Source of the DNA: Gilliamella sp. ESL0405 | GTDB taxonomy: Bacteria; Pseudomonadota; Gammaproteobacteria; Enterobacterales; Orbaceae | Assembly (NCBI RefSeq): GCF_019469205.1 | Contig: NZ_CP048265.1 | Location: 2,728,001 to 2,792,000 of the forward strand | DNA: 64,000 nucleotides | Reading direction: 5' to 3' | In this document: piece by piece, positions 1 through 64,000 of the stretch | How the letters are laid out: every line of letters begins with the position of its first letter | Position numbering within the stretch: position 1 is the stretch's first letter | The notes under the pieces: model-generated | Database searches by the model: none | The model's input: only the letters and a program-made list of their open reading frames with translations | Told to the model about the DNA's origin: nothing | Position numbers and translations under genes: made by a program

Positions 1-158
1 TGATTGTAGCCAACTCAGAGCTCGCCAAACAACTTCGAATCCAGATTAACGACCCATTATTTAAAATTTCTAATCACTATTTTGATACTAATAGCGAACC
101 GATTGCCCTTGAGTATAAGTTTGCTAGTAATACCAAATATGTGGTCGATTTCACTTAG
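1..158 (+). CDS. GntR-family regulator, C-terminal end (partial)
   Basis: Only the last 51 residues are inside the window; the open frame runs from base 3 to the TAG at 156-158. The visible part has the pattern of the end of a UTRA effector-binding domain: SELAKQLRI, then PLFKISNHYFD, then EPIALEYKFAS. UTRA domains sit behind a GntR winged helix and bind a sugar-phosphate-like ligand. The stop is 11 bases before the first PTS gene and overlaps its ribosome binding site, so the regulator is probably the first gene of the operon and controls it. FrlR of the E. coli fructoselysine operon is of the same type. The DNA-binding half is not visible, so the family call rests on the C-terminal pattern only. 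Confidence 0.6.
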   Translation, partial: IVANSELAKQLRIQINDPLFKISNHYFDTNSEPIALEYKFASNTKYVVDFT

Positions 159-169
159 GAGGTACACCA

Positions 170-637
170 ATGATTAAATTGTTACGTGTTGATCATCGCT
201 TATTACATGGTCAAGTTGTTGTTTCATGGTTCGAAAGTATGGATGCAAACACGATATTAGTTGCTAATGACGTTGTCGCCACTGACGAACTGCGTAAATC
301 TGCGATTCGTTTGGCTAAGCCAGAGCATGCAAAATTAGTGATGAAATCTATCGATGACAGTATTGAGGCGATTAACTCAGGCGTTACGGATAAATATCAG
401 ATGCTAATTGTCGTTGAATCAGTAGCAGATGCTGAAAAATTAATCCGTGGCACGCAAGGCAAAATAACCAGCCTTAATTTAGGCGGTACTAAGCCACGTG
501 AAGGCACAAAAAACTACTCTAAAACCATTAATTTAACCGATCTTGAAGCAGATTTACTGACCAAATTACAACAAGACGGTATTGATATCTACATTCAGCA
601 AATTCCAAGCGAATCAAAGCAGAAATTTGAGAAATAG
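170..637 (+). CDS. PTS mannose/sorbose-family EIIB
   Basis: This 155-residue protein is the cytoplasmic IIB unit of a mannose-family phosphotransferase system. It passes phosphate from IIA to the incoming sugar. The N-terminus carries the family signature RVDHRLLHGQV with the phosphorylated histidine at position 13. Length is normal for a free-standing IIB. A strong AGGAGG at 157-162 sets the ATG start. It is followed by IIC, IID, two SIS-domain enzymes and IIA in one tight operon. The presence of two deglycase-like SIS proteins suggests glycated amino acids such as glucoselysine as substrate (a GfrB-like role). Substrate is inferred from context only; the family call is firm. Confidence 0.9.
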   Translation: MIKLLRVDHRLLHGQVVVSWFESMDANTILVANDVVATDELRKSAIRLAKPEHAKLVMKSIDDSIEAINSGVTDKYQMLIVVESVADAEKLIRGTQGKITSLNLGGTKPREGTKNYSKTINLTDLEADLLTKLQQDGIDIYIQQIPSESKQKFEK

Positions 638-651
638 TTGAGAGGTACAAA

Positions 652-1488
652 ATGAGTATCGAATTAACCGCAGTACTGTTAGCTTTAATTGCGATGTTAG
701 CAAATGGTGAATACTTTTTAGGTTCATCAATGTTATCCAGACCGTTAGTGACTTGTACCTTAGCCGGTTTAGTCATGGGTGATATCACACAAGGCATTAT
801 TATTGGGGCAACGTTAGAATTAGCGTTTGTCGGATCGTTTTCAATCGGTGCATCCATTCCACCGGAAATAATTTCCGGCAGTGTTTTAGGTACCGCTTTT
901 GCCATTGGTGCTGGTAAAAGTACCGAAATCGCCTTAGCACTGGGCATTCCAATTGCATCACTGGTTTTATTAGTCAAAAATTTATGTTTTCTTTTTATTC
1001 TTCCTTACTTTGTTCACAAAGCCGATAAATACGCCAGCGAAGGCAACGGCAAAGGAATGGATCGAATGAACATTCTCGGAGGTTTCTTTTCAATCAATCT
1101 GCCAATTGGTTTAGTGGTTGGATTCTCCTACTTATTCGGTAGTTCAGCGGTCAATGGCTTATTAGAAATGATTCCTCGCTTTATTATCGATGGTTTAGGT
1201 ATTGCAACCGGCTTATTACCGGCGTTCGGTTTTGCTATGTTAATGAAAATTATGATTAAAAAAACCAATGCCACCTTTTTTGTTCTTGGCTTTGCTTTAG
1301 CCGTTTATATGAAAGTGCCTGTTACTGGCGTGGCCATTTTTGGTGCCTGCCTAGCACTTATCTTGACCGGTTACTCCTCATTTAATGGAAAAAAAGGCGT
1401 AACAGAACAAGACAGTCAGAAGCTAACAACTAACACTGGCAACGTTTTAGGTGCACAGGAGATCGATTATGAAAACGAAGAATTCTAA
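652..1488 (+). CDS. PTS mannose/sorbose-family EIIC
   Basis: This 278-residue, very hydrophobic protein is the IIC membrane channel of the mannose-family PTS (EII-Sor type). The run GDITQGIIIGATLELAFVG and the following SIGASIPPEI segment are typical of the family, and several membrane helices cover most of the length. The C-terminal 35 residues are polar and probably cytoplasmic. It starts 14 bases after IIB and overlaps IID by 20 bases, which indicates translational coupling. It should form the transport complex with IID. Substrate is not readable from the sequence; see the SIS-domain enzymes downstream. Confidence 0.9.
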   Translation: MSIELTAVLLALIAMLANGEYFLGSSMLSRPLVTCTLAGLVMGDITQGIIIGATLELAFVGSFSIGASIPPEIISGSVLGTAFAIGAGKSTEIALALGIPIASLVLLVKNLCFLFILPYFVHKADKYASEGNGKGMDRMNILGGFFSINLPIGLVVGFSYLFGSSAVNGLLEMIPRFIIDGLGIATGLLPAFGFAMLMKIMIKKTNATFFVLGFALAVYMKVPVTGVAIFGACLALILTGYSSFNGKKGVTEQDSQKLTTNTGNVLGAQEIDYENEEF

Positions 1489-2293
1489 ATTAATAACCAA
1501 TAAAGAATTAACCCGAACTTTTTGGCGCTCTTTCACCGCTGAATGGTCATGGAATTATGAACGGCAAATGAACTTAGGCTATGCCTATGCCATGCGCCCA
1601 GCTTTAGATAAAATTTATAGTGATAATCAAGTGGACCTTACCGATGCCTATCAACGCCACTTAGAATTTTATAATGTTACCCCTTGGCTAATTACCTTCC
1701 CTCTAGGCATCTGTATTGCCATGGAAGAACAAAATGCCACCGATAGTGAGTTTGATAAAAGTTCGATTAATGATGTCAAAATTGCGTTAATGGGGCCGTT
1801 AAGTGGGTTAGGTGACTCTTTCTTCTGGGGGACATTACGTGTTATTGCTACCGGCATTGGCACCTCTTTAGCGCTGGAAGGTAATATTTTAGGTCCATTG
1901 TTATTCTTGCTTATCTTTAATGTGCCGGCGATTTTAGCACGATATTTTGGCTTATTAATTGGCTACAACATTGGCGCTTCCTTTATTGAAAAAGTGCAAA
2001 AAACGGGCTTAATGGATAAATTGTCCTATGGCGCTTCAGTACTCGGACTCTGTGTGGTCGGGGCAATGGTTGCCACCATGGTGACACTCAATATGCCATT
2101 GAAAATAGGTACCGGTGATGATTCGGCATCCTTACAAGATATTTTTGACGGCATTGTGCCACAGATCCTACCGTTACTTTTTACGCTATTTATGTTTGTA
2201 TTGGTGAAAAAAGGTGTTAAAGCACATTGGATCCTTCTACTTATCGCCGCTATAGGCATTTTCGGTGCCTGGACTGGGTTATTAGGAAATTGA
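1469..2293 (+). CDS. PTS mannose/sorbose-family EIID
   Basis: This 274-residue protein is the IID subunit that pairs with IIC in mannose-family PTS transporters (EIID-AGA type). Recognisable features are the start LTRTFWRSFTAEWSWNYERQ, the central IKIALMGPLSGLGDSFFWG-like segment (here VKIALMGPLSGLGDSFFWG) and two C-terminal membrane helices. A longer frame from a GTG at 1451 exists, but the ATG at 1469 has an AGGAG at 1457-1461 with proper spacing and starts the family-like N-terminus, so I use it. It overlaps the end of IIC and lies 10 bases before the next gene. Confidence 0.9.
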   Translation: MKTKNSKLITNKELTRTFWRSFTAEWSWNYERQMNLGYAYAMRPALDKIYSDNQVDLTDAYQRHLEFYNVTPWLITFPLGICIAMEEQNATDSEFDKSSINDVKIALMGPLSGLGDSFFWGTLRVIATGIGTSLALEGNILGPLLFLLIFNVPAILARYFGLLIGYNIGASFIEKVQKTGLMDKLSYGASVLGLCVVGAMVATMVTLNMPLKIGTGDDSASLQDIFDGIVPQILPLLFTLFMFVLVKKGVKAHWILLLIAAIGIFGAWTGLLGN

Positions 2294-2303
2294 GGGATAA
2301 ACA

Positions 2304-3389
2304 ATGAAAAGTATTGCTGATTATGTCGCATTAGAGCCGAAATATTATCAAGCTGTTTTAGATAATTATCAGACGTTATTTGCCGATCATATCGATTTAA
2401 GTCAAATAAAACAGCTTAATGCCATTGTCATTTTTGCCACCGGCTCCAGTGCTAATGCTGCTTATGGTGCAAGACCGATAATGAGCGAACTGTTGAAGAT
2501 TCCTGTCTATATTGAAGATCCTTCAATGGCGGCTAATTACCTACACTATAACGATCCAAATACACTCTATTTTGCCATTTCACAAGGTGGAGAGAGCTAC
2601 TCAACCATTCATTTAGTTGAACAATTTATTCACCATAACAAGACGATATATAGCCTGACCAGCAATCCGCAAAGTCCTTTGTATCAAGTTAGCAATCACG
2701 TTTTATCTATGGGGATGCCGATTGAGGAAATGCCTTATGTCAGTGCCGGTTATAGTATCACCATTTTAGATTTGATCTTAATTAGCCTCATTATTGGGCA
2801 AAAAACCGAAACCATTAATCAAACCAAATTTGATGACTATATGAATCAGATTAAAACGATTACCCAATTATTACCACTAGTCATTGAGCGTTCACAGGCG
2901 TGGGTTAATCGCCTTGAAGATCAATATAATCAAGCTCAACGGGTAATATTGATCGGTTACGGTGCTACCTACGGGGTTGCAAGGGAAGGAGAAACTAAAT
3001 TTACCGAAACCGTGCGCAACACAGCGTTGGGTAAAGAGCTCGAAGAGTATATGCATGGCCCTTATCTGGGTTTGCATAGCGATGATCATATCATTTTTAT
3101 TGAACCGCAAGGGAAACTGGCACAAAGAGCCGAATCCTTAAAAGTATTCTTAAATCAGTATGTGAAAAATGTTGTAACAATTTATGCACATCAACAAGAC
3201 AACCTAACAGAAAATGACTTATGTCTAGGTGTCAGTTGTGATGAGCGATTAACTTCGCTGTTTATGACAATTCCTATTCACTTACTTAGCTATCAAGTAT
3301 CACAGTTAAAAGGTCACAATCTGGAAAAATCAACATATCCGGAATTTGATGAAATTACTAAATCTAAAATTAAGAGGGTTAGAGCATGA
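2304..3389 (+). CDS. SIS-domain sugar-phosphate deglycase (GfrE-like)
   Basis: This 361-residue cytosolic protein has two SIS (sugar isomerase) folds. The first has ATGSSANAAYGA at about 46-57 and AISQGGESYST at about 93-103, the phosphosugar-binding loops. The second begins near ILIGYGATYGVA. SIS enzymes bind phosphorylated sugars and isomerise or cleave amino-sugar links. Beside a mannose-family PTS and a FrlB-like enzyme, the best fit is glucoselysine-6-phosphate deglycase, which releases lysine and glucose-6-phosphate, as described for GfrE of Salmonella. Its stop overlaps the next start by 4 bases. Exact substrate is inferred; a glucosamine-6-phosphate deaminase-like role on another amino sugar is the main alternative. 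Confidence 0.7.
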   Translation: MKSIADYVALEPKYYQAVLDNYQTLFADHIDLSQIKQLNAIVIFATGSSANAAYGARPIMSELLKIPVYIEDPSMAANYLHYNDPNTLYFAISQGGESYSTIHLVEQFIHHNKTIYSLTSNPQSPLYQVSNHVLSMGMPIEEMPYVSAGYSITILDLILISLIIGQKTETINQTKFDDYMNQIKTITQLLPLVIERSQAWVNRLEDQYNQAQRVILIGYGATYGVAREGETKFTETVRNTALGKELEEYMHGPYLGLHSDDHIIFIEPQGKLAQRAESLKVFLNQYVKNVVTIYAHQQDNLTENDLCLGVSCDERLTSLFMTIPIHLLSYQVSQLKGHNLEKSTYPEFDEITKSKIKRVRA

Positions 3390-4384
3390 GAAAATACGAT
3401 GAAAAAAAAGAACTCGAGAGCATGAATGGTGCATTGGCACTTCGTCCACAAATCAATGAATTTATCGATAAAATTCATTCTCGTGGTTACAGCAATGTGT
3501 GCTGGTTAGGTATTGGCGGAACTTACGCTTCATCGATGCAAGCAGTTGTTCATATGAAAGAAAAATCAGCCATTGAAACCTTTATTCAACATGCAGCGGA
3601 ATATCTGGTAACCGGCAATAAGCGTATAACCAAAGACACCTTAATTATCATCTCATCTGTTACAGGCTCTACCCAAGAAGTCGTTGCGGCTATTGATAAA
3701 ATTCAACAAGAGGTTGGTGCAACGGTCTTAGCCTTTTTAGATAAAGCCGATTCACCATTAGGTAAAATGGCGCACCATGTGATTTCTTACCCAATGAATG
3801 AGCAATTAAAATTCTTTATGGCCGCTGATCGCTTAATGTATTTGGCCGGCGAATATCCTGACTATGATGAATTTTATCAACAAATGGATCAACATTTTGC
3901 TAAAAACATCGTCGAAGTGGCGAAAAAAGCTGATGCATTCGGGCAAGAAGTCGCATTGAAACATCATAACGATGCGATGCACTATTTTGTCGGCGCTGGC
4001 AACCAATGGGGGGCGACTTATTCTCATGCGATGTGCTACTGGGAAGAGCAACACTGGCTACGTTCAAAATCGATCGAGTCTGCTGAATTTTTCCATGGCA
4101 CATTAGAAGTGATCGACCGTGATACGGCTGTAACCGTTTATGTTGGTGAAGATAGTCAACGTCCATTAAGTGAAAGAGTGGCAAAATTCTTACCACAAAT
4201 TTGTGGTAACTACACCATTATTGATACCAAAGACTATCCATTACCGGGTATATCAGAAAAATATCGTGGCCATTTATCACCGTTTGTGTTTAGAACGATA
4301 AATAACCGAATTGATGCTTATGTTGAACACTTAAATCGACATCCAATGACTATTCGACGCTATTATCGTTGTCTGGATTATTAA
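3386..4384 (+). CDS. SIS-domain fructoselysine-6-phosphate deglycase (FrlB/GfrF-like)
   Basis: This 332-residue SIS-domain protein resembles FrlB, which cleaves fructoselysine-6-phosphate to lysine and glucose-6-phosphate. Seen directly: the first phosphosugar loop WLGIGGTYASSMQA, the second-domain ESAEFFHGTLEVID segment, and a C-terminus (NRHPMTIRRYYRCLDY) very like the E. coli FrlB end, which finishes in RRYYGGLVEY. The start codon overlaps the stop of the previous SIS gene (ATGA), a sign of coupled translation. Two different deglycases with one PTS match the Salmonella gfr arrangement, where one enzyme handles glucoselysine and the other fructoselysine. Confidence 0.75.
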   Translation: MRKYDEKKELESMNGALALRPQINEFIDKIHSRGYSNVCWLGIGGTYASSMQAVVHMKEKSAIETFIQHAAEYLVTGNKRITKDTLIIISSVTGSTQEVVAAIDKIQQEVGATVLAFLDKADSPLGKMAHHVISYPMNEQLKFFMAADRLMYLAGEYPDYDEFYQQMDQHFAKNIVEVAKKADAFGQEVALKHHNDAMHYFVGAGNQWGATYSHAMCYWEEQHWLRSKSIESAEFFHGTLEVIDRDTAVTVYVGEDSQRPLSERVAKFLPQICGNYTIIDTKDYPLPGISEKYRGHLSPFVFRTINNRIDAYVEHLNRHPMTIRRYYRCLDY

Positions 4385-4395
4385 GGAGTGCAACA

Positions 4396-4827
4396 ATGGT
4401 TGCAGTATTAATCAGTACTCATGGACCAACGGCGCAAAGCTTGATCGTAAGTGCCGAGATGATTTGTGGTAAACAAACCTTATGTGAAGCAGTACCCTTT
4501 TTAATGGGGCAATCGTTAGATGATTTTCAACAGCAGATTGAAAATCATTTAGCAAGCTTTGCCCAACAAGGCGAGGCAATATTGTGTTTGGTGGATTTAA
4601 AAGGCGGAACGCCTTTTAATACCACAGCGCAGCTTATGGCAAGTTATCCCAATCTCGAAATTATCACGGGTGTGAATATCCCTATGTTATTAGCGACTTT
4701 TATGCTCAGAGAACAATTGCAGCTAGATGATTTATTACCGGAAGTAATCAAAGCATCAGTGGAAGGGATTGAGCAAATTAATATCGCATCAATGACAACC
4801 AATTCCGATCAAGATGAGGATTTTTAG
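4396..4827 (+). CDS. PTS mannose-family EIIA
   Basis: This 143-residue protein is the IIA unit that accepts phosphate from HPr. The N-terminus VAVLISTHGPTAQSL carries the phosphorylated histidine at position 9, and LVDLKGGTPFNTTAQL is the second family block. A TTG-started frame begins upstream at 4369, but an AAGGAG at 4383-4388 sits 7 bases before the ATG at 4396, which also gives the normal N-terminus. It closes the PTS operon. IIA placed last, after the two catabolic enzymes, differs from the usual A-B-C-D order. Confidence 0.9.
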   Translation: MVAVLISTHGPTAQSLIVSAEMICGKQTLCEAVPFLMGQSLDDFQQQIENHLASFAQQGEAILCLVDLKGGTPFNTTAQLMASYPNLEIITGVNIPMLLATFMLREQLQLDDLLPEVIKASVEGIEQINIASMTTNSDQDEDF

Positions 4828-4860
4828 CGCATAGCAATCGCTCAAAATAAGTCGTCTGTA

Positions 4861-4909
4861 TAAGTAAGGCAAACTGGTTTTAAAACACTCAAAACCGTTT
4901 CCTTGCTTA
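4861..4909 (+). terminator. Imperfect hairpin after PTS operon
   Basis: The left arm TAAGTAAGGCAAACTGGTTT and the right arm at 4891-4909 are near-complementary with small bulges, separated by about 9 bases. There is no U-tract after the hairpin, so it may be a weak or factor-assisted terminator or an mRNA 3-prime stabilising element. Confidence 0.45.
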
Positions 4910-5073
4910 TCAAGCACTTAACAAACTCATTGATTTAGCTGTTTAATATAACGCCATGTTATTTTGTTATATCCTGTAGAAATAATTCTTATCTTACTTT
5001 GTTTTATCAAGATATTTTGTTTTAATAGTAAAAAATATATCTCAATATAACATCTACTTTTTGGAAATAAATT

Positions 5074-6177
5074 ATGAAAAATGTTGGTTTTGTCGGTTGG
5101 CGTGGAATGGTGGGATCTGTTCTGATGCAACGTATGGTTGAAGAGCATGATTTTGATTATATCAATCCGGTTTTCTTTTCTACATCTCAAGCAGGTCAAG
5201 CTGCACCTACATTTGGAGGTAAAACCGGGACATTACAAAGTGCCGATAATATTGATGCGCTAAAAGCATTAGATATTATTGTTACCTGTCAAGGTGGTGA
5301 TTACACCTCAGAGATTTACGCCAAACTTCGTGCAACCGGTTGGCAAGGCTATTGGATTGATGCCGCTTCAACACTTCGAATGGAAGATGATGCCATCATC
5401 GTGCTCGATCCGGTAAATAAAGCTAACATTCATACAGCATTGGATCAAGGCTTCAAAACTTTTGTTGGTGGTAACTGTACTGTCAGCTTAATGCTTATGT
5501 CGCTCGGTGGCTTATTTGCTGAAAATTTAGTTGATTGGATTTCTGTTTCAACTTATCAAGCCGCTTCCGGCGGTGGTGCTCGCCATATGCGTGAACTGTT
5601 AACACAAATGGGCATGTTACATGCTGAAGTTGCGAAAGAGTTACAAGATCCTAATTCATCAATTTTAGAGATTGAACGTAAAGTGACGCAAAAAATGCGT
5701 GACGGCAGCTTACCGACCGATAACTTTGGTGTGCCGTTAGCCGGCAGTTTAATCCCATGGATTGATAAAGCGTTAGACAATGGTCAGAGTAAAGAAGAGT
5801 GGAAAGGTCAAGCTGAAACCAACAAGATTTTAGGCACCAGCCAAATTATTCCGGTTGACGGCTTGTGCGTTCGTATCGGCGCATTACGCTGCCATAGCCA
5901 AGCCTTTACAATCAAGCTGAAGAAAGATATCAGCGTGCCTGAAATTGAACAATTACTCGCCGGGCATAATGATTGGGTAAAAGTGGTACCAAATGATCGC
6001 CAGTTATCGATGCAAGAACTCACTCCGGCTGCTGTTACCGGAACATTAACAACGCCGGTTGGTCGTTTACGTAAATTGAATATGGGCAAAGATTTCTTAT
6101 CTGCCTTTACCGTTGGCGATCAGCTATTATGGGGCGCCGCTGAGCCGTTAAGAAGAATGTTACGCATTTTAGCCTAA
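5074..6177 (+). CDS. asd: Aspartate-semialdehyde dehydrogenase
   Basis: This enzyme reduces aspartyl phosphate to aspartate semialdehyde with NADPH, the branch step toward lysine, diaminopimelate, threonine and methionine. The 367 residues match the gammaproteobacterial Asd length. The N-terminal [19 protein letters not shown] is the nucleotide-binding loop. The catalytic cysteine lies in [13 protein letters not shown] at position 135, the same number as in E. coli. The gene stands alone, 246 bases after the PTS operon, and ends in a clear terminator. Confidence 0.97.
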
Positions 6178-6182
6178 TTGAC

Positions 6183-6206
6183 AAAGCCCGAATCATCGGG
6201 CTTTTT
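6183..6206 (+). terminator. Rho-independent terminator of asd
   Basis: AAAGCCCG and CGGGCTTT form a perfect stem around a six-base loop and run into TTTTT. The A-rich 5-prime side also lets it work for nagC, which converges from the other strand. Confidence 0.85.
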
Positions 6207-6222
6207 AGTCACCAAAATCTAT

Positions 6223-7449
6223 TTAATTATAATCATCAAACAGCGTCATTAATAACGAACCATTAAACAGCGCTTGTTGAATTAAGGCAAATGCACCAAT
6301 AGCCGATCGGTCATTGAGCGATGAACAATTAATGGTAAGATTCTTTCTTAAATCCTCTAAACTTAGCGCATTTAAAGCACTATTGACGGCACTTAAAAGG
6401 ATTTGTGGTGATTTGGTTAGCTCACCGGCTAACACTATGCGTTGTGGATTAAAAATATTCACCATAATTGCCACAGCTCGACCAAGATTTTCGCCGGCAT
6501 CTTTGACTAATTTTATTGCCAGCTCATCGCCTTGATTAGCACACTGACAAATGTTAGCAATATGACACGCATCAAGAGTGAGTTTGGTTGGATAACCTTG
6601 TTCTATCATCTGTATGGCACGGCGTTCGATCGCATCGTTTACAACTCGATTTTCCAGACAACCGAAATTACCACAATGACAACGCTCACCCAATGCATCA
6701 ACTTGAATATGACCAACTTCACAAGCGCTTTGATTATGGTTGGTTAAAAGTTGTTGATTAACAATAACGCCCGAACCCACACCGCGATGAACACGAATCA
6801 ATATTGAGTCTTCAACATCTTGAGTTGAACCAAAGTAGCTTTCTGCCAGTGCTAAGCTTTGAATATCGTTGCCTAAATAAATGGTCACATTAAACTCTTT
6901 TCGCAACACTTCAGCTAGCGGCCATGCTTTAACTTGAATATGAGGAGTATAACGAACGATGCCTCGCTGTGAGTCAATCAAGCCAGGTAATACAACTGAT
7001 ATAGCAACCAGTCGTTTAATTTTTTTACTGTGGTTTTCAATAAACTGTTTAAGTAAGCTAATTAAATATTGTTGTACTTCTTGCTCTGTGAAAATTGTCA
7101 GCGGATGCACTTCTGACATCAACGAGCGGCCACCTAAGTCATAAAGTTCAATGGTGATATGCGAACGGCTTAACTGCACACCGATTGTTTGATAGTAACT
7201 AAATTTTGCCTGTATCGAAACAGCCGGGCGTCCGCCAGTTGATTGTTGCGCATCAACTTCTTTGATCAGTTTATTTTTAAGAAGTTGACGAGTAATTTTG
7301 GTAATACTTGCGGGTGCCAGCTGACTGACTTCGGCTAATTGAATACGTGATAGTGGTGCTTGCTGAACAATCAAACGATAAATAATTGCATAATTTAACT
7401 GTTTGATTAGCTCAGCATTACCCACTAAGTTCAGATAATTAAATGTCAT
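6223..7449 (-). CDS. nagC: NagC, N-acetylglucosamine regulator (ROK family)
   Basis: This 408-residue transcription factor represses the nag genes and releases DNA on binding GlcNAc-6-phosphate. An N-terminal winged helix covers about 20-65, with APLSRIQLAEVSQLAPASIT almost as in E. coli NagC. It is followed by STGGRPAVSI and the ROK sugar-binding domain. The zinc site is intact: H247, C257, C259 and C264 in GHIQV...RCHCGNFGCLE. It is the last gene of nagB-nagA-nagC, 35 bases after nagA. The paralogue Mlc is the alternative, but gene position and the N-terminal match favour NagC. Confidence 0.93.
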   Translation of the reverse strand: MTFNYLNLVGNAELIKQLNYAIIYRLIVQQAPLSRIQLAEVSQLAPASITKITRQLLKNKLIKEVDAQQSTGGRPAVSIQAKFSYYQTIGVQLSRSHITIELYDLGGRSLMSEVHPLTIFTEQEVQQYLISLLKQFIENHSKKIKRLVAISVVLPGLIDSQRGIVRYTPHIQVKAWPLAEVLRKEFNVTIYLGNDIQSLALAESYFGSTQDVEDSILIRVHRGVGSGVIVNQQLLTNHNQSACEVGHIQVDALGERCHCGNFGCLENRVVNDAIERRAIQMIEQGYPTKLTLDACHIANICQCANQGDELAIKLVKDAGENLGRAVAIMVNIFNPQRIVLAGELTKSPQILLSAVNSALNALSLEDLRKNLTINCSSLNDRSAIGAFALIQQALFNGSLLMTLFDDYN

Positions 7450-7484
7450 ATATTATCTCAATATTTTCTTAATTATCTGATATT

Positions 7485-8627
7485 CTAACGGCTCATCTCT
7501 CCATTAACAACCGTTTTAAGTACAGTAAAATCCGGATTAAAAATAACTAAGTTGGCAATTTTGCTTTCAGTTATGGTACCGAGTTGTTTATCAACACCAA
7601 TGGCTTTAGCAGGATAAAGGGTTGCCATTCTTAATGCTTCATCCAATGCGATACCGACATACTGCACCGCATTTTTTACCGCTTCAATCATGGTTAAGGC
7701 CGAGCCACCTAGCGTACCATTTTCATCAATACAGCGACCGTCTTTATAATAAATGGTTTTACCGGCAAATACGCCCGATTCTAAGTTTGAACCGGCAAGC
7801 AACATCGCATCGGTAATTAATATTAAGTGATCTTGTTTGATTTTATGGCTATTACGAATGTTTGCCCAACTCACATGTTGACCATCAGCGATAATCCCAA
7901 CATACACTTCAGGTTCATCATAAATTGCACCAACAACGCCCGGTTCACGCCCGGTAATATAAGGCATAGCATTAAATAAATGGGTGCCTAAACGAATACC
8001 GTCATTAAAACCACGACGACAGTCATCATAATGTCCATTTGAGTGCCCAACCGATACATGAATACCAGCTTTAACAAGTTGCTTGATAAAATGACTTTCA
8101 ACCCGTTCCGGCGCTAAAGTAATGACTTTAATAACATCGGCATTTTCACAAAGAAAATCTATCATTTGCTGTGAAGGTTTACGAATAATATTTTGGTCAT
8201 GAATCCCTTTCTTTTCAGGATTGATATAAGGGCCTTCAAGGTGTAATCCTAACGCTTGATTCGGATGCGTGGCTAAATATTCCCGCATAACTTTAACCGC
8301 TTTAATCATAAACTCATCAGTTGAAGTGATCAGTGTCGGTAAATAGCTTGTGCAACCATAAACAAGGTTGGTCGCTTGCATCGCTTCTAATGTTTCAACA
8401 CTTAAAGCATCAAGCGTTTCATTAAATTGGACTCCCCCACAACCATTTACTTGGATATCAATAAAACCGGGTGCAACAATTGCGCCTTGTAGATTTTCAA
8501 CAGTAATATCGGTAGGTAGTTCATTTTGTTTACAGACTTTGGCAATCTTATCGCCGTCGATAACAACGGCGTGATTTTCAAGAATCTCATAACCAGTATA
8601 AATACGACAATTGGTTAATGCGTACAT
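7485..8627 (-). CDS. nagA: N-acetylglucosamine-6-phosphate deacetylase
   Basis: NagA removes the acetyl group from GlcNAc-6-phosphate to give glucosamine-6-phosphate. The 380-residue amidohydrolase keeps the key residues at E. coli numbering: E131 in [12 protein letters not shown]195 in [11 protein letters not shown]216 in GTHLFNAM and catalytic D273 in [10 protein letters not shown]. It lies between nagB (11 bases upstream) and nagC, so the three are one transcript. It acts in the cytosol on substrate delivered by NagE. Confidence 0.97.
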
Positions 8628-8638
8628 TGAGTTATCCT

Positions 8639-9445
8639 TTATAAAACGGTCACTTTAAGATTATCAGCTTCCATTTGTTTAAAATATTTTAGTGTCTTGA
8701 CTTTAAGATCATCAGTGCTTGGCTCATCACAAACTATGATTGATGCAGGATGCATTTGTAGAGCAGTTACTGTCCATAAGTGGTTAATTGATCCTTCAAC
8801 ACCCGCTTGTAAAGCTAAGCTTTTATTATGTCCACAAACTAATAAAATGACCTCTTGCGCATCCATTAATGTTGCAACACCAATTGTTAGCGCATGTTTA
8901 GGCACTTGATCTTTGTCATTATCAAAGAAACGCGAATTCGCAATGCGAGTATCATCTGTTAAGGTTTTGATACGGGTACGGGAGCAAAGTGAAGAGCCGG
9001 GTTCATTAAATGCAATATGCCCATCTTGACCAACACCACCAACAAAAATATTAATTTTACCATAGGCTTTAATTTTTTCTTCATATTGACGACATTCGGC
9101 ATCGATATCTGGTGCATTTCCGTTTAATATATGAATGTTGTTTTTATCAATATCAATATGGTCAAAGAAATTTTCATGCATAAAAGTATGATAACTTTGT
9201 GGATGATCTTCTGGCAAGCCCACATATTCATCCATATTAAAAGTCACAACGTGTTTGAAACTCACTTTACCCGCTTGATACTGTTTAATTAATTGTTGAT
9301 ACATGACCAAAGGAGAGCTTCCGGTTGGCAAACCTAACAAAAACGGACGATCTGCTGTCGGGTTGAATTGGTTAATTTTATTAACAATACGCTGAGCAAC
9401 CCAAGCGCCTACTTCTTGGGCATTTTCTAAAGGAATGAGTCTCAT
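8639..9445 (-). CDS. nagB: Glucosamine-6-phosphate deaminase
   Basis: NagB converts glucosamine-6-phosphate to fructose-6-phosphate and ammonia, feeding glycolysis. The 268 residues carry the catalytic set at E. coli positions: D72 in FNMDEYVGL, then D141, H143 and E148 in [17 protein letters not shown]. It is the first gene of the nagBAC transcript, divergent from nagE across a 248-base control region. Confidence 0.97.
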
Positions 9446-9543
9446 GGGGGAATACCTCTTTTGATATAATTAAATAACTTCTTTTTTTTTAATGTAAAAT
9501 ATGTTGTCTGTATTCTACTATATTAATGTATTTAAGCAAAAAA

Positions 9544-9565
9544 AATCGTGACAAAAATCACAAAA
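9544..9565. promoter_or_regulatory. CRP site in nagB-nagE control region
   Basis: GTGA at 9548-9551 and TCAC at 9558-9561 are separated by six bases, the CRP half-site spacing, with A-rich flanks. It lies midway between divergent nagB and nagE, which are CRP-activated in E. coli. Confidence 0.7.
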
Positions 9566-9571
9566 AATGAA

Positions 9572-9596
9572 TAATTAATTTGCGAAGTAAAATAAT
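9572..9596. promoter_or_regulatory. Candidate NagC operator
   Basis: An AT-rich imperfect palindrome is centred on TTGCGAA: TAATTAATTTGCGAAGTAAA and the flanking AT bases. NagC boxes are AT-rich with a central C/G pair, and this is the only such element near nagE. No matrix was run. Confidence 0.45.
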
Positions 9597-9693
9597 ATAG
9601 AGTCAAATAGTAAATGATTTACTACAATTACTGAAAAAAGTGAAATTTCATTATTTTTCAAGTAACTCCCAAATAAATATATGAGGTAAAAAT

Positions 9694-11187
9694 ATGGGAA
9701 TTTTAGCTTATTTGCAACGTATCGGGCGCTCATTAATGGTGCCTGTCGCAGTATTACCTGCCGCCGCAATACTATTAGGCATTGGATATTGGATTGATCC
9801 AAATGGCTGGGGTACCAATAATATTATCGCTGCATTTTTAATTAAATCCGGCGGAGCTATTATTGATAATATGCCTATCCTTTTTGCAATTGGGGTAGCT
9901 TATGGTATGTCTAAAGATAAAGACGGTGCTGCGGCGCTTTCTGGTCTGGTTGGTTTTTTAATTATTACGACTTTATTATCGCCTAATACTGTGGCACTTT
10001 TTCAAGGAGTCGATACCAAACTAGCAGGCTGGGAAAGTCAGATATCACCAGCATTTGCAAAAATTAATAACCAGTTTATTGGTATTTTAGTTGGGATTAT
10101 TTCAGCTGAATTATACAACCGTTTTAGTTCTGTTGAACTGCATAAAACGTTAGCATTTTTCAGTGGTAAAAGATTGGTGCCAATCATTGTCTCTATCGTC
10201 ATGCTATTGGTTTCTGCTATCTTATATTTCATCTGGCCTGTCGTATATAGCTCATTAGTTGTATTTGGTGAATGGATTAAGAATTTAGGCTCGGTAGGTG
10301 CTGGTATTTATGGTTTCTTTAACCGTTTACTTATTCCTGTTGGTTTGCATCACGCACTCAATTCAGTATTCTGGTTTGACGTTGCCGGCATTAACGATAT
10401 TCCTTACTTCTTAGGTGGGCAAGAATCAATTGACGCCGGTCACGCTATTGTAGGTCAAACAGGTCGTTATCAAGCTGGATTCTTCCCGATTATGATGTTT
10501 GGTTTACCGGGTGCAGCATTAGCCATTTATCACACGGCTAAAAAAGCTAATAAAGATAAAACAGCGTCAATTATGCTCGCAGCGTCTTTTGCGGCATTCT
10601 TTACCGGGATTACTGAACCGCTTGAATTTGCCTTTATGTTTGTAGCACCAGTGCTTTATGTCATCCACGCTGTGCTTACCGGTATCTCATTATTTATCGC
10701 CGCTACCATGCAATGGATTTCTGGTTTTGCATTCAGTGCCGGTTTGATTGATATGTTACTACAAAGCCGTAATCCACTTGCTTTACATTGGTATATGCTA
10801 ATATTACAAGGTATCGTTTTCTTCGTTGTATATTACATTGTGTTCCGCTTTGTGATCGTTAAATTCAATCTTAAAACACCTGGTCGCGAAGATGGCGATG
10901 TTTCTTCTGAAGAAACGCAAAATCAAGAACAAGTACAAACAGTTGGCGATGTATCAAAACTTGCGCAACAGTACTTAGTTGTTGTCGGCGGTAAAGAAAA
11001 TCTCACCGGTATTGATTCATGTATTACCCGTTTACGATTAAACGTCAATGACTCAGATTTAGTTGACGAACAAGCGGCAAAAGCGCTTGGTGCAATGGCG
11101 GTGATTAAGTTAGGTAAAACCGGCGTACAAATCGTTGTTGGTCAGCAAGCAGAGAAAATTGCCGATCAGATGAAACAACTAGTTTAA
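9694..11187 (+). CDS. nagE: N-acetylglucosamine PTS permease, EIICB
   Basis: This inner-membrane protein imports and phosphorylates GlcNAc. The IIC domain covers about 1-385, starting with LAYLQRIGRSLMVPVAVLPA and including FFTGITEPLEFAFMFVAP. The IIB domain covers about 420-497 with the phosphocysteine in GIDSCITRLRL at position 443. The protein stops right after IIB at 497 residues, whereas E. coli NagE carries a fused IIA domain (about 650 residues). It therefore must take phosphate from a separate glucose-type IIA, probably Crr. Divergent from nagBAC and ended by a strong terminator. Confidence 0.93.
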   Translation: MGILAYLQRIGRSLMVPVAVLPAAAILLGIGYWIDPNGWGTNNIIAAFLIKSGGAIIDNMPILFAIGVAYGMSKDKDGAAALSGLVGFLIITTLLSPNTVALFQGVDTKLAGWESQISPAFAKINNQFIGILVGIISAELYNRFSSVELHKTLAFFSGKRLVPIIVSIVMLLVSAILYFIWPVVYSSLVVFGEWIKNLGSVGAGIYGFFNRLLIPVGLHHALNSVFWFDVAGINDIPYFLGGQESIDAGHAIVGQTGRYQAGFFPIMMFGLPGAALAIYHTAKKANKDKTASIMLAASFAAFFTGITEPLEFAFMFVAPVLYVIHAVLTGISLFIAATMQWISGFAFSAGLIDMLLQSRNPLALHWYMLILQGIVFFVVYYIVFRFVIVKFNLKTPGREDGDVSSEETQNQEQVQTVGDVSKLAQQYLVVVGGKENLTGIDSCITRLRLNVNDSDLVDEQAAKALGAMAVIKLGKTGVQIVVGQQAEKIADQMKQLV

Positions 11188-11218
11188 TTTATTATAACTA
11201 TAACATTTGATTGATTTT

Positions 11219-11260
11219 GCCCACTCTATTCGCTTAACTTTAAATAGGGTGGGCTTTTTT
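11219..11260 (+). terminator. Rho-independent terminator of nagE
   Basis: GCCCACTCTATT pairs with AATAGGGTGGGC (one G-T wobble) and is followed by TTTTTT at 11255-11260. Confidence 0.85.
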
Positions 11261-11262
11261 AT

Positions 11263-11399
11263 CTAACCAGCCCACAAAAATTCATTGTACCTTTGTAAAT
11301 ATTTACCGTTGGTAAAATCGGTTGCGACTGTTTTAATTTATTTAGTCAGTTGAGAGGTTGCAGATCAAATCCGGTTTTCAATATAAATATCAATATCAA
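11263..11399 (-). pseudogene. tusB: Probable decayed tusB remnant
   Basis: Immediately after the tusC stop, one reading frame on the minus strand reads DIYIENRI, stop, SATSQLTK, stop, IKTVATDFTN, GKYLQRYNEFLWAG, stop. TusB proteins end in a similar way: an ILEND-ARGL-like block, an I-K-V-[YD]-[FT] strand, and a final aromatic W. In E. coli tusB directly follows tusC. There is no room for the N-terminal half: only about five codons separate the tusC stop from the first recognisable block. I infer a deletion plus two nonsense mutations. Similarity is by eye and short, so chance resemblance is possible. Confidence 0.5.
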
Positions 11400-11753
11400 T
11401 TAGAAACGTAAAATCATATCTTGCTTAGCAAGTAGTTGATTTAACGTTGACCTATCAATAATTTGAGTGGGAATATTTAACGTAATATCAGTTAGATGCT
11501 CTGCTTTAAGTGAAGATTGGTCTACATAAACATCTTCAATATCATAAAGTTCAAGCATATTAAATGTCGCAATATAATCACGCATCAATATTTGTTCAGG
11601 CGATTGATTTGTCAATAAATGAAAGATACCACTATCGATAAATATAACCGATATATGGTTAATTGCAGACAGGGCTAAGGCGGCATCAAGTGCTTCTCTG
11701 CCTTTAGCGTTACCATGAGGTGGCGAGCTAATAATGATTGCAACGTTTTTCAT
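11400..11753 (-). CDS. tusC: Sulfur relay protein TusC
   Basis: TusC is part of the TusBCD complex that relays persulfide sulfur from TusA to TusE for 2-thiolation of tRNA wobble uridine. The 117 residues match E. coli TusC closely: ISSPPHGNAKGREALDAAL, then RDYIATFNMLELYDIEDVYV, ending in ILRF. It lies 16 bases after tusD on the same strand. The partner gene tusB seems to be a fragment downstream. Confidence 0.93.
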   Translation of the reverse strand: MKNVAIIISSPPHGNAKGREALDAALALSAINHISVIFIDSGIFHLLTNQSPEQILMRDYIATFNMLELYDIEDVYVDQSSLKAEHLTDITLNIPTQIIDRSTLNQLLAKQDMILRF

Positions 11754-11769
11754 TGAATATGACCTTAAC

Positions 11770-12138
11770 CTAAAATTGAATCACACGATCTGATTCGGCT
11801 ATTGATTCGCCCAGTTCGCCAAGCCCGGTTAATTCAAAATAGTCAGCAAGATTATCTTCAGTAATACCTCGCCGTTGTGCAGCAGCAACACAAACCGTTA
11901 ATCGAATAGCGTATTTTTTTGCTAATTGTTGCCATGCGTTAACTAAATCAAACTCATCACTAGCTGGATCGGTACAACGGTTTGCGTTGTAACAACCATC
12001 TGCATAAAAAAAGATATTTTCAATGCGGTGTGGAGTATGAGCCAGTAGAGCTTGTGCAAATTGATAAGCACAATAAGCTGATTGGGTCCCATAAGCAGGA
12101 CCCAAAATGACAAGTGTATAGTTTAAAGCGTTAACCAA
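11770..12138 (-). CDS. tusD: Sulfurtransferase TusD
   Basis: TusD carries the catalytic cysteine of the TusBCD sulfur relay used in tRNA 2-thiouridine synthesis. The 122 residues show LGPAYGTQSAYCAYQFAQAL, then YNANRCTDPASDEFDLVNAWQ, and the active cysteine C83 in TVCVAAAQRRG. No ATG fits; the start used is a TTG at 12138, without a clear ribosome binding site, 16 bases after fkpA. The order fkpA-tusD-tusC is that of E. coli without yheO. Confidence 0.9.
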   Translation of the reverse strand: MVNALNYTLVILGPAYGTQSAYCAYQFAQALLAHTPHRIENIFFYADGCYNANRCTDPASDEFDLVNAWQQLAKKYAIRLTVCVAAAQRRGITEDNLADYFELTGLGELGESIAESDRVIQF

Positions 12139-12154
12139 ATTCGTTAACCACGGG

Positions 12155-12967
12155 TTATTGTTGTGGTTCAGCTGAAGGTTTTACTTTTTCTTCATGCCCT
12201 AACGGTTGAATGCTTTGCTGAGAATCATCGCCATCAATGCCGAGTAATTCAACTTCAAATACAAGTGTCGATGCTGGTCCGATACCCGGTTTGTCTCCTT
12301 GACCACCCCGTTTTTGATCGCCATAAGCTAATTCAGGTGGAACAACTAACTTAATTTTACCGCCAACGCCAATTAATTGAATGCCTTCAGTCCAACCACT
12401 AATTACCGCTTTTAATGGGAATGTTGCTGTTTCGCCATGATCATAAGAACTATCAAATTTCTGACCGTTGGTTAATGTTCCTACATAGTGAACAATTACG
12501 CTATCATCCGCGGTTGGATGACGCCCATTGCCTTCTTTAATAATTTGGTAAAGTAATCCAGACTTAGTTTGATTTACACCTTTTTGTTTAGCAAATTCTT
12601 GACGGAATTTTTCACCAGCGGCGGTATTGTCAGTTTTTTCTTTTTCAAAACGTGCTTTGCTCTCTTTTTCAACACGTTCACGAAATGCGTTTAACGTTTT
12701 TTTAATTTCATCTTCTGAAAGTTGTGATGCGCCACGATAGGTTTCTTCAAAACCACCGATTAAATATTCTAAATCTGTTTGAATTTCGTTTTGGTCTAAA
12801 TTATCTTTCATATAGGTTGCAAAAGAGGAGCCTAACGCATAAGACTCTTTTTGTGCATCAGTCGAAATGGTAAGTTTGCCAGTAGATGCATTTTCGTTTT
12901 CATTACAGCCGGCTAATGCAAATACCATTGCACTACTTATTAAAGTCATTTTAATCAATGATTTCAT
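12155..12967 (-). CDS. fkpA: FkpA-like peptidyl-prolyl isomerase lipoprotein
   Basis: This 270-residue protein catalyses proline cis-trans isomerisation and acts as a chaperone in the periplasm. An N-terminal helical dimerisation domain (about 35-130) is followed by an FKBP domain (about 140-243), with VHYVGTLTNGQKFDSSYD, GWTEGIQLIGVGGKIKLVVP and PELAYG. Unlike E. coli FkpA, the signal peptide ends in a lipobox (ALAGC, Cys21), so it should be membrane-anchored. Its place before tusDC is conserved with E. coli, which supports the symbol. Confidence 0.88.
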   Translation of the reverse strand: MKSLIKMTLISSAMVFALAGCNENENASTGKLTISTDAQKESYALGSSFATYMKDNLDQNEIQTDLEYLIGGFEETYRGASQLSEDEIKKTLNAFRERVEKESKARFEKEKTDNTAAGEKFRQEFAKQKGVNQTKSGLLYQIIKEGNGRHPTADDSVIVHYVGTLTNGQKFDSSYDHGETATFPLKAVISGWTEGIQLIGVGGKIKLVVPPELAYGDQKRGGQGDKPGIGPASTLVFEVELLGIDGDDSQQSIQPLGHEEKVKPSAEPQQ

Positions 12968-13127
12968 TTTACTTCTCCGAGTTAAATGGTTTTTTGTTAT
13001 TATTCACAACATTATATATGAATTAAAACTTTATAAAATAATATTTACAAATCATTTATTTAAATACCAGATACCAATATTATTTCCAGCGATTTAATCA
13101 ATCAAAGCCTTGTGGTTGAAATCATCC

Positions 13128-13157
13128 TTGAGTGATAGCGGGATCCTCAGTTATAAT
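13128..13157 (+). promoter_or_regulatory. Sigma-70 promoter for fabZ operon
   Basis: A TTGAGT -35 at 13128-13133 and a perfect TATAAT -10 at 13152-13157 are separated by 18 bases, 41 bases before the fabZ start. Confidence 0.6.
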
Positions 13158-13197
13158 GTTCAAAATTTATTGAAAATAATATATAAGGATAGCTATT

Positions 13198-13644
13198 TTG
13201 ACTACCGAACTTAATACCCTTGATATTGAAGAAATCATCAGTTTATTACCTCACCGTTATCCATTTCTAATGGTTGATCGTGTTATTAGTTATGAAAAAG
13301 GTAAAACATTAAAAGCCATTAAAAATGTTACGGTTAATGAGCCATTCTTTCAGGGGCACTTCCCAAATAAACCTATTTTCCCGGGTGTTTTAATTTTAGA
13401 AGCCATGGCTCAAGCAACCGGAATTTTAGCCTTTAAAAGTATTGAAGAGCTTTCACCAGGCCAGCTTTATTACTTTGCTTCAATTGATAAAGCACGTTTT
13501 AAACGCCCGGTTGTGCCAGGTGATCAGCTTATGCTTGATGTGGAATATATTAAAGAGCGTCGTGGTATTGCCTTGTTCCATGGAGTTGCAACTGTTGACG
13601 GTAAGTTAGTTTGTGAAGCCGAAATGATGTGTGCTCGTAAATAA
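13198..13644 (+). CDS. fabZ: 3-hydroxyacyl-ACP dehydratase FabZ
   Basis: FabZ dehydrates 3-hydroxyacyl-ACP in fatty-acid elongation. The 148 residues carry the catalytic H54 in [13 protein letters not shown] and E68 in [11 protein letters not shown], the E. coli positions. The start is TTG, with AAGGA nearby; it gives [20 protein letters not shown], the normal N-terminus, and E. coli fabZ also uses TTG. It heads fabZ-lpxA-lpxB-rnhB. lpxD, which precedes fabZ in enterics, is not here. Confidence 0.96.
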
Positions 13645-13686
13645 CTTCGATTTAAAGATATCCCAAAACAGTATTAAGGAACGGTT

Positions 13687-14466
13687 ATGGCAGCAGAAAT
13701 ACATCCAAGTTCAGTGATAGAAAAAGGGGCAAAAATTGGCAATAATGTCAAAATTGGGCCTTTTTGTTATATCGGTGAAAATGTTGAAATTGGTGATGGG
13801 ACTTTTTTAAAATCGCATGTGGTTATTAATGGTCATACTCAAATTGGTAAAGATAATCAAATCTATCAATTTGCTTCCATTGGCGAAGTTAACCAAGACT
13901 TAAAATATCGTGGCGAACCAACTCGGACTATTATTGGCGATCGTAATTTGATTCGTGAAAGTGTGACAATTCATCGTGGCACGGTTCAAGGTGGCGAATT
14001 AACACGTATCGGTAACGATAATTTACTGATGATTAACGCCCATGTTGCTCACGATTGTATTATTGGTGATCATTGCATCTTAGCGAATAATGCCACCCTT
14101 GGTGGGCATGTTCATTTAGATGATCATGTAATTATTGGTGGTATGACAGCTGTACATCAATTTTGTGTTATTGGATCACATGTTATGGTGGGTGGCTGTT
14201 CTGGCGTTGCACAAGATGTTCCCCCTTACGTCATTGCACAAGGTAATCATGCAACACCACATGGCGTAAATTACGAAGGTCTAAAACGTCGTGGTTTTAG
14301 TAAAGATGCGTTGCAAGCAATACGCAACAGCTATAAGGCACTTTATCGAAATGGATTAAGTTTTGATGATGCCAAAGCTGAAATTGAGATAATTGCCAAA
14401 CATCATCCCGAAGCGCAACTTTTTGTCGACTTTTTTAGCCGCTCAACACGTGGCATTATTCGTTAA
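13687..14466 (+). CDS. lpxA: UDP-GlcNAc acyltransferase LpxA
   Basis: LpxA makes the first step of lipid A synthesis, acylating UDP-GlcNAc with 3-hydroxyacyl-ACP. The 259 residues are a left-handed beta-helix of hexapeptide repeats (IGNNVKIG and similar) up to about 190, then a helical tail. The catalytic histidine lies in [10 protein letters not shown] at position 122, equal to E. coli H125. Its stop shares one base with the lpxB start (TAATG). Confidence 0.97.
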
Positions 14467-15620
14467 TGACCAATAAACCGTTAACTATCGCTTTAGTCGC
14501 CGGAGAAACCTCTGGCGATATCCTCGGTGCAGGTTTAATCCGTTCTCTTAAACAACATCATCCTAATATCCATTTTGTCGGTATTGCCGGCCCTTTAATG
14601 CAAGCGCAAGGCTGTCAAGCATGGTATGAAATGGATGAATTATCGGTAATGGGTATTGTTGAAGTATTAGGGAGATTACGCCGTATTTTAGCTATTCGCA
14701 AGGATATCACTAAACGATTAATTGCGCTTAAGCCGGATATCTTTATCGGTATTGATGCACCTGATTTTAATCTTTCTTTAGAAGGAAAATTAAAACAAGC
14801 GGGCATTAAAACAATTCATTACGTTAGTCCGTCAGTTTGGGCTTGGAAACAAAAACGTGTTTTTAAAATTAAACGTAATACCAATTTAATACTGGCATTT
14901 TTACCCTTTGAAAAAGCTTTCTATGATAAGTTTGACGTGCCTTGTCGCTTTATTGGTCACAAAATGGCAGATGATATCCCGCTTGAGCCAGATCAAATCG
15001 CAATGCGTCAGCAATTAGGTATTGCCCCTACTGGCCGCTGTTTAGCTTTACTACCCGGTAGTCGCCATGCTGAAGTGACCTTATTGTCAGCCCCATTTTT
15101 ACAAGCTGCCCAGCTATTGCGTGAGCGTTATCCTGATCTACATATTGTTGTACCGTTAGTGAATGCTAAAAGGCGACAGGAGTTTGAGCAGATAAAAGCC
15201 CAAATAGCGCCACAACTTGAAGTACAATTACTCGATGGTCATGCTCGTGAAGCGATGATTGCCAGTAATGCAGCCATATTAGCCTCCGGAACGGTGGCTT
15301 TAGAGTGTATGCTAGCTAAGTGCCCAATGGTGGTGGGTTATAAAATGAAACCTTTCACTTTTTGGTTAGCTAAAAAACTGATCAAAACACCTTATGTTTC
15401 GTTACCCAATATTTTAGCGGGTAAACAGATTGTGCCGGAACTATTACAACATGATTGTACCCCGGAAAATATTGCCAACCATATTATTCCTTATTTAGAA
15501 AGCGATAATGCCGATTTGAAAAATACATTCTTATCTTTACATAAGCAAATTCGTTGTAATGCTGATGAACAAGCAGCACAAGCTGTACTTGATGTATTAG
15601 AGGATTCCCCTTGTTGTTAG
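14466..15620 (+). CDS. lpxB: Lipid-A-disaccharide synthase LpxB
   Basis: LpxB joins UDP-diacylglucosamine and lipid X to form the lipid A disaccharide at the inner membrane. The 384 residues are full length. Seen: [14 protein letters not shown] at the N-terminus, [13 protein letters not shown] in the middle and [12 protein letters not shown] before the second half, with [10 protein letters not shown] near 275. It overlaps lpxA by one base and rnhB by ten, so translation is coupled. Confidence 0.97.
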
Positions 15621-16204
15621 AATTTACCTACCCTGATGCCACTTTAATTGCCGGAGTTGATGAAGTTGGACGAGGCCCACTTTGTGGTGATGTTGTTACT
15701 GCTGCTGTGATTTTAGATCCAAATAAACCGATAGAGGGATTAACCGATTCTAAAAAGCTGACAGAAAAAAAACGTGAAGCTTTATTTGATATTATCAAGC
15801 AAAATGCATTAGCGTGGAGTGTTGCTCGGGCATCAGTCGATGAGATTGATAAGCTTAATATTCTTCATGCCACTATGCTGGCTATGCAACGGGCGGTGTC
15901 TGGTTTAAAAATCAAACCCAATTATGTTTTAGTGGATGGCAATCGTTGTCCTGAATTTGGTATTCAAACACAAGCTGTCGTTAAAGGCGATTTACTTGTT
16001 GCTGAAATTAGCGCTGCGTCGATTCTTGCGAAAGTGACTCGTGATCGTGAAATGGTTGAATTAGACAAATTGTATCCGCAATATGGATTAGCAAAGCATA
16101 AAGGATATCCCACCAAGGATCACCTAATGGCTATAGAATTACACGGTATCAATCATTTGTATCGTAAAAGCTTTGCTCCAATTAAGAAATTGTTACTTAT
16201 CTAA
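15611..16204 (+). CDS. rnhB: Ribonuclease HII
   Basis: RNase HII cuts RNA in RNA-DNA hybrids and removes single ribonucleotides from DNA. The 197-residue protein shows the acidic pair D17-E18 in [13 protein letters not shown], then LTDSKKL and VLVDGN. It starts at a TTG inside the end of lpxB with AGAGGA upstream, and converges with yiiX, overlapping it by four bases. Confidence 0.95.
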
Positions 16205-16809
16205 CTTGACCAATGTTGATCTACTGTTATTAATAATGGCGAATTAAATATAGCAATTGGCGAAATAACGGTTTCTTGATAAGGGATCTTATCTCCATAA
16301 CGTTCAGTTAGTTTTTGTTTAACTGCTGGTGCTGACAGGTTAAAATCTTTAATCCTTTGTAATTGTCCAATTTTCAAGTTAAGTGCTTTATTATAAATTT
16401 TCCAAACGAGTTCTGAGCAATAAATATACTTATCATCCCAGCCAAACCAAATATCGTAAGGCTTATTTTCAAATGAATGAGCGACTCGTTTTAAATTAGC
16501 AATTTCTTTTTGTGATAAAGCGTGATCTTTTAGGCGTTTAATTATATATTTTCTGTTTTTTCCTCGATTTACCCATTTATCAAACGGTGTATAGACCACT
16601 TTAGATGCTGCTTCAAAGACATAAGGTTTTCCATTTTTGATAAAAATTATTCCCATGTGACTATAAGGTGACTTGGTTGCTAGCTCAATCGCCTTGCTTT
16701 GATTTGATTGAGAAGATTGGAAAATAATATCGCCATCTAGTGGTTGGTAATCTGCTGTGGCCGTGGTGTAGGTAGCGAAAAGTAATATAATAATTAAAAT
16801 AGAACGCAT
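16201..16809 (-). CDS. yiiX: YiiX-type permuted papain-fold hydrolase
   Basis: This 202-residue protein is close to E. coli YiiX, a member of the circularly permuted NlpC/P60 fold (YiiX/YebB group) with unproven substrate. An N-terminal signal peptide (about 1-19, ending TTATA) predicts periplasmic location. Candidate active residues are H51 in SPYSHMG and C131 in [12 protein letters not shown]. Further matches are [20 protein letters not shown] and [11 protein letters not shown]. Proposed roles of the fold include peptide or acyl bond cleavage; function is unknown here. Confidence 0.85.
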
Positions 16810-16861
16810 GATTCTTTACTTAAAAAAATAAATCAGAGTAATATTATAAATATTATTATCT

Positions 16862-16894
16862 AAAAGCTACTTAAATAAATTTTAAGTAGCTTTT
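16862..16894. terminator. Hairpin terminator after ndh
   Basis: AAAAGCTACTTAAA and its exact complement at 16881-16894 form a 14-bp stem with a five-base loop. On the minus strand the stem ends in TTTT, so it should end ndh transcription; the symmetry allows use on both strands. Confidence 0.7.
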
Positions 16895-16910
16895 AGTCGT
16901 GTTTTAGTAA

Positions 16911-18200
16911 CTAATCCCGATTGCTGAAAATCGATGTCGATTTTGTTTTGTACATAAATTTACTCGCTCGAGCAAAACGGATCGTTTTGAAAATACCGAG
17001 TAAACTTGCTTGATGCATTCGATATAACAATCGATGAATAATTAGCGCAAACCACCCTTTTACACTCATTTCACTCTTGCCACCTAGCTTAATCACGCCT
17101 TGGGCTGTATCGTGCAACGAGATAATAGTACCATTATCAGTATATTTAAATGATTTTAATGGTTGATTATTCAGTAGATTAACGATGTTTTCATAACAAA
17201 TTTTTGCCATTTGGTGTGCCGCTTGCGCAGTAGGTGGTGAAGCACGACCGCTTTCCTGCATTGCATAAGCACAATCACCAATCACAAAAATGCTATCATC
17301 GCGGGTCGTTTGTAATGTTGGTTTAACCACTAATTGGTTAGAGCGACTCGATTCTAAGCCTGCAATCTCTTTTAAATAATCTGGCGCTTTAACCCCAGCT
17401 GTCCAAATCATAATATCGGCTTTTATCGTTTGACCGTCTTTTGGATAAAAACCATCACTTTCAGCCTTCGTAATCATCGTTTTAGTTAACACGTGAATTC
17501 CACGGCTTTCTAAAGTTTTAGTGATACTTAATGCAGTAGTTTCAGGTAGGGCTGGTAAAATGCGATCGGTAGCTTCAATGACGGATACATCCAAAAGATC
17601 TGAACACATCTTATTACGACCACAAGCACCAAAAGTTTCAACCATGTGTGGTAATTCGGAGGCTAATTCAACACCGGTTGCCCCACCACCAACAATGGCA
17701 ATACGGATTTTTTCTTGCTCAGTGGAATCTTTGTCATCAATGATCGAACAAAAACGAGTGAATTTTGATACTAAGGTTTCACGTAATTTGATTGCCGCAT
17801 TTTGGTCATCTAAAAAGATACAGTGCTCTTTCACGCCCGGCGTACCAAAATCATTGGACGTACTACCAATAGCCACTACTAAAATATCATAATCGATAGT
17901 ATCGGTTTGATTGTTAATATCAGTAATTTTGATCTGTTTATGGTCACGATCAAGATCGGTGAAGGTACCTTGAGTGAATTGAAAATAGTGTTGTTGCCCT
18001 TGGGATGCATAATAAATATTATCTACTTGCTCATCAAGCACCCCTGTTGCCACTTCATGTAACAAAGGTTTCCAAAGATGATAACTATTTTTATCAATTA
18101 AAGTAATTTGCGCTTTATTGTGTTTACCTAATTTATCACCAAGGTCCGTGGCTAGCTCTAAACCGCCTGCTCCGCCACCAATAATAACTATTTTTTCCAT
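16911..18200 (-). CDS. ndh: NADH dehydrogenase type II
   Basis: Ndh is a single-subunit, membrane-associated flavoprotein that passes electrons from NADH to quinone without pumping protons. The 429 residues have the FAD loop IVIIGGGAGGLELATDLGDK at the start, the NADH loop IAIVGGGATGVELASELPH near 168, and FVIGDCAYAM near 305. Length matches E. coli Ndh (434). It stands alone with its own terminator. With menA in the same region, menaquinone is a likely acceptor. Confidence 0.95.
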   Translation of the reverse strand: MEKIVIIGGGAGGLELATDLGDKLGKHNKAQITLIDKNSYHLWKPLLHEVATGVLDEQVDNIYYASQGQQHYFQFTQGTFTDLDRDHKQIKITDINNQTDTIDYDILVVAIGSTSNDFGTPGVKEHCIFLDDQNAAIKLRETLVSKFTRFCSIIDDKDSTEQEKIRIAIVGGGATGVELASELPHMVETFGACGRNKMCSDLLDVSVIEATDRILPALPETTALSITKTLESRGIHVLTKTMITKAESDGFYPKDGQTIKADIMIWTAGVKAPDYLKEIAGLESSRSNQLVVKPTLQTTRDDSIFVIGDCAYAMQESGRASPPTAQAAHQMAKICYENIVNLLNNQPLKSFKYTDNGTIISLHDTAQGVIKLGGKSEMSVKGWFALIIHRLLYRMHQASLLGIFKTIRFARASKFMYKTKSTSIFSNRD

Positions 18201-18537
18201 ATTACAAACCCTATAATTTTCAATTAAAAAATATCATACTAAATAAGTAGGTTTTTATCTATTTCTTTTGACTGATAATATTCATAAATAAAATCTATTA
18301 AAATGTTGGTTTACAATTATTGAAATTTATTTAATGCTCACATAGAATAACTAAAATGTATTAGATGTTAATAGTACCAATATATTCTTTTTTGCCACAT
18401 AAATGTAGCTTTCATTGTTTAAATAAAGCACTATTCGTATGGTATAATAATCATAACTGACGTATATTGAATCAATCTTACATACAATTTTCCTAGTTCT
18501 TTAGGTCTTATCTAATTATTGTCACTTATACAAATTT
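18201..18537. other. AT-rich intergenic region ndh to hlyD-like gene
   Basis: This 337-base divergent spacer has no credible gene. A perfect TATAAT at 18443-18448 could be a -10 for the rightward operon, without a good -35 at standard spacing. I see no clear operator. Confidence 0.5.
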
Positions 18538-19509
18538 ATGAATAAAAAAACTTTTATTATAATTGCATTAATTGTTATTCTGATTTCGATGACAATTTTA
18601 ATCCGCGCTCACAACAGCCAGCTTATATTGCAGGGCGAAGTTGATGCGCCTAATGTTAGCATTGCCTCAAAAGCTAAAGGGCGAGTACAACTGATCCATG
18701 TTAATCGTGGTGATGATGTTAAGCAAAACGATATTTTAATTACACTCGATAGTCCCGAACTTTTAGCGCAAGTTAGAGCCGCTGAAGCAGCCCGGGATCA
18801 AGCACAAGCGCAGGTAGAACTTTCTAAGCATGGTACCCGTGAAGAAAGTATGCGCTATTATGAGGCTTTAGTTGAACAGGCTAAAGTTGCTTATGATAAT
18901 GCAAATCGAGAGTATAACCGTAATAAAGCCCTTTCTACTAAGGGGTTTGTGTCACAATCGGTGTTAGATAGTGCATTAAAAACCCGCGATGCTGCCTTTC
19001 AACAAGTCCAATCAGCACAAGCTAATTTAGATCAAGCTAAAAACGGCGACCGTATTGAACAACGGCAAATTTATGATGCTAAATTAAAAGAAGCACAAGA
19101 GCAGCTCAAGCAATTACAAATTCAGTATGACGATTTAATCGTTAAAGCGCCTGTCGATGGTGAGGTAGGATCAATTCCTGCTGAAGTTGGTGAACTTTTT
19201 AATGCTAATAGTCCTTTACTAACATTGATTCGATTACCGCAAGCCTACTTTGTTTTCAACCTTCGTGAAAACATTATGCCAAATATCCATAAAGGTGATC
19301 GAATTAAACTCGAGGTACCTGCGCTAGGTAATGAAGAAATCGAAGCTGAGATTCGTTATATTGCGCCAATGGGTGATTATGCAACTAAACGGGCAACTCG
19401 TGCCACCGGTGACTTTGATCTGAAAACATTCGAAGTTAGACTTTATCCATTAACACCTGTCAAAGGTTTGCGTGCAGGTATGAGCACATTATGGAAATTA
19501 GACAACTAA
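18538..19509 (+). CDS. HlyD-family periplasmic adaptor protein
   Basis: This 323-residue membrane-fusion protein should link an inner-membrane pump to the outer envelope. It has one N-terminal membrane helix (about 5-22), a biotinyl-lipoyl-like half (LQGEVDAPNVSIASKAKGRV), a long coiled coil (about 78-195, rich in A, Q and K), the returning lipoyl half (IVKAPVDGEVGSIPAEVGE) and a beta-barrel to the end. It resembles YhiI/YbhG-type adaptors. The end overlaps the next gene by 19 bases. Outer-membrane partner and ATPase are not next to it. Confidence 0.85.
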   Translation: MNKKTFIIIALIVILISMTILIRAHNSQLILQGEVDAPNVSIASKAKGRVQLIHVNRGDDVKQNDILITLDSPELLAQVRAAEAARDQAQAQVELSKHGTREESMRYYEALVEQAKVAYDNANREYNRNKALSTKGFVSQSVLDSALKTRDAAFQQVQSAQANLDQAKNGDRIEQRQIYDAKLKEAQEQLKQLQIQYDDLIVKAPVDGEVGSIPAEVGELFNANSPLLTLIRLPQAYFVFNLRENIMPNIHKGDRIKLEVPALGNEEIEAEIRYIAPMGDYATKRATRATGDFDLKTFEVRLYPLTPVKGLRAGMSTLWKLDN

Positions 19510-20630
19510 CCTTTGACTTTTGGCACCGCTTTAAAGACGCCTTTAACGATGAGATACCGGTTATATTTAGGCGTTTTACCTTTCACTGGTTAATGTGGAT
19601 TTTGCCACTGATTATCTTTGTTTTAATCAGCAGTATCTTTTATCGTGGGGTACTGTATGATCTGCCTGTCGGCTATGTTGATCTAGATAAAAGTGCATTA
19701 TCGCGAGAAATAGTTCGTAATCTCAATGCCGGTGCCCATGCCGATCTAGTCAATTATGATAGTGCGCTTGCTGATGCTGAGCGAGATTTACAAAAAGCCA
19801 AAATTTACGCCATTTTATATATCCCTTCTAATTTTGAAGCAGATGTTTTAGCTGGTCGCCAACCTACGCCTATGCTCTATTACAATGCGTTATATTATAG
19901 TGCCGGGTTATATTCGATTATGGATTATTCGGGTTTAATTGCGCAATTAAATACCCAATATCGAACCACGATGGCAACCAGCATCGGTTTACCGGTACCG
20001 ACACTTGCTAAAGTGAATTTTAATTATGACGGGCTATTTAACGCCAGCGGTAACTCAATGTACTTCCAGCAATTTTCCGCAGTCGTACATCTGTTACAAC
20101 TATTTGTTGTGACAACAACCATTCATATTTTATCGCAACTGCATAAGCGAACTCGTCTTAGTTATCCATTTGTGCTTGGCAAATTAGCACCTTATACCAT
20201 TTGGTATACCATGCTACTTATATTCGAAATTGCGATGTTGGTACTGTTTTCAGATGCGCGAGTATCTGGCTCTCCATTTGCGATGATGATTGTGGTATTT
20301 TTTTATGTCATTGCAGCGCAAAGCATTGGCATTTTACTTTTTACTTTCACAAAAACATCACTTGATGCTTACACCTTTATCGGCTTACTGGTAGGATTAG
20401 CCTTAACTTATTCCGGTGTTGTTGTGCCCGAATTATCAATGCCGTGGATAGCGAGGTTTATCTCATCACTTGAACCGTTAACTTATGCCCTTAATAAACT
20501 GTTCGATCTTTTCTTACGGCACTCGACTTATCTCTCTATATTTAAAACTTGTGGCATTTTGATGATCTATCCAATAATAATTACCGTGTTAGTCAGAAAA
20601 CGCTTAGTTAAGCGTTTACACGCACAGTAA
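19491..20630 (+). CDS. ABC-2 type permease, first copy
   Basis: This 379-residue protein is an ABC-2 family (YhhJ/YbhR-like) permease: one N-terminal helix (about 28-50), a periplasmic domain of about 130 residues with PVGYVDLDKSALSREIVRNL, then five helices in the C-terminal half with a family-like FISSLEPLTYALN motif. It contains no Walker A or B motif. Overlap with the adaptor gene and a 14-base gap to the second permease indicate one operon. Substrate is unknown. Confidence 0.82.
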   Translation: MEIRQLTFDFWHRFKDAFNDEIPVIFRRFTFHWLMWILPLIIFVLISSIFYRGVLYDLPVGYVDLDKSALSREIVRNLNAGAHADLVNYDSALADAERDLQKAKIYAILYIPSNFEADVLAGRQPTPMLYYNALYYSAGLYSIMDYSGLIAQLNTQYRTTMATSIGLPVPTLAKVNFNYDGLFNASGNSMYFQQFSAVVHLLQLFVVTTTIHILSQLHKRTRLSYPFVLGKLAPYTIWYTMLLIFEIAMLVLFSDARVSGSPFAMMIVVFFYVIAAQSIGILLFTFTKTSLDAYTFIGLLVGLALTYSGVVVPELSMPWIARFISSLEPLTYALNKLFDLFLRHSTYLSIFKTCGILMIYPIIITVLVRKRLVKRLHAQ

Positions 20631-20644
20631 GGAGAAAAAGATAG

Positions 20645-21814
20645 ATGCTTAAAATATTTTTTTCTTCATTTTTAAAAACGTTTATGTATATGTTAGTGCG
20701 ACCTGTGTGGTTGCTACTACTTATATCCGTTTCATTGATGAGTTTAGTATACATTAATGGCACCATTACTAATTTACCGGTAGCCATTGTGGATCAAGAT
20801 CATAGTGCAACCAGTCGTAGTTTGATTCGTTCATTAAACACCAGTTCTAAAATCGAAGTATTGACTTATGAGAACTCATTGCAAGCTTATGATGATATCA
20901 ATAATCGTAAACTTTTTGCCGTCTTTACCATTCCAAGAGATTTTGAAAAAAACATCTTAAATGGTCAAGAGGTCACAATACCGGCTTATGGCGATGCTTC
21001 GAGCCGTTTAGCGAATGGTTTAATACAAGTTGATATTAGAGGTATTTATCAGCAAATTTTAACCGATTTTAATACCCGTATCATGCGCACCAATGGATTT
21101 TCGGATAAACAAATCGATATTATTTTATCGCCCATAAAAGGGCAAACTCAGCCCCTTTATAATGCCGGTATCAGTTTTGCCGCCATTACATTTCCGGGAT
21201 TGCTCGTGATGTTATTGCAACACTCATTTTTAATTGCTTCAACCCGTACCAATATTACATTGCACTCTTTACCTCAAGGTAAACCGCCTTTCATTGCTAT
21301 TTTTGGTGCGCTATGTGGTTTGATACCTATTTGGTTATTTTTATCCATTGTGCTATTCGGTTTGTGGCCTTGGGTGCTGGGCTATAGGCAACTGGCGAAT
21401 ATATTGGAAATTTTGATAATGACATTTCCGCTGCTGCTTGCGGTTTTAGGTTTAAGTAAGTTACTTACTGAATGCTTGCGCCGTTCAGAGATGATTTATC
21501 TTACCTTAGCATTTTTGACAACACCGGTGTTTTATCTCTCCGGCACTATCTGGCCGCTCGATGCAATGCCACTTTGGGTACAATTTGTATCGAAAATGCT
21601 ACCTTCAACTTGGGCAACCAACATGATTGCTGGCGTCAATCAAATGGGGCTTAGCTTATCGGATAATTGGTTTAATATCTTTATGATCTTAATGCTAGGT
21701 GTAATTTATGGTTCACTTGGTTATTTCATTGCGGCATTACGTACCGGAAAAGTGAGACGATTTTTCAAAAAAGCCAAAATGTCGCCAAACACATCAAAAC
21801 GCTTAAGCAAGTAA
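20645..21814 (+). CDS. ABC-2 type permease, second copy
   Basis: This 389-residue ABC-2 permease is built like its neighbour: N-terminal helix, periplasmic domain with LPVAIVDQDHSATSRSLIRSL, and C-terminal helices ending in FVSKMLPSTWATNMIAGVNQ. The two permeases are diverged paralogues and probably form a heterodimer. No ATP-binding motif is present. The C-terminus is basic (KVRRFFKKAKM) and cytoplasmic. The operon has adaptor plus two permeases but no ATPase, which must be encoded elsewhere if these act as an ABC exporter. Confidence 0.82.
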   Translation: MLKIFFSSFLKTFMYMLVRPVWLLLLISVSLMSLVYINGTITNLPVAIVDQDHSATSRSLIRSLNTSSKIEVLTYENSLQAYDDINNRKLFAVFTIPRDFEKNILNGQEVTIPAYGDASSRLANGLIQVDIRGIYQQILTDFNTRIMRTNGFSDKQIDIILSPIKGQTQPLYNAGISFAAITFPGLLVMLLQHSFLIASTRTNITLHSLPQGKPPFIAIFGALCGLIPIWLFLSIVLFGLWPWVLGYRQLANILEILIMTFPLLLAVLGLSKLLTECLRRSEMIYLTLAFLTTPVFYLSGTIWPLDAMPLWVQFVSKMLPSTWATNMIAGVNQMGLSLSDNWFNIFMILMLGVIYGSLGYFIAALRTGKVRRFFKKAKMSPNTSKRLSK

Positions 21815-21908
21815 TAGAGAGCTAATTCGGCAGTTGTTATAACGTGAATTTAATATCAATTATTGTTATGATGACTGCTTATTTTTATCGATTTAAATAT
21901 CATGTTGT

Positions 21909-22811
21909 ATGCACATTAAATATAATCCGTGGATTATTAGTTTACGCCCTAAGACGTTAGCGCTTTCATTATCAACTGTTTTATTAGGCAATGCACTGGC
22001 TTTTTGGCAACAATCGTTCAACTTACCTGTTACGATTTTTACTATCATAACAGCTGCATTGCTACAAATATTATCCAATCTTGCCAATGATTATGGTGAT
22101 GCCATTAAAGGCACAGACAAAGATAATCTAATTGGTCATCAACGTGGAATTCAATTAGGTTTAATTAGCCTTCGGCAATTAAAAGTTGGTTTATCAATTA
22201 ACATTTTGCTGTGTGTTGTTTCTGGCCTTTGCTTACTTTTGCTGGCGTGCAATGATATTTACCAATTATTCATTTTTATACTATTAGGGCTGTTATCTAT
22301 CGTTGCGGCGATAACTTATACCATAGGTAAAAAACCTTATGGGTATATTGGGCTTGGCGATCTGTCGGTTTTTATCTTCTTTGGAATAATCGGTGTAATG
22401 GGGAGTGACTATTTGCAAACCCAAATAGTATCACTATCCATTATTTTACCTGCCATAAGTAGCGGTTTGCTGGCGGTTGCAGTACTTAATATCAATAATT
22501 TGCGCGATGCCGATAACGACCGCATTCACCATAAACGCACGCTGATTGTGTTATGGGGTAAAACATTTGGTAAATACTATCACTTAAGTTTAATCCTTAG
22601 CGCATTAAGTCTACTCGGTCTATTTGCTTATCTGTATTTAAAGACAATCTGGAGCAGTTTATTTATCTTAACTTTTCCTTTATACATCCAACATATCTAT
22701 GCAGTATTTAAGTTTAATCAAGCAAAAGATGCGACACCGTTATTAATTCAAATGGTCAAACTTGCTTTATTGACAAATTTACTTTATTGTTTGGGTATTA
22801 TTTTGAGCTAG
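21909..22811 (+). CDS. menA: 1,4-dihydroxy-2-naphthoate polyprenyltransferase
   Basis: MenA attaches the polyprenyl chain to dihydroxynaphthoate, the membrane step of menaquinone synthesis. The 300 residues form about nine membrane helices. The two aspartate-rich motifs of UbiA-type enzymes are visible: NDYGDAIKGTD at 60-70 and NINNLRDADND at 194-204. The next gene is rraA, as in E. coli. This predicts that the organism uses menaquinone and so can respire without oxygen or at low oxygen. Confidence 0.94.
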   Translation: MHIKYNPWIISLRPKTLALSLSTVLLGNALAFWQQSFNLPVTIFTIITAALLQILSNLANDYGDAIKGTDKDNLIGHQRGIQLGLISLRQLKVGLSINILLCVVSGLCLLLLACNDIYQLFIFILLGLLSIVAAITYTIGKKPYGYIGLGDLSVFIFFGIIGVMGSDYLQTQIVSLSIILPAISSGLLAVAVLNINNLRDADNDRIHHKRTLIVLWGKTFGKYYHLSLILSALSLLGLFAYLYLKTIWSSLFILTFPLYIQHIYAVFKFNQAKDATPLLIQMVKLALLTNLLYCLGIILS

Positions 22812-22899
22812 CTCACGTTTATGAAATTTAATATCGTGTCACTCAATATTAGCGTTATACTAGAAACAATTCATTATTACAGCAAAAGGAGACTCGATA

Positions 22900-23391
22900 A
22901 TGGAGTTTGATACTTCTATTCTTTGCGATTACTACCCAGAAGATGTTAACGTCGTTGAACCAATTTTCAGTAATTTTGGTGGGGTAACATCATTTTCAGG
23001 TCAAGCTGTAACAGTCAAATGTTTTGAAGATAACGGCTTGTTATACGAAGTTTTACAATCAAATGGTGCTGGCAAAGTTTTGGTGATTGATGGCGGTGGT
23101 TCAGTTCGTCGAGCATTAATAGATGCTGAACTTATTGATATTGCTATCCAAAATCAGTGGGAAGGCATTATCGTTTATGGTGCGGTACGGCAGGTCGATT
23201 ATTTAGCTGACGCTGAAATTGGTATTCAAGCACTAGCAGCAATTCCAGTCGGATCGGACGATCAGGGCGTAGGCGAAATTGATATTCGTGTCAATTTTGG
23301 TGGCGTCACCTTCTTTTCCGGTGATTTTGTTTATGCAGATAATACCGGTATTATCCTTTCTGAAATTGCACTGGAAATTGAAGAAAAATAG
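22900..23391 (+). CDS. rraA: Regulator of ribonuclease activity A
   Basis: RraA binds RNase E and dampens mRNA decay. The 163 residues match the E. coli length and sequence pattern: [19 protein letters not shown] at the start, [19 protein letters not shown] and [15 protein letters not shown]. An AAAAGGAG stands before the ATG. It follows menA by 88 bases and ends in a strong terminator. Confidence 0.95.
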
Positions 23392-23402
23392 AATTGATTA
23401 TA

Positions 23403-23426
23403 CCGCCGATCACAATCGGCGGTTTT
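23403..23426 (+). terminator. Rho-independent terminator of rraA
   Basis: CCGCCGAT and ATCGGCGG form a perfect 8-bp stem with a four-base loop, followed by TTTT. Confidence 0.88.
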
Positions 23427-23476
23427 ATATTCAAACACAGGATAATTCTGAAAACTTTTGTCAGCATTGAGATGCC

Positions 23477-24577
23477 TTAAATTGTTCGGTTTCGTATATA
23501 TCCGCCTGTAACGGTGATAATTAAGCCGGCTAATTCCATTTCTAATAATTTACTGGTTAATTCCGGAATAGGTATATCAACAAGTAAGGCAATAATATCA
23601 ACCGGTGTAGGTTGATGACGAATCACCGCAAAGATATCCGGATATAAAATATTGTGACTATCGACATTGCTTCTGCTCGCTTGTCGATTAATCGTTGATA
23701 AATAACCACTATAATGCTCTAAAATATCGGTTGGCTGACTAACTAAATAAGCGCCTTGTTTAATTAAAGCATGGGTTCCTGAGCAATTTTGATTATCGAT
23801 ATCGCCCGGCAAGGCAAAGACATCACGATTTTGCTCAAGTGCATAGCGTGCAGTAATTAATGAGCCACTTTTTTCGGAGGCTTCTATCACAAATGTCCCT
23901 AAACTTAATCCGCTAATAATTCGATTACGGCGAGGAAAATAGACCGATCTTGCTTTCTCAAAAGGTAAGAATTCCGACACAATTGCGCCGTCTTTCATTA
24001 AAATTTCATTAGCCAAATTTAAATTTGTTCTTGGTGCTATTTGGGCTAAGCCACTTCCCAATACAGCAATGGTATGACCCGATACATCCAGCGCACCTCG
24101 ATGACATATCGCATCTATCCCCAACGCTAAACCACTGGTTATTGTTAAACCATTAATTGCCAATTCACCCGCAAAGTATCTTCCCCATTGAGCGCCATAG
24201 TCACTATACTCACGGCTACCGACCATTGCCAGTTGGGGAGAGTTTAATAATTGCCGGTTACCTAACACAAATAACAATAAAGGTGGGGAACAAATTTGTT
24301 TTAATAGTAATGGATAGTCACTATCGCAATAAGCAATAAGATGCTTTTGTGGCGTTGGAGAAATTAACCATTCAAGTATGGGTTCAAAATGGAGATACGA
24401 GGTTTGATAAAACTGTACTAATTGAGCGTCATTTAATCTTAATTTATCTAACAAAAAAGAGACATCTTGTATAATGTTGGGTAAACCACACGCAAAAAGC
24501 TGTCCTATTCTGTCAAAAATTGCTTGTTTTCCATACCCAAGCATTGAAATTCTTAATAAGAATTCATATTTAGTCAT
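23477..24577 (-). CDS. dprA: DNA processing protein DprA (Smf)
   Basis: DprA protects incoming single-stranded DNA and loads RecA in natural transformation. The 366 residues have an N-terminal helical part, the Rossmann core (about 110-290) with MVGSREYSDYG, SGLALGIDAICHRGAL, AVLGSGL and FPRRNRIISGLS, and a C-terminal winged-helix-like tail with PTPVDIIALLVDIPIPEL. It is divergent from def, as in E. coli. Its presence does not prove competence. Confidence 0.94.
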   Translation of the reverse strand: MTKYEFLLRISMLGYGKQAIFDRIGQLFACGLPNIIQDVSFLLDKLRLNDAQLVQFYQTSYLHFEPILEWLISPTPQKHLIAYCDSDYPLLLKQICSPPLLLFVLGNRQLLNSPQLAMVGSREYSDYGAQWGRYFAGELAINGLTITSGLALGIDAICHRGALDVSGHTIAVLGSGLAQIAPRTNLNLANEILMKDGAIVSEFLPFEKARSVYFPRRNRIISGLSLGTFVIEASEKSGSLITARYALEQNRDVFALPGDIDNQNCSGTHALIKQGAYLVSQPTDILEHYSGYLSTINRQASRSNVDSHNILYPDIFAVIRHQPTPVDIIALLVDIPIPELTSKLLEMELAGLIITVTGGYIRNRTI

Positions 24578-24737
24578 TATAAACCTTTATGAAACAGTTA
24601 AAAACCAGTGTCCTGATATGGATTGATAAGATATATCTTACCAATAGCCTGTAAGGACTGTTCATTGTGATAATAAATGTTTACAATGTGTGAGAATCTG
24701 AAAAATATTGATAATTGAGGAGTAGATCGAACAATTT

Positions 24738-25250
24738 ATGGCTATTTTACCGGTATTACGTTTTCCTGATGAACGACTTCGCAAAGTTGCTAAGCCCGTT
24801 ACTAATTTTACCCCAGAACTACAAACAATCATTGATAATATGATTGAAACCATGTATGCCGAAAATGGCATAGGTTTAGCGTCGACTCAAGTTGATGTGC
24901 ATGAGCAAATTATTGTGATCGATGTATCTGAAGATAAGAGTCAAGTCTATGTGATTATTAATCCTGAGGTGATTAGTCAAGAAGGTGAAACAGGCATTGA
25001 AGAAGGTTGCTTATCGATACCCGATTGCCGTGGATTTGTCCCGAGATCTGAAAAAATAAAAATTAAAGCGCTTGATCGGCATGGCAATCCTTATGAAATT
25101 GATGCTGATGAGCTACTAGCTATCTGTATTCAACATGAGATGGATCACTTAAAAGGGAAGCTCTTTGTCGACTATCTTTCACCTTTAAAGCGTCAACGAA
25201 TTGAGCAAAAAATGAAAAAATTAACCCGCGAAGAACAAAGAAACAAATAA
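24738..25250 (+). CDS. def: Peptide deformylase
   Basis: Def removes the formyl group from nascent proteins and needs a metal ion. The 170 residues show all three motifs: GIGLASTQ at 45-52, EEGCLSIP with C91, and QHEMDHLKG with H133, E134 and H137. The N-terminus [20 protein letters not shown] is like E. coli Def. The AGGAG at 24718-24722 is 15 bases from the ATG, an unusually long spacing. fmt, the usual next gene, is absent; the next gene is grpE on the other strand. Confidence 0.96.
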
Positions 25251-25273
25251 AAAAACCGCCATATAATGAAGTG

Positions 25274-25313
25274 ACCCCCAATAGTTGGACAACCAATTAC
25301 TTGGGGGTTTTTT
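25274..25313 (+). terminator. Terminator of def with IS-end-like sequence
   Basis: ACCCCCAA and TTGGGGGT form the outer stem, TTGG and CCAA an inner one, and TTTTTT follows. The left arm with its flank, GACCCCCAATAGTTGGAC, looks like a terminal repeat of IS3-family (IS150 group) elements, so it may be an insertion-sequence end reused as a terminator. That origin is a guess. Confidence 0.75.
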
Positions 25314-25321
25314 ATATACTT

Positions 25322-25906
25322 TTATTTTGCAACAATAACCATTGCCGGGCGAATTAAACGACCATTTAAGGTATAGCCTTTTTGGATTGTGTTAACAATT
25401 TGACCCGATTGATGTTCCGGCGATTCAACCATACTAATCGCTTGATGCACATCTGGATTTAGTTGGGAATCTTGAGTATTAATCACTTCTATTCCAAACT
25501 TTTTAACAGTATCTAAAAAAGATTTTAAAGTAAGTTCTAAACCTTCAACGGTTGCTTGATGTTCCGGATTGTTTTTATCGGTCGATTCTAATGCACGCTC
25601 TAAATTATCTATTACCGGTAAAAGCTCATTTGAGAATTTTTCCAGCGCAAATTTACGGGCTTTATCAACATCCTGTTCAACACGTTTGCGAACATTATCG
25701 ATTTCAGCACGGGCACGAATCATGGCCTCGCTTTCGTTCTTTTTCGCTAGTTGTAGCGCTTGTTCAAGCTCAGCAATTCGGGCATCTTTGGCTTTTAATT
25801 GCTCTTCAACATTCGCTTGTGATTCAGTTTTTTGCTCGGTTGATTCTTCCGTTGTGGCTTCAATATTTGTCTCATTTTCTGACATATTGTTATCTTGTTC
25901 TGTCAT
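25322..25906 (-). CDS. grpE: Nucleotide exchange factor GrpE
   Basis: GrpE releases ADP from DnaK in the heat-shock chaperone cycle. The 194 residues start with an acidic, disordered stretch, continue with a long coiled coil (about 35-105) and end in the beta-domain with SMVESPEHQSGQIVNTIQKG and GRLIRPAMVIVAK. A TTG four codons upstream extends the frame, but GGAG lies 7 bases before the ATG at 25906, which I use. A heat-shock-type promoter stands upstream. Divergent from nadK, as in E. coli. Confidence 0.95.
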   Translation of the reverse strand: MTEQDNNMSENETNIEATTEESTEQKTESQANVEEQLKAKDARIAELEQALQLAKKNESEAMIRARAEIDNVRKRVEQDVDKARKFALEKFSNELLPVIDNLERALESTDKNNPEHQATVEGLELTLKSFLDTVKKFGIEVINTQDSQLNPDVHQAISMVESPEHQSGQIVNTIQKGYTLNGRLIRPAMVIVAK

Positions 25907-25949
25907 ACTGTACTCCAAATGTAGTCGAAAACTTAGTTAATTACGGTTA

Positions 25950-25977
25950 TTATGGGGGCAAATTTTATTATTACAAG
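25950..25977 (-). promoter_or_regulatory. Sigma-32 heat-shock promoter of grpE
   Basis: On the minus strand CTTGTAA at 25971-25977 is followed after 13 bases by CCCCATAAT. This fits the sigma-32 pattern CTTGAAA, 11-16 bases, CCCCATNT, with one change in the -35. It lies about 45 bases upstream of the grpE start. Confidence 0.75.
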
Positions 25978-26059
25978 TTTATCGATCGGCTGATAACTAT
26001 TTTTTTAACCCTCGATTAAAAAATATAAAAATTTATATCATTAATTACTAGGATATTTT

Positions 26060-26938
26060 ATGGATACACCATTTAAATGTATAGGTCTGATTGGGCTTCC
26101 ACGTAAAATAGAAGCAATGCAAACTCATCAAGTGTTGCATGATTGGCTAGTTGAGCTTGGTATTCGTGTTTTAGTCGAAGACCGCTTAGCGGAATATTGC
26201 CAGTTTCCCGCCAACGAATATGCTTCGCTCGATACCATTGGTCAGTTAGCTGATTTAGCCATTGTGGTTGGTGGTGATGGAAATATGCTACGCTCAGCTC
26301 GTTACTTATCGCACTATAAAATTAAAGTGATTGGTGTTAACCGTGGTAATCTTGGCTTTTTGACTGATATTTTACATGATCAAGTGATTGAACAGTTAAC
26401 ACCTGTCATTGCAGGCAAGTATGATGATGATCCACGTTTTTTACTTGAAGTCTCTATTTATGATAATGGTCACTTAATTAATTCCGGTTTTGCGGTTAAC
26501 GAAATTGTTGTCACTCCCAATACCGTTGCCCATATGATTGACTATGATGTGTATATCAATGAACGTAATGCTTTTTCACAACGAGCCGACGGCTTAATTA
26601 TTGCCACACCAACCGGATCGACCGCCTATTCATTATCGGCCGGAGGCCCGATTTTAGCACCTCATTTAGATGCTCTGATTATTACACCAATGTTTCCACA
26701 CTCATTAGCTATTAGACCGCTGGTGATTAAAAGTGATAATCCTATCCGACTTAAATTTCCAACAACGGCGCTTGATCTTAATATTGCCTGTGATAGCCAA
26801 ATCATTTTACCGGTAAAACCAACGCAAGATGTCATTATTCGCCGTTCATCGTATGAATTTAATTTAATTCATTCAAAAGATTATGACTATTTTAATAATC
26901 TTTCAAGTAAATTGGGCTGGTCTCAAAAAAGGTTTTGA
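26060..26938 (+). CDS. nadK: NAD kinase
   Basis: NadK phosphorylates NAD to NADP. The 292 residues carry the GGDGNML motif at 71-77, the NRGNLGFLTDI loop that follows, and the glycine-rich NAD site TPTGSTAYSLSAGGPI near 180. Length equals that of E. coli NadK. It is divergent from grpE, as in enterics; recN, its usual downstream neighbour, is at 38648 in this genome. Confidence 0.96.
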   Translation: MDTPFKCIGLIGLPRKIEAMQTHQVLHDWLVELGIRVLVEDRLAEYCQFPANEYASLDTIGQLADLAIVVGGDGNMLRSARYLSHYKIKVIGVNRGNLGFLTDILHDQVIEQLTPVIAGKYDDDPRFLLEVSIYDNGHLINSGFAVNEIVVTPNTVAHMIDYDVYINERNAFSQRADGLIIATPTGSTAYSLSAGGPILAPHLDALIITPMFPHSLAIRPLVIKSDNPIRLKFPTTALDLNIACDSQIILPVKPTQDVIIRRSSYEFNLIHSKDYDYFNNLSSKLGWSQKRF

Positions 26939-26949
26939 ACTGCTTAGAT

Positions 26950-26991
26950 AAACTGTTGTAAAGCGATAATAGCAAAGCTTTGCAACAGTTT
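26950..26991 (+). terminator. Hairpin after nadK
   Basis: A 14-bp stem (AAACTGTTGTAAAG against CTTTGCAACAGTTT, one wobble) with a 14-base loop follows nadK. No U-tract follows, so termination would be weak. Confidence 0.45.
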
Positions 26992-27047
26992 GTGGAAGTC
27001 TTGAAAAGCATGCTAGTTTAAAATAAAAGATGAAATATTCGCAATAT

Positions 27048-27551
27048 TTAGCTTGCTAGCAAATAAGCCAATACCCATACCGTAATTGATGAAAAAATAG
27101 CTGCAATAACATCATCAACCATAATACCAAAACCGCCCGGCACACGCTTATCAAACCAACGAATAGGCCAAGGTTTGGCCATATCAAACAATCTAAATGC
27201 GACAAAAGCAATCGTCACCCATAGTATTGAAAATTGAGGAATGAAATACAGCGTTATCCACATACCGACAAATTCATCCCAAACAATATGACCCGAATCA
27301 TGAGTATGGGTATCATCCGACGTTTTTTGGCAAATATAACAACCAAACACAAACGTCACTAAAATAAAAACCCAATATAAAGCAGGTTGTAACCCCCAAA
27401 ATAAAAGCCACAGTGGTATCGCCATTAATGATCCCATAGTACCAGGCATAATGGGTGATAGCCCACTACCCAATCCGACCGCTAAAAAATGAATTGGATT
27501 AGTGAGTTTTAGGTATTTTTTAAAATCTTTATTGCGCGCTTGTTTCGTCAT
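27048..27551 (-). CDS. pgpA: Phosphatidylglycerophosphatase A
   Basis: PgpA dephosphorylates phosphatidylglycerol phosphate at the inner membrane. The 167-residue protein has the N-terminal NPIHFLAVGLGSGLSPIMPGTMGSL motif, DEFVGMWI in the middle, and RWFDKRVPGGFGIMVDDVIA near the end, all typical of the family, plus about four membrane helices. It lies alone between nadK and argF; in enterics it follows thiL, which is not here. Confidence 0.92.
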   Translation of the reverse strand: MTKQARNKDFKKYLKLTNPIHFLAVGLGSGLSPIMPGTMGSLMAIPLWLLFWGLQPALYWVFILVTFVFGCYICQKTSDDTHTHDSGHIVWDEFVGMWITLYFIPQFSILWVTIAFVAFRLFDMAKPWPIRWFDKRVPGGFGIMVDDVIAAIFSSITVWVLAYLLAS

Positions 27552-27579
27552 TCTGATGATAATCGGTTGATAAAATTAT

Positions 27580-27596
27580 GCCGACTTGAGGTCGGC
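27580..27596 (-). terminator. Hairpin between argF and pgpA
   Basis: GCCGAC and GTCGGC form a 6-bp GC-rich stem around five bases, preceded on the minus strand by TTTTTT and followed by ATAATTTTA. A second AT-rich palindrome (CTAATAATAT, 27628-27653) overlaps the argF stop. Either may end the argF transcript. Confidence 0.5.
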
Positions 27597-27649
27597 AAAA
27601 AATTTGCTTAGCTAACTTTAGCCAGCACTAATAATATTTAGCTATATTA

Positions 27650-28657
27650 TTAGTCTTTAGCTAAGGTTGCAACCATTACTGCTTTGATCGTGTGCAGGCG
27701 ATTTTCAGCTTCATCAAAAACGATACTATGTTTAGATTCAAAGACTTCATTTGTCACTTCTAAACCATTTTTCAAACCATACTGGGCAGCCATTTGTTGA
27801 CCTACTGTGGTATTCATATCATGGAAAGCCGGTAAGCAATGCATAAATTTAACATTTGGATTCTCGGTTAATTTAATTACATTTTGATTAACTTGGTATG
27901 GGGTTAATAATTTCACTCGCTCATCCCACACTTCTTTTGGTTCGCCCATGGAAACCCATACATCGGTATAAAGAAAATCAACGCCTTTCACACCTTCAGC
28001 GACATCTTCAGTTAAAACAATTTTAGCGCCTGTTGTTTTAGCTATCTCTTGGCACTTTTGAACAAGCTCTGATTCAGGTTGGCACGCTTTAGGCGCCACT
28101 AGTCGGATCTCCATACCCATTAAGGCAGCGCCTTCCATTAACGAATTGCCCATGTTATTACGAGCATCGCCTAAATAAGCAAATTTAACGCTATTAAGTG
28201 GGCGCTCACCGATATGCTCTTTCATGGTCATAAAATCTGCTAAAATTTGCGTTGGATGCGCTTCAGTCGTTAAACCATTCCAAACCGGCACACCGGCATA
28301 TTTTGCCAAAGTTTCAACAATATCTTGCCCATAACCTCGATACTCAATACCGTCATACATGCGTCCGAGTACTCGAGCTGTATCGGCTATCGACTCTTTA
28401 TGCCCAATTTGGCTACCACTTGGTCCTAAATAGGTGACTTGAGCACCTTGATCATATGCACCGACTTCAAAAGCACAACGAGTACGGGTTGAGTCTTTTT
28501 CAAAAATTAAGGCAATATTTTTGCCAACCAAATGTTTTTTCTCAGTGCCTTGTTGTTTAGCCTGCTTTAATTGAATGGAAAGATCGATTAATTGATTGAT
28601 TTCATTTGGCGTAAAATCCAGTAAACGTAAAAAATGGCGCTGATAAAAACCGTGCAT
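27650..28657 (-). CDS. argF: Ornithine carbamoyltransferase
   Basis: OTCase condenses carbamoyl phosphate and ornithine into citrulline in arginine synthesis. The 335 residues carry [13 protein letters not shown] (carbamoyl-phosphate loop), [12 protein letters not shown], and HCLPAFHD with the catalytic cysteine. A longer frame exists, but the ATG at 28657 has AGGAG upstream and gives [17 protein letters not shown], aligned with E. coli ArgI/ArgF. It is divergent from carAB, which makes its substrate, with an ARG box between them. Confidence 0.96.
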
Positions 28658-28698
28658 AACTAGCTCCTGATAGATGTGATAATTCAAGTCATTCTATT

Positions 28699-28712
28699 TG
28701 AATAATTATGCA
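28699..28712. promoter_or_regulatory. ARG box (ArgR operator)
   Basis: TGAATAATTATGCA matches the ARG-box pattern TGMATWWWWATKCA at every position. It is 42 bases upstream of argF, in the argF-carA control region, where arginine repressor acts in enterics. A weaker similar stretch lies near 28842-28855. Confidence 0.75.
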
Positions 28713-28926
28713 TTTTCAAGTTAAACCTGATAATATCGTCGATAATCTACAGTAACTTGCAATAAGTCTCAAAAATGAGACATTATTATTTAAATAATTT
28801 TAATAATATCGCTTTTTTTGTACAAAAAAGTGTAATAAAATGACCATTCATTGAATCCTGAAAGATAAGCGGTTTTGAATTTTTATTCATAAATAGTAAT
28901 TCTTTATTCAAAAGGTCTTTTTAACC

Positions 28927-30087
28927 ATGCAAACTTATGCCCTCCTTATATTACAAGACGGTTCACAATTTATCGGTAAATCAATCGGTGCCAACGGACA
29001 AACTGTTGGTGAGGTCGTTTTTAATACCTCAATGACCGGTTATCAAGAAATACTCACCGACCCTTCATATTGCGAGCAATTAGTCACGTTAACTTACCCC
29101 CATATAGGTAATGTCGGTACTAACAATGCCGATGCTGAATCTAATCAAGTTTATGCAAAAGGGCTGATTATTCGTGATTTACCACTATTAGCCAGCAATT
29201 ATCGCAATGAGCTCGATCTTTCGAGTTATTTAAAACAGCATAATGTTATTGCCATTGCCGATATCGATACTCGCCGTTTAACTCGAATCTTGCGTGAAAA
29301 AGGGGCTCAGCATGGCGTGATTATCACGGCAAACGATAAAGAAACTTTACTTGAAAAAGCCGATACCGCTAAACAAATGGCGATCGATTTTAAAGGATTA
29401 TCCGGACTGGATTTAGCCCAAAAAGTCACCTGTACAAAAAGCTATTTGTGGACACAAGGTGTATGGACAAGAGAGCAAGAACACCCCGCGGCAAAACCGG
29501 AAAGCGCCTTGCCTTATCATGTTGTGGCTTATGATTTTGGCGTAAAACGTAATATCTTACGGATGTTAGTTGAACGGGGTTGTAAATTGACCATAGTTCC
29601 GGCAAAAACCTCTGCGCAGGAGGTATTAGCATTAAATCCTGACGGTATATTCCTATCAAATGGTCCCGGTGATCCGGCACCTTGTACTTATGCCATTGAT
29701 GCCATTAAACAGTTTTTAACTACTGACATACCGATATTTGGTATCTGTTTAGGGCATCAACTGTTAGCGTTGGCTTGTGGTGCAAAAACCATAAAAATGA
29801 AATTTGGACATCATGGTGGCAATCATCCGGTTAAAGATCTTGAAAATAATCGAGTTATGATTACCGCGCAAAATCATGGTTTTGCCGTTGATGAAATGAG
29901 TTTACCGACTCACTTACGTGTGACGCATAAATCACTGTTCGACGGTTCGCTACAGGGTATTCATCATAATCAAAAACCGGCTTTTAGCTTTCAAGGTCAC
30001 CCCGAAGCGAGTCCCGGGCCTCACGATGCCGCCCCACTATTTGATCACTTTATCGAATTAATTAAAATTTATAAGCAGGAGCAATAA
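28927..30087 (+). CDS. carA: Carbamoyl-phosphate synthase small subunit
   Basis: CarA is the glutaminase subunit that supplies ammonia to CarB for carbamoyl phosphate, needed for arginine and pyrimidines. The 386 residues have the CarA N-terminal domain ([21 protein letters not shown]) and a class I glutamine amidotransferase domain with nucleophile C274 in [15 protein letters not shown] and the [11 protein letters not shown] histidine and glutamate near 360. One base separates it from carB. Confidence 0.97.
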
Positions 30088-30088
30088 C

Positions 30089-33000
30089 ATGCCTAAGCGA
30101 ACAGATATTAATAGCATTCTCATTATTGGCGCTGGCCCAATTGTTATTGGTCAAGCTTGTGAATTTGATTATTCCGGCGCTCAAGCTTGTAAGGCTCTGC
30201 GTGAAGAAGGTTATCGGGTTATTTTAGTCAATTCTAATCCTGCCACCATTATGACCGATCCGGAAATGGCGGATGCAACCTATATTGAGCCGATTGATTG
30301 GACAACGGTGAGTAAAATTATTGAACAAGAAAGACCCGATGCCATTTTGCCCACCATGGGCGGACAAACAGCGCTCAATTGTGCGTTAGAACTGGATAAA
30401 AGAGGCATTTTAAAACAATTTAATGTCGAGATGATCGGCGCTACCGCTGATGCAATTGATAAAGCTGAAGATCGCAAACGTTTTGATCAAGCCATGAAAA
30501 AAATTGGTCTTGATACTGCCCGTTCCGGCATTGCTCACTCATTAAAAGAGGCTTATGCCGTACTTGAACAAGTTGGCTTTCCTTGCATTATCCGCCCTTC
30601 TTTTACTATGGGGGGAACCGGTGGCGGGATTGCTTATAACACTCAAGAATTTGATGAAATTTGTACCCGAGGACTTGATCTGTCGCCCACCAATGAACTC
30701 CTCATTGATGAGTCATTAATTGGTTGGAAAGAGTATGAAATGGAAGTGGTACGAGATAAAAATGATAACTGCATCATCGTCTGTTCGATTGAAAATGTTG
30801 ACCCTATGGGCATTCATACCGGGGATTCCATTACCGTTGCGCCAGCTCAAACTCTAACTGATAAAGAGTATCAAATCATGCGTAACGCATCGATAGCGGT
30901 ACTTCGTGAAATTGGCGTTGAAACAGGTGGTTCGAATGTACAATTTTCGGTTGATCCTAAAACCGGACGCTTAATTGTGATTGAAATGAATCCAAGGGTA
31001 TCACGTTCATCAGCATTAGCATCTAAAGCAACCGGTTTTCCAATCGCCAAAATTGCGGCCAAACTTGCGGTCGGCTTTACCCTTGATGAGCTATCTAATG
31101 ATATTACCGGAGGTAAAACGCCAGCGTCATTTGAGCCTTCGATCGACTATGTGGTGACAAAAATACCCCGCTTTAATTTCGAAAAGTTTGCCGGGTGTAA
31201 TGATCGTCTAACAACCCAAATGAAATCAGTGGGTGAAGTGATGGCTATTGGGCGGACTTTTCAAGAATCATTGCAAAAAGCGCTACGAGGGCTTGAAGTC
31301 GGTGCGTGTGGTTTTGATCCGAAATTTGACAATTATGATGATGAAAAAAATCTCAGCAAAATACGTTATGAACTGCAAGAAGCGGGCGCTGAACGAATTT
31401 GGTATATTGCTGACGCTTTTCGAGCCGGCTTTAGTTTAGATGAAATTTTCACATTAACGAATATCGATCGCTGGTTTTTAGTGCAGATTGAAGAACTTAT
31501 CAGCCTTGAAAACCAACTGAAATCGCAATCATTCGCTCGCCTGAATTCAGAATCATTATGGCAACTTAAGCGTAAAGGTTTTTCAGATTTACGTATTGCT
31601 AAACTGCTTAATGTTGAAGAACAAGACGTTCGTGATCGACGAAACCAATACGATATCCATCCTGTATATAAACGAGTTGATACCTGCGCAGCAGAGTTCT
31701 CGACCGATACAGCTTATCTTTACTCAACCTATGAACAAGAGTGCGAAGCTAAACCACAATTCATTCGCCCGAAGATTATGATATTAGGCGGTGGACCGAA
31801 TCGGATTGGGCAAGGTATTGAGTTTGATTACTGTTGTGTACATGCAGCGCTGGCGCTCCGTGAAGACGGTTATGAAACAATTATGGTTAACTGTAATCCG
31901 GAAACGGTATCTACCGATTATGATACCTCAGATCGACTCTACTTTGAGCCAGTCACACTGGAAGATGTGCTTGAAATTGCTCATGTCGAAAAACCAAATG
32001 GCGTAATCGTACAATACGGCGGGCAAACACCATTAAAATTAGCCAGAGCGCTTGAAGTCGCTGGGCTACCGATTATTGGTACCTCGCCAGATGCGATAGA
32101 TCAAGCTGAAGATCGCAAACGTTTTCAGTCGATTGTCGATAAGTTAAAGTTAAAACAGCCAGTTAATGCAACGGTTACCGATATTGAAGATGCGGTGATT
32201 AAAGCCGAACAAATTGGCTATCCATTAGTGGTCAGACCGTCTTATGTGCTTGGTGGTCGAGCCATGGAAATTGTGTATAACGAGCAAGATTTAAGGCGTT
32301 ATTTTAAAACCGCAGTCAGTGAATCGAATAATGCTCCAGTACTACTTGATCACTTTTTAGATGATGCTATTGAAGTTGATATTGATGTGATTGCCGACGG
32401 CGAGCAAATCGTCATTGGCGGCATTATGGAGCATATTGAACAAGCGGGTATTCACTCGGGTGATTCTGCTTGTTCATTACCAACATATACTTTAAGCCCG
32501 GAAATTTTAGACCAATTGCGCAAGCAAGCTAAACAGTTAGCGTTAGAACTTAATGTAAAAGGGCTTATGAATGGACAATTTGCCGTCAAAGATAACCAAA
32601 TTTATTTGATTGAAATCAACCCTCGAGCCGCTCGCACCGTGCCATTTGTGTCGAAAGCTACCGGTTTGCCACTAGCGAAAATCGCTGCACGAGTTATGAC
32701 CGGGCAATCACTGGCTAAACAAAATATCACCGAAGAAGTCATACCGCCTTATTACTCAGTAAAAGAGGTGGTATTACCGTTTAATAAATTTAGTGGCGTT
32801 GACCCAATTTTGGGGCCTGAAATGCGTTCAACCGGTGAAGTGATGGGAATTGGTAAAACTTTTGCCGAAGCCTTTGCCAAAGCACAACTTGGTAGCTTAT
32901 CAAATATGAAAAAATCGGGAAAAGCTTTGTTATCTGTTCGTGATCAAGACAAAACTCGCTTGTTAGCGATCGCTAAACGATTAATTGCGCATGGCTTTAG

Positions 33001-33304
33001 TATTGATGCTACTTTTGGGACTGCTAAGGCATTACAACAAGCTGGCATACCCTGCCAAATGGTCAAAAAAGAGAACGAAGGGCGCCCCAATATTCATGAC
33101 CATATTAAAAATGGCGAATATAGCTATATTCTCAATACCACATCTGGACGGGCTGCTATTGAGGCGTCGAAAATTTTACGCCGTAGCGCAATCCAATATA
33201 AAGTGTATTACGATACTACGATGAATGCGGCCTATGCCACAACTGCCGCATTAGACTGCGATCCAGCACAATATGTTGTTTCATTGCAAACACTTTATGC
33301 ATAA
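30089..33304 (+). CDS. carB: Carbamoyl-phosphate synthase large subunit
   Basis: CarB makes carbamoyl phosphate from bicarbonate, ammonia and two ATP. The 1071 residues (E. coli 1073) hold two homologous ATP-grasp halves: the first starts with [20 protein letters not shown], the second near 556 with [20 protein letters not shown]. The C-terminal allosteric domain (about 935-1071) is present. It is the second gene of the carAB operon. Confidence 0.98.
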
Positions 33305-33365
33305 ATATTGACTAAAAAGTAAGCCTGTAAAATACATAGCGGCTGACAGATTTGCGCAAAACAAG

Positions 33366-33399
33366 AACCTTAGTACGATTAAAATATAGTACTAAGGTT
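33366..33399. terminator. Hairpin after carB
   Basis: AACCTTAGTAC and GTACTAAGGTT form a perfect 11-bp stem around 12 bases. No strong U-tract follows. It is the only terminator-like element in the 260-base gap between carB and the GFA-family gene. Confidence 0.5.
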
Positions 33400-33564
33400 G
33401 ATTTAAAAATGGTGATAATTTGCAGGCTTTTCGCACTTGTATTAACTTTACGCTAAATAAACCTTAATCACTTGCCATTGACTAATGTTGCATCTTATTT
33501 ATTTGCTATATCCAAATTATAAGTAAATTTTTATTTAAATTGTCGACGATTTAATTAATTGTAT

Positions 33565-33987
33565 TTATTTAGAATTTTGATTAACTATAGCTAAAATATC
33601 GGCCTCTGTCAGTTTCTGCGTCGGATTAGCAAAAGCGTAACAAGTTGGTTTTTTGTCAATAAAGACCTCTGATGTAAAATCCAAATTCTTAATATCATTA
33701 AAAATCCAGGCAGCAAGATAATAATTTTGTGTGCCGGTTAAATGATAATAAAGGTGAGATCCGCACTGCTGACAAAATGCTCTTTCAGCCCATTGTGATG
33801 AAGGATAATGACGTATATTGTCTTGACCTTCTACGGTAAGCTCACCGTTATACATTAATGACATAAAAGGTCCGGCACTCCACTTCCGACAGGTTTCACA
33901 GTGACAGGCACTTAAATGTAAGTTTTTGAAAGGGACAACCAACTTAACTTTGCCACATAAACATGTCCCATGATACTCAGTTGACAT
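33565..33987 (-). CDS. GFA/CENP-V-family zinc protein
   Basis: This 140-residue protein has the zinc-binding fold of glutathione-dependent formaldehyde-activating enzyme (GFA) and CENP-V. Seen: C9 and C11 in GTCLCGKV, C28, C30 and C33 in CHCETCRKW, and C72 and C75 in FCQQCGSHLYY. Many family members have no proven reaction, and nothing nearby points to formaldehyde metabolism. It stands alone. The start has AAGGAG at a suitable distance upstream. Confidence 0.85.
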   Translation of the reverse strand: MSTEYHGTCLCGKVKLVVPFKNLHLSACHCETCRKWSAGPFMSLMYNGELTVEGQDNIRHYPSSQWAERAFCQQCGSHLYYHLTGTQNYYLAAWIFNDIKNLDFTSEVFIDKKPTCYAFANPTQKLTEADILAIVNQNSK

Positions 33988-34178
33988 AAATACTCCTTTT
34001 TGATTGAAATGAATAATTTTTACTCAAACCTAAATCATTATAACTAAAAAACAAGCAAATCTTGTCAAGAAGTTTCAGAAACACCCTACGTTTTAGTAAA
34101 AAAACCGTATTTATTTGTTTAAAAATGTTTAAAATTAGCTCGATTAAGCAAAAAGGTATTGCTTTATTATTTTATTAC

Positions 34179-34184
34179 TATAAT
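34179..34184 (+). promoter_or_regulatory. -10 box of the initiator tRNA gene
   Basis: A perfect TATAAT ends 16 bases before the first tRNA base. A weak -35-like TATTGC lies 16 bases upstream of it. Confidence 0.55.
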
Positions 34185-34200
34185 ATAGCCACCTCTTTGA

Positions 34201-34277
<77 letters not shown>

Positions 34278-34317
34278 ATTCCTCAAAAATCTATTCTAAA
34301 TTATTCTTAATAATAAA

Positions 34318-35202
34318 CTATTCTGATTTCGGTACAGCCAGTAGCGTTGATACAGCTTCACTAATTCTTCTAGCAATATAGCTATTATTCATGGTGTACA
34401 AATGGATACCGTCAACATTTTGTGAAACCAAATCAACAATCTGATCGATAGCATAAGCAATACCGGCGTCACGGAACGCATCAGGGTGATGCTCGTATTT
34501 CTCCATCATCTGTTTGAATTTCTTCGGTAGATTTACGCCACACATCGATACCATACGTTCAATTTGGTTTTTGTTCGTTACCGGCATAATCCCTGCTTCA
34601 ATTGGTACATTAATTCCCATATCACGGGCTTTGTCTAAGAAAGTATAAAAATAGTCATTATCAAAAAATAGCTGTGATATGAGTTGATCTGTTCCGGCAC
34701 TCACCTTTTCTTTTAAATGTATTAAATCTTGTTTTAGCGTTGATGCTTCAAGATGTCCTTCAGGATAACATGCCCCAATCACATTAAAATCACCATTTTC
34801 TTTAATAAATGAAACCAGCTCGCTGGCATAGCGAAAATCATCTTTAGGTGTAACTGTCGGGCTAATATCGCCTCGCAGTGCAAGCACATTATCGATACCG
34901 GCACATTTAAGATCATGAAGAATTTTTTGCATTTCTGCTTTATCAAAATTAATTCCCGGCAAATGAGCAACACTTTCAATGCCATAAGTATGTTTGACAG
35001 AGTGGGCGATATCAATTGTCGTTTGACCATTCAAACTACCACCAGCGCCATAAGTAACACTGATAAAATCAGGTTTGAAGTAACCAAGTTCACGCAATGT
35101 GCTATAGATTGTCTCTAAAGGTGACGTTTTTTTAGGGGGAAAAACTTCAAAAGAGAACACGGTTTTTTTATTAAAGAGTAAATTTGTTTTCATCTGTATC
35201 AT
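34318..35202 (-). CDS. metF: 5,10-methylenetetrahydrofolate reductase
   Basis: MetF reduces methylene-THF to methyl-THF, the methyl donor for MetE. The 294 residues show FSFEVFPPKK at the N-terminus, FISVTYGAGGS, VLALRGDISP and the late IEAGIMPVTN block. The wording looks more like Firmicutes MetF than E. coli MetF, so transfer is possible. Two in-frame starts exist (35202 and 35193) and neither has a clear ribosome binding site. It follows metE on the same strand. Confidence 0.92.
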   Translation of the reverse strand: MIQMKTNLLFNKKTVFSFEVFPPKKTSPLETIYSTLRELGYFKPDFISVTYGAGGSLNGQTTIDIAHSVKHTYGIESVAHLPGINFDKAEMQKILHDLKCAGIDNVLALRGDISPTVTPKDDFRYASELVSFIKENGDFNVIGACYPEGHLEASTLKQDLIHLKEKVSAGTDQLISQLFFDNDYFYTFLDKARDMGINVPIEAGIMPVTNKNQIERMVSMCGVNLPKKFKQMMEKYEHHPDAFRDAGIAYAIDQIVDLVSQNVDGIHLYTMNNSYIARRISEAVSTLLAVPKSE

Positions 35203-35234
35203 CCATTGGTGTGATTACTATTATCCTTACTGAC

Positions 35235-35264
35235 ATTTCCGCCGCCAAAATCGGCGGCGGAAAT
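35235..35264. terminator. GC-rich perfect hairpin between metE and metF
   Basis: ATTTCCGCCGCC and GGCGGCGGAAAT form a perfect 12-bp stem with a six-base loop in an otherwise AT-rich region. There is no U-tract on either side. It may reduce read-through from metE to metF or stabilise the metE mRNA end. Confidence 0.55.
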
Positions 35265-35296
35265 TAAGGTAAAGCAAATTAATTAACGCAACAGTG

Positions 35297-37570
35297 TTAA
35301 TTAAGCGTTTTTCGAACTTCTAATGTTGCTTGAACTAAATGTTCTAAACTTGCAACAACTTCTTTCTCACCACGAGTTTTTAAACCACAATCCGGATTAA
35401 TCCAAAGTTTTTGCTTGTCAATTTTTGCCAGTAACTTCTCAATTGTTGCTTTGATTTCAGCAACCGGTGGTACACGTGGTGAATGGATATCATAAACACC
35501 CGGTCCAACTTCAGTTTTAAAGTTATTGGCTTTAAGTACATCAATCAATTGTAGATTAGAACGTGATGCTTCAAATGAAATCACATCAGCATCCATGGCA
35601 TCGATATCTTTGATAATGTCAGCAAATTCGCTATAACACATATGTGTATGAATTTGTGTATCAGCTTGTACTTTGCTGTGTACTAATCTAAATGCCGGAA
35701 TAGCCCAATCAAGATATTCACTATTCCAATCAGCTTTACGTAATGGTAATTTCTCTTTTAACGCTGCTTCATCAATTTGGATGACTTTAATGCCGGCCGC
35801 TTCAAGATCTAACACTTCATCACTGATTGCTAAACCAATTTGGAATACTGACTCTTTTTGTGAAATATCTTCACGAGGGAACGACCAGTTAAGGATCGTC
35901 ACTGGGCCAGTTAACATGCCTTTAACGGGTTTGTCAGTTAGGCTTTGTGCATATTGTGAATATTCAACGGTAATTGGTTTAGAGCGTGAAATATCACCCC
36001 ATACAATGGGTGGCTTAACACAACGAGTACCATATGATTGCACCCATGCTTTTTCAGTAAAGACAAAACCATTTAAGCTTTCACCAAAATATTCAACCAT
36101 GTCATTACGTTCAAATTCGCCGTGAACTAACACATCAATACCAATCTGTTCTTGAAGCTTGATGCATTCTGCAATTTTTTGTTTGTTAAACTCGGTATAT
36201 TCATTTAAACAAATTTCACCTTTCTTGAATTTTGCACGGTTTAAACGTACATCAGGTGTTTGCGGGAATGAACCAATCGTTGTTGTAGGTAATAATGGCA
36301 AATTAAAGGCTTTTTTCTGTGCTGCTTCACGTACTGAAAATTCCGGTAGACGAGTAAAATCAGACGCTTTTAAAGCCGAAACTTTTTGACGTACCGCTTG
36401 ATTTGCTCCTTCACGCTCACGCGTAAATAGGGTTTGATTTGCTTTGTAAGCCGGACTATTTTCAAAATTTGAATCTTTGACTAATTCACCCAGTTCAGCT
36501 AACTCTTGTAGCTTTTCTTGAGCAAAAGCAAAATAAGCTCGTTGTTGAATCGTTAATTTAGTTTCGTTTTGTAATGTATAAGGTACATGCAGTAACGAAC
36601 AGGAAGTATTAATCACAATGTTTGCCGCTTTTTGCTTAATTTTTGCGACTAATTCCAATGTTTTTTTATAATTATTTTTCCAAATATTTTTACCATTTAC
36701 CACACCAGCAAATAACACTTTATCAGCCGGGAAACCATGACTTTCAAGTAATGCTAAGGATTGTTTACCTTCAACAAAATCAAGCCCGATACCGTCAAAT
36801 GGTAACGCCACTAATTGTTGGTAACAATCACGCACATCGCCAAAGTAAGTTTGTAAAACCACTTTGGTTGTACCTTTAACTGATAAAATTGACTGATAAA
36901 GCTCATTGAATAAAGCGATATCTTCATGAGTTAAATCAGTCACTAAAATTGGCTCATCAATTTGTATCCACTGCGCACCAAGTGCAGTAAATTTCTGAAT
37001 AATTTCTTGATAGGCTTTAATAATATCGGCTTTAAAATCAACAAGCTGTTTATTACCTAAATACTGTGCTAATTTGAAAAAGGTTAATGCGCCAATCACA
37101 ACCGGTTTGGTTTGAATACCTAGTGCTTTGGCTTCTTGATATTCGTCAAAAGGTTTGGTGCAGGCTAATTTTATTTGTAGTGAATCTTCAATTTCTGGCA
37201 CTAAGTAGTGATAATTAGTGTTAAACCATTTTTTCATTGCCAACGCTCGCACATCACCTTTTTCACCTTGATAACCACGCGCCATGGCAAAATAACGATC
37301 GAGTTCAGGTAAGCCTAAATCTTGATAACGTTTCGGGATAACATTCAGTAAACAGGCCGTATCTAATACTGCATCATAAAATGAAAAGTCATTAGATGAG
37401 ATTAAAGCAATTTTATGTGAGGCTTGTTGTTGTAGATGTTCAGCACGTAGGGCTTTTGCTTCATTTAATAATTCAGCTTGGGTTTTGTTACCTTTAAAAT
37501 AAGCTTCGGTTGCAAATTTAAGCTCACGAAGTTTACCAACACGAGGATATCCAATAACTGCAGTATTCAT
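35297..37570 (-). CDS. metE: Cobalamin-independent methionine synthase
   Basis: MetE transfers a methyl group from methyl-THF-glutamate to homocysteine, making methionine without B12. The 757 residues (E. coli 753) have the two-barrel layout: N-terminal [20 protein letters not shown], and the C-terminal catalytic barrel with [13 protein letters not shown] and zinc ligands in HTHMCYSEF and [11 protein letters not shown] frame from seven codons upstream is open, but AAGGA stands before the ATG at 37570 that starts MNTAVIGYP. Confidence 0.97.
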
Positions 37571-37660
37571 TTTCTTTTCCTTATTTAGCATTTAGCACTT
37601 TTCTTTAGTGGTTAAAAAGATAGCAAAAAAAAATGTTATTGAATAATTCTAGTTTTTTAT

Positions 37661-37686
37661 CAAAAGATATAGTTTTTAGCTATATC
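37661..37686 (-). terminator. Terminator after yagU
   Basis: On the minus strand GATATAG and CTATATC form a 7-bp stem around seven bases and run into TTTT. It lies between yagU and metE, both read leftward. Confidence 0.6.
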
Positions 37687-37753
37687 AAAAGGTATAAAAA
37701 ATCCCTCAGTTTTTCAACAGAAGGATTGAAATAGATGAAAATTAATAAATTAA

Positions 37754-38305
37754 CTACTGGCGCCATTCGCCACGGATTGGTCTTGAAAAATGAGCAAGCA
37801 CAGCGATCATACAGATTTCGATCGATACACCCCAATAGATATGCCCTAAAATTTCACTCCAAAGTTCATAACCATTTAGGTTCCATAACCAACCAACGGT
37901 GCCTTGCGGATCATAAGCGGGATGACGAAAACCTAATAGCGGAATTAAAAAACCGTGCATCATAACGGTAATGATAATGCCATAAAATGCACCATACCAT
38001 AATCGAATATTATTCCAGAAGTAGGCAATAAATACATAAACGAAGGCAAAGGCAAAACTAAATAACCAGTGATAAAGTGTTACTGCGCCCGAAACGATTG
38101 CCGTTTGGTAAACATAATCAAGTGAATGAGAATTAATGCCTAACCAACCAAGCCATGCATCAATGTGTGCCGCAGGTGGTGAAATTTCCCCAGGAACACG
38201 AGGAGGCATATTAACTTCAGAACCCCATTTAACCAGTGCGCTAATGAATCCACCAATCAGAGTAGTCCAAACAATAATTTGACGATTTATTTTATTTCCA
38301 AACAT
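37754..38305 (-). CDS. yagU: YagU-family inner-membrane protein
   Basis: This 183-residue protein resembles E. coli YagU (DUF1440 family). It has about four membrane helices, the N-terminal FISALVKWGSEVNMPPRVPGE like the E. coli AFVKWGAEVPLPPR block, and a C-terminal SEILGHIYWGVSIEI like SEIFGHLVWFWSIEI. YagU has been linked to acid tolerance in E. coli, but its mechanism is unknown. It stands alone upstream of metE with its own likely terminator. Confidence 0.82.
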   Translation of the reverse strand: MFGNKINRQIIVWTTLIGGFISALVKWGSEVNMPPRVPGEISPPAAHIDAWLGWLGINSHSLDYVYQTAIVSGAVTLYHWLFSFAFAFVYVFIAYFWNNIRLWYGAFYGIIITVMMHGFLIPLLGFRHPAYDPQGTVGWLWNLNGYELWSEILGHIYWGVSIEICMIAVLAHFSRPIRGEWRQ

Positions 38306-38647
38306 TTAAAATTTCCTATTTATTGTTAAAATTCTTCGAATTATATTGCATATTAATGGGTGTTAAAAGAGGAAAAACAAGATAAATAAACAAAAAAATC
38401 TATTATAACAATCGATAAAACTTGTTTTAAAATGAAAGTGTCAAATAAAAACACTCAATCCATTTATATATTATCAAAAATCAATGAAGCCTTTATTATT
38501 TAACTGTTAGCAACAATAAATAATAATGGATACTCAATTAGTTAACACATTACAAATTACTCATAAAATATAAAAACTGTATTTATTTACAGTGTTTTTA
38601 TTGCTATACTGTTTTTATCATCAATAGTACTGTTTATTAAAAATATT
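38306..38647. other. AT-rich divergent region yagU/recN
   Basis: This 342-base stretch holds no credible gene. Its recN-proximal end carries the SOS box described separately; the rest is AT-rich without a clear motif. Confidence 0.5.
38575..38594. promoter_or_regulatory. LexA (SOS) box of recN
   Basis: AACTGTATTTATTTACAGTG contains the exact CTGT-N8-ACAG core at 38577-38592, about 54 bases before the recN start. Two partial CTGT-containing stretches at about 38609 and 38630 could be degenerate further sites; E. coli recN also has more than one. Confidence 0.85.
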
Positions 38648-40309
38648 ATGATAACTCAACTTACTATCAATAATTTTGCTATCGTCGATCAGTTGTTAGT
38701 GGATTTTACAACAGGGATGACCGCAATTACGGGTGAAACAGGTGCAGGTAAATCGATTGCGATCGATGCATTAGGGCTTTGTTTAGGGAATCGTTCCGAT
38801 GCTTCATCTATCCGATCCGGCGCTGATCGTGTCGATATTTCAGCTTGCTTTGTGCTTGATGACACCCCCGCTGCCTTTTCTTGGCTAACTGAGAATCAGC
38901 TAGATGAAGGTAATGAGTGTATTTTACGACGAGTTATTAACCAAGATGGACGTTCTAAAGCCTTTATTAATGGTCGGGCAGTACCAATATCACAACTGAA
39001 AGATTTAGGACAACTATTGATTCAAATTCATGGTCAACATGAGCCTCAGCGACTTTTACGTAGTGACTATCAACAGCTTTTACTTAACCATTATATGAAT
39101 GAGCCATCGTTGCTTAGTCAAATGAATCAAGCATATAAACAGTGGAAAACAGCTTGTCAAACTTATCAGCAATATCAAACCTCCAGACAAGAGCGTGAAG
39201 CACATATTCAACTTTTACAATATCAACTTAAAGAGCTTAATGAGTTTTCCCCTATTGAAGGTGAATATCAGCAAATTGATGAAGAATATAAACGCCTTTC
39301 CAACAGTGAACAGTTAATTCAGCTTAGCCAACAATCAGTGATGCTGTTGGACGAAGCCGAAGAATATAATGTCAGTAACTTACTCAATAGCGTGAAACAT
39401 ACCGTACAGGAGTTATCGGCTTTAGATCCAACTCTAAGCGATATTTGTAATTTACTTGAGGAAGCTTCCATTCAAATTAAAGAAGCCAGCTACGAACTAC
39501 GCCATTATAGTGAGAGTTTAGAGCTTGACCCTGCCCGTGTGATGCAACTTGAACAGCGACTTTCAAAACAAATAGCCTTAGCTCGTAAACACCATGTGGC
39601 TCCTGAAGCTTTACCGGAATTACATCAAAATCTTTTAGCTGAGTTTAAGCAAATTAATCAACAAGACGAACAAAGCGAACAACTGAAAGCTGACATTAAT
39701 AAATACCACCAAGTCACATTAGAACTTGCCAGTAAATTACATCAAAAACGTTTAGCCATCAGTAAAACCTTAGCGAAAAAAGTGACTGCTATTATGCATG
39801 AGTTATCGATGCCAAATGGGCAATTTAGTATTGAAATTGCCTATGATGAAAATCGGTTAAATGAAGATGGTGCCGATCAAGTCACGTTTTTAGTAACAAC
39901 TAATGCCGGTCAACTCGCACAACCATTGGCTAAAGTTGCATCGGGCGGGGAGTTATCTCGTATTGCCCTTGCCATTCAAGTTTTAACTGCGCAAAAAATG
40001 GATACACCTGCATTAATTTTTGACGAAATCGATGTCGGTATCAGTGGCTCTACAGCGGCAAAGGTAGGGCAACTGTTAAGACAATTAGGTCAATCAACAC
40101 AAGTTATTACAGTCACGCATTTACCACAAGTAGCTGGTCAAGCCAATCAACACTATTTTGTCAGTAAAGAAACCAACGGTAAACAAACATCAACCGATAT
40201 GCAAAAATTGGATGAAAAGGGTCGTATAAACGAACTGGCACGGCTTTTAGGCGGGGATAAAATTACTAATGCAACATTAGCCAATGCGAAAGAGCTACTT
40301 ATTATCTAA
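38648..40309 (+). CDS. recN: DNA repair protein RecN
   Basis: RecN is an SMC-like ATPase that acts early in double-strand break repair. The 553 residues have Walker A GETGAGKS at 29-36, a long central coiled coil (about 150-370), then the signature [16 protein letters not shown] and Walker [15 protein letters not shown] consensus LexA box upstream predicts SOS induction. It is 52 bases before coaBC. Confidence 0.97.
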
Positions 40310-40361
40310 TTGAATTGTGGTAATATAACGCTTTCGATTTGGCTATAAAGGAAACTCGATC

Positions 40362-41594
40362 ATGAATCTAGCGGGTAAACATATTCTATTAGGGATTGCC
40401 GGAGGCATTGCAGCTTATAAATGCCCTGATCTTGTTCGCCAATTAAAAAAAGCCGGGGCGCAGGTACATGTGGTACTCACTGAGTCAGCGAGCCACTTTG
40501 TCACACCGCTAACACTACAGGCAGTATCCGCAAACCCTGTATCAAGCGACCTGTTTGATCCGTCAGCTGAATTATCAATGAGCCATATTGAGCTGGCAAA
40601 GTGGGCTGATTTAGTTTTAATCGCACCCGCCACTGCAAATATCATTGCCAAAATAGCCAATGGTATTGCTGATGATCTATTATCGACTGTTTGTTTAGCA
40701 ACACCAGCGCCAATAGCTATAGCGCCGGCGATGAATCAACAAATGTATAAAGCAGCAGCAACGCAACATAACCTTTCCATTTTAAGTGCCAGAAATTGCC
40801 TAATTTTAGGGCCGGATACAGGTTTTCAGGCGTGCGGTGATTGTGGTCCGGGTAGAATGCTCGAGCCACAAACGATGATAAACCAACTCGATCGTTACTT
40901 CGCTGATTCATCTTTACTTGCCGGAACATCAATTACTATTACCGCCGGACCAACGATTGAAGAAATCGATCCAGTCCGCTATATCAGCAATTACAGTTCA
41001 GGTAAAATGGGCTTTGCTATTGCAAAAGCTGCGGCTGAAATGGGGGCAACGGTCACTCTTATTAGTGGACCGGTAAATTTAGATACACCGAATAATGTCA
41101 ATCGAATTGATGTTAAAAGTGCAAATCAAATGTATAATGAAGCTATCAAGTTTGCCAAAAAATCGTCTATTTTTATTTCTTGTGCTGCCGTAGCCGATTA
41201 CCGTGCTGAAACAATCGCCAAGAAAAAAATAAAAAAAACAGATGACAACAATGAGCTAATTATCAAATTAGTCAAAAATCCAGATATTGTTGCCACTGTT
41301 GCTGCATTAAAAAGACAGCGCCCTTTTGTAGTAGGTTTTGCTGCCGAAACCAACAATGTTAAGGCTTATGCCCTTAAAAAACTAACTGACAAAAATTTAG
41401 ATTTAATTTGTGCTAATGATGTTTCCGATAAAAGTATTGGTTTTAATTCAGATCAAAATGCATTAACCCTTTACTGGCAAAATGGTGAGCAAAAATTACC
41501 ATTAGATAATAAACAGCAATTAGCCAAACACTTACTTGAAGCATTGATAATACGATATAAAGCGAGTCATGATGAAAAGAAAAATCGATATTAA
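40362..41594 (+). CDS. coaBC: Phosphopantothenoylcysteine synthetase/decarboxylase
   Basis: This bifunctional enzyme couples cysteine to phosphopantothenate and decarboxylates the product in coenzyme A synthesis. The 410 residues comprise an FMN-binding CoaC half (1-190) with catalytic H75 in [12 protein letters not shown] and the substrate-binding CGDCGPGRM loop, and a CoaB half from about 191 with [20 protein letters not shown] and [10 protein letters not shown]. Its end overlaps dut by 26 bases. Confidence 0.96.
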
Positions 41595-42030
41595 AATATT
41601 AGATAAACGTTTAGGTGAGACATTTCCACTGCCAACCTATGCCACTGAAGGATCAGCGGGTATTGATTTGCGTGCAATGTTTGACAAAACAACCGAAATC
41701 AAGCCAGGCGAAACCATTTTAACCCCTACGGGTTTATCAATGCATATTGCTGATCCAAATTTAGCCGCATTAGTTCTACCTCGCTCCGGTTTAGGCTCTA
41801 AAAATGGGATTGTATTAGGTAATTTAGTCGGTTTAATCGACTCTGATTATCAAGGGCAACTGTTTGTACCAATTTGGAACAGAAGCCAAACGCCTTTTGT
41901 GATTGAACAAGGCGATCGAATTGCGCAATTAATTATTGTGCCAGTTGTTCAAGCTGAATTTAATATTGTTGATGAATTTACCGAGTCAGTGCGCGGTGAA
42001 GGTGGATTTGGACATTCGGGTAAAAAATGA
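41569..42030 (+). CDS. dut: dUTP pyrophosphatase
   Basis: Dut hydrolyses dUTP to dUMP, keeping uracil out of DNA and supplying thymidylate synthesis. The 153 residues carry the five trimeric dUTPase motifs, among them [42 protein letters not shown] and the C-terminal [10 protein letters not shown]. The start is like E. coli Dut (MMK-KID-KILD). It overlaps coaBC upstream and slmA by four bases downstream. Confidence 0.97.
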
Positions 42031-42620
42031 TTGTGAGTAATAAAAATAAAAATCGCAAAGAGGATATATTACAAGCGTTGGCAACAATGCTTCAATCCAA
42101 TGAAGGGACACAGCGAATTACTACTGCTAAACTAGCCGCGACCGTTGGGGTGTCTGAGGCGGCGCTCTATCGTCATTTTCCAAGTAAAACCAAAATGTTT
42201 GAAAGTTTAATTGTCTATATTGAGGATATTTTACTTTCTCGTATCAATGTTATCTTACAAGACGAGCCTAACACAATGATTCGTTTGAAGTTAATTTTAG
42301 CGTTGATATTAGGCTTTTCAGAAAAAAATCCTGGCTTAACCCGAATTATGACCGGGCATGCCTTAATGTTTGAACAAGATCAATTACAAGAACGCATCAG
42401 CCAACTATTTGAACGAATAGAAACACAAATTAAGCAAGTTTTACGAGAGCGTAAAATCCGTGAAGGAGTTGGATTTACCACCGACGAGCGAATTTTATCG
42501 AGCCAATTATTAGCTTTCTGTGAAGGTATGATGTCCCGTTATTCTCGTTCAGGATTCGAGTATCTACCGACGATAAATTTTGAGACACGTTGGGCATTAT
42601 TAGCTAAACAATTAGTGTAA
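42027..42620 (+). CDS. slmA: Nucleoid occlusion factor SlmA
   Basis: SlmA is a TetR-fold DNA-binding protein that blocks FtsZ ring assembly over the nucleoid. The 197 residues have the helix-turn-helix [31 protein letters not shown] at about 29-60 and the SlmA-specific [15 protein letters not shown]-like stretch (here [17 protein letters not shown]) near 170. Placement after dut matches E. coli. The start overlaps the dut stop (ATGA). Confidence 0.95.
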
Positions 42621-42677
42621 AAAATAACTAGCTACTTTTATGTATCAATTACGTGATCAACTATCAAGGATTCCATT

Positions 42678-43514
42678 ATGAATTTCGAAAATACTATGGA
42701 ACAAATCATCTTATTTATTGAAAAATATGATAGTGTTGTTCTAAATTATATCGCCCATTTTTGTTTTGCCATTATTATTTTCATCCTTGGGCGGATGATT
42801 GCCAGATTTATTAGTCGTCAATTTAGACGCATTTTAACCAGTCGTGATGTCGATCCGACAGTAGTTAAGTTTGTGAGTGCTTTATCTTATTATGCCATTA
42901 TTATTGTATCGCTGGTTGCCGTATTAGGCCAATTAGGTGTACAAACCGCTTCAATTGTCGCTGTAATCGGTGCAGCCGGTTTAGCCGTCGGTTTAGCCTT
43001 ACAAGGGTCACTATCTAACTTTGCCGCAGGGGTAATTTTAATAATTTTTCGCCCATTTAAAGTGGGTGAAACAGTCATTATTAATAATCAACGAGGTGTA
43101 ATAGACTCAATTCAAATCTTCTCTACCACAATTATTACTCCAACCAATGAATTGGTGGTGATACCTAATAGTCAGGTAGTGAGTGCCAATATTATCAATT
43201 ATACTCGTTTACCGGAAAGACGCTTAGACTTAGTAATTAATGTCGGTTATGATTCTGATATTCAAAAAGTTTATCAAGTGTTAACACACGCAGTTAACCA
43301 AACTCAGAATATTTTGACCAGTAAAGAGGCCATCATTCGTTTGGATCTTTTAGATGCTTCGTCGATGAACTTTAATGTCTTAGTTTGGACGCTTAATGCC
43401 AATTATGGATCGGTCAAGGCCGAGTTACTTGAAAATATTAAAAACAGCTTAACTGAAAATGGCATCAACATTCCTTATCCAACTATGGATGTCAATGTTA
43501 ATCCAAACCATTAA
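42678..43514 (+). CDS. mscS: Small-conductance mechanosensitive channel
   Basis: MscS opens under membrane tension and saves cells from osmotic downshock. The 278 residues have three membrane helices; the pore helix shows the Gly/Ala pattern VIGAAGLAVGLALQGSLSNFAAGV near 95-118. The cytoplasmic vestibule follows with RPFKVGETVIINNQRGVI and IPNSQVVSANIINYTRLPERR. Length is close to E. coli MscS (286). It has its own terminator. Confidence 0.94.
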   Translation: MNFENTMEQIILFIEKYDSVVLNYIAHFCFAIIIFILGRMIARFISRQFRRILTSRDVDPTVVKFVSALSYYAIIIVSLVAVLGQLGVQTASIVAVIGAAGLAVGLALQGSLSNFAAGVILIIFRPFKVGETVIINNQRGVIDSIQIFSTTIITPTNELVVIPNSQVVSANIINYTRLPERRLDLVINVGYDSDIQKVYQVLTHAVNQTQNILTSKEAIIRLDLLDASSMNFNVLVWTLNANYGSVKAELLENIKNSLTENGINIPYPTMDVNVNPNH

Positions 43515-43521
43515 ATAGATT

Positions 43522-43560
43522 AATAACCTATCTGCTAACCAATAACGGATAGGTTATTTT
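43522..43560. terminator. Terminator between mscS and cysE
   Basis: AATAACCTATC and GATAGGTTATT form an 11-bp stem with a 15-base loop, followed by TT. It can serve both convergent genes. Confidence 0.75.
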
Positions 43561-43570
43561 ACCCACCTCA

Positions 43571-44371
43571 CTAAATTAAATAGTCTTGATCCATATTTAG
43601 CGCTGGTTTGTCACAGTCGGGGCAACCAACCACTTTTGCCGGCACGCCAGCGACAGTTGTGTGCGCAGACACTGGCTCTAATACCACTGAACCGGCACCG
43701 ATTTTAGCCCCTTTGCCAATTTCAATATTTCCTAAAATAGTAGAGTGTGCACCAATCATTACTCCCTCTCGAATTTTAGGATGACGATCACCGTTTTCTT
43801 TACCTGTACCGCCTAGTGTTACTGATTGTAAAATAGAAACATCATTTTCAATCACAACCGTTTCACCAATTACAATGCCAGTTGCATGATCAAACATCAC
43901 ACCACAACCAATTTTTGCCGCAGGGTGAATATCCACACCAAAAACAATAGCAATCTGACTTTGTAAGAATGTGGCTAAAGATTTACGATTTTGCATCCAA
44001 AGCCAATGTGCTATTCGGTATGCTTGTAAAGATAAAAAACCTTTATAATAGAGTAATGGCGTTGTGTAGTAGTTGGTTGCCGGATCGCGAATATAAACGG
44101 CCAAAATATCGGTAATAGCAGCCTTGATAATCCCCTTATCAGCCTCATACGTTTGACGGGCTATCTCTCGAATTTCAATTGCTGGCATAACTTGCGTAGC
44201 CAGTTTATTTGCCAAAATATAACTTAATGCACTGCCTAAATTTTCATGATTTAATAGCGTTGCATGGAAATAACTGGCTAACATGGGTTCACTTTCAACT
44301 AATTCTGTCGCTTCTTGCCGAATGGCTTGCCATAGCATATCGGGTTTAACAACCGTTTTTATATTGTTCAC
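43571..44371 (-). CDS. cysE: Serine O-acetyltransferase
   Basis: CysE acetylates serine with acetyl-CoA, the first step of cysteine synthesis. The 266 residues have the N-terminal helical domain (WQAIRQEATELVESEPMLASYFHATLL) and a hexapeptide beta-helix from about 140 with DIHPAAKIGCGVMFDHATGIVIGE and VTLGGTGKENGDRHPKI, which contain the active histidine and aspartate. It is a single gene, convergent with mscS. Confidence 0.96.
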   Translation of the reverse strand: MNNIKTVVKPDMLWQAIRQEATELVESEPMLASYFHATLLNHENLGSALSYILANKLATQVMPAIEIREIARQTYEADKGIIKAAITDILAVYIRDPATNYYTTPLLYYKGFLSLQAYRIAHWLWMQNRKSLATFLQSQIAIVFGVDIHPAAKIGCGVMFDHATGIVIGETVVIENDVSILQSVTLGGTGKENGDRHPKIREGVMIGAHSTILGNIEIGKGAKIGAGSVVLEPVSAHTTVAGVPAKVVGCPDCDKPALNMDQDYLI

Positions 44372-44469
44372 AACAACTACCTATAGATATTAATCAATAT
44401 AGTGAACATTGTTTCTCAAACTTAACAAGTAAGCAAGCATTGTCTGCATTAACCGATATCAAAAACAGA

Positions 44470-44496
44470 AAAATGGAAACAATTTGTTTCCATTTT
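44470..44496 (-). terminator. Terminator of cscB
   Basis: AAAATGGAAACA and TGTTTCCATTTT form a 12-bp stem with a three-base loop. On the minus strand it ends in TTTTT, directly after cscB. Confidence 0.85.
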
Positions 44497-44507
44497 ATCT
44501 ATATATT

Positions 44508-45776
44508 TCATGATTGATGGGATTGAAGCTTAGCTTTTTTATCATCACATAGAGTAAATATACCAATGAGTAAAATTGTAAGAACAATACTGGCAAGAAT
44601 ATAAAACGTGGTTGTAAACCCGTTATTGTCAAATAACTTACCGACTATCCATGACAGCACAATAACACCAATATTTGATGAAATATTAAATCCGACTAAA
44701 TAAAGGGTAGAAGACAACCTTGCATCAAAATTCGCAACTACATATTTAAATACCGCTAAAATAAATAACGGTGTTTCGATAGCATGAAAGAGTTTAACAA
44801 ATGAAATTAAATAAACATTATCCAATGTGGCAGATAACGCAATGCGACAAATCATCACTAATACGGCAATTAATAGCGATCTTTTAGCGCCCATTTTATT
44901 AATAAAATAAGGAGCCAAAATCATAAAGCCCGCTTCTAAAAAGACTTGGAAGGAATTTAAATAACCATAGGTTTCATAACTATCTTCGGGTATTTCAAAA
45001 AAACTGGTATAGAAATTAGGAAATAACTGCTGATCATAAATAGTATAAAAACTATTGGTACCAATGATAAAAAAGACAAATAACCAAAACTTCTTCATAC
45101 CAAATAGTGAAAAAATTTCGCTCATGGTTGGTATCGTTGATTTTGTTTTAGCTAAAACTTCACTACTGTTATCGGTTTTTGATGCTGGATCGTGTTTAGG
45201 TTTAAAAGCAAGGTTAATGACAAAATAGGTTGTAGCAATAACCGATGCCATCCAGAAGTTAATATGCGGATTAATACCAAATAAGATACCTGCAATGAAT
45301 GTAGCAATCGCATAACCAAATGATCCCCAAAATCGAGCGGGTCCAAATTCAAAACCAAATAATCGACTAATACGCTCGATAAACGAATCAATTAATGCAC
45401 AACCCGAAATAAAGCCAGCACTTAACACCGGTGCTCCAATGCAAGCTCCCAAAATAAAATCGTTTTTAAGTAGAGGTTCATACACATATATTAAAAATGG
45501 CCCAATAAGAATCATTACAATACTTTGGAAGGTAATTATCGCCTTTCCGATTTGTAATTTATCTTGAATAACACCGTAGAAGATCATAAAAAACATGGCA
45601 GCAGCTGAGTTAGCGGAATAAACAATTCCCAATTGTTCGCCGGATAATCCTATATTACTTTTTAGCCAAATGGCATAAAAAGACCACCAAAGCGACCAAG
45701 CTGCATAAAAAGTAATAAGGTAACCTGATGAGAACCAATAGTTTCTATTATATATAATATTCATATTCATATTCAT
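44508..45776 (-). CDS. cscB: Sucrose:proton symporter CscB
   Basis: CscB imports sucrose with protons across the inner membrane (oligosaccharide:H+ symporter family, LacY relatives). The 422 residues form twelve helices and match E. coli CscB at AAWSLWWSFYAIWLK, MIFYGVIQDKL, GPFLIYVYEPLL, ARFWGSFGYAIATFIAGI and YDQQLFPNFY. The open frame extends about 60 residues upstream in low-complexity AT-rich sequence that has no family match; I take the ATG at 45776, behind AAGAG. Divergent from cscR across an operator region. Confidence 0.93.
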   Translation of the reverse strand: MNMNMNIIYNRNYWFSSGYLITFYAAWSLWWSFYAIWLKSNIGLSGEQLGIVYSANSAAAMFFMIFYGVIQDKLQIGKAIITFQSIVMILIGPFLIYVYEPLLKNDFILGACIGAPVLSAGFISGCALIDSFIERISRLFGFEFGPARFWGSFGYAIATFIAGILFGINPHINFWMASVIATTYFVINLAFKPKHDPASKTDNSSEVLAKTKSTIPTMSEIFSLFGMKKFWLFVFFIIGTNSFYTIYDQQLFPNFYTSFFEIPEDSYETYGYLNSFQVFLEAGFMILAPYFINKMGAKRSLLIAVLVMICRIALSATLDNVYLISFVKLFHAIETPLFILAVFKYVVANFDARLSSTLYLVGFNISSNIGVIVLSWIVGKLFDNNGFTTTFYILASIVLTILLIGIFTLCDDKKAKLQSHQS

Positions 45777-45796
45777 TACTCTTATGTTGTTGAAGT

Positions 45797-45822
45797 TTAA
45801 CGTTAACATGTTAAGGTTAACA
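45797..45822. promoter_or_regulatory. CscR-type operator in cscB/cscR spacer
   Basis: TTAACGTTAA at 45797-45806 is the same palindromic core found twice between cscA and cscK. A second, weaker TTAAGGTTAACA follows at 45811-45822. Position between the permease and the repressor genes suggests control of both. Confidence 0.65.
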
Positions 45823-45969
45823 TTATTGTCATAATTAATATGAAATAGATAGTATCGATTATCATAATTGTTACTTACCTCACACTTTTTATCATTTTTA
45901 TTTGTGGTATCATCAAAATAATAAATTTGAATAATTAATCTTTTAATGCTGAGCAAAAAGGGTTTAACT

Positions 45970-46971
45970 ATGGTTTCACTTAAGGATGTTGCAAAGTTGG
46001 CATCGGTATCATTGATGACGGTATCACGTGCAATTAATAATCCGGAAAAACTAAATAAAGAGACTTATAAACGAGTCAAAAAGGCGATTGAGCAACTTAA
46101 CTATGTTCCGGATTTATCCGCCCGTAAAATACGCGGTGATCATACCGCCCCACACGCTATTGGTGTTTTGGCATTAGAAACGGCAATGACACCATTTTCT
46201 GTCGAGCTTTTACAAGCCATTGAAAAAACTGCTCAACAACATGGCTGGAACACCTTTATTGTTAATTTGTTTGATGATAAACAGCCCGATCATGCAATTA
46301 ACACGTTATTATCTTATCGCCCTGACGGAATTATCTACACGACAATGGGGCTAAGAAAAGTAGAATTACCTGAAAAACTCCTAGGCAAAGATGTTGTATT
46401 AGCTAACTGTATCAGTGATTCCGAGCAGCTTGCCTGTTATATTCCTGATGATTACAACGGTCAATATCTGGCAATGCAACAGGTTATTAAAAAAGGTTAT
46501 CAAAAACCACTTTGTATCTATCTATCTGAAAACACATTAGCCGGTAATATTCGGCGCAAAGCAGCAGAGCAAGCATGGTTAGATGCGGGTCGAAATTTAG
46601 ATGATATGCTTAGCTATCACACAGTATTACAACATGACCTTGCACAAGAGTATATGATGACGGTGGAAATACTAAAACAGCATTGTAAAAATAAACCGGA
46701 ATTTGATGTATTGATTTGTGGCAATGATCGAATTGCTTTTGTTGCCTATCAATTCTTACTTAGTCAGGGCTTTAATATTCCAAACGATATTGCAGTGTTA
46801 GGTTATGATAATATGGTTGGTACTGGCGAATTGTTCTACCCACCACTAACAACGGTACAGCTTCCACATTACGAAATCGGCGAGCAAGCGGCTTTACATA
46901 TTATTGGTGGTAACACACAGAAAAAAACCACCTTAGTGGCATCTCCCTTTTCACAACGAGAATCATTATAA
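45970..46971 (+). CDS. cscR: LacI-family sucrose regulon repressor
   Basis: This 333-residue LacI-type repressor begins with a helix-turn-helix, VSLKDVAKLASVSLMTVSRA, then LNYVPDLSARKIRGD, which matches E. coli CscR (MASLKDVARLAGVSMMTVSR). A periplasmic-binding-protein-like effector domain follows. The frame is open to an ATG at 45946, but family alignment supports 45970. It is surrounded by cscB and cscA and should bind the TTAACGTTAA sites, releasing them when sucrose or fructose is present. Confidence 0.9.
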   Translation: MVSLKDVAKLASVSLMTVSRAINNPEKLNKETYKRVKKAIEQLNYVPDLSARKIRGDHTAPHAIGVLALETAMTPFSVELLQAIEKTAQQHGWNTFIVNLFDDKQPDHAINTLLSYRPDGIIYTTMGLRKVELPEKLLGKDVVLANCISDSEQLACYIPDDYNGQYLAMQQVIKKGYQKPLCIYLSENTLAGNIRRKAAEQAWLDAGRNLDDMLSYHTVLQHDLAQEYMMTVEILKQHCKNKPEFDVLICGNDRIAFVAYQFLLSQGFNIPNDIAVLGYDNMVGTGELFYPPLTTVQLPHYEIGEQAALHIIGGNTQKKTTLVASPFSQRESL

Positions 46972-46979
46972 GCAGGATC

Positions 46980-47011
46980 TTAAATCCACCACTTTTTTGT
47001 GGTGGATTTAA
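46980..47011. terminator. Bidirectional terminator cscR/cscA
   Basis: TTAAATCCACCAC and GTGGTGGATTTAA form a perfect 13-bp stem with a six-T loop between two convergent genes. Confidence 0.8.
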
Positions 47012-47017
47012 GATTGG

Positions 47018-48487
47018 TTAGGCATAAATCGATTTTAATTGCCAACTATCTAATTGCGTCACTACCACCTGACCATTTTCGGCAAATAGATTAATCATTC
47101 TTTGAGCCGGTAATTTTGGATAAATACGGCTTGAAAAGCTATATAGATCGCCATTAACAAAGACCTCAACCGAGGAAGCATCTACAAACACATGCAGAGT
47201 TAATTTTTTCGTTTTAGGTAAACGAACGCTACGATAACCTTTTAATTCAAGCCCGGAAAGACTGCGATCAAGTACAATACGGTTTGATTGTAAATCAACA
47301 TATAAAAGCGTCGCCTGCTTACCATCTTCGGTTGCCGCAAGTTGTAAGCCAAAACGTTCAGCATTACTTTGCGTTAAATCGATTTCAACTTTTAACTCAC
47401 AACTAATAGATTCTATGCGAGTATTTTTAAGTTCATTATTTAATACAATATTGGATAATGATTGCGGTTTTTCACGCAATGCTTCAAGCTCTTTAATTGG
47501 TCTGTTACGAACATTATTATGACGATCTAAAATCAGTTCACGAGGCAGGGTAAAAGCGCCCATCCATTTATCCATTTTACTAGGCATGACAGATTCCCAC
47601 ATGTCCATCCAGGCAAAAACAATGCGGCGACCGTCAGCGGCAAGAAACGACTGCGGTGCATAAAAATCATGGCCAAAATCCATTTCTTGAAATGGTTTAA
47701 TTACGGAGAATGTTTTTCCCGGTTGCCAGTTACCCACAATATAGCCGGATTGGAATCGATTACGATATTGATAACCTTTAGCTTTCATACCTTGTGGTGA
47801 AAACATCAATATCCATTTATCGCCGAGAGGGAAAAAGTCAGGGCATTCAAGCATATATACATTGGGATCAATATCGCTGATCAGCACATGATCGAATTGC
47901 CATTTTTTAAGATCCTGAGATCGAAAAAGTAAAATTTGCCCCACATCATTGCTATCACGTTGGCCAACGACCATCCACCATAAATCATCTTGTTGCCAGA
48001 CTTTTGGATCTCGAAAATGCATAATGCCGTCTTCTGGCGTCAAAATTGTGCCCTGTTTTTCAAAATGAATACCGTCTTTACTGGTAGCAAGACATTGGGT
48101 TTGGCGGATTTGTTCATCATTACCTTCACCTTTTAACCAAATATGGCCGGTATAAATCAAACACAGTTCACCATTTTTATCGACAGCAGAACCCGAAAAA
48201 CATCCACTTTTGTCATATTCATTACCCGGAGCAATAGCAATCGGTAATCTTCGCCATGTTACTAAATCATCACTAACAGCATGCCCCCAATGCATTGGCC
48301 CCCAATTTTCATCATAAGGATGATGTTGATAAAAGGCGTGATACTGCCCTTTAAAGTAAATCAAACCATTAGGATCATTCATCCAACCCGCTTGTGGCGC
48401 CAAATGAAAATGCGGATAATACTGTTTATTCATTTTACTTTCTAATTTTTTAATAGCTTGATTAGCTTTATCAATAGCAGTAGACAT
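47018..48487 (-). CDS. cscA: Sucrose hydrolase (invertase, GH32)
   Basis: CscA hydrolyses cytosolic sucrose to glucose and fructose. The 489 residues carry the GH32 motifs: WMNDPNG with nucleophile D38, FRDPKVW, and ECPDFF with the acid/base glutamate, followed by a C-terminal beta-sandwich. Upstream in-frame codons exist, but AAGGGGA stands before the ATG at 48487. No signal peptide is seen, in line with a cytosolic enzyme fed by CscB. Divergent from cscK across a control region with two operators and a CRP site. Confidence 0.94.
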   Translation of the reverse strand: MSTAIDKANQAIKKLESKMNKQYYPHFHLAPQAGWMNDPNGLIYFKGQYHAFYQHHPYDENWGPMHWGHAVSDDLVTWRRLPIAIAPGNEYDKSGCFSGSAVDKNGELCLIYTGHIWLKGEGNDEQIRQTQCLATSKDGIHFEKQGTILTPEDGIMHFRDPKVWQQDDLWWMVVGQRDSNDVGQILLFRSQDLKKWQFDHVLISDIDPNVYMLECPDFFPLGDKWILMFSPQGMKAKGYQYRNRFQSGYIVGNWQPGKTFSVIKPFQEMDFGHDFYAPQSFLAADGRRIVFAWMDMWESVMPSKMDKWMGAFTLPRELILDRHNNVRNRPIKELEALREKPQSLSNIVLNNELKNTRIESISCELKVEIDLTQSNAERFGLQLAATEDGKQATLLYVDLQSNRIVLDRSLSGLELKGYRSVRLPKTKKLTLHVFVDASSVEVFVNGDLYSFSSRIYPKLPAQRMINLFAENGQVVVTQLDSWQLKSIYA

Positions 48488-48549
48488 AAAATCCCCTTTG
48501 TTCATCCTATATATGATTAATATAATAACATGGTACATCAATTTAATTG

Positions 48550-48559
48550 TTAACGTTAA
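48550..48559. promoter_or_regulatory. CscR-type operator near cscA
   Basis: TTAACGTTAA, a perfect palindrome in an extended context TTGTTAACGTTAACTA, lies 62 bases upstream of cscA. Confidence 0.7.
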
Positions 48560-48580
48560 CTATAGGCAAAATAAACAGTA

Positions 48581-48606
48581 AAATATGTGATGTTAATCAC
48601 ATATTT
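48581..48606. promoter_or_regulatory. CRP site between cscA and cscK
   Basis: TGTGA at 48586-48590 and TCACA at 48597-48601 are six bases apart and lie within a longer palindrome with matching A/T flanks. It is an unusually good CRP site, placed between two CscR-type operators. Confidence 0.88.
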
Positions 48607-48616
48607 TTAACGTTAA
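48607..48616. promoter_or_regulatory. CscR-type operator near cscK
   Basis: TTAACGTTAA lies directly after the CRP palindrome, with context TTTTTAACGTTAACAA. Its centre is 57 bases from the cscA-proximal operator, so looping or blocked CRP activation is possible. Confidence 0.7.
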
Positions 48617-48770
48617 CAATGAATTTTTTTAGAAATCATTTAGTCTATTGTTAATGACTAATTGTTAAACAAAGTCTAATCTATACCTAATTGGCTAAAT
48701 TAAACAACAAATTGCCAACACAGTAATAAATTTTCAACCAAATTAACCATATATTATATAGAGTAATTAA

Positions 48771-49730
48771 ATGAATAACACAAAAGTCTGGTCGCTTGGG
48801 GATGCCGTTATAGATTTATTGCCATTTGGCGATATGAATTATCAAGCTTGCGCTGGTGGTGCGCCGGCTAATGTTGCTATTGGTGTTGCTAAATTGGGAC
48901 TTCCTTCAGCGTTTATTGGCCGAGTCGGTAACGATCCATTTGGTCATTTTATGGAAAAGACATTCAAACAATACCATGTTGACTGTCAAAGCCTTGAAAA
49001 AGACGATAATCATAGAACAAGTACTGTTGTTGTAGATTTGGGTGATAATGGCGAACGTAGCTTTACTTTTTTAGTCTCTCCTTCGGCCGATCAATTTTTA
49101 TCAAAACAAGCATTGCCTAATTTTAATCAAGATATCTTACATTTTTGTTCTCTTGCACTGGTGGGGCATACCTGCCGGCAAACGCTAAAAACTGCAATTG
49201 AAGATCTGACGGCCAAAAATGGGTTGATTAGCTTTGATATTAATTTGCGCGAACAGATGTGGCAAGATAAAGACGAAATGCGCACGGTTATTACGCAATT
49301 TTGCCATGATGCCGATATCCTTAAACTGTCTGATGAAGAGCTATTTTGGTTAACAGAAAGTGATGATTGGCATCATGCCTTAAATAAATTAACACAGCAT
49401 TATAATGCTCCGCTTAAGTTAATAACTAAAGGAAAAGATGGCAGTATTGTTATATGGCAAGGTAAACGATTTTCTTTTGATTCCTATCATGTCAATAGTG
49501 TTGATACAACGGGCGCTGGGGATGCTTTTGTGTCAGGATTGTTAAGTAGCATTGCTTCATCAGGAATGCCCGAAGATAAATTAATGCTAGAAAGCATGAT
49601 GACTATTGCCAGTGCCTGTGGTGCATTAGCAACAACCAAAAAAGGGGCGTTGACGGCGCTACCCGATAGCGCATTTTTACAATCATTTATTGGCGACAAT
49701 CCAGCCTTAACCGCTAAACAAATGGCATAA
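48771..49730 (+). CDS. cscK: Fructokinase
   Basis: CscK phosphorylates the fructose set free from sucrose. The 319-residue PfkB-family kinase matches E. coli CscK in VWSLGDAVIDLLP, GGAPANVAIGVAKLGLPSAFIGRVG and HRTSTVVVDLGDNGERSFTF. The C-terminal VDTTGAGDAFVSGLL holds the catalytic aspartate and anion hole. It is under the same operators as cscA and is followed after 4 bases by maa. Confidence 0.93.
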   Translation: MNNTKVWSLGDAVIDLLPFGDMNYQACAGGAPANVAIGVAKLGLPSAFIGRVGNDPFGHFMEKTFKQYHVDCQSLEKDDNHRTSTVVVDLGDNGERSFTFLVSPSADQFLSKQALPNFNQDILHFCSLALVGHTCRQTLKTAIEDLTAKNGLISFDINLREQMWQDKDEMRTVITQFCHDADILKLSDEELFWLTESDDWHHALNKLTQHYNAPLKLITKGKDGSIVIWQGKRFSFDSYHVNSVDTTGAGDAFVSGLLSSIASSGMPEDKLMLESMMTIASACGALATTKKGALTALPDSAFLQSFIGDNPALTAKQMA

Positions 49731-49734
49731 TTTA

Positions 49735-50286
49735 ATGACAGAAAAAGAAAAGATGCTCGCCGGTTTGTTATACGATCCCTGTATCAATTTACTGGCTAAA
49801 GAACGGCTTTATGCGCAAGATCTCTGCTTTCAAATTAATCAACTATCACCACTGGTTGAAGAGCAGCGACAACGATTATTTCAAACCCTGTTAGGAAAAA
49901 CAGGAAAACTATTTACAATTATGCCCGGTTTTCAATGTGATTATGGCTACAATATTGAAATTGGAGAGAATTTTTTTGCTAATTTTAACTGCATCATGCT
50001 TGATGCGGCCAAAATTACATTCGGAGATAATGTCCTTGTCGCACCCAAATGCGGTTTTTATACCTCAGGTCACCCACTTGATAGCCAAATACGCAACAGT
50101 GGGCTTGAGTTTGCCAAACCGATTACGATCGGTAATAACGTTTGGATTGGTGGTAACGTAATTGTACTACCCAATGTGACTATCGGCGATAATACGGTTA
50201 TTGCAGCTGGCAGTATTGTGGATCGAGATATTCCTTCAAATGTCGTTGCCATGGGCACGCCATGCCGAGTGTATAAAACGCTTTAA
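49735..50286 (+). CDS. maa: Maltose/galactoside O-acetyltransferase family
   Basis: This 183-residue acetyl-CoA-dependent sugar acetyltransferase matches E. coli Maa: TEKEKMLAGLLYDP at the start, FQCDYGYNIEIGENFFANFNC, TSGHPLD with the catalytic histidine, and a beta-helix ending in VVAMGTPCRVYKTL. Maa-type enzymes acetylate glucose or maltose, perhaps to detoxify excess sugar. It directly follows cscK, so it is probably induced with sucrose. Convergent with dxr. Confidence 0.88.
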   Translation: MTEKEKMLAGLLYDPCINLLAKERLYAQDLCFQINQLSPLVEEQRQRLFQTLLGKTGKLFTIMPGFQCDYGYNIEIGENFFANFNCIMLDAAKITFGDNVLVAPKCGFYTSGHPLDSQIRNSGLEFAKPITIGNNVWIGGNVIVLPNVTIGDNTVIAAGSIVDRDIPSNVVAMGTPCRVYKTL

Positions 50287-50292
50287 TGCCAT

Positions 50293-51477
50293 TTAAACTA
50301 TCTGTTTGCTACATTGTGCTCTAGCCCATGCATCAATAATGAACACATCATCAATAGTGGCAGGTTCCGGAAAATTAAGTTGATCTAACGTGGTTGCAAC
50401 CTGTTTGGCAATATCCATAAAACCAATTTTATGCTGTAAAAATGCTTCAACCGCCACTTCATTGGCAGCGTTAAGCGCTGTTGTTGCCGCTTGCCCTTCA
50501 CCACAAGCCTCAATGGCTAATTTTAAGCATGGATAGCGAATAAAATCGGGTTGATTGAAGGTTAATGATGAGATTTGAGTAAAATCTAAAGCAGGTACAC
50601 CGGATGAAATACGTAATGGATAAGACATTGAATAAGCAATTGGCGTACACATATCTGGCACGCCTAATTCTGCAATAATACTGCCATCTAGATAACGAAC
50701 CATTGAGTGAATAATCGATTGAGGATGTACAATAATCTCCATTTGCTCAGAACTAGCATTAAACAACCAACGAGCTTCAATATATTCCAAGCCTTTATTC
50801 ATCATCGTTGCCGAATCAACAGAAATTTTTTTACCCATTGACCAGTTAGGATGTAAAGTCGCTTGCGCAGGCGTGACTGAAGTTAATTGATTTAACGGTA
50901 TCTCCCGAAAAGGCCCGCCAGATCCTGTTAACACAATTTTGGCGATACCATGATCAGTCAGATTAGCAAATCCAAGATCATGTTGCACTGCGGTAGGTAA
51001 ACTTTGAAAGATCGCATTATGTTCACTATCGACCGGCAGTAGCTCGGCGCCATATTGCTTCACCGCTTGCATAAATAAATGCCCACAAGTGACTAATGAC
51101 TCTTTATTAGCGAGTAAAATGCGTTTACCTTTTTTAATTGCAGCAAGAGTCGGCCTTAATCCCGCAGCACCAACAATTGCAGCCATAACTTGGTTAACTT
51201 CGGGGAGCTGTGCTAAATCACACATAGCTTGCTCACCACTCAGTACTTCTATATTCAATTTTAGGTTAGCTAAATTTGCTTTAAGCTGCTGCGCTGCTTG
51301 TTTGCTCGCCATAGCAACATATTTTGGTTTAAACTCCTGACACTGCTCTGTCATTTTTGCAACATTAGCGCCACCTACTAGCACATAAGCTTTGTATAAA
51401 GTTGGATTTTGCCGAATGACGGCTAACGTGCTACAGCCGATCGATCCTGTTGAACCTAAAATTGCGATATTTTTCAT
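50293..51477 (-). CDS. dxr: DXP reductoisomerase
   Basis: Dxr converts 1-deoxyxylulose-5-phosphate to MEP in isoprenoid synthesis. The 394 residues have the NADPH loop [13 protein letters not shown] at the start, [19 protein letters not shown] with metal ligands, GSGGPF, and [26 protein letters not shown]. It begins 2 bases after the deoR stop on the same strand, so it is probably co-transcribed with deoC-deoR. In enterics dxr follows frr. Confidence 0.96.
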
Positions 51478-51479
51478 AA

Positions 51480-52241
51480 TTAATAAATTAAACCAATGTT
51501 ATTTTCTTCAAAGTAAGCGACGTAGCCTAAATCCGGTGCTCTATCGGTCATCACCAAATTAAACTGATCAAGGTTACAAATAAAAGCCGGTTTAACTTGA
51601 TTAAACTTAGTATGATCGGCAATTAAAATATTTTGATTAGATTTTTTCATCGCCTGATGCTTCATATTCAGTTCATCAAAATGGTAACAAGTTGCACCTT
51701 GAGTGAGATCAATTCCTGCTGCCGAAATAAAAGCTTTATTTGGACAGATAAAATCGAGCGGATTATGGGAACTAATATTGGTAAAAATTGCATTATTAAG
51801 CTGATACTGCCCACCGCATAAAATGATTTTACATTTTGGTTTGTTTTGTAACGCTAGAAAGGCATTGAGTGAATAGCAGATTGCAGTAAAGGCAATATCA
51901 TCATTAATTTCATCAATGATAAATTGCATGGTTGTACCGCAATCAAAAAAAATAGTATCGTTCTCATCAACAAATTGACTAACTAGTTTGCCAATATAAC
52001 GCTTTTCATCTACATGTTTATCTTTTTGATCTGAAACAAAATATTGCGATATGGTATGGCGTGCTTGGTTAACAACATAACCGCCTAAAACAGCTAAACA
52101 TGATGATTGATTGCTAAGATCTCGACGAATTGTCATTTCAGAAACAGCAAGCATTTGCGCTGCTTGCTTTAAATGAATTTTATCGGTAGTTTTTAATTGC
52201 TCAATAAGTGCATTAACTCTTTTTTGCGGTTGCGTTTCCAT
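51480..52241 (-). CDS. deoR: Deoxyribose operon repressor DeoR
   Basis: DeoR represses nucleoside and deoxyribose catabolism and is released by deoxyribose-5-phosphate. The 253 residues have the helix-turn-helix [20 protein letters not shown] near 24-44 and a sugar-phosphate domain with [15 protein letters not shown] and [10 protein letters not shown], both as in E. coli DeoR. Two close starts exist; GGAA is better placed for the ATG at 52241 than for 52247. It follows deoC and precedes dxr by 2 bases. Confidence 0.92.
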
Positions 52242-52295
52242 TGCCATTCCATAAATAGCAATAAGCTACTATACAGTAGCTTATAAAAGGATGAA

Positions 52296-52961
52296 TTAAT
52301 AGCCGCTAGATGATGCTTTATCGCCTGATACAATTGCAATACCAGCACTAGCGCCTAACCGTGTTGCACCAGCTTGAACCATTTTTTCAGCAGTTTGACG
52401 ATCTCTAATGCCACCTGATGCTTTAACACCCATTTTATCACCGACTGTTTCGCGCATCAATTTAACATCTTCAACTGTTGCCCCTGATAAGCTAAAACCG
52501 GTTGAAGTTTTAACAAAAGCAACGCCAATTTCTTTACAAATTGTACAAACTGTAACGATTTCTTCTTTAGTTAATAAGCAAGTTTCTAAAATAACTTTTA
52601 ACGGCACTGAACCACAAGCATTAAATACTGCTTGAATATCTTCTTTAACCGCCGTTAAATCATTGCTTTTTAGCCAGCCGACATTGATAACCATATCGAT
52701 CTCTTCTGCGCCAGCTTTGACTGCCATTTCAGTCTCAAATGCTTTAGCAGAAGTCAGCATAGCACCTAAAGGAAAGCCAACGACTGAACAAACCTTTACA
52801 TCGCTACCTTTAAGCAAGCTAGCGACTAAAGGCACATAGCCTGAATTAACACATACAGAATAGAAATGATACTGCTTTGCTTCTTCACAAAGTTTACGTA
52901 TTTGATCTTCTGTGGCATTCATCGCCAGTAAAGTATGATCAATATACTTTGCATAATCCAT
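52296..52961 (-). CDS. deoC: Deoxyribose-phosphate aldolase
   Basis: DeoC splits deoxyribose-5-phosphate into acetaldehyde and glyceraldehyde-3-phosphate. The 221 residues keep the catalytic set: Schiff-base lysine K151 in [12 protein letters not shown]180 in [10 protein letters not shown], and D89 in [10 protein letters not shown]. The short form (about 220 residues) is typical of Firmicutes and some other groups; E. coli DeoC is 259. Pairing with an E. coli-type DeoR may mean gene replacement by transfer. Two DeoR-like operators lie upstream. Confidence 0.95.
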
Positions 52962-53026
52962 AATGATGTCCTTTAATTGTGTTTAGTAATGTCTAGTAAA
53001 TAATAGTCTTTAGTAAATGTTAGTAA

Positions 53027-53042
53027 TGTTATAAAAATAACA
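53027..53042. promoter_or_regulatory. DeoR-like operator 1
   Basis: TGTTATAAAAATAACA is a 16-base palindrome of the same form as the known E. coli DeoR site TGTTAGAATTCTAACA. It lies 66 bases upstream of deoC. Confidence 0.7.
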
Positions 53043-53057
53043 CATATAGCCCTATAA

Positions 53058-53073
53058 TGTTATTTCCGTAACA
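53058..53073. promoter_or_regulatory. DeoR-like operator 2
   Basis: TGTTATTTCCGTAACA, a second 16-base palindrome of the same form, is 31 bases (about three helix turns) from the first, so two repressor molecules could bind the same DNA face. Confidence 0.65.
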
Positions 53074-53212
53074 TTATATACTTAAATTTTGATAATTAAA
53101 AACTAAACTATTTACTAAACTATTTAATAAACTTAAACAATTAAATCAAATTGAAGTGGTTGGTATGAAAAAGCTAAGCAATGCGCAATTTAACATTACC
53201 TATTAATTGAAG

Positions 53213-53340
53213 TTATGATACGTGATTCACTAAATCAACTTGGAAACCATGATTTTGACAAACTTGATTAACTTTAGTGGCAAATAATGCACTAATACAA
53301 ATAGAATCTTTTACCTTTTAATTGTGCACAAGCGCATTAT
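53213..53340 (-). pseudogene. Possible PTS IIB-like gene fragment
   Basis: On the minus strand one frame reads NNALVHN, stop, KVKDSICISALFATKVNQVC, then QNHGFQVDLVNHVS and a stop. The pattern of small residues before ATKVNQVC and QNHGFQVDLV resembles the first strand and helix of a galactitol-type PTS IIB protein. No start, phosphocysteine or downstream part is present. This is a weak visual match and could be chance. Confidence 0.25.
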
Positions 53341-53510
53341 TTGTATTGATCAACTATAGATAAACTCAGTTAGACTTTATATCGCTTAAATAGAAGGATA
53401 ACTGTTTATTGAGTGATTTTTTATTTTTGATCTATTCGCTAACGGATAAAACTAATATTTTGTATTTTTTAGCGGTAATGAAATGATTGATAATTGATAG
53501 GTAAAAAATC

Positions 53511-53541
53511 AAAAAGCCTAGTTTTATCAACTAGGCTTTTT
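53511..53541 (-). terminator. Rho-independent terminator of frr
   Basis: AAAAAGCCTAG and CTAGGCTTTTT form an 11-bp stem with a nine-base loop and end in a U-tract on the minus strand. Confidence 0.88.
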
Positions 53542-53551
53542 AGACAAGAGA

Positions 53552-54109
53552 TTAAAATTCCATTAACTCTTTTTCTTTATCTGCAAGCACTGCATCTAAT
53601 TTTTTGATAGCTGCATCTGTTGCTTTTTGAATTAAATCTTGTGATTTACGTTCATCATCTTCTGAGATTTCTTTATCTTTTAACAAAGCTTTGATTTGAT
53701 CGTTGGCATCACGACGAATATTACGAATTGACACACGACCTTGTTCTGCCTCATTACGAACTATTTTAGTTAAATCACGGCGACGTTCTTCAGTTAACGG
53801 TGGCAAAGGTACTCGAATAACTGTCCCGGCTGAAGCAGGGTTAAGCCCTAAATCAGAAGTTAAAATTGCTTTTTCAATCATTGGCGTTAATGATTTATCA
53901 AACACCGTAATAGCCAGCGTTCTTGCATCTTCAGCAACAACATTAGCTAATTGACGTAGTGGTGTTGGGCTACCATAGTATTCAACCATAATTCCGTCTA
54001 ATAAGCTTGGTGAAGCACGCCCGGTTCTAACTTTAGAAATATGATTTTGAAACGCCTCAATACTTTTTTCCATGCGCGCTTGCGCTTCTTTTTGAATCTC
54101 GTTTAACAT
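53552..54109 (-). CDS. frr: Ribosome recycling factor
   Basis: Frr, with EF-G, splits the post-termination ribosome. The 185 residues show the family pattern: [36 protein letters not shown], then LRQLANV, and [16 protein letters not shown]-like [19 protein letters not shown]. It is the last gene of rpsB-tsf-pyrH-frr and has its own terminator. Confidence 0.97.
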
Positions 54110-54138
54110 AATAAAAACCTTATTTAAAATAAAGATGA

Positions 54139-54873
54139 CTAACAGCTAACTGTAGCCTGATTATTAATTAATGTTCCTTCTTGTTCACCTAAGATGACTC
54201 GGCGTAATGCTCCTGATTTATTCATATTAAATACACAAATAGGCAGGTTATGATCACGAGCTAAAGTAAACGCTGCTAAATCCATGACTTTTAATTCATC
54301 ATCTAACACTTTTTCATAATTTAATGTTTTATATAGTGTTGCATTAGGATCTTTAACAGGATCGGCTGAATATACCCCATCAACTTTGGTTGCTTTTAAA
54401 ACAACATCTGCTTCAATCTCGATACCACGTAAGCAAGCGGCAGAATCAGTTGTAAAAAATGGGTTACCTGTCCCGGCAGAAAGAATAACGACTTTACCAT
54501 GGCGAAGTAAGCTAATTGCTTCAGTCCAACGGTAGTCATCACACACACCATTTAATGGTATTGCCGACATTAAACGTGCATTAACTTCAATTCGATGCAG
54601 CGCATCACGCATGGCAAGTCCATTCATCACCGTTGCTAACATTCCCATGTGATCACCAACGACACGATTCATACCCGCTTTAGCAAGGCCTGCACCACGA
54701 AATAGATTACCGCCCCCAATAACAACAGCAACTTGAACATTCATTTCGATAAGTTCTTTGATTTCTTGCGCCATGCGGTCAAGAACGGTTGGATCAATAC
54801 CAAAACCTTCATCGCCTTGTAGTGCTTCGCCACTGAGTTTAAGAAGAATACGTTTATAGAAAGGGGTTACCAT
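54139..54873 (-). CDS. pyrH: UMP kinase
   Basis: PyrH phosphorylates UMP to UDP. The 244 residues match E. coli PyrH nearly throughout: [58 protein letters not shown] and [16 protein letters not shown]. The frame is open to a GTG at 54885, but the ATG at 54873 has a better placed GTGAG and gives the family-like start. Confidence 0.97.
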
Positions 54874-54958
54874 ATGAAGTCTCACTATTTCGTTATTTAA
54901 TTACCTAATTAGCTAGAATAACTAGCGGGTAACTATTTTAAAATATTTTGTAGATAAA

Positions 54959-54980
54959 CAAAACCGCCTTACGGCGGCTT
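54959..54980 (-). terminator. Weak terminator after tsf
   Basis: CCGCC and GGCGG form a 5-bp GC stem with a four-base loop, and TTTTGTTT follows on the minus strand. Partial read-through into pyrH is likely. Confidence 0.6.
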
Positions 54981-54991
54981 AGATAAAACAA

Positions 54992-55852
54992 TTAAGATTG
55001 TTTCGACATCGCAGCAACTTCAGCTGCAAAATCAACTTCGACTTTTTCGATGCCTTCACCCACTTCAAAGCGGATAAATGTAGCAATTGTCGCTTTTTTC
55101 TCTGCAAGTAAATCACCAACAGTTTTGCTTGGATCCATAACAAATGGTTGACCAGTAAGTGATACTTCACCAGTGAATTTACGCATACGGCCTTCAACCA
55201 TTTTTTCTGCGATTTCACGTGGTTTACCTGACTGCATTGCAATATCGATTTGAATATTACGTTCATGTTCAACAACATCAGCCGGAACATCACTTGGATC
55301 AACATATTCTGGTTTGCTTGCAGCGATGTGCATTGCAATATGTTTCACTAATTCTTCATCACAGCCACTGTTTGCCGCAACTAATACACCGATACGTGCA
55401 CCGTGTTGGTAACTACCAACAACATCACCAGTGATCTCTTGAACACGACGAATACCGATATTTTCACCAATTTTAGCAACTAAAGCAGTACGCTCTTCTT
55501 CAAATTTTGCTTGTAAAGCAGCAAGATCAGTAATGTGATCATTTAATGCCGCAGTTGCTACTTTTTCACTAAATGCGATAAAACCTGCATCTTTAGCAAC
55601 AAAGTCAGTTTCACAGTTGATTTCTAGAATAACACCTGATTTTTTATCAGCAGAAATTTTAGAAATAATCACACCTTCAGCAGCAACACGACCAGCTTTT
55701 TTAGCTGCTTTTGCTTGACCTGATTTACGCATATTATCGATAGCAAGATCGATATCGCCATTAGCTTCAACTAATGCTTTTTTACATTCCATCATGCCTG
55801 CGCCTGTTCTTTCACGCAGTTCTTTTACCATAGAAGCGGTAACTTCAGCCAT
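54992..55852 (-). CDS. tsf: Translation elongation factor Ts
   Basis: EF-Ts exchanges GDP for GTP on EF-Tu. The 286 residues have the N-terminal UBA-like domain with [29 protein letters not shown], the core with [14 protein letters not shown], and [11 protein letters not shown]. Co-directional after rpsB (88-base gap), as in nearly all bacteria. Confidence 0.98.
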
Positions 55853-55940
55853 TTTTTAATCCTCTATTTAACCGTTATGATGATTTTCATTAGAATGGGT
55901 CGATTAATTTTATTATCGACCCTGAAAATATTTGAGTTTA

Positions 55941-56678
55941 TTACTCAGCTGCTGGTGCTTCTTCAACGAAGCTTTCTTCTGATACTGGAGATTGGTTTTG
56001 CTCACGACCAGAACGAACAGCTTCAGCAACTGCATTTGCATATAATTGAATTGCACGAATAGCATCATCATTACCAGGAACGATATAATCAATACCATCT
56101 GGATCTGAGTTAGTATCAACAACAGCAATGACTGGAATACCTAAATTGTTAGCTTCTTTGATTGCGATATGTTCATGGTCTGCACCAATTACAAAAATCA
56201 CATCGGGTAAGCCACCCATGTTTTTAATTCCACCCAAGCTATTTTCTAATTTCGCCATTTCACGAGCACGCATTAGTGCTTCTTTTTTGGTTAATTTGTC
56301 AAATGTACCATCACTAGCTTGTGTTTCTAAATCTTTTAGACGTTTGATTGATTGACGAACTGTTTTCCAGTTAGTCAACATACCACCTAACCAGCGGTGA
56401 TTAACATAGTATTGGCCACAACTTTCAGCCGCTTGCTTAATCGCTTCGCTAGCTGCACGTTTTGTACCAACAAATAAAATTTTACCTTTACGCGCTGCAA
56501 TCTTGTTTAATTCAGCTAAAGCTTCATTAAATAAAGGAACTGTTTTTTCAAGATTGATGATGTGAACTTTGTTGCGTGCACCAAAAATAAATGGTTTCAT
56601 TTTTGGGTTCCAATAACGAGTTTGGTGTCCAAAGTGTACACCCGCTTGTAACATATCGCGCATTGATACTGTAGTCAT
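55941..56678 (-). CDS. rpsB: 30S ribosomal protein S2
   Basis: S2 joins the small ribosomal subunit late in assembly and helps bind S1. The 245 residues show [58 protein letters not shown] and [18 protein letters not shown]. An acidic tail ([13 protein letters not shown]) ends the protein. It is preceded by a structured leader that probably gives feedback control by S2. Confidence 0.98.
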
Positions 56679-56696
56679 GATTTCCTCATTTTGACG

Positions 56697-56782
56697 TTGG
56701 GGTTATGCCTCCACATATCCGCTTTATCCGACCTTATTACTTAAAGTACAAGGCACCCCGGAAAAGAGTAATGATATGTGTG
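56697..56782 (-). ncRNA. rpsB leader with pseudoknot (S2 autoregulation)
   Basis: On the minus strand CACATATC pairs with GATATGTG (plus 56773-56780 and 56712-56719). GGGGTGCC inside that loop can pair with GGC..ACCCC further downstream (56699-56709), crossing the first helix as a pseudoknot close to the rpsB start. A pseudoknotted leader bound by S2 is known for gammaproteobacterial rpsB. The pairings are seen in the sequence; binding is inferred. Confidence 0.75.
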
Positions 56783-57182
56783 TGTTATAACGTTAATTAA
56801 ATTTTAAAATTTGTGCTTATAATCCATAATCATTTTGCTAAAAAATAATCTGGAAAGTAGCGCAGGCTTTATACCATATTTAGCTAACTATTACTAGTTT
56901 TATTTATATCGATGTGATTTTTATGGGCAAAAAAAAGATTTAAAGTCATAATAAATGGGGATTAAGTTATCGATTAATACCTTAAATTTAATTTTTAGAT
57001 ACCATCAATTTCATTTCATAAAAATACATAATCCACATTTTTTATTACGCTATTTTTATTAAAAAATGATTTAATTAAATCGTTTTTTTATTTTAAATTG
57101 GCTCAATTCGACCCGTACCGGCATATCAAACGGTTTAATATAGGTTATGCTAATCACATTTACTATCATAATCGATGAAATA
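56783..57182. other. AT-rich region upstream of rpsB leader
   Basis: These 400 bases hold no recognised gene. A TATAAC-like -10 for rpsB lies at about 56784-56789 on the minus strand. At 57071-57169 a 32-codon minus-strand frame ends in YIKPFDMPVRVELSQF and a basic tail; it has no ribosome binding site and may be a gene remnant or chance. The region separates the conserved rpsB operon from the accessory genes. Confidence 0.5.
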
Positions 57183-57587
57183 TTATTCTTCTGCCTCTGA
57201 GACTTGAATAGTGTAACTTTCTTCAAAATAAGAAGCTGGCACATACCAGAAAGCAGAAGACATCTTTCCTTTAATAACAACTTTAATATCACCTGTTATT
57301 TTGGGAATGCCTTTCACTGCTAAATAATTATATTCAACATAACCATTTATTTCAGGAAATATAATTTCTAATCCAGAATTTTTTGGATAAATTTCCCTCA
57401 GAAATCCTCTTTCTAAAATTGGTCCAGAACCGCCTCGAATGTTAATCGTAGTATAATAATTTTTACCTATAACAGCTTTCGGTAGCTCATGAGGCGTTAT
57501 CATTACTTTCGGGGCGACGATACAACCTATCAATAAAAAACAGACTGAAAAAACGATACATAATCTTTTAAATTTTAATTTTCTCAT
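57183..57587 (-). CDS. Small lipoprotein with Ig-like (He_PIG-type) domain, copy 1
   Basis: This 134-residue protein has a lipoprotein signal: hydrophobic CIVFSVCFLL, then LIGC with the lipidated Cys22. The next residues (IVA) do not signal inner-membrane retention. The rest reads like one putative Ig domain of the He_PIG type: HELPKAVIGKNYYTTINIRG, GGSGP, NSGLEI, AVKGIPKITGDIKVVIKG. It is a paralogue of the gene at 57857-58249; signal peptides are near identical while the domains differ. Function is unknown. Location beside immunity-like genes suggests a periplasmic protective role, but nothing in the sequence proves it. Confidence 0.7.
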   Translation of the reverse strand: MRKLKFKRLCIVFSVCFLLIGCIVAPKVMITPHELPKAVIGKNYYTTINIRGGSGPILERGFLREIYPKNSGLEIIFPEINGYVEYNYLAVKGIPKITGDIKVVIKGKMSSAFWYVPASYFEESYTIQVSEAEE

Positions 57588-57856
57588 TGTTATTATGGTA
57601 TCTTTTTAAATACCATTCCTGCAAAATTATGGTTCAAAAACCTACTCAATGTTAATGTCATATCTATCTGCTCAAAAAAATAACTTTACCAAAATAATGT
57701 TAACTATTTTGTTATTTTCTTTATCGCAACCTTATTGCCGATGAAAAAATGACAACAGCATTTTATCGAAACAGATAACAAATATTAACATTACAAAAAT
57801 GATACCTAAAGTGTTTCCCTATTCAACAATATTTAAAAAATATCATTGATGAAATA

Positions 57857-58249
57857 TTATTCTTCTGAATCTGCTACATGAATAATATAAATTTTTTTAA
57901 AATCACCAGGCGTGATATTCCAGTAAGTCGGAGTCATTCCCCCTTTAATAATAACCTCAATATCACCTGTGATTTTTGGGATCCCTGTCACTGCTATATA
58001 ATTACGTTCAACCATTCCATCTATTTCACGTAATATTATTTCTAATCCAGAGTTTTCGGGATAAATTCTCGTCCAAAAAGAAAGTGGTCCAGAGCCTCCT
58101 TCAACATTAATCGGCGCATAATAATTTTTACCTCTAATTCCTTTTGGTAATTCATTCGGTGTTATAATGACAGGGGTGACAACACAACCTATCAATAAAA
58201 AACAGACTAAAAAAACGATGCATAATCTCTTAAATATTAATTTTCTCAT
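57857..58249 (-). CDS. Small lipoprotein with Ig-like (He_PIG-type) domain, copy 2
   Basis: This 130-residue paralogue of the gene at 57183-57587 has the same lipoprotein signal (FLLIGC, Cys22) and the same domain pattern: NELPKGIRGKNYYAPINVEG, GGSGPLSF, NSGLEIILREI, AVTGIPKITGDIEVIIKG. The stop-codon surroundings (GATGAAATATTATTCTTCTG on the plus strand) and the start-proximal DNA are also shared, so the pair arose by tandem duplication including flanks. It lies 45 bases after the Imm52-like gene on the same strand, probably in one transcript. Function unknown. Confidence 0.7.
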   Translation of the reverse strand: MRKLIFKRLCIVFLVCFLLIGCVVTPVIITPNELPKGIRGKNYYAPINVEGGSGPLSFWTRIYPENSGLEIILREIDGMVERNYIAVTGIPKITGDIEVIIKGGMTPTYWNITPGDFKKIYIIHVADSEE

Positions 58250-58294
58250 TGTAATTATGGTATTTTTTTAAATACCAATCCTCCATAAAATAGT

Positions 58295-59015
58295 TTACAT
58301 GTCTGTATACAATGGCAATAGATCCAACTCACGTAGCCGAATATCAACCCGATTCACCGCTTTAATATCATCTGCATTTTCTGTATCAAAAAAATGGGGC
58401 AACGTTACCACTAGCGTTCCGGTTACCAGTCCTTCCTCGTTTTTGACACTTACCACATCCGACGATTCGGGTACTATTTCGTGCGTTAATTGAGCCTTGG
58501 GTAGATATATCATCCAGCCTGCTGATAGTCTGTCGGGAAAAACAGCTTTTCGGGGTAAATAATTTCCATTAACTATAATATAGGCACTATTAAATTTCTG
58601 AACTAAGGCTAAAATGAACTCAGTGACTGTTTGAGATTTAGTAATCCTAATATCTATTTTGAAATCTAATTCAATTTTAAGGAAAAATCTTTTCTCTAAA
58701 AGTTTCTCATATATAAAATAACATAGAGCTGCCTCTTCAGTATTTTTATCCCAAATAGATCCACTAAAAGAATTCTTATTTTTCTTATATTTTTGAGTTA
58801 TTTTTTCCAATCCAACTTTAGTTACGCCATTTTTATCAAATAGCTGGTAAATAGATGACTTTTTTCTTAGAAACACCACATAAGTACCAATTTTCACTTT
58901 TATGAAGATAGTAATGCTGGATTTTTAATATCTGTTCAATTTGCGCAATACACACAGAGAGTGGTAAATAGGCTTCAGGTTTGAAATACATCTCAATAGT
59001 TAATTGTTTTTTCAT
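58295..59015 (-). pseudogene. Imm52-like immunity gene with frameshift
   Basis: An ATG at 59015 opens MKKQLTIEMYFKPEAYLPLS and continues to NWYLCGVSKKK, where a run of six A (plus strand T run, 58860-58865) shifts the frame. Removing one A joins it to the frame that continues SSIYQLFDKNGVTK and ends in RVDIRLRELDLLPLYTDM. The joined product of about 240 residues resembles the Imm52 immunity family (GWMIYLP, TGTLVVTLP, final LLPLYTD). A 200-residue product could start at an internal ATG (58897) inside the shifted frame. The shift may be decay, slippage-based phase variation or a sequencing error. Family call is by pattern only. Confidence 0.6.
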
Positions 59016-59024
59016 ATTGGCTTA

Positions 59025-59255
59025 CTATAAATAACTCCTTATTGGTAATAAATCAGCATCACGCAATCTTAAATCAATACGATTGATTGTTTTCACATCT
59101 TCGGTGTTTTCAATACTTGGCATATGATCAAGCGATACAATCACTGTTCCTAGCTGTTTATCGTCTTTATATTTAGCTATATCTTCAAATTCTGTCCAAT
59201 TAAACATCAATGAATCATAATTAGCTTTCATCATTGATTGAAGCAGGTTTATCAA
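59025..59255 (-). pseudogene. Truncated Imm52-like gene, C-terminal end
   Basis: The 76-codon frame ends in GTVIVSLDHMPSIENTEDVK, then TINRIDLRLRDADLLPIRSYL. This parallels the end of the neighbouring Imm52-like gene (GTLVVTLPHFFDTENADDIK, then AVNRVDIRLRELDLLPLYTDM). The N-terminal two thirds are missing; upstream the sequence runs straight into the stop of the first Sel1-repeat gene. Nine bases after its stop the next Imm52-like start follows. It is best read as a relic left when the tandem array expanded or recombined. Confidence 0.6.
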
Positions 59256-59269
59256 GATTTTTAATCAAA

Positions 59270-60427
59270 CTAGGGTTTAGGGTGAAAATCATCTATCTGA
59301 TCTCGCCATTCATTGTAATCCCAAGTTACAATTTTGGTTTTCAGCGTTTCCAAATAGTCTAAAGCCGCTTGTTTTTCGGTTAAAGTAAGCATTTGTTCTA
59401 AACGATTTTGGATTTCTTTGTTATATTCCCAAACCGGTGGGAGTTGATAAGCATACCACGCTAAATTATTGCCTATCTCGATAATTTTTTGTTTTGCATA
59501 ATCACTCAACAGCGACCAGGCATAGGCTTTAACAAAATCTTGCTCTCGACCTAATCCATAGAAATACGCTTCAGTCATGCGCAATATGCCGATAATTGAG
59601 CTATGCTCTGCCATTAGCTGCGCATAATCTATTGCCTGTTTTAAATCGTCTGATTTTAATACGTTACGGTATTCGGTTAATTTATTCAGCTGTTCATATT
59701 TTTGATCTTTATAGTGAGCTGCTTGTTGAAATAACATACTGCCTATCAAATTTTCGTAGCAATGATAGCCACCTTCAATGGCGTAATTAAAATACTCAAT
59801 ACTTTTTTCTAATCGCTCATCTGGACAGGGGCGTGCCATACCTTGTTCATCATACCCACAAAAACCCATTTGCCAACCTTTTTTAAAGGCAAAATAGGGA
59901 TATTTTAAATCGGCAAACCGATCCATTAAATACCATTTTATTTGAGAACTTTTAAACACCGCTGGTTCAACTAACGGTTTACCTGCACTATCCACTAACT
60001 GATCCCGATACTTATCCATAAATTCTATAAATGAGATCATCCCTTCTTCTTTGTAATCTTCATCAAAGAATTTATGCCAATTAAGGAGAGAGTAATAATA
60101 CGGCATGGCATTTTTATCCCATTGCCAGGCATGTTTTAAAAACTTGACTAAATTGTCCGGACTAACTACCGCATAAAATACTTGATCGTCAAATGCTGAA
60201 TGATAAAGCTTTTTAGCCTCATCTATGCGTAATAATTGATTTTCAGGAATGGTTGAAGGGTAAATTGTAAAGTCCATAGGTAAGTTTTCGGATTCAACAA
60301 AACCAAAATTGACTTGTCTATCGGATGATTGATTAAAATAGAATTGATAAAGGCTAATAACCATTATCACGCTCATGGCTAACATGACTATTTTGAACGT
60401 TGAACGTTTCAATTTGCTATTCTTCAC
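59270..60427 (-). CDS. Membrane-anchored Sel1-repeat protein, array copy 1
   Basis: This 385-residue protein of unknown function has a basic N-terminus, one membrane helix (about 11-31) and a large domain predicted to face the periplasm. Residues about 280-312 (GILRMTEAYFYGLGREQDFV, then KAYAWSLLSDYAK) form a Sel1-like helical repeat, and SIEYFNYAIEGGYHCYENL near 209-227 may be another. It is almost identical to copy 2 except in the last third (for example WYAYQLPPVW in place of WDAEQLPPVW). It ends in CCC-TAG, unlike the other copies, where the truncated Imm52 relic begins. Sel1-type proteins in tandem copies are common among immunity proteins; that role is inferred. Confidence 0.8.
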   Translation of the reverse strand: MKNSKLKRSTFKIVMLAMSVIMVISLYQFYFNQSSDRQVNFGFVESENLPMDFTIYPSTIPENQLLRIDEAKKLYHSAFDDQVFYAVVSPDNLVKFLKHAWQWDKNAMPYYYSLLNWHKFFDEDYKEEGMISFIEFMDKYRDQLVDSAGKPLVEPAVFKSSQIKWYLMDRFADLKYPYFAFKKGWQMGFCGYDEQGMARPCPDERLEKSIEYFNYAIEGGYHCYENLIGSMLFQQAAHYKDQKYEQLNKLTEYRNVLKSDDLKQAIDYAQLMAEHSSIIGILRMTEAYFYGLGREQDFVKAYAWSLLSDYAKQKIIEIGNNLAWYAYQLPPVWEYNKEIQNRLEQMLTLTEKQAALDYLETLKTKIVTWDYNEWRDQIDDFHPKP

Positions 60428-60517
60428 ACGCTATTCCCTGCACTAAAACTCACTCTATCCAGATTAATCTCTATTATTCAACCTCAAATTTTACTCACTG
60501 CAATATAGTCAAATAAA

Positions 60518-61675
60518 TTACGGTTTAGGGTGAAAATCATCTATCTGATCTCGCCATTCATTGTAATCCCAAGTTACAATTTTGGTTTTCAGCGTTTCCA
60601 AATAGTCTAAAGCCGCTTGTTTTTCGGTTAAGGTAAGCATTTGCTCCAAACGATTTTGGATTTCTTTGTTATATTCCCAAACCGGTGGTAGTTGCTCTGC
60701 ATCCCACGCTAAATTATTGTCTATCTCGATAATTTTTTGTTTTGCATAATCACTTAACAGCGACCAGGCATAGGCTTTAACAAAATCTTGCTCTCGACCT
60801 AATCCATAGAAATACGCTTCAGTCATGCGCAATATGCCTATAATTGAGCTATGCTCTGCCATTAGCTGCGCATAATCTATTGCCTGTTTTAAATCGTCTG
60901 ATTTTAATACGTTACGGTATTCGGTTAATTTATTCAGCTGTTCATATTTTTGATCTTTATAGTGAGCTGCTTGTTGAAATAACATACTGCCTATCAAATT
61001 TTCGTAGCAATGATAGCCACCTTCAATGGCGTAATTAAAATACTCAATACTTTTTTCTAATCGCTCATCTGGACAGGGGCGTGCCATACCTTGTTCATCA
61101 TACCCACAAAAACCCATTTGCCAACCTTTTTTAAAGGCAAAATAGGGATATTTTAAATCGGCAAACCGATCCATTAAATACCATTTTATTTGAGAACTTT
61201 TAAACACCGCTGGTTCAACTAACGGTTTACCTGCACTATCCACTAACTGATCCCGATACTTATCCATAAATTCTATAAATGAGATCATCCCTTCTTCTTT
61301 GTAATCTTCATCAAAGAATTTATGCCAATTAAGGAGAGAGTAATAATACGGCATGGCATTTTTATCCCATTGCCAGGCATGTTTTAAAAACTTGACTAAA
61401 TTGTCCGGACTAACTACCGCATAAAATACTTGATCGTCAAATGCTGAATGATAAAGCTTTTTAGCCTCATCTATGCGTAATAATTGATTTTCAGGAATGG
61501 TTGAAGGGTAAATTGTAAAGTCCATAGGTAAGTTTTCGGATTCAACAAAACCAAAATTGACTTGTCTATCGGATGATTGATTAAAATAGAATTGATAAAG
61601 GCTAATAACCATTATCACGCTCATGGCTAACATGACTATTTTGAACGTTGAACGTTTCAATTTGCTATTCTTCAC
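60518..61675 (-). CDS. Membrane-anchored Sel1-repeat protein, array copy 2
   Basis: This 385-residue copy has the same layout as copy 1: membrane helix at about 11-31, Sel1-like repeat near 280-312. Its DNA is a mosaic. From about 60838 upward (the N-terminal part and spacer) it is identical by eye to copy 1. From 60518 to about 60893 (the C-terminal third) it is identical to copy 3, including WDAEQLPPVW. The two identities overlap at about 60838-60893, where a crossover probably happened. No own promoter is visible in the 90-base spacer. Function unknown; immunity protein is the working guess. Confidence 0.8.
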   Translation of the reverse strand: MKNSKLKRSTFKIVMLAMSVIMVISLYQFYFNQSSDRQVNFGFVESENLPMDFTIYPSTIPENQLLRIDEAKKLYHSAFDDQVFYAVVSPDNLVKFLKHAWQWDKNAMPYYYSLLNWHKFFDEDYKEEGMISFIEFMDKYRDQLVDSAGKPLVEPAVFKSSQIKWYLMDRFADLKYPYFAFKKGWQMGFCGYDEQGMARPCPDERLEKSIEYFNYAIEGGYHCYENLIGSMLFQQAAHYKDQKYEQLNKLTEYRNVLKSDDLKQAIDYAQLMAEHSSIIGILRMTEAYFYGLGREQDFVKAYAWSLLSDYAKQKIIEIDNNLAWDAEQLPPVWEYNKEIQNRLEQMLTLTEKQAALDYLETLKTKIVTWDYNEWRDQIDDFHPKP

Positions 61676-61765
61676 ACGCTATTCCCTGCACTAAAACTCA
61701 CTCTATCCAGATTAATCTCTATTATTCAACCTCAAATTTTACTCACTGCAATATAGTCAAATAAA

Positions 61766-62926
61766 TTACGGTTTAGGGTGAAAATCATCTATCTGATCTC
61801 GCCATTCATTGTAATCCCAAGTTACAATTTTGGTTTTCAGCGTTTCCAAATAGTCTAAAGCCGCTTGTTTTTCGGTTAAGGTAAGCATTTGCTCCAAACG
61901 ATTTTGGATTTCTTTGTTATATTCCCAAACCGGTGGTAGTTGCTCTGCATCCCACGCTAAATTATTGTCTATCTCGATAATTTTTTGTTTTGCATAATCA
62001 CTTAACAGCGACCAGGCATAGGCTTTAACAAAATCTTGCTCTCGACCTAATCCATAGAAATACGCTTCAGTCATGCGCAATATGCCTATAATTGAGCTAT
62101 GCTCTGCCATTAGCTGCGCATAATCTATTGCCTGTTTTAAATCTTCTACTTTTAATGTACTACGGTATTCGGTTAATTTAATTATTTGTTTATATTTCTC
62201 ATCCTTATAATGGTCACCTTGTTGAAATAACATTCTGGCTATCAAATCCTCGTAGCAATGATAACCACCTTCAATCGCATAGTTTAAATACTCAATACTT
62301 TTTTCTAATTGCTCATCTGAACAGGGGCGCGTCATGCCTTGTTCATCATACCAACAAAACCCCATTCCCCAACCTTTTTCATAGGCAAAATAGGGATATT
62401 TTAAATCAGCAAACTTATCCCATAAATAATTGCTCATATCAAAATTTTTAAACACTACTGGCTCTACTAATGGGTTACCCGCACTATCCACTAGCTGATC
62501 CCGATATTTGCGCATAAACTCATCAAAGGACATCATAATACCGTCCTCTTTTCCTCTTTCATCATAAAGGTCTTTCCAAACAAGAAGTTTATAGTAATAT
62601 GGCATGGCATTTTTATCCCATTGCCAGGCATGCTTTAGAAATTTTATTAACTTTTCTGGATGAGTTACTCCGTAATATACGCCATCATCAAATGCTGATT
62701 CATACAGCTTTTTAGCTTCGTCTATGCGTAATAATTGATTTTCAGGAATGGTTGAAGGGTAAATTGTAAAGTCCATAGGTAAGTTTTCGGATTCAACAAA
62801 ACCAAAATTGACTTGGCTATCGGATGATTGATTAAAATAGAATTGATAAAGGCTAATAACCATTATCACACTCATGGCTAACATGACTATTTTGAACGTT
62901 GAACGTTTCAATTTGCTATTCTTCAC
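61766..62926 (-). CDS. Membrane-anchored Sel1-repeat protein, array copy 3
   Basis: This 386-residue copy shares its first 75 residues with copies 1 and 2 (one change, SSDSQ for SSDRQ) and its last 120 with copy 2. The middle, about residues 76-265, differs clearly: KLYESAFDDGVYYGVTHPEK, VWKDLYDERGKEDGIMMSFD, and YLWDKFADLKYPYFAYEKGW. That middle is closer to copy 4. Ends conserved and centre variable is the pattern expected if the centre recognises a partner, for example a toxin. Membrane anchor and Sel1-like repeat are intact. Confidence 0.8.
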   Translation of the reverse strand: MKNSKLKRSTFKIVMLAMSVIMVISLYQFYFNQSSDSQVNFGFVESENLPMDFTIYPSTIPENQLLRIDEAKKLYESAFDDGVYYGVTHPEKLIKFLKHAWQWDKNAMPYYYKLLVWKDLYDERGKEDGIMMSFDEFMRKYRDQLVDSAGNPLVEPVVFKNFDMSNYLWDKFADLKYPYFAYEKGWGMGFCWYDEQGMTRPCSDEQLEKSIEYLNYAIEGGYHCYEDLIARMLFQQGDHYKDEKYKQIIKLTEYRSTLKVEDLKQAIDYAQLMAEHSSIIGILRMTEAYFYGLGREQDFVKAYAWSLLSDYAKQKIIEIDNNLAWDAEQLPPVWEYNKEIQNRLEQMLTLTEKQAALDYLETLKTKIVTWDYNEWRDQIDDFHPKP

Positions 62927-63016
62927 ACGCTATTCCCTGCACTAAAACTCACTCTATCCAGATTAATCTCTATTATTCAACCTCAAATTTTACTCACTGC
63001 AATATAGTCAAATAAA

Positions 63017-64000
63017 TTACGGTTTAGGGTGAAAATCATCTATTTGTTTGCGCCATTTATTATAATTCCAAGTGACCACTTTGGTTTTCAGTGTTTCCAA
63101 ATAGTCTAATGCCGCTTGTTTTTCGGTTAAGGTAAGCATTTGTTCCAAACGATTTTGGATTTCTTTGTTATATTCCCAAACCGGTGGGAGTTGCTCTGCA
63201 TCCCACGCGAAATTGTTACCTATCTCGATAATTTTTTGTTTTGCATAATCACTTAACAGCGACCAGGCATAGGCTTTAACCGGATCTTGCTCCCGCCCTA
63301 ATCCATAGAAATACGCTTCAGTCATGCGCAATATGCCTATAATTGAGCTATGCTCTGCCATTAGCTGTGCATAATCTATTGCCTGTTTTAAATCTTCTAC
63401 TTTTAATGTACTGCGGTATTCGGTTAATTTATTCAGCTGTTCATATTTCTGATCTTTATAGTGTTCCCCTTCTTGAAATAATATTCGAGCAGTCAAAGCT
63501 TCGTAACAATGATAGCCACCTTCAATCGCATAGTTTAAATACTCAATACTTTTTTCTAATTGCTCATCGGTACTTGGTGGCATCATTCCTTGTTCATCAA
63601 ACCAACGAGGCGCATAACTATAAGACTTACGATAAGCAAAATAAGGATATTTTAAATCAGCAAACTTATCCCATAAATAACCTCTCATTTCAACATTTTT
63701 AAACACTATTGGCTCTACTAATGGATTACCTGCACTATCAACTATCTGATCCCGATATTTGCGCATAAACTCATCAAAGGACATCATAATACCGTCCTCT
63801 TTTCCTCTTTCATCATAAAAGTCTTTCCAACCAAGAAGTTTATAGTAATATGGCATGGCATTTTTATCCCATTGCCAGGCATGCTTTAGAAATTTTATTA
63901 ACTTTTCTGGATAAATTACTCCGTAATATACGCCATCATCAAATGCAGATTCATACAGCTTTTTAGCCTCATCTATACGTAATAATTGATTTTCAGGAAT
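63017..64000 (-). CDS. Membrane-anchored Sel1-repeat protein, array copy 4 (partial)
   Basis: The reading frame is open from the stop at 63017 to the window edge (327 residues); the N-terminal membrane helix lies outside. An internal ATG at 63856 is not the true start: the sequence upstream of it continues IPENQLLRIDEAKKLYESAF as in the other copies. This copy is the most diverged, with RKSYSYAPRWFDEQGMMPPS in the centre and WNYNKWRKQIDDFHPKP at the end, but has the same Sel1-like repeat. It is the upstream-most copy seen, so whatever precedes it beyond 64000 probably drives the array. Confidence 0.8.
   Translation of the reverse strand: MPENQLLRIDEAKKLYESAFDDGVYYGVIYPEKLIKFLKHAWQWDKNAMPYYYKLLGWKDFYDERGKEDGIMMSFDEFMRKYRDQIVDSAGNPLVEPIVFKNVEMRGYLWDKFADLKYPYFAYRKSYSYAPRWFDEQGMMPPSTDEQLEKSIEYLNYAIEGGYHCYEALTARILFQEGEHYKDQKYEQLNKLTEYRSTLKVEDLKQAIDYAQLMAEHSSIIGILRMTEAYFYGLGREQDPVKAYAWSLLSDYAKQKIIEIGNNFAWDAEQLPPVWEYNKEIQNRLEQMLTLTEKQAALDYLETLKTKVVTWNYNKWRKQIDDFHPKP

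What the first reader, a model, noticed from the sequence alone, without database searches (positions are those of the whole stretch)
59270..64000. Tandem array of near-identical membrane-anchored Sel1-repeat genes
Four copies of an unrecognised protein, each with an N-terminal membrane helix and a Sel1-like repeat, lie head to tail with identical 90-base spacers. Known biology: tandem immunity-gene copies accumulate next to polymorphic or type VI toxins, and Sel1-repeat proteins occur among them. Inference: this is an immunity array for a periplasm-acting toxin, with copy number giving dosage or breadth. No toxin is inside the window.
Basis: partly seen in the sequence, partly recalled or inferred. 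Interest (0 to 1): 0.78.

Follow-up and report, generated by a model that had tools for sequence, protein, structure and literature searches.

The report
Immunity-gene array beside T6SS toxin
A bee-gut-type bacterium carries five tandem, partly shuffled copies of a membrane-anchored gene directly behind a type VI secretion spike gene and a likely protease toxin, so the array most probably protects it from that toxin and perhaps from variants fired by its neighbours.

Summary
The array is real and continues past the window: five genes, not four. Only copies 1 and 2 are near-identical (99%); identities of copies 3, 4 and 5 to copy 1 are 85, 82 and 74%. The Sel1 match is weak (20.6 bits; Pfam cut-off 30.7). 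The 334-residue protein has an invariant His/Cys pair (YFGHG...LHSCRG, 9 of 9 aligned members) resembling clan CD cysteine peptidases. The order VgrG - 334-aa gene - array gene recurs in 9 of 9 family genomes holding both genes, with overlapping stop/start codons in 7 of 7 pairs read. I read the locus as a T6SS effector with a homogeneous immunity array. The copies are mosaics: synonymous divergence runs from 0.04 to 0.61 along one gene pair, and copies 1/2 carry a segment 91% identical to another strain's effector-adjacent copy, which favours breadth over mere dosage. Tandem Sel1-type immunity genes beside VgrG effectors are known (Klebsiella VgrG4, Pseudomonas PldB); the toxin class and the mosaic architecture are the newer parts. 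Nothing was tested at the bench, the protease call is below curated cut-offs, and one genome (G002) has the effector without an intact array gene.

The parts
59270..60427 (-). array copy 1 (385 aa), farthest from the effector
   Evidence: residues 83-160 91% to the effector-adjacent copy of G031
60428..60517 (-). 90-base spacer between copies 2 and 1
   Evidence: identical to the next two spacers
60518..61675 (-). array copy 2 (385 aa), 99% to copy 1
61676..61765 (-). 90-base spacer between copies 3 and 2
61766..62926 (-). array copy 3 (386 aa), hybrid: residues 83-160 like copies 4/5, C-terminal part like copy 2
62927..63016 (-). 90-base spacer between copies 4 and 3
63017..64000 (-). array copy 4, cut by the window edge; whole gene is L021:7017-8177 (386 aa). 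Beyond the window, same strand: copy 5 (L021:8269-9420), 334-aa effector (L021:9420-10424), VgrG (L021:10435-13092); window position = L021 position + 56000
58295..58897 (-). 200-aa Imm52-like frame downstream of the array (probably a separate immunity gene; not one of the five)
   Evidence: PF15579 E 0.036, below cut-off; PADLOC PDC-M17B E 3.4e-5; decayed copy of its C-terminus at 59034-59192
57183..57587 (-). small lipoprotein-like gene (134 aa), possible older immunity gene
   Evidence: 62% to its neighbour, 31-32% to genes inside the VgrG arrays of G013
57857..58249 (-). small lipoprotein-like gene (130 aa), possible older immunity gene

Best explanation
This is a satellite VgrG locus of a type VI secretion system in a Gilliamella-like genome: VgrG, one effector and a homogeneous array of five immunity genes. 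Proposed working: the VgrG spike carries the 334-aa effector into a neighbouring cell (inferred from gene order). The effector has no signal peptide and lands in the target's periplasm (inferred). There it cuts an envelope protein with a clan CD-type His114/Cys153 dyad (inferred from conservation and weak profile matches). Each array protein is held in the inner membrane by one N-terminal helix with its body facing the periplasm (predicted topology) and binds the incoming effector (inferred). Copy 5, whose start overlaps the effector's stop codon, is the cognate one (inferred). Copies 1-4 arose by tandem duplication (inferred) and were shuffled by recombination (follows from the divergence patterns), so the array holds three versions of the central segment and probably covers effector variants of other strains; the 1/2 duplicate adds dosage at most. 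The confidence below is for the core (effector plus its immunity array); the protease and periplasm steps are less sure (about 0.6 and 0.65).
For: VgrG and the 334-aa gene adjoin the array; the genome has VipB and six VgrG. The order VgrG - effector - array gene is found in 9 of 9 genomes holding a near-full effector and the array gene (three VgrG pieces run off contig ends; in G041 effector and array gene are broken). Effector stop and array-gene start share one base in 7 of 7 pairs whose both ends were read (L021, L080, L084, L085, L086, L088, L094). Co-occurrence in 44 family genomes: near-full effector in 10, array gene (200+ residues) in 15, both in 9; Fisher p 6e-5 (genomes are not independent, cut-offs chosen afterwards). 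Some array genes away from an effector are broken: G005, G016, a second copy in G031. Effector: H110, H114, C153 invariant in 9 of 9 members; PF01364 in 7 of 9 and PF00656 in 3 of 9 at E<=0.1; hhalign to a C25-hit set scores 35.5 against a maximum of 23.5 in 50 column shuffles and 22.0 for the array protein as control. Mosaicism: copy 1 against copy 3 has pS 0.04, 0.61 and 0.11 in leader, 83-160 and 263-end; leader and body trees conflict, AU p 2e-5, 6e-4 and 1.4e-3. Residues 83-160 of copy 1 (copy 2 is identical there) are 91% to G031's effector-adjacent copy.
Against: No bench proof of toxicity, protection or binding. G002 has a full-length effector with His/Cys intact but only a decayed stump of the array gene behind it and no array-gene match in its genome, so protection is not indispensable there or that effector is silent. 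Orphan array genes without a near-full effector stay open in G013 (two), G021 and G035, so decay of orphans is not general. G007 has effector and array genes but no VipB match. Pfam matches of the effector are below cut-off (14.7 of 23; 14.6 of 21.4), four unrelated families appear at similar E-values among the nine members, the score against a C14 set (20.9) lies inside the shuffle range (max 26.9), and the model is unusable (pLDDT 35). pN is below pS wherever the bodies have synonymous differences, so no positive selection for diversification is shown. The similarity of copy 1 to G031 is confined to residues 83-160; at 161-262 G031 is only the fifth listed match (71%).
Confidence: 0.75

Rival explanations
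1. Dosage only: the copies are redundant and extra copies simply raise the amount of one immunity protein.
For: Copies 1 and 2 are 99% identical and copies 4 and 5 share the central segment.
Against: Three different central segments exist; residues 83-160 of copy 1 are 91% to another strain's effector-adjacent copy, while its own copy 5 is not among the six best matches listed, the lowest of which is 74%.
Confidence: 0.25
2. The array protects against some other, displaced effector, and the 334-aa gene is a newcomer or an accessory (loading or processing) protein.
For: Displacement is common in these loci: six other loci (L081, L082, L083, L091, L093, L095) have a remnant of the effector's last ~40-48 residues before an array gene; caspase-like domains are often processing peptidases in polymorphic toxins (PMC3482391, passages).
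Against: The same pair adjoins in 9 of 9 genomes, with overlapping codons in 7 of 7 pairs read; distances of effector and adjacent copy correlate (r 0.88 over 7 strains, 0.77 without G039), though shared ancestry alone could give this.
Confidence: 0.12
3. The array proteins are themselves secreted toxins or envelope proteins, as reported for one Klebsiella Sel1 protein that slowed E. coli growth (PMC12469244, passages).
For: That report; weak Sel1 match.
Against: N-terminal hydrophobic stretch in 21 of 21 aligned members; position directly behind the effector; some orphan copies decaying.
Confidence: 0.06
4. Assembly artefact or a non-functional gene cluster.
For: Tandem repeats are prone to misassembly; reads were not available.
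Against: Copies differ from each other and all five frames are open; 2 copies in G007, 3 in G003 and at least 3 in G041 occur in other assemblies.
Confidence: 0.03

Closest known systems
Klebsiella pneumoniae vgrG4 with five downstream sel1 genes; Sel1E is the immunity protein (PMC7108748, passages seen)
   Same: VgrG locus followed by five tandem Sel1-type genes, one shown to protect
   Different: There the toxin is part of VgrG4 itself and Sel1D did not protect; here a separate 334-aa protein stands between VgrG and the array, and the Sel1 signal is weak
Pseudomonas aeruginosa PldB (Tle5b) with three Tli5b immunity proteins (PMC6684961 and PMC13133936, passages seen)
   Same: Separate VgrG-delivered effector with three immunity genes described as having Sel1-like repeats
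   Different: The effector is a phospholipase; no direct sequence comparison was made, and the A3 profile search of solved structures listed only 4bwr and 1qzm
Homogeneous polyimmunity loci of polymorphic toxin systems (PMC3482391, passages seen)
   Same: Tandem paralogues of one immunity type
   Different: Families named in the passages seen are SUKH, Imm6, Imm11, Imm28, Imm33, Imm36 and Imm41, not this one
Sequential displacement arrays of Vibrio cholerae (PMC5361080, passages seen) and C-terminal displacement of VgrG/Rhs in bee gut Orbaceae (PMC8125069, section 10 and passages seen)
   Same: Satellite VgrG loci, retained immunity genes, effector tail remnants in related loci
   Different: The Vibrio authors argue against duplication for their arrays; here the copies look like duplicates with later recombination
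Tox-Caspase / clan CD peptidases (PMC3482391, PMC4357240, passages seen)
   Same: His then Cys, 39 residues apart here and 42 in caspase-7 (His144/Cys186)
   Different: Below curated cut-offs; fold not shown; a stand-alone VgrG-linked form
Cpe1, T6SS papain-like cysteine protease toxin (PMC12136450, passages seen)
   Same: Antibacterial cysteine protease with cognate immunity
   Different: Papain-like; cleaves the cytoplasmic GyrB and ParE

Membership tests
VgrG-linked T6SS effector-immunity module | VgrG gene directly upstream | tested here: met
   10 of 10 loci with a near-full effector, three of the VgrG cut by contig ends (L090, L092, L094)
VgrG-linked T6SS effector-immunity module | candidate immunity gene directly downstream of the effector | tested here: met
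   9 of 10 genomes with a near-full effector (broken in G041); exception G002, decayed stump
VgrG-linked T6SS effector-immunity module | T6SS machinery in the genome | tested here: met
   VipB in the window's genome; in 9 of 10 genomes with a near-full effector, 32 of 44 overall; other T6SS genes not searched
VgrG-linked T6SS effector-immunity module | toxicity and neutralisation | not testable with these tools
   needs bench work
Sel1 repeat proteins (PF08238) | match above the curated cut-off of 30.7 bits | tested here: not met
   20.6, 21.8 and 18.8 bits for copies 1, 3 and 5; 13 of 21 relatives match at E<=0.01, their bit scores not shown
Sel1 repeat proteins (PF08238) | helical repeat fold | tested here: inconclusive
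Homogeneous polyimmunity locus | several tandem paralogues of one type beside a toxin gene | tested here: met
   five copies beside the effector candidate; immunity and toxin roles inferred
Clan CD cysteine peptidases | conserved His then Cys dyad | tested here: met
   H114 and C153 invariant in 9 of 9 members
Clan CD cysteine peptidases | match above the curated cut-off of C14 or C25 | tested here: not met
   14.6 of 21.4 and 14.7 of 23 bits for the window's own effector
Clan CD cysteine peptidases | caspase-haemoglobinase fold with the dyad at the ends of strands 3 and 4 | tested here: inconclusive
   model of one relative has pLDDT 35; its strand-helix-strand-helix-strand order before the His motif would fit but is not reliable
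Sequential effector displacement array | effector 3'-end remnants ahead of retained immunity genes | tested here: not met
   tblastn with the effector finds no tail in the spacers of this array; found in six other loci and between copies in L090

The most novel reading that the evidence does not exclude
A stand-alone clan CD cysteine protease is a periplasm-acting antibacterial T6SS effector, and its inner-membrane-anchored inhibitors form a recombining library: a constant anchor and constant C-terminal part around swappable central segments, so that a strain collects protection against the effector alleles of its gut competitors by gene conversion rather than by acquiring whole new immunity genes.
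Probability: 0.35. Interest if true: 0.72.

Novelty: new variant of a known kind. Interest (0 to 1): 0.5.

Why it matters
Tandem immunity genes are known, but whether copies mean dose or breadth is seldom testable. Here one array holds three recombinant versions of the central segment, one with a close match in another strain's effector-adjacent copy, so breadth can be tested directly with existing alleles. If the effector is a clan CD protease it adds an enzyme class to VgrG-linked antibacterial effectors, and its immunity proteins would be a new set of protease inhibitors. My paper searches listed no paper that I recognised as describing this effector or array; searches list 20 of 62 and 20 of 526 papers, and preprints and most subscription journals are outside that library.

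Tried and rejected
Structure of the effector: AlphaFold2 on one relative (L052, the only homologue from a source the tool names) gave pLDDT 35 and was not used further. The array-protein model from five such sequences gave pLDDT 54; structural comparison says little beyond 'helical'. Profile comparison with a bacterial caspase (C14) set did not exceed shuffles; a first version of that comparison used wrongly oriented loci and was discarded. The C25-hit set is small (seven loci) and three of them are below that family's cut-off. PADLOC and NCBIfam gave nothing for the two array copies given. Relatives outside the family: among 394 evenly drawn genomes of the order the effector profile matched 10 of the same family and one weak other (E 7.6e-4, 59 positions), the array profile 14 of the same family and five weak partial ones in other families. 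No match to the effector in viral contigs, plasmids or phages and none to the array protein in plasmids; the array protein was not searched in viral contigs or phages. Promoters: the consensus scan found 34 sites against 41.3 expected and none in the array's spacers. Rows dropped: copy 2 was left out of A3 and the trees as a near-duplicate of copy 1; the quick leader tree leaves out G039 and G041_C113, the quick body tree G041_C113, the AU trees both. Two AU tests did not reject: a wider five-row leader clade (p 0.11) and the window bodies 1, 3, 4, 5 as one clade (p 0.073); a sixth test stopped with an error because it had only two rows.
Full report
WHAT IS THERE. The window is bases 2728001-2792000 of a single-contig genome of 2,809,609 bases. 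The one named relative found is Gilliamella sp. wkB171, whose contig has the same length as G007:C19 and the same effector; that Gilliamella belongs to Orbaceae is recalled, and I use that name for the family of the 44 genomes searched. On the minus strand four open frames lie head to tail at 59270-64000, the fourth cut by the window end. Reading on in L021 (window position = L021 position + 56000) gives the rest of copy 4, a fifth copy of 383 residues (L021:8269-9420), a 334-residue protein (9420-10424), a VgrG of 885 residues (10435-13092; Phage_GPD E 1e-58, DUF2345, T6SS_Vgr, base-V domain) and, from 13706, a D-alanyl-D-alanine carboxypeptidase followed by what I read as rodA and penicillin-binding genes. 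Transcription order is VgrG, 334-aa gene, copies 5, 4, 3, 2, 1, then Imm52-like remnants and two small lipoprotein genes.

THE COPIES. Identities to copy 1 are 99, 85, 82 and 74% for copies 2 to 5. The three spacers between copies 4 to 1 are the same 90 bases; the 5-4 spacer is 91 bases and slightly different; the shorter spacer between the two copies of G007 (L080) is recognisably the same sequence. All 21 aligned members have an N-terminal hydrophobic stretch (19-residue mean 1.70 to 3.06) with a net positive N-side, and after residue 60 no 19-residue mean exceeds 1.09. By the positive-inside rule (recalled) the body would face the periplasm. The flank after the helix is neutral or negative except in L080 copy 1, L081 and L086.

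MOSAIC HISTORY. Counting synonymous differences in segments, copy 1 against copy 3 has pS 0.04 in the leader, 0.20 at 51-82, 0.61 at 83-160, 0.33 at 161-262 and 0.11 to the end. Copies 4 and 5 differ at pS 0.55 in the leader, 0.15 at 51-82, only 0.02-0.04 at 83-262, and 0.18 to the end. Copies 2 and 3 have no synonymous difference after column 262. Such jumps within one gene pair point to recombination. pN is below pS wherever the bodies have synonymous differences, so positive selection is not shown. In the quick trees leaders of copies away from the effector (window 1, 3, 4; G007 second copy; G003 copies 2 and 3; G035) group together across strains, SH-aLRT 91, while bodies group mostly by strain, with window copy 1 going to G031 (98). 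AU tests reject the distal bodies as one clade (p 2.3e-5) and reject one clade for the leaders of the three G003 copies (p 6e-4) and of the two G007 copies (p 1.4e-3); a wider five-row leader clade (p 0.11) and one clade of the window bodies 1, 3, 4, 5 (p 0.073) are not rejected. Groups were named after seeing the quick trees, so the p-values are optimistic. My reading: a distal paralogue with its own leader and spacer is older than the strain splits, and bodies were homogenised and shuffled since. Over residues 83-160 copy 1 is 91% identical to the effector-adjacent copy of G031, the next three listed being 81, 78 and 76%; at 161-262 its best match is G007's adjacent copy (79%) and G031 has 71%.

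THE PARTNER. The 334-aa protein begins with a polar stretch, without a signal peptide by inspection, and no 19-residue mean exceeds 1.68 in the nine members. In the window's protein and eight relatives at 44-65% identity the motifs YFGHG and LHSCRG are invariant. Peptidase_C25 matches 7 of 9 members (best E 0.0024) and Peptidase_C14 3 of 9 (0.026) at E<=0.1; Raptor_N (caspase-like) 2 of 9; but four unrelated families also appear, best E 0.009 to 0.025. The window's protein scores 14.7 and 14.6 bits, below the cut-offs of 23 and 21.4. Profile-profile comparison with seven loci found by the C25 model scores 35.5 (E 2.3e-4, probability 44%), above 50 column shuffles (max 23.5) and the array protein (22.0), and aligns the GHG and Cys motifs; three of the seven are below that family's cut-off. 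With 20 C14 loci it scores 20.9, inside the shuffle range (max 26.9). In clan CD the dyad is His then Cys at the ends of strands 3 and 4, caspase-7 His144/Cys186 (PMC4357240, passages); here the spacing is 39. I call it clan CD-like, not a member of C14 or C25.

COMPARATIVE EVIDENCE. In the 44 family genomes held, the effector query matches 12 and the array query 19. With a near-full effector (10 genomes) and at least 200 residues of array gene (15 genomes), 9 have both, 1 effector only (G002), 6 array gene only (G005, G013, G021, G030, G034, G035), 28 neither; Fisher p 6e-5, not corrected for relatedness. In the 9 the array gene follows the effector directly; copies at the effector locus are 5 (window), 2 (G007), 3 (G003), 1 (G015, G031, G039, G024), at least 1 (G014, contig end) and at least 3, partly broken (G041). 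VgrG precedes the effector in 10 of 10, three times cut by a contig end. In 7 of 7 pairs with both ends read the effector's last base is the array gene's first, suggesting coupled translation. Six other loci (L081, L082, L083, L091, L093, L095) carry the effector's last ~40-48 residues in front of an array gene; L091 also keeps its first 72 residues, and in L082 and L083 further tails stand in repeated units with other immunity-like genes. This resembles effector displacement as described for V. cholerae (PMC5361080, passages) and VgrG displacement in bee gut Orbaceae (PMC8125069, section 10 and passages). The Vibrio paper argues against duplication as the source of its arrays; here duplication followed by recombination is the better account.

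AGAINST. G002 keeps an intact-looking effector but only a decayed leader stump behind it and no array-gene match. Orphan array genes stay open in G013, G021 and G035. G007, a draft of about 60 contigs, lacks a VipB match. No toxicity, binding or topology was tested. The Sel1 assignment fails its cut-off, although the best solved-structure match is c5321 (4bwr, E 3.8e-5; 0.0038 with the profile), which I recall as a Sel1-type protein.

KNOWN OR NEW. Two close precedents: K. pneumoniae vgrG4 with five sel1 genes, Sel1E protective and Sel1D not (PMC7108748, passages), and P. aeruginosa PldB with three immunity proteins in which Sel1-like repeats were identified (PMC13133936 and PMC6684961, passages). 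Caspase-like domains are predicted toxins or processing peptidases in polymorphic toxins (PMC3482391, passages). So the kind is known. The effector family, its clan CD-like nature and the recombining anchor-body architecture are the variant. The main texts of two bee-gut T6SS papers do not contain the words Sel1 or protease.

VERDICT. My odds: immunity array for the adjoining effector about 0.75 to 0.8; periplasmic action about 0.65; clan CD protease about 0.6; breadth rather than dosage about 0.55.

Noticed in passing
window 58295-59030: An Imm52-like gene appears frameshifted (its likely N-terminal part lies in another frame upstream, my reading), and a decayed copy of its C-terminus lies at 59034-59192.
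   Followed up: partly
window 57183-57587 and 57857-58249: Two lipoprotein-like genes (62% alike) are 31-32% identical to genes inside the VgrG arrays of G013 (L082, L083), so the window end looks like a mixed immunity locus.
   Followed up: partly
L082 5495-13096, L083 1-5000: VgrG with a different 272-aa effector candidate (no Pfam match), followed by a repeated unit of a 198-aa gene, a lipoprotein gene and a remnant of the 334-aa effector's tail; one unit in each locus also has an array gene.
   Followed up: partly
L080 13143-15201, L081 7-2101: Another tandem array, of lipoprotein genes behind the two array copies of G007 and at the start of another of its contigs; the one gene tested is DUF2931 (PF11153 E 3.2e-22).
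   Followed up: partly
L089 8249-10550: G002: effector followed by a decayed leader stump of the array gene, a VgrG tail piece and a Tle1-like phospholipase gene (PF09994 E 5.4e-16).
   Followed up: yes
G007 whole genome: Carries VgrG, effector and array genes but no VipB match: possible loss of the secretion system with the immunity genes kept, or a gap in the draft.
   Followed up: no
own genome C1:172000-181600, 1181000-1183000, 1255300-1260000, 2391900-2392750: Several clusters of genes with strong, multiple Sel1 repeats (107 matches in the genome), at other places than this array.
   Followed up: no
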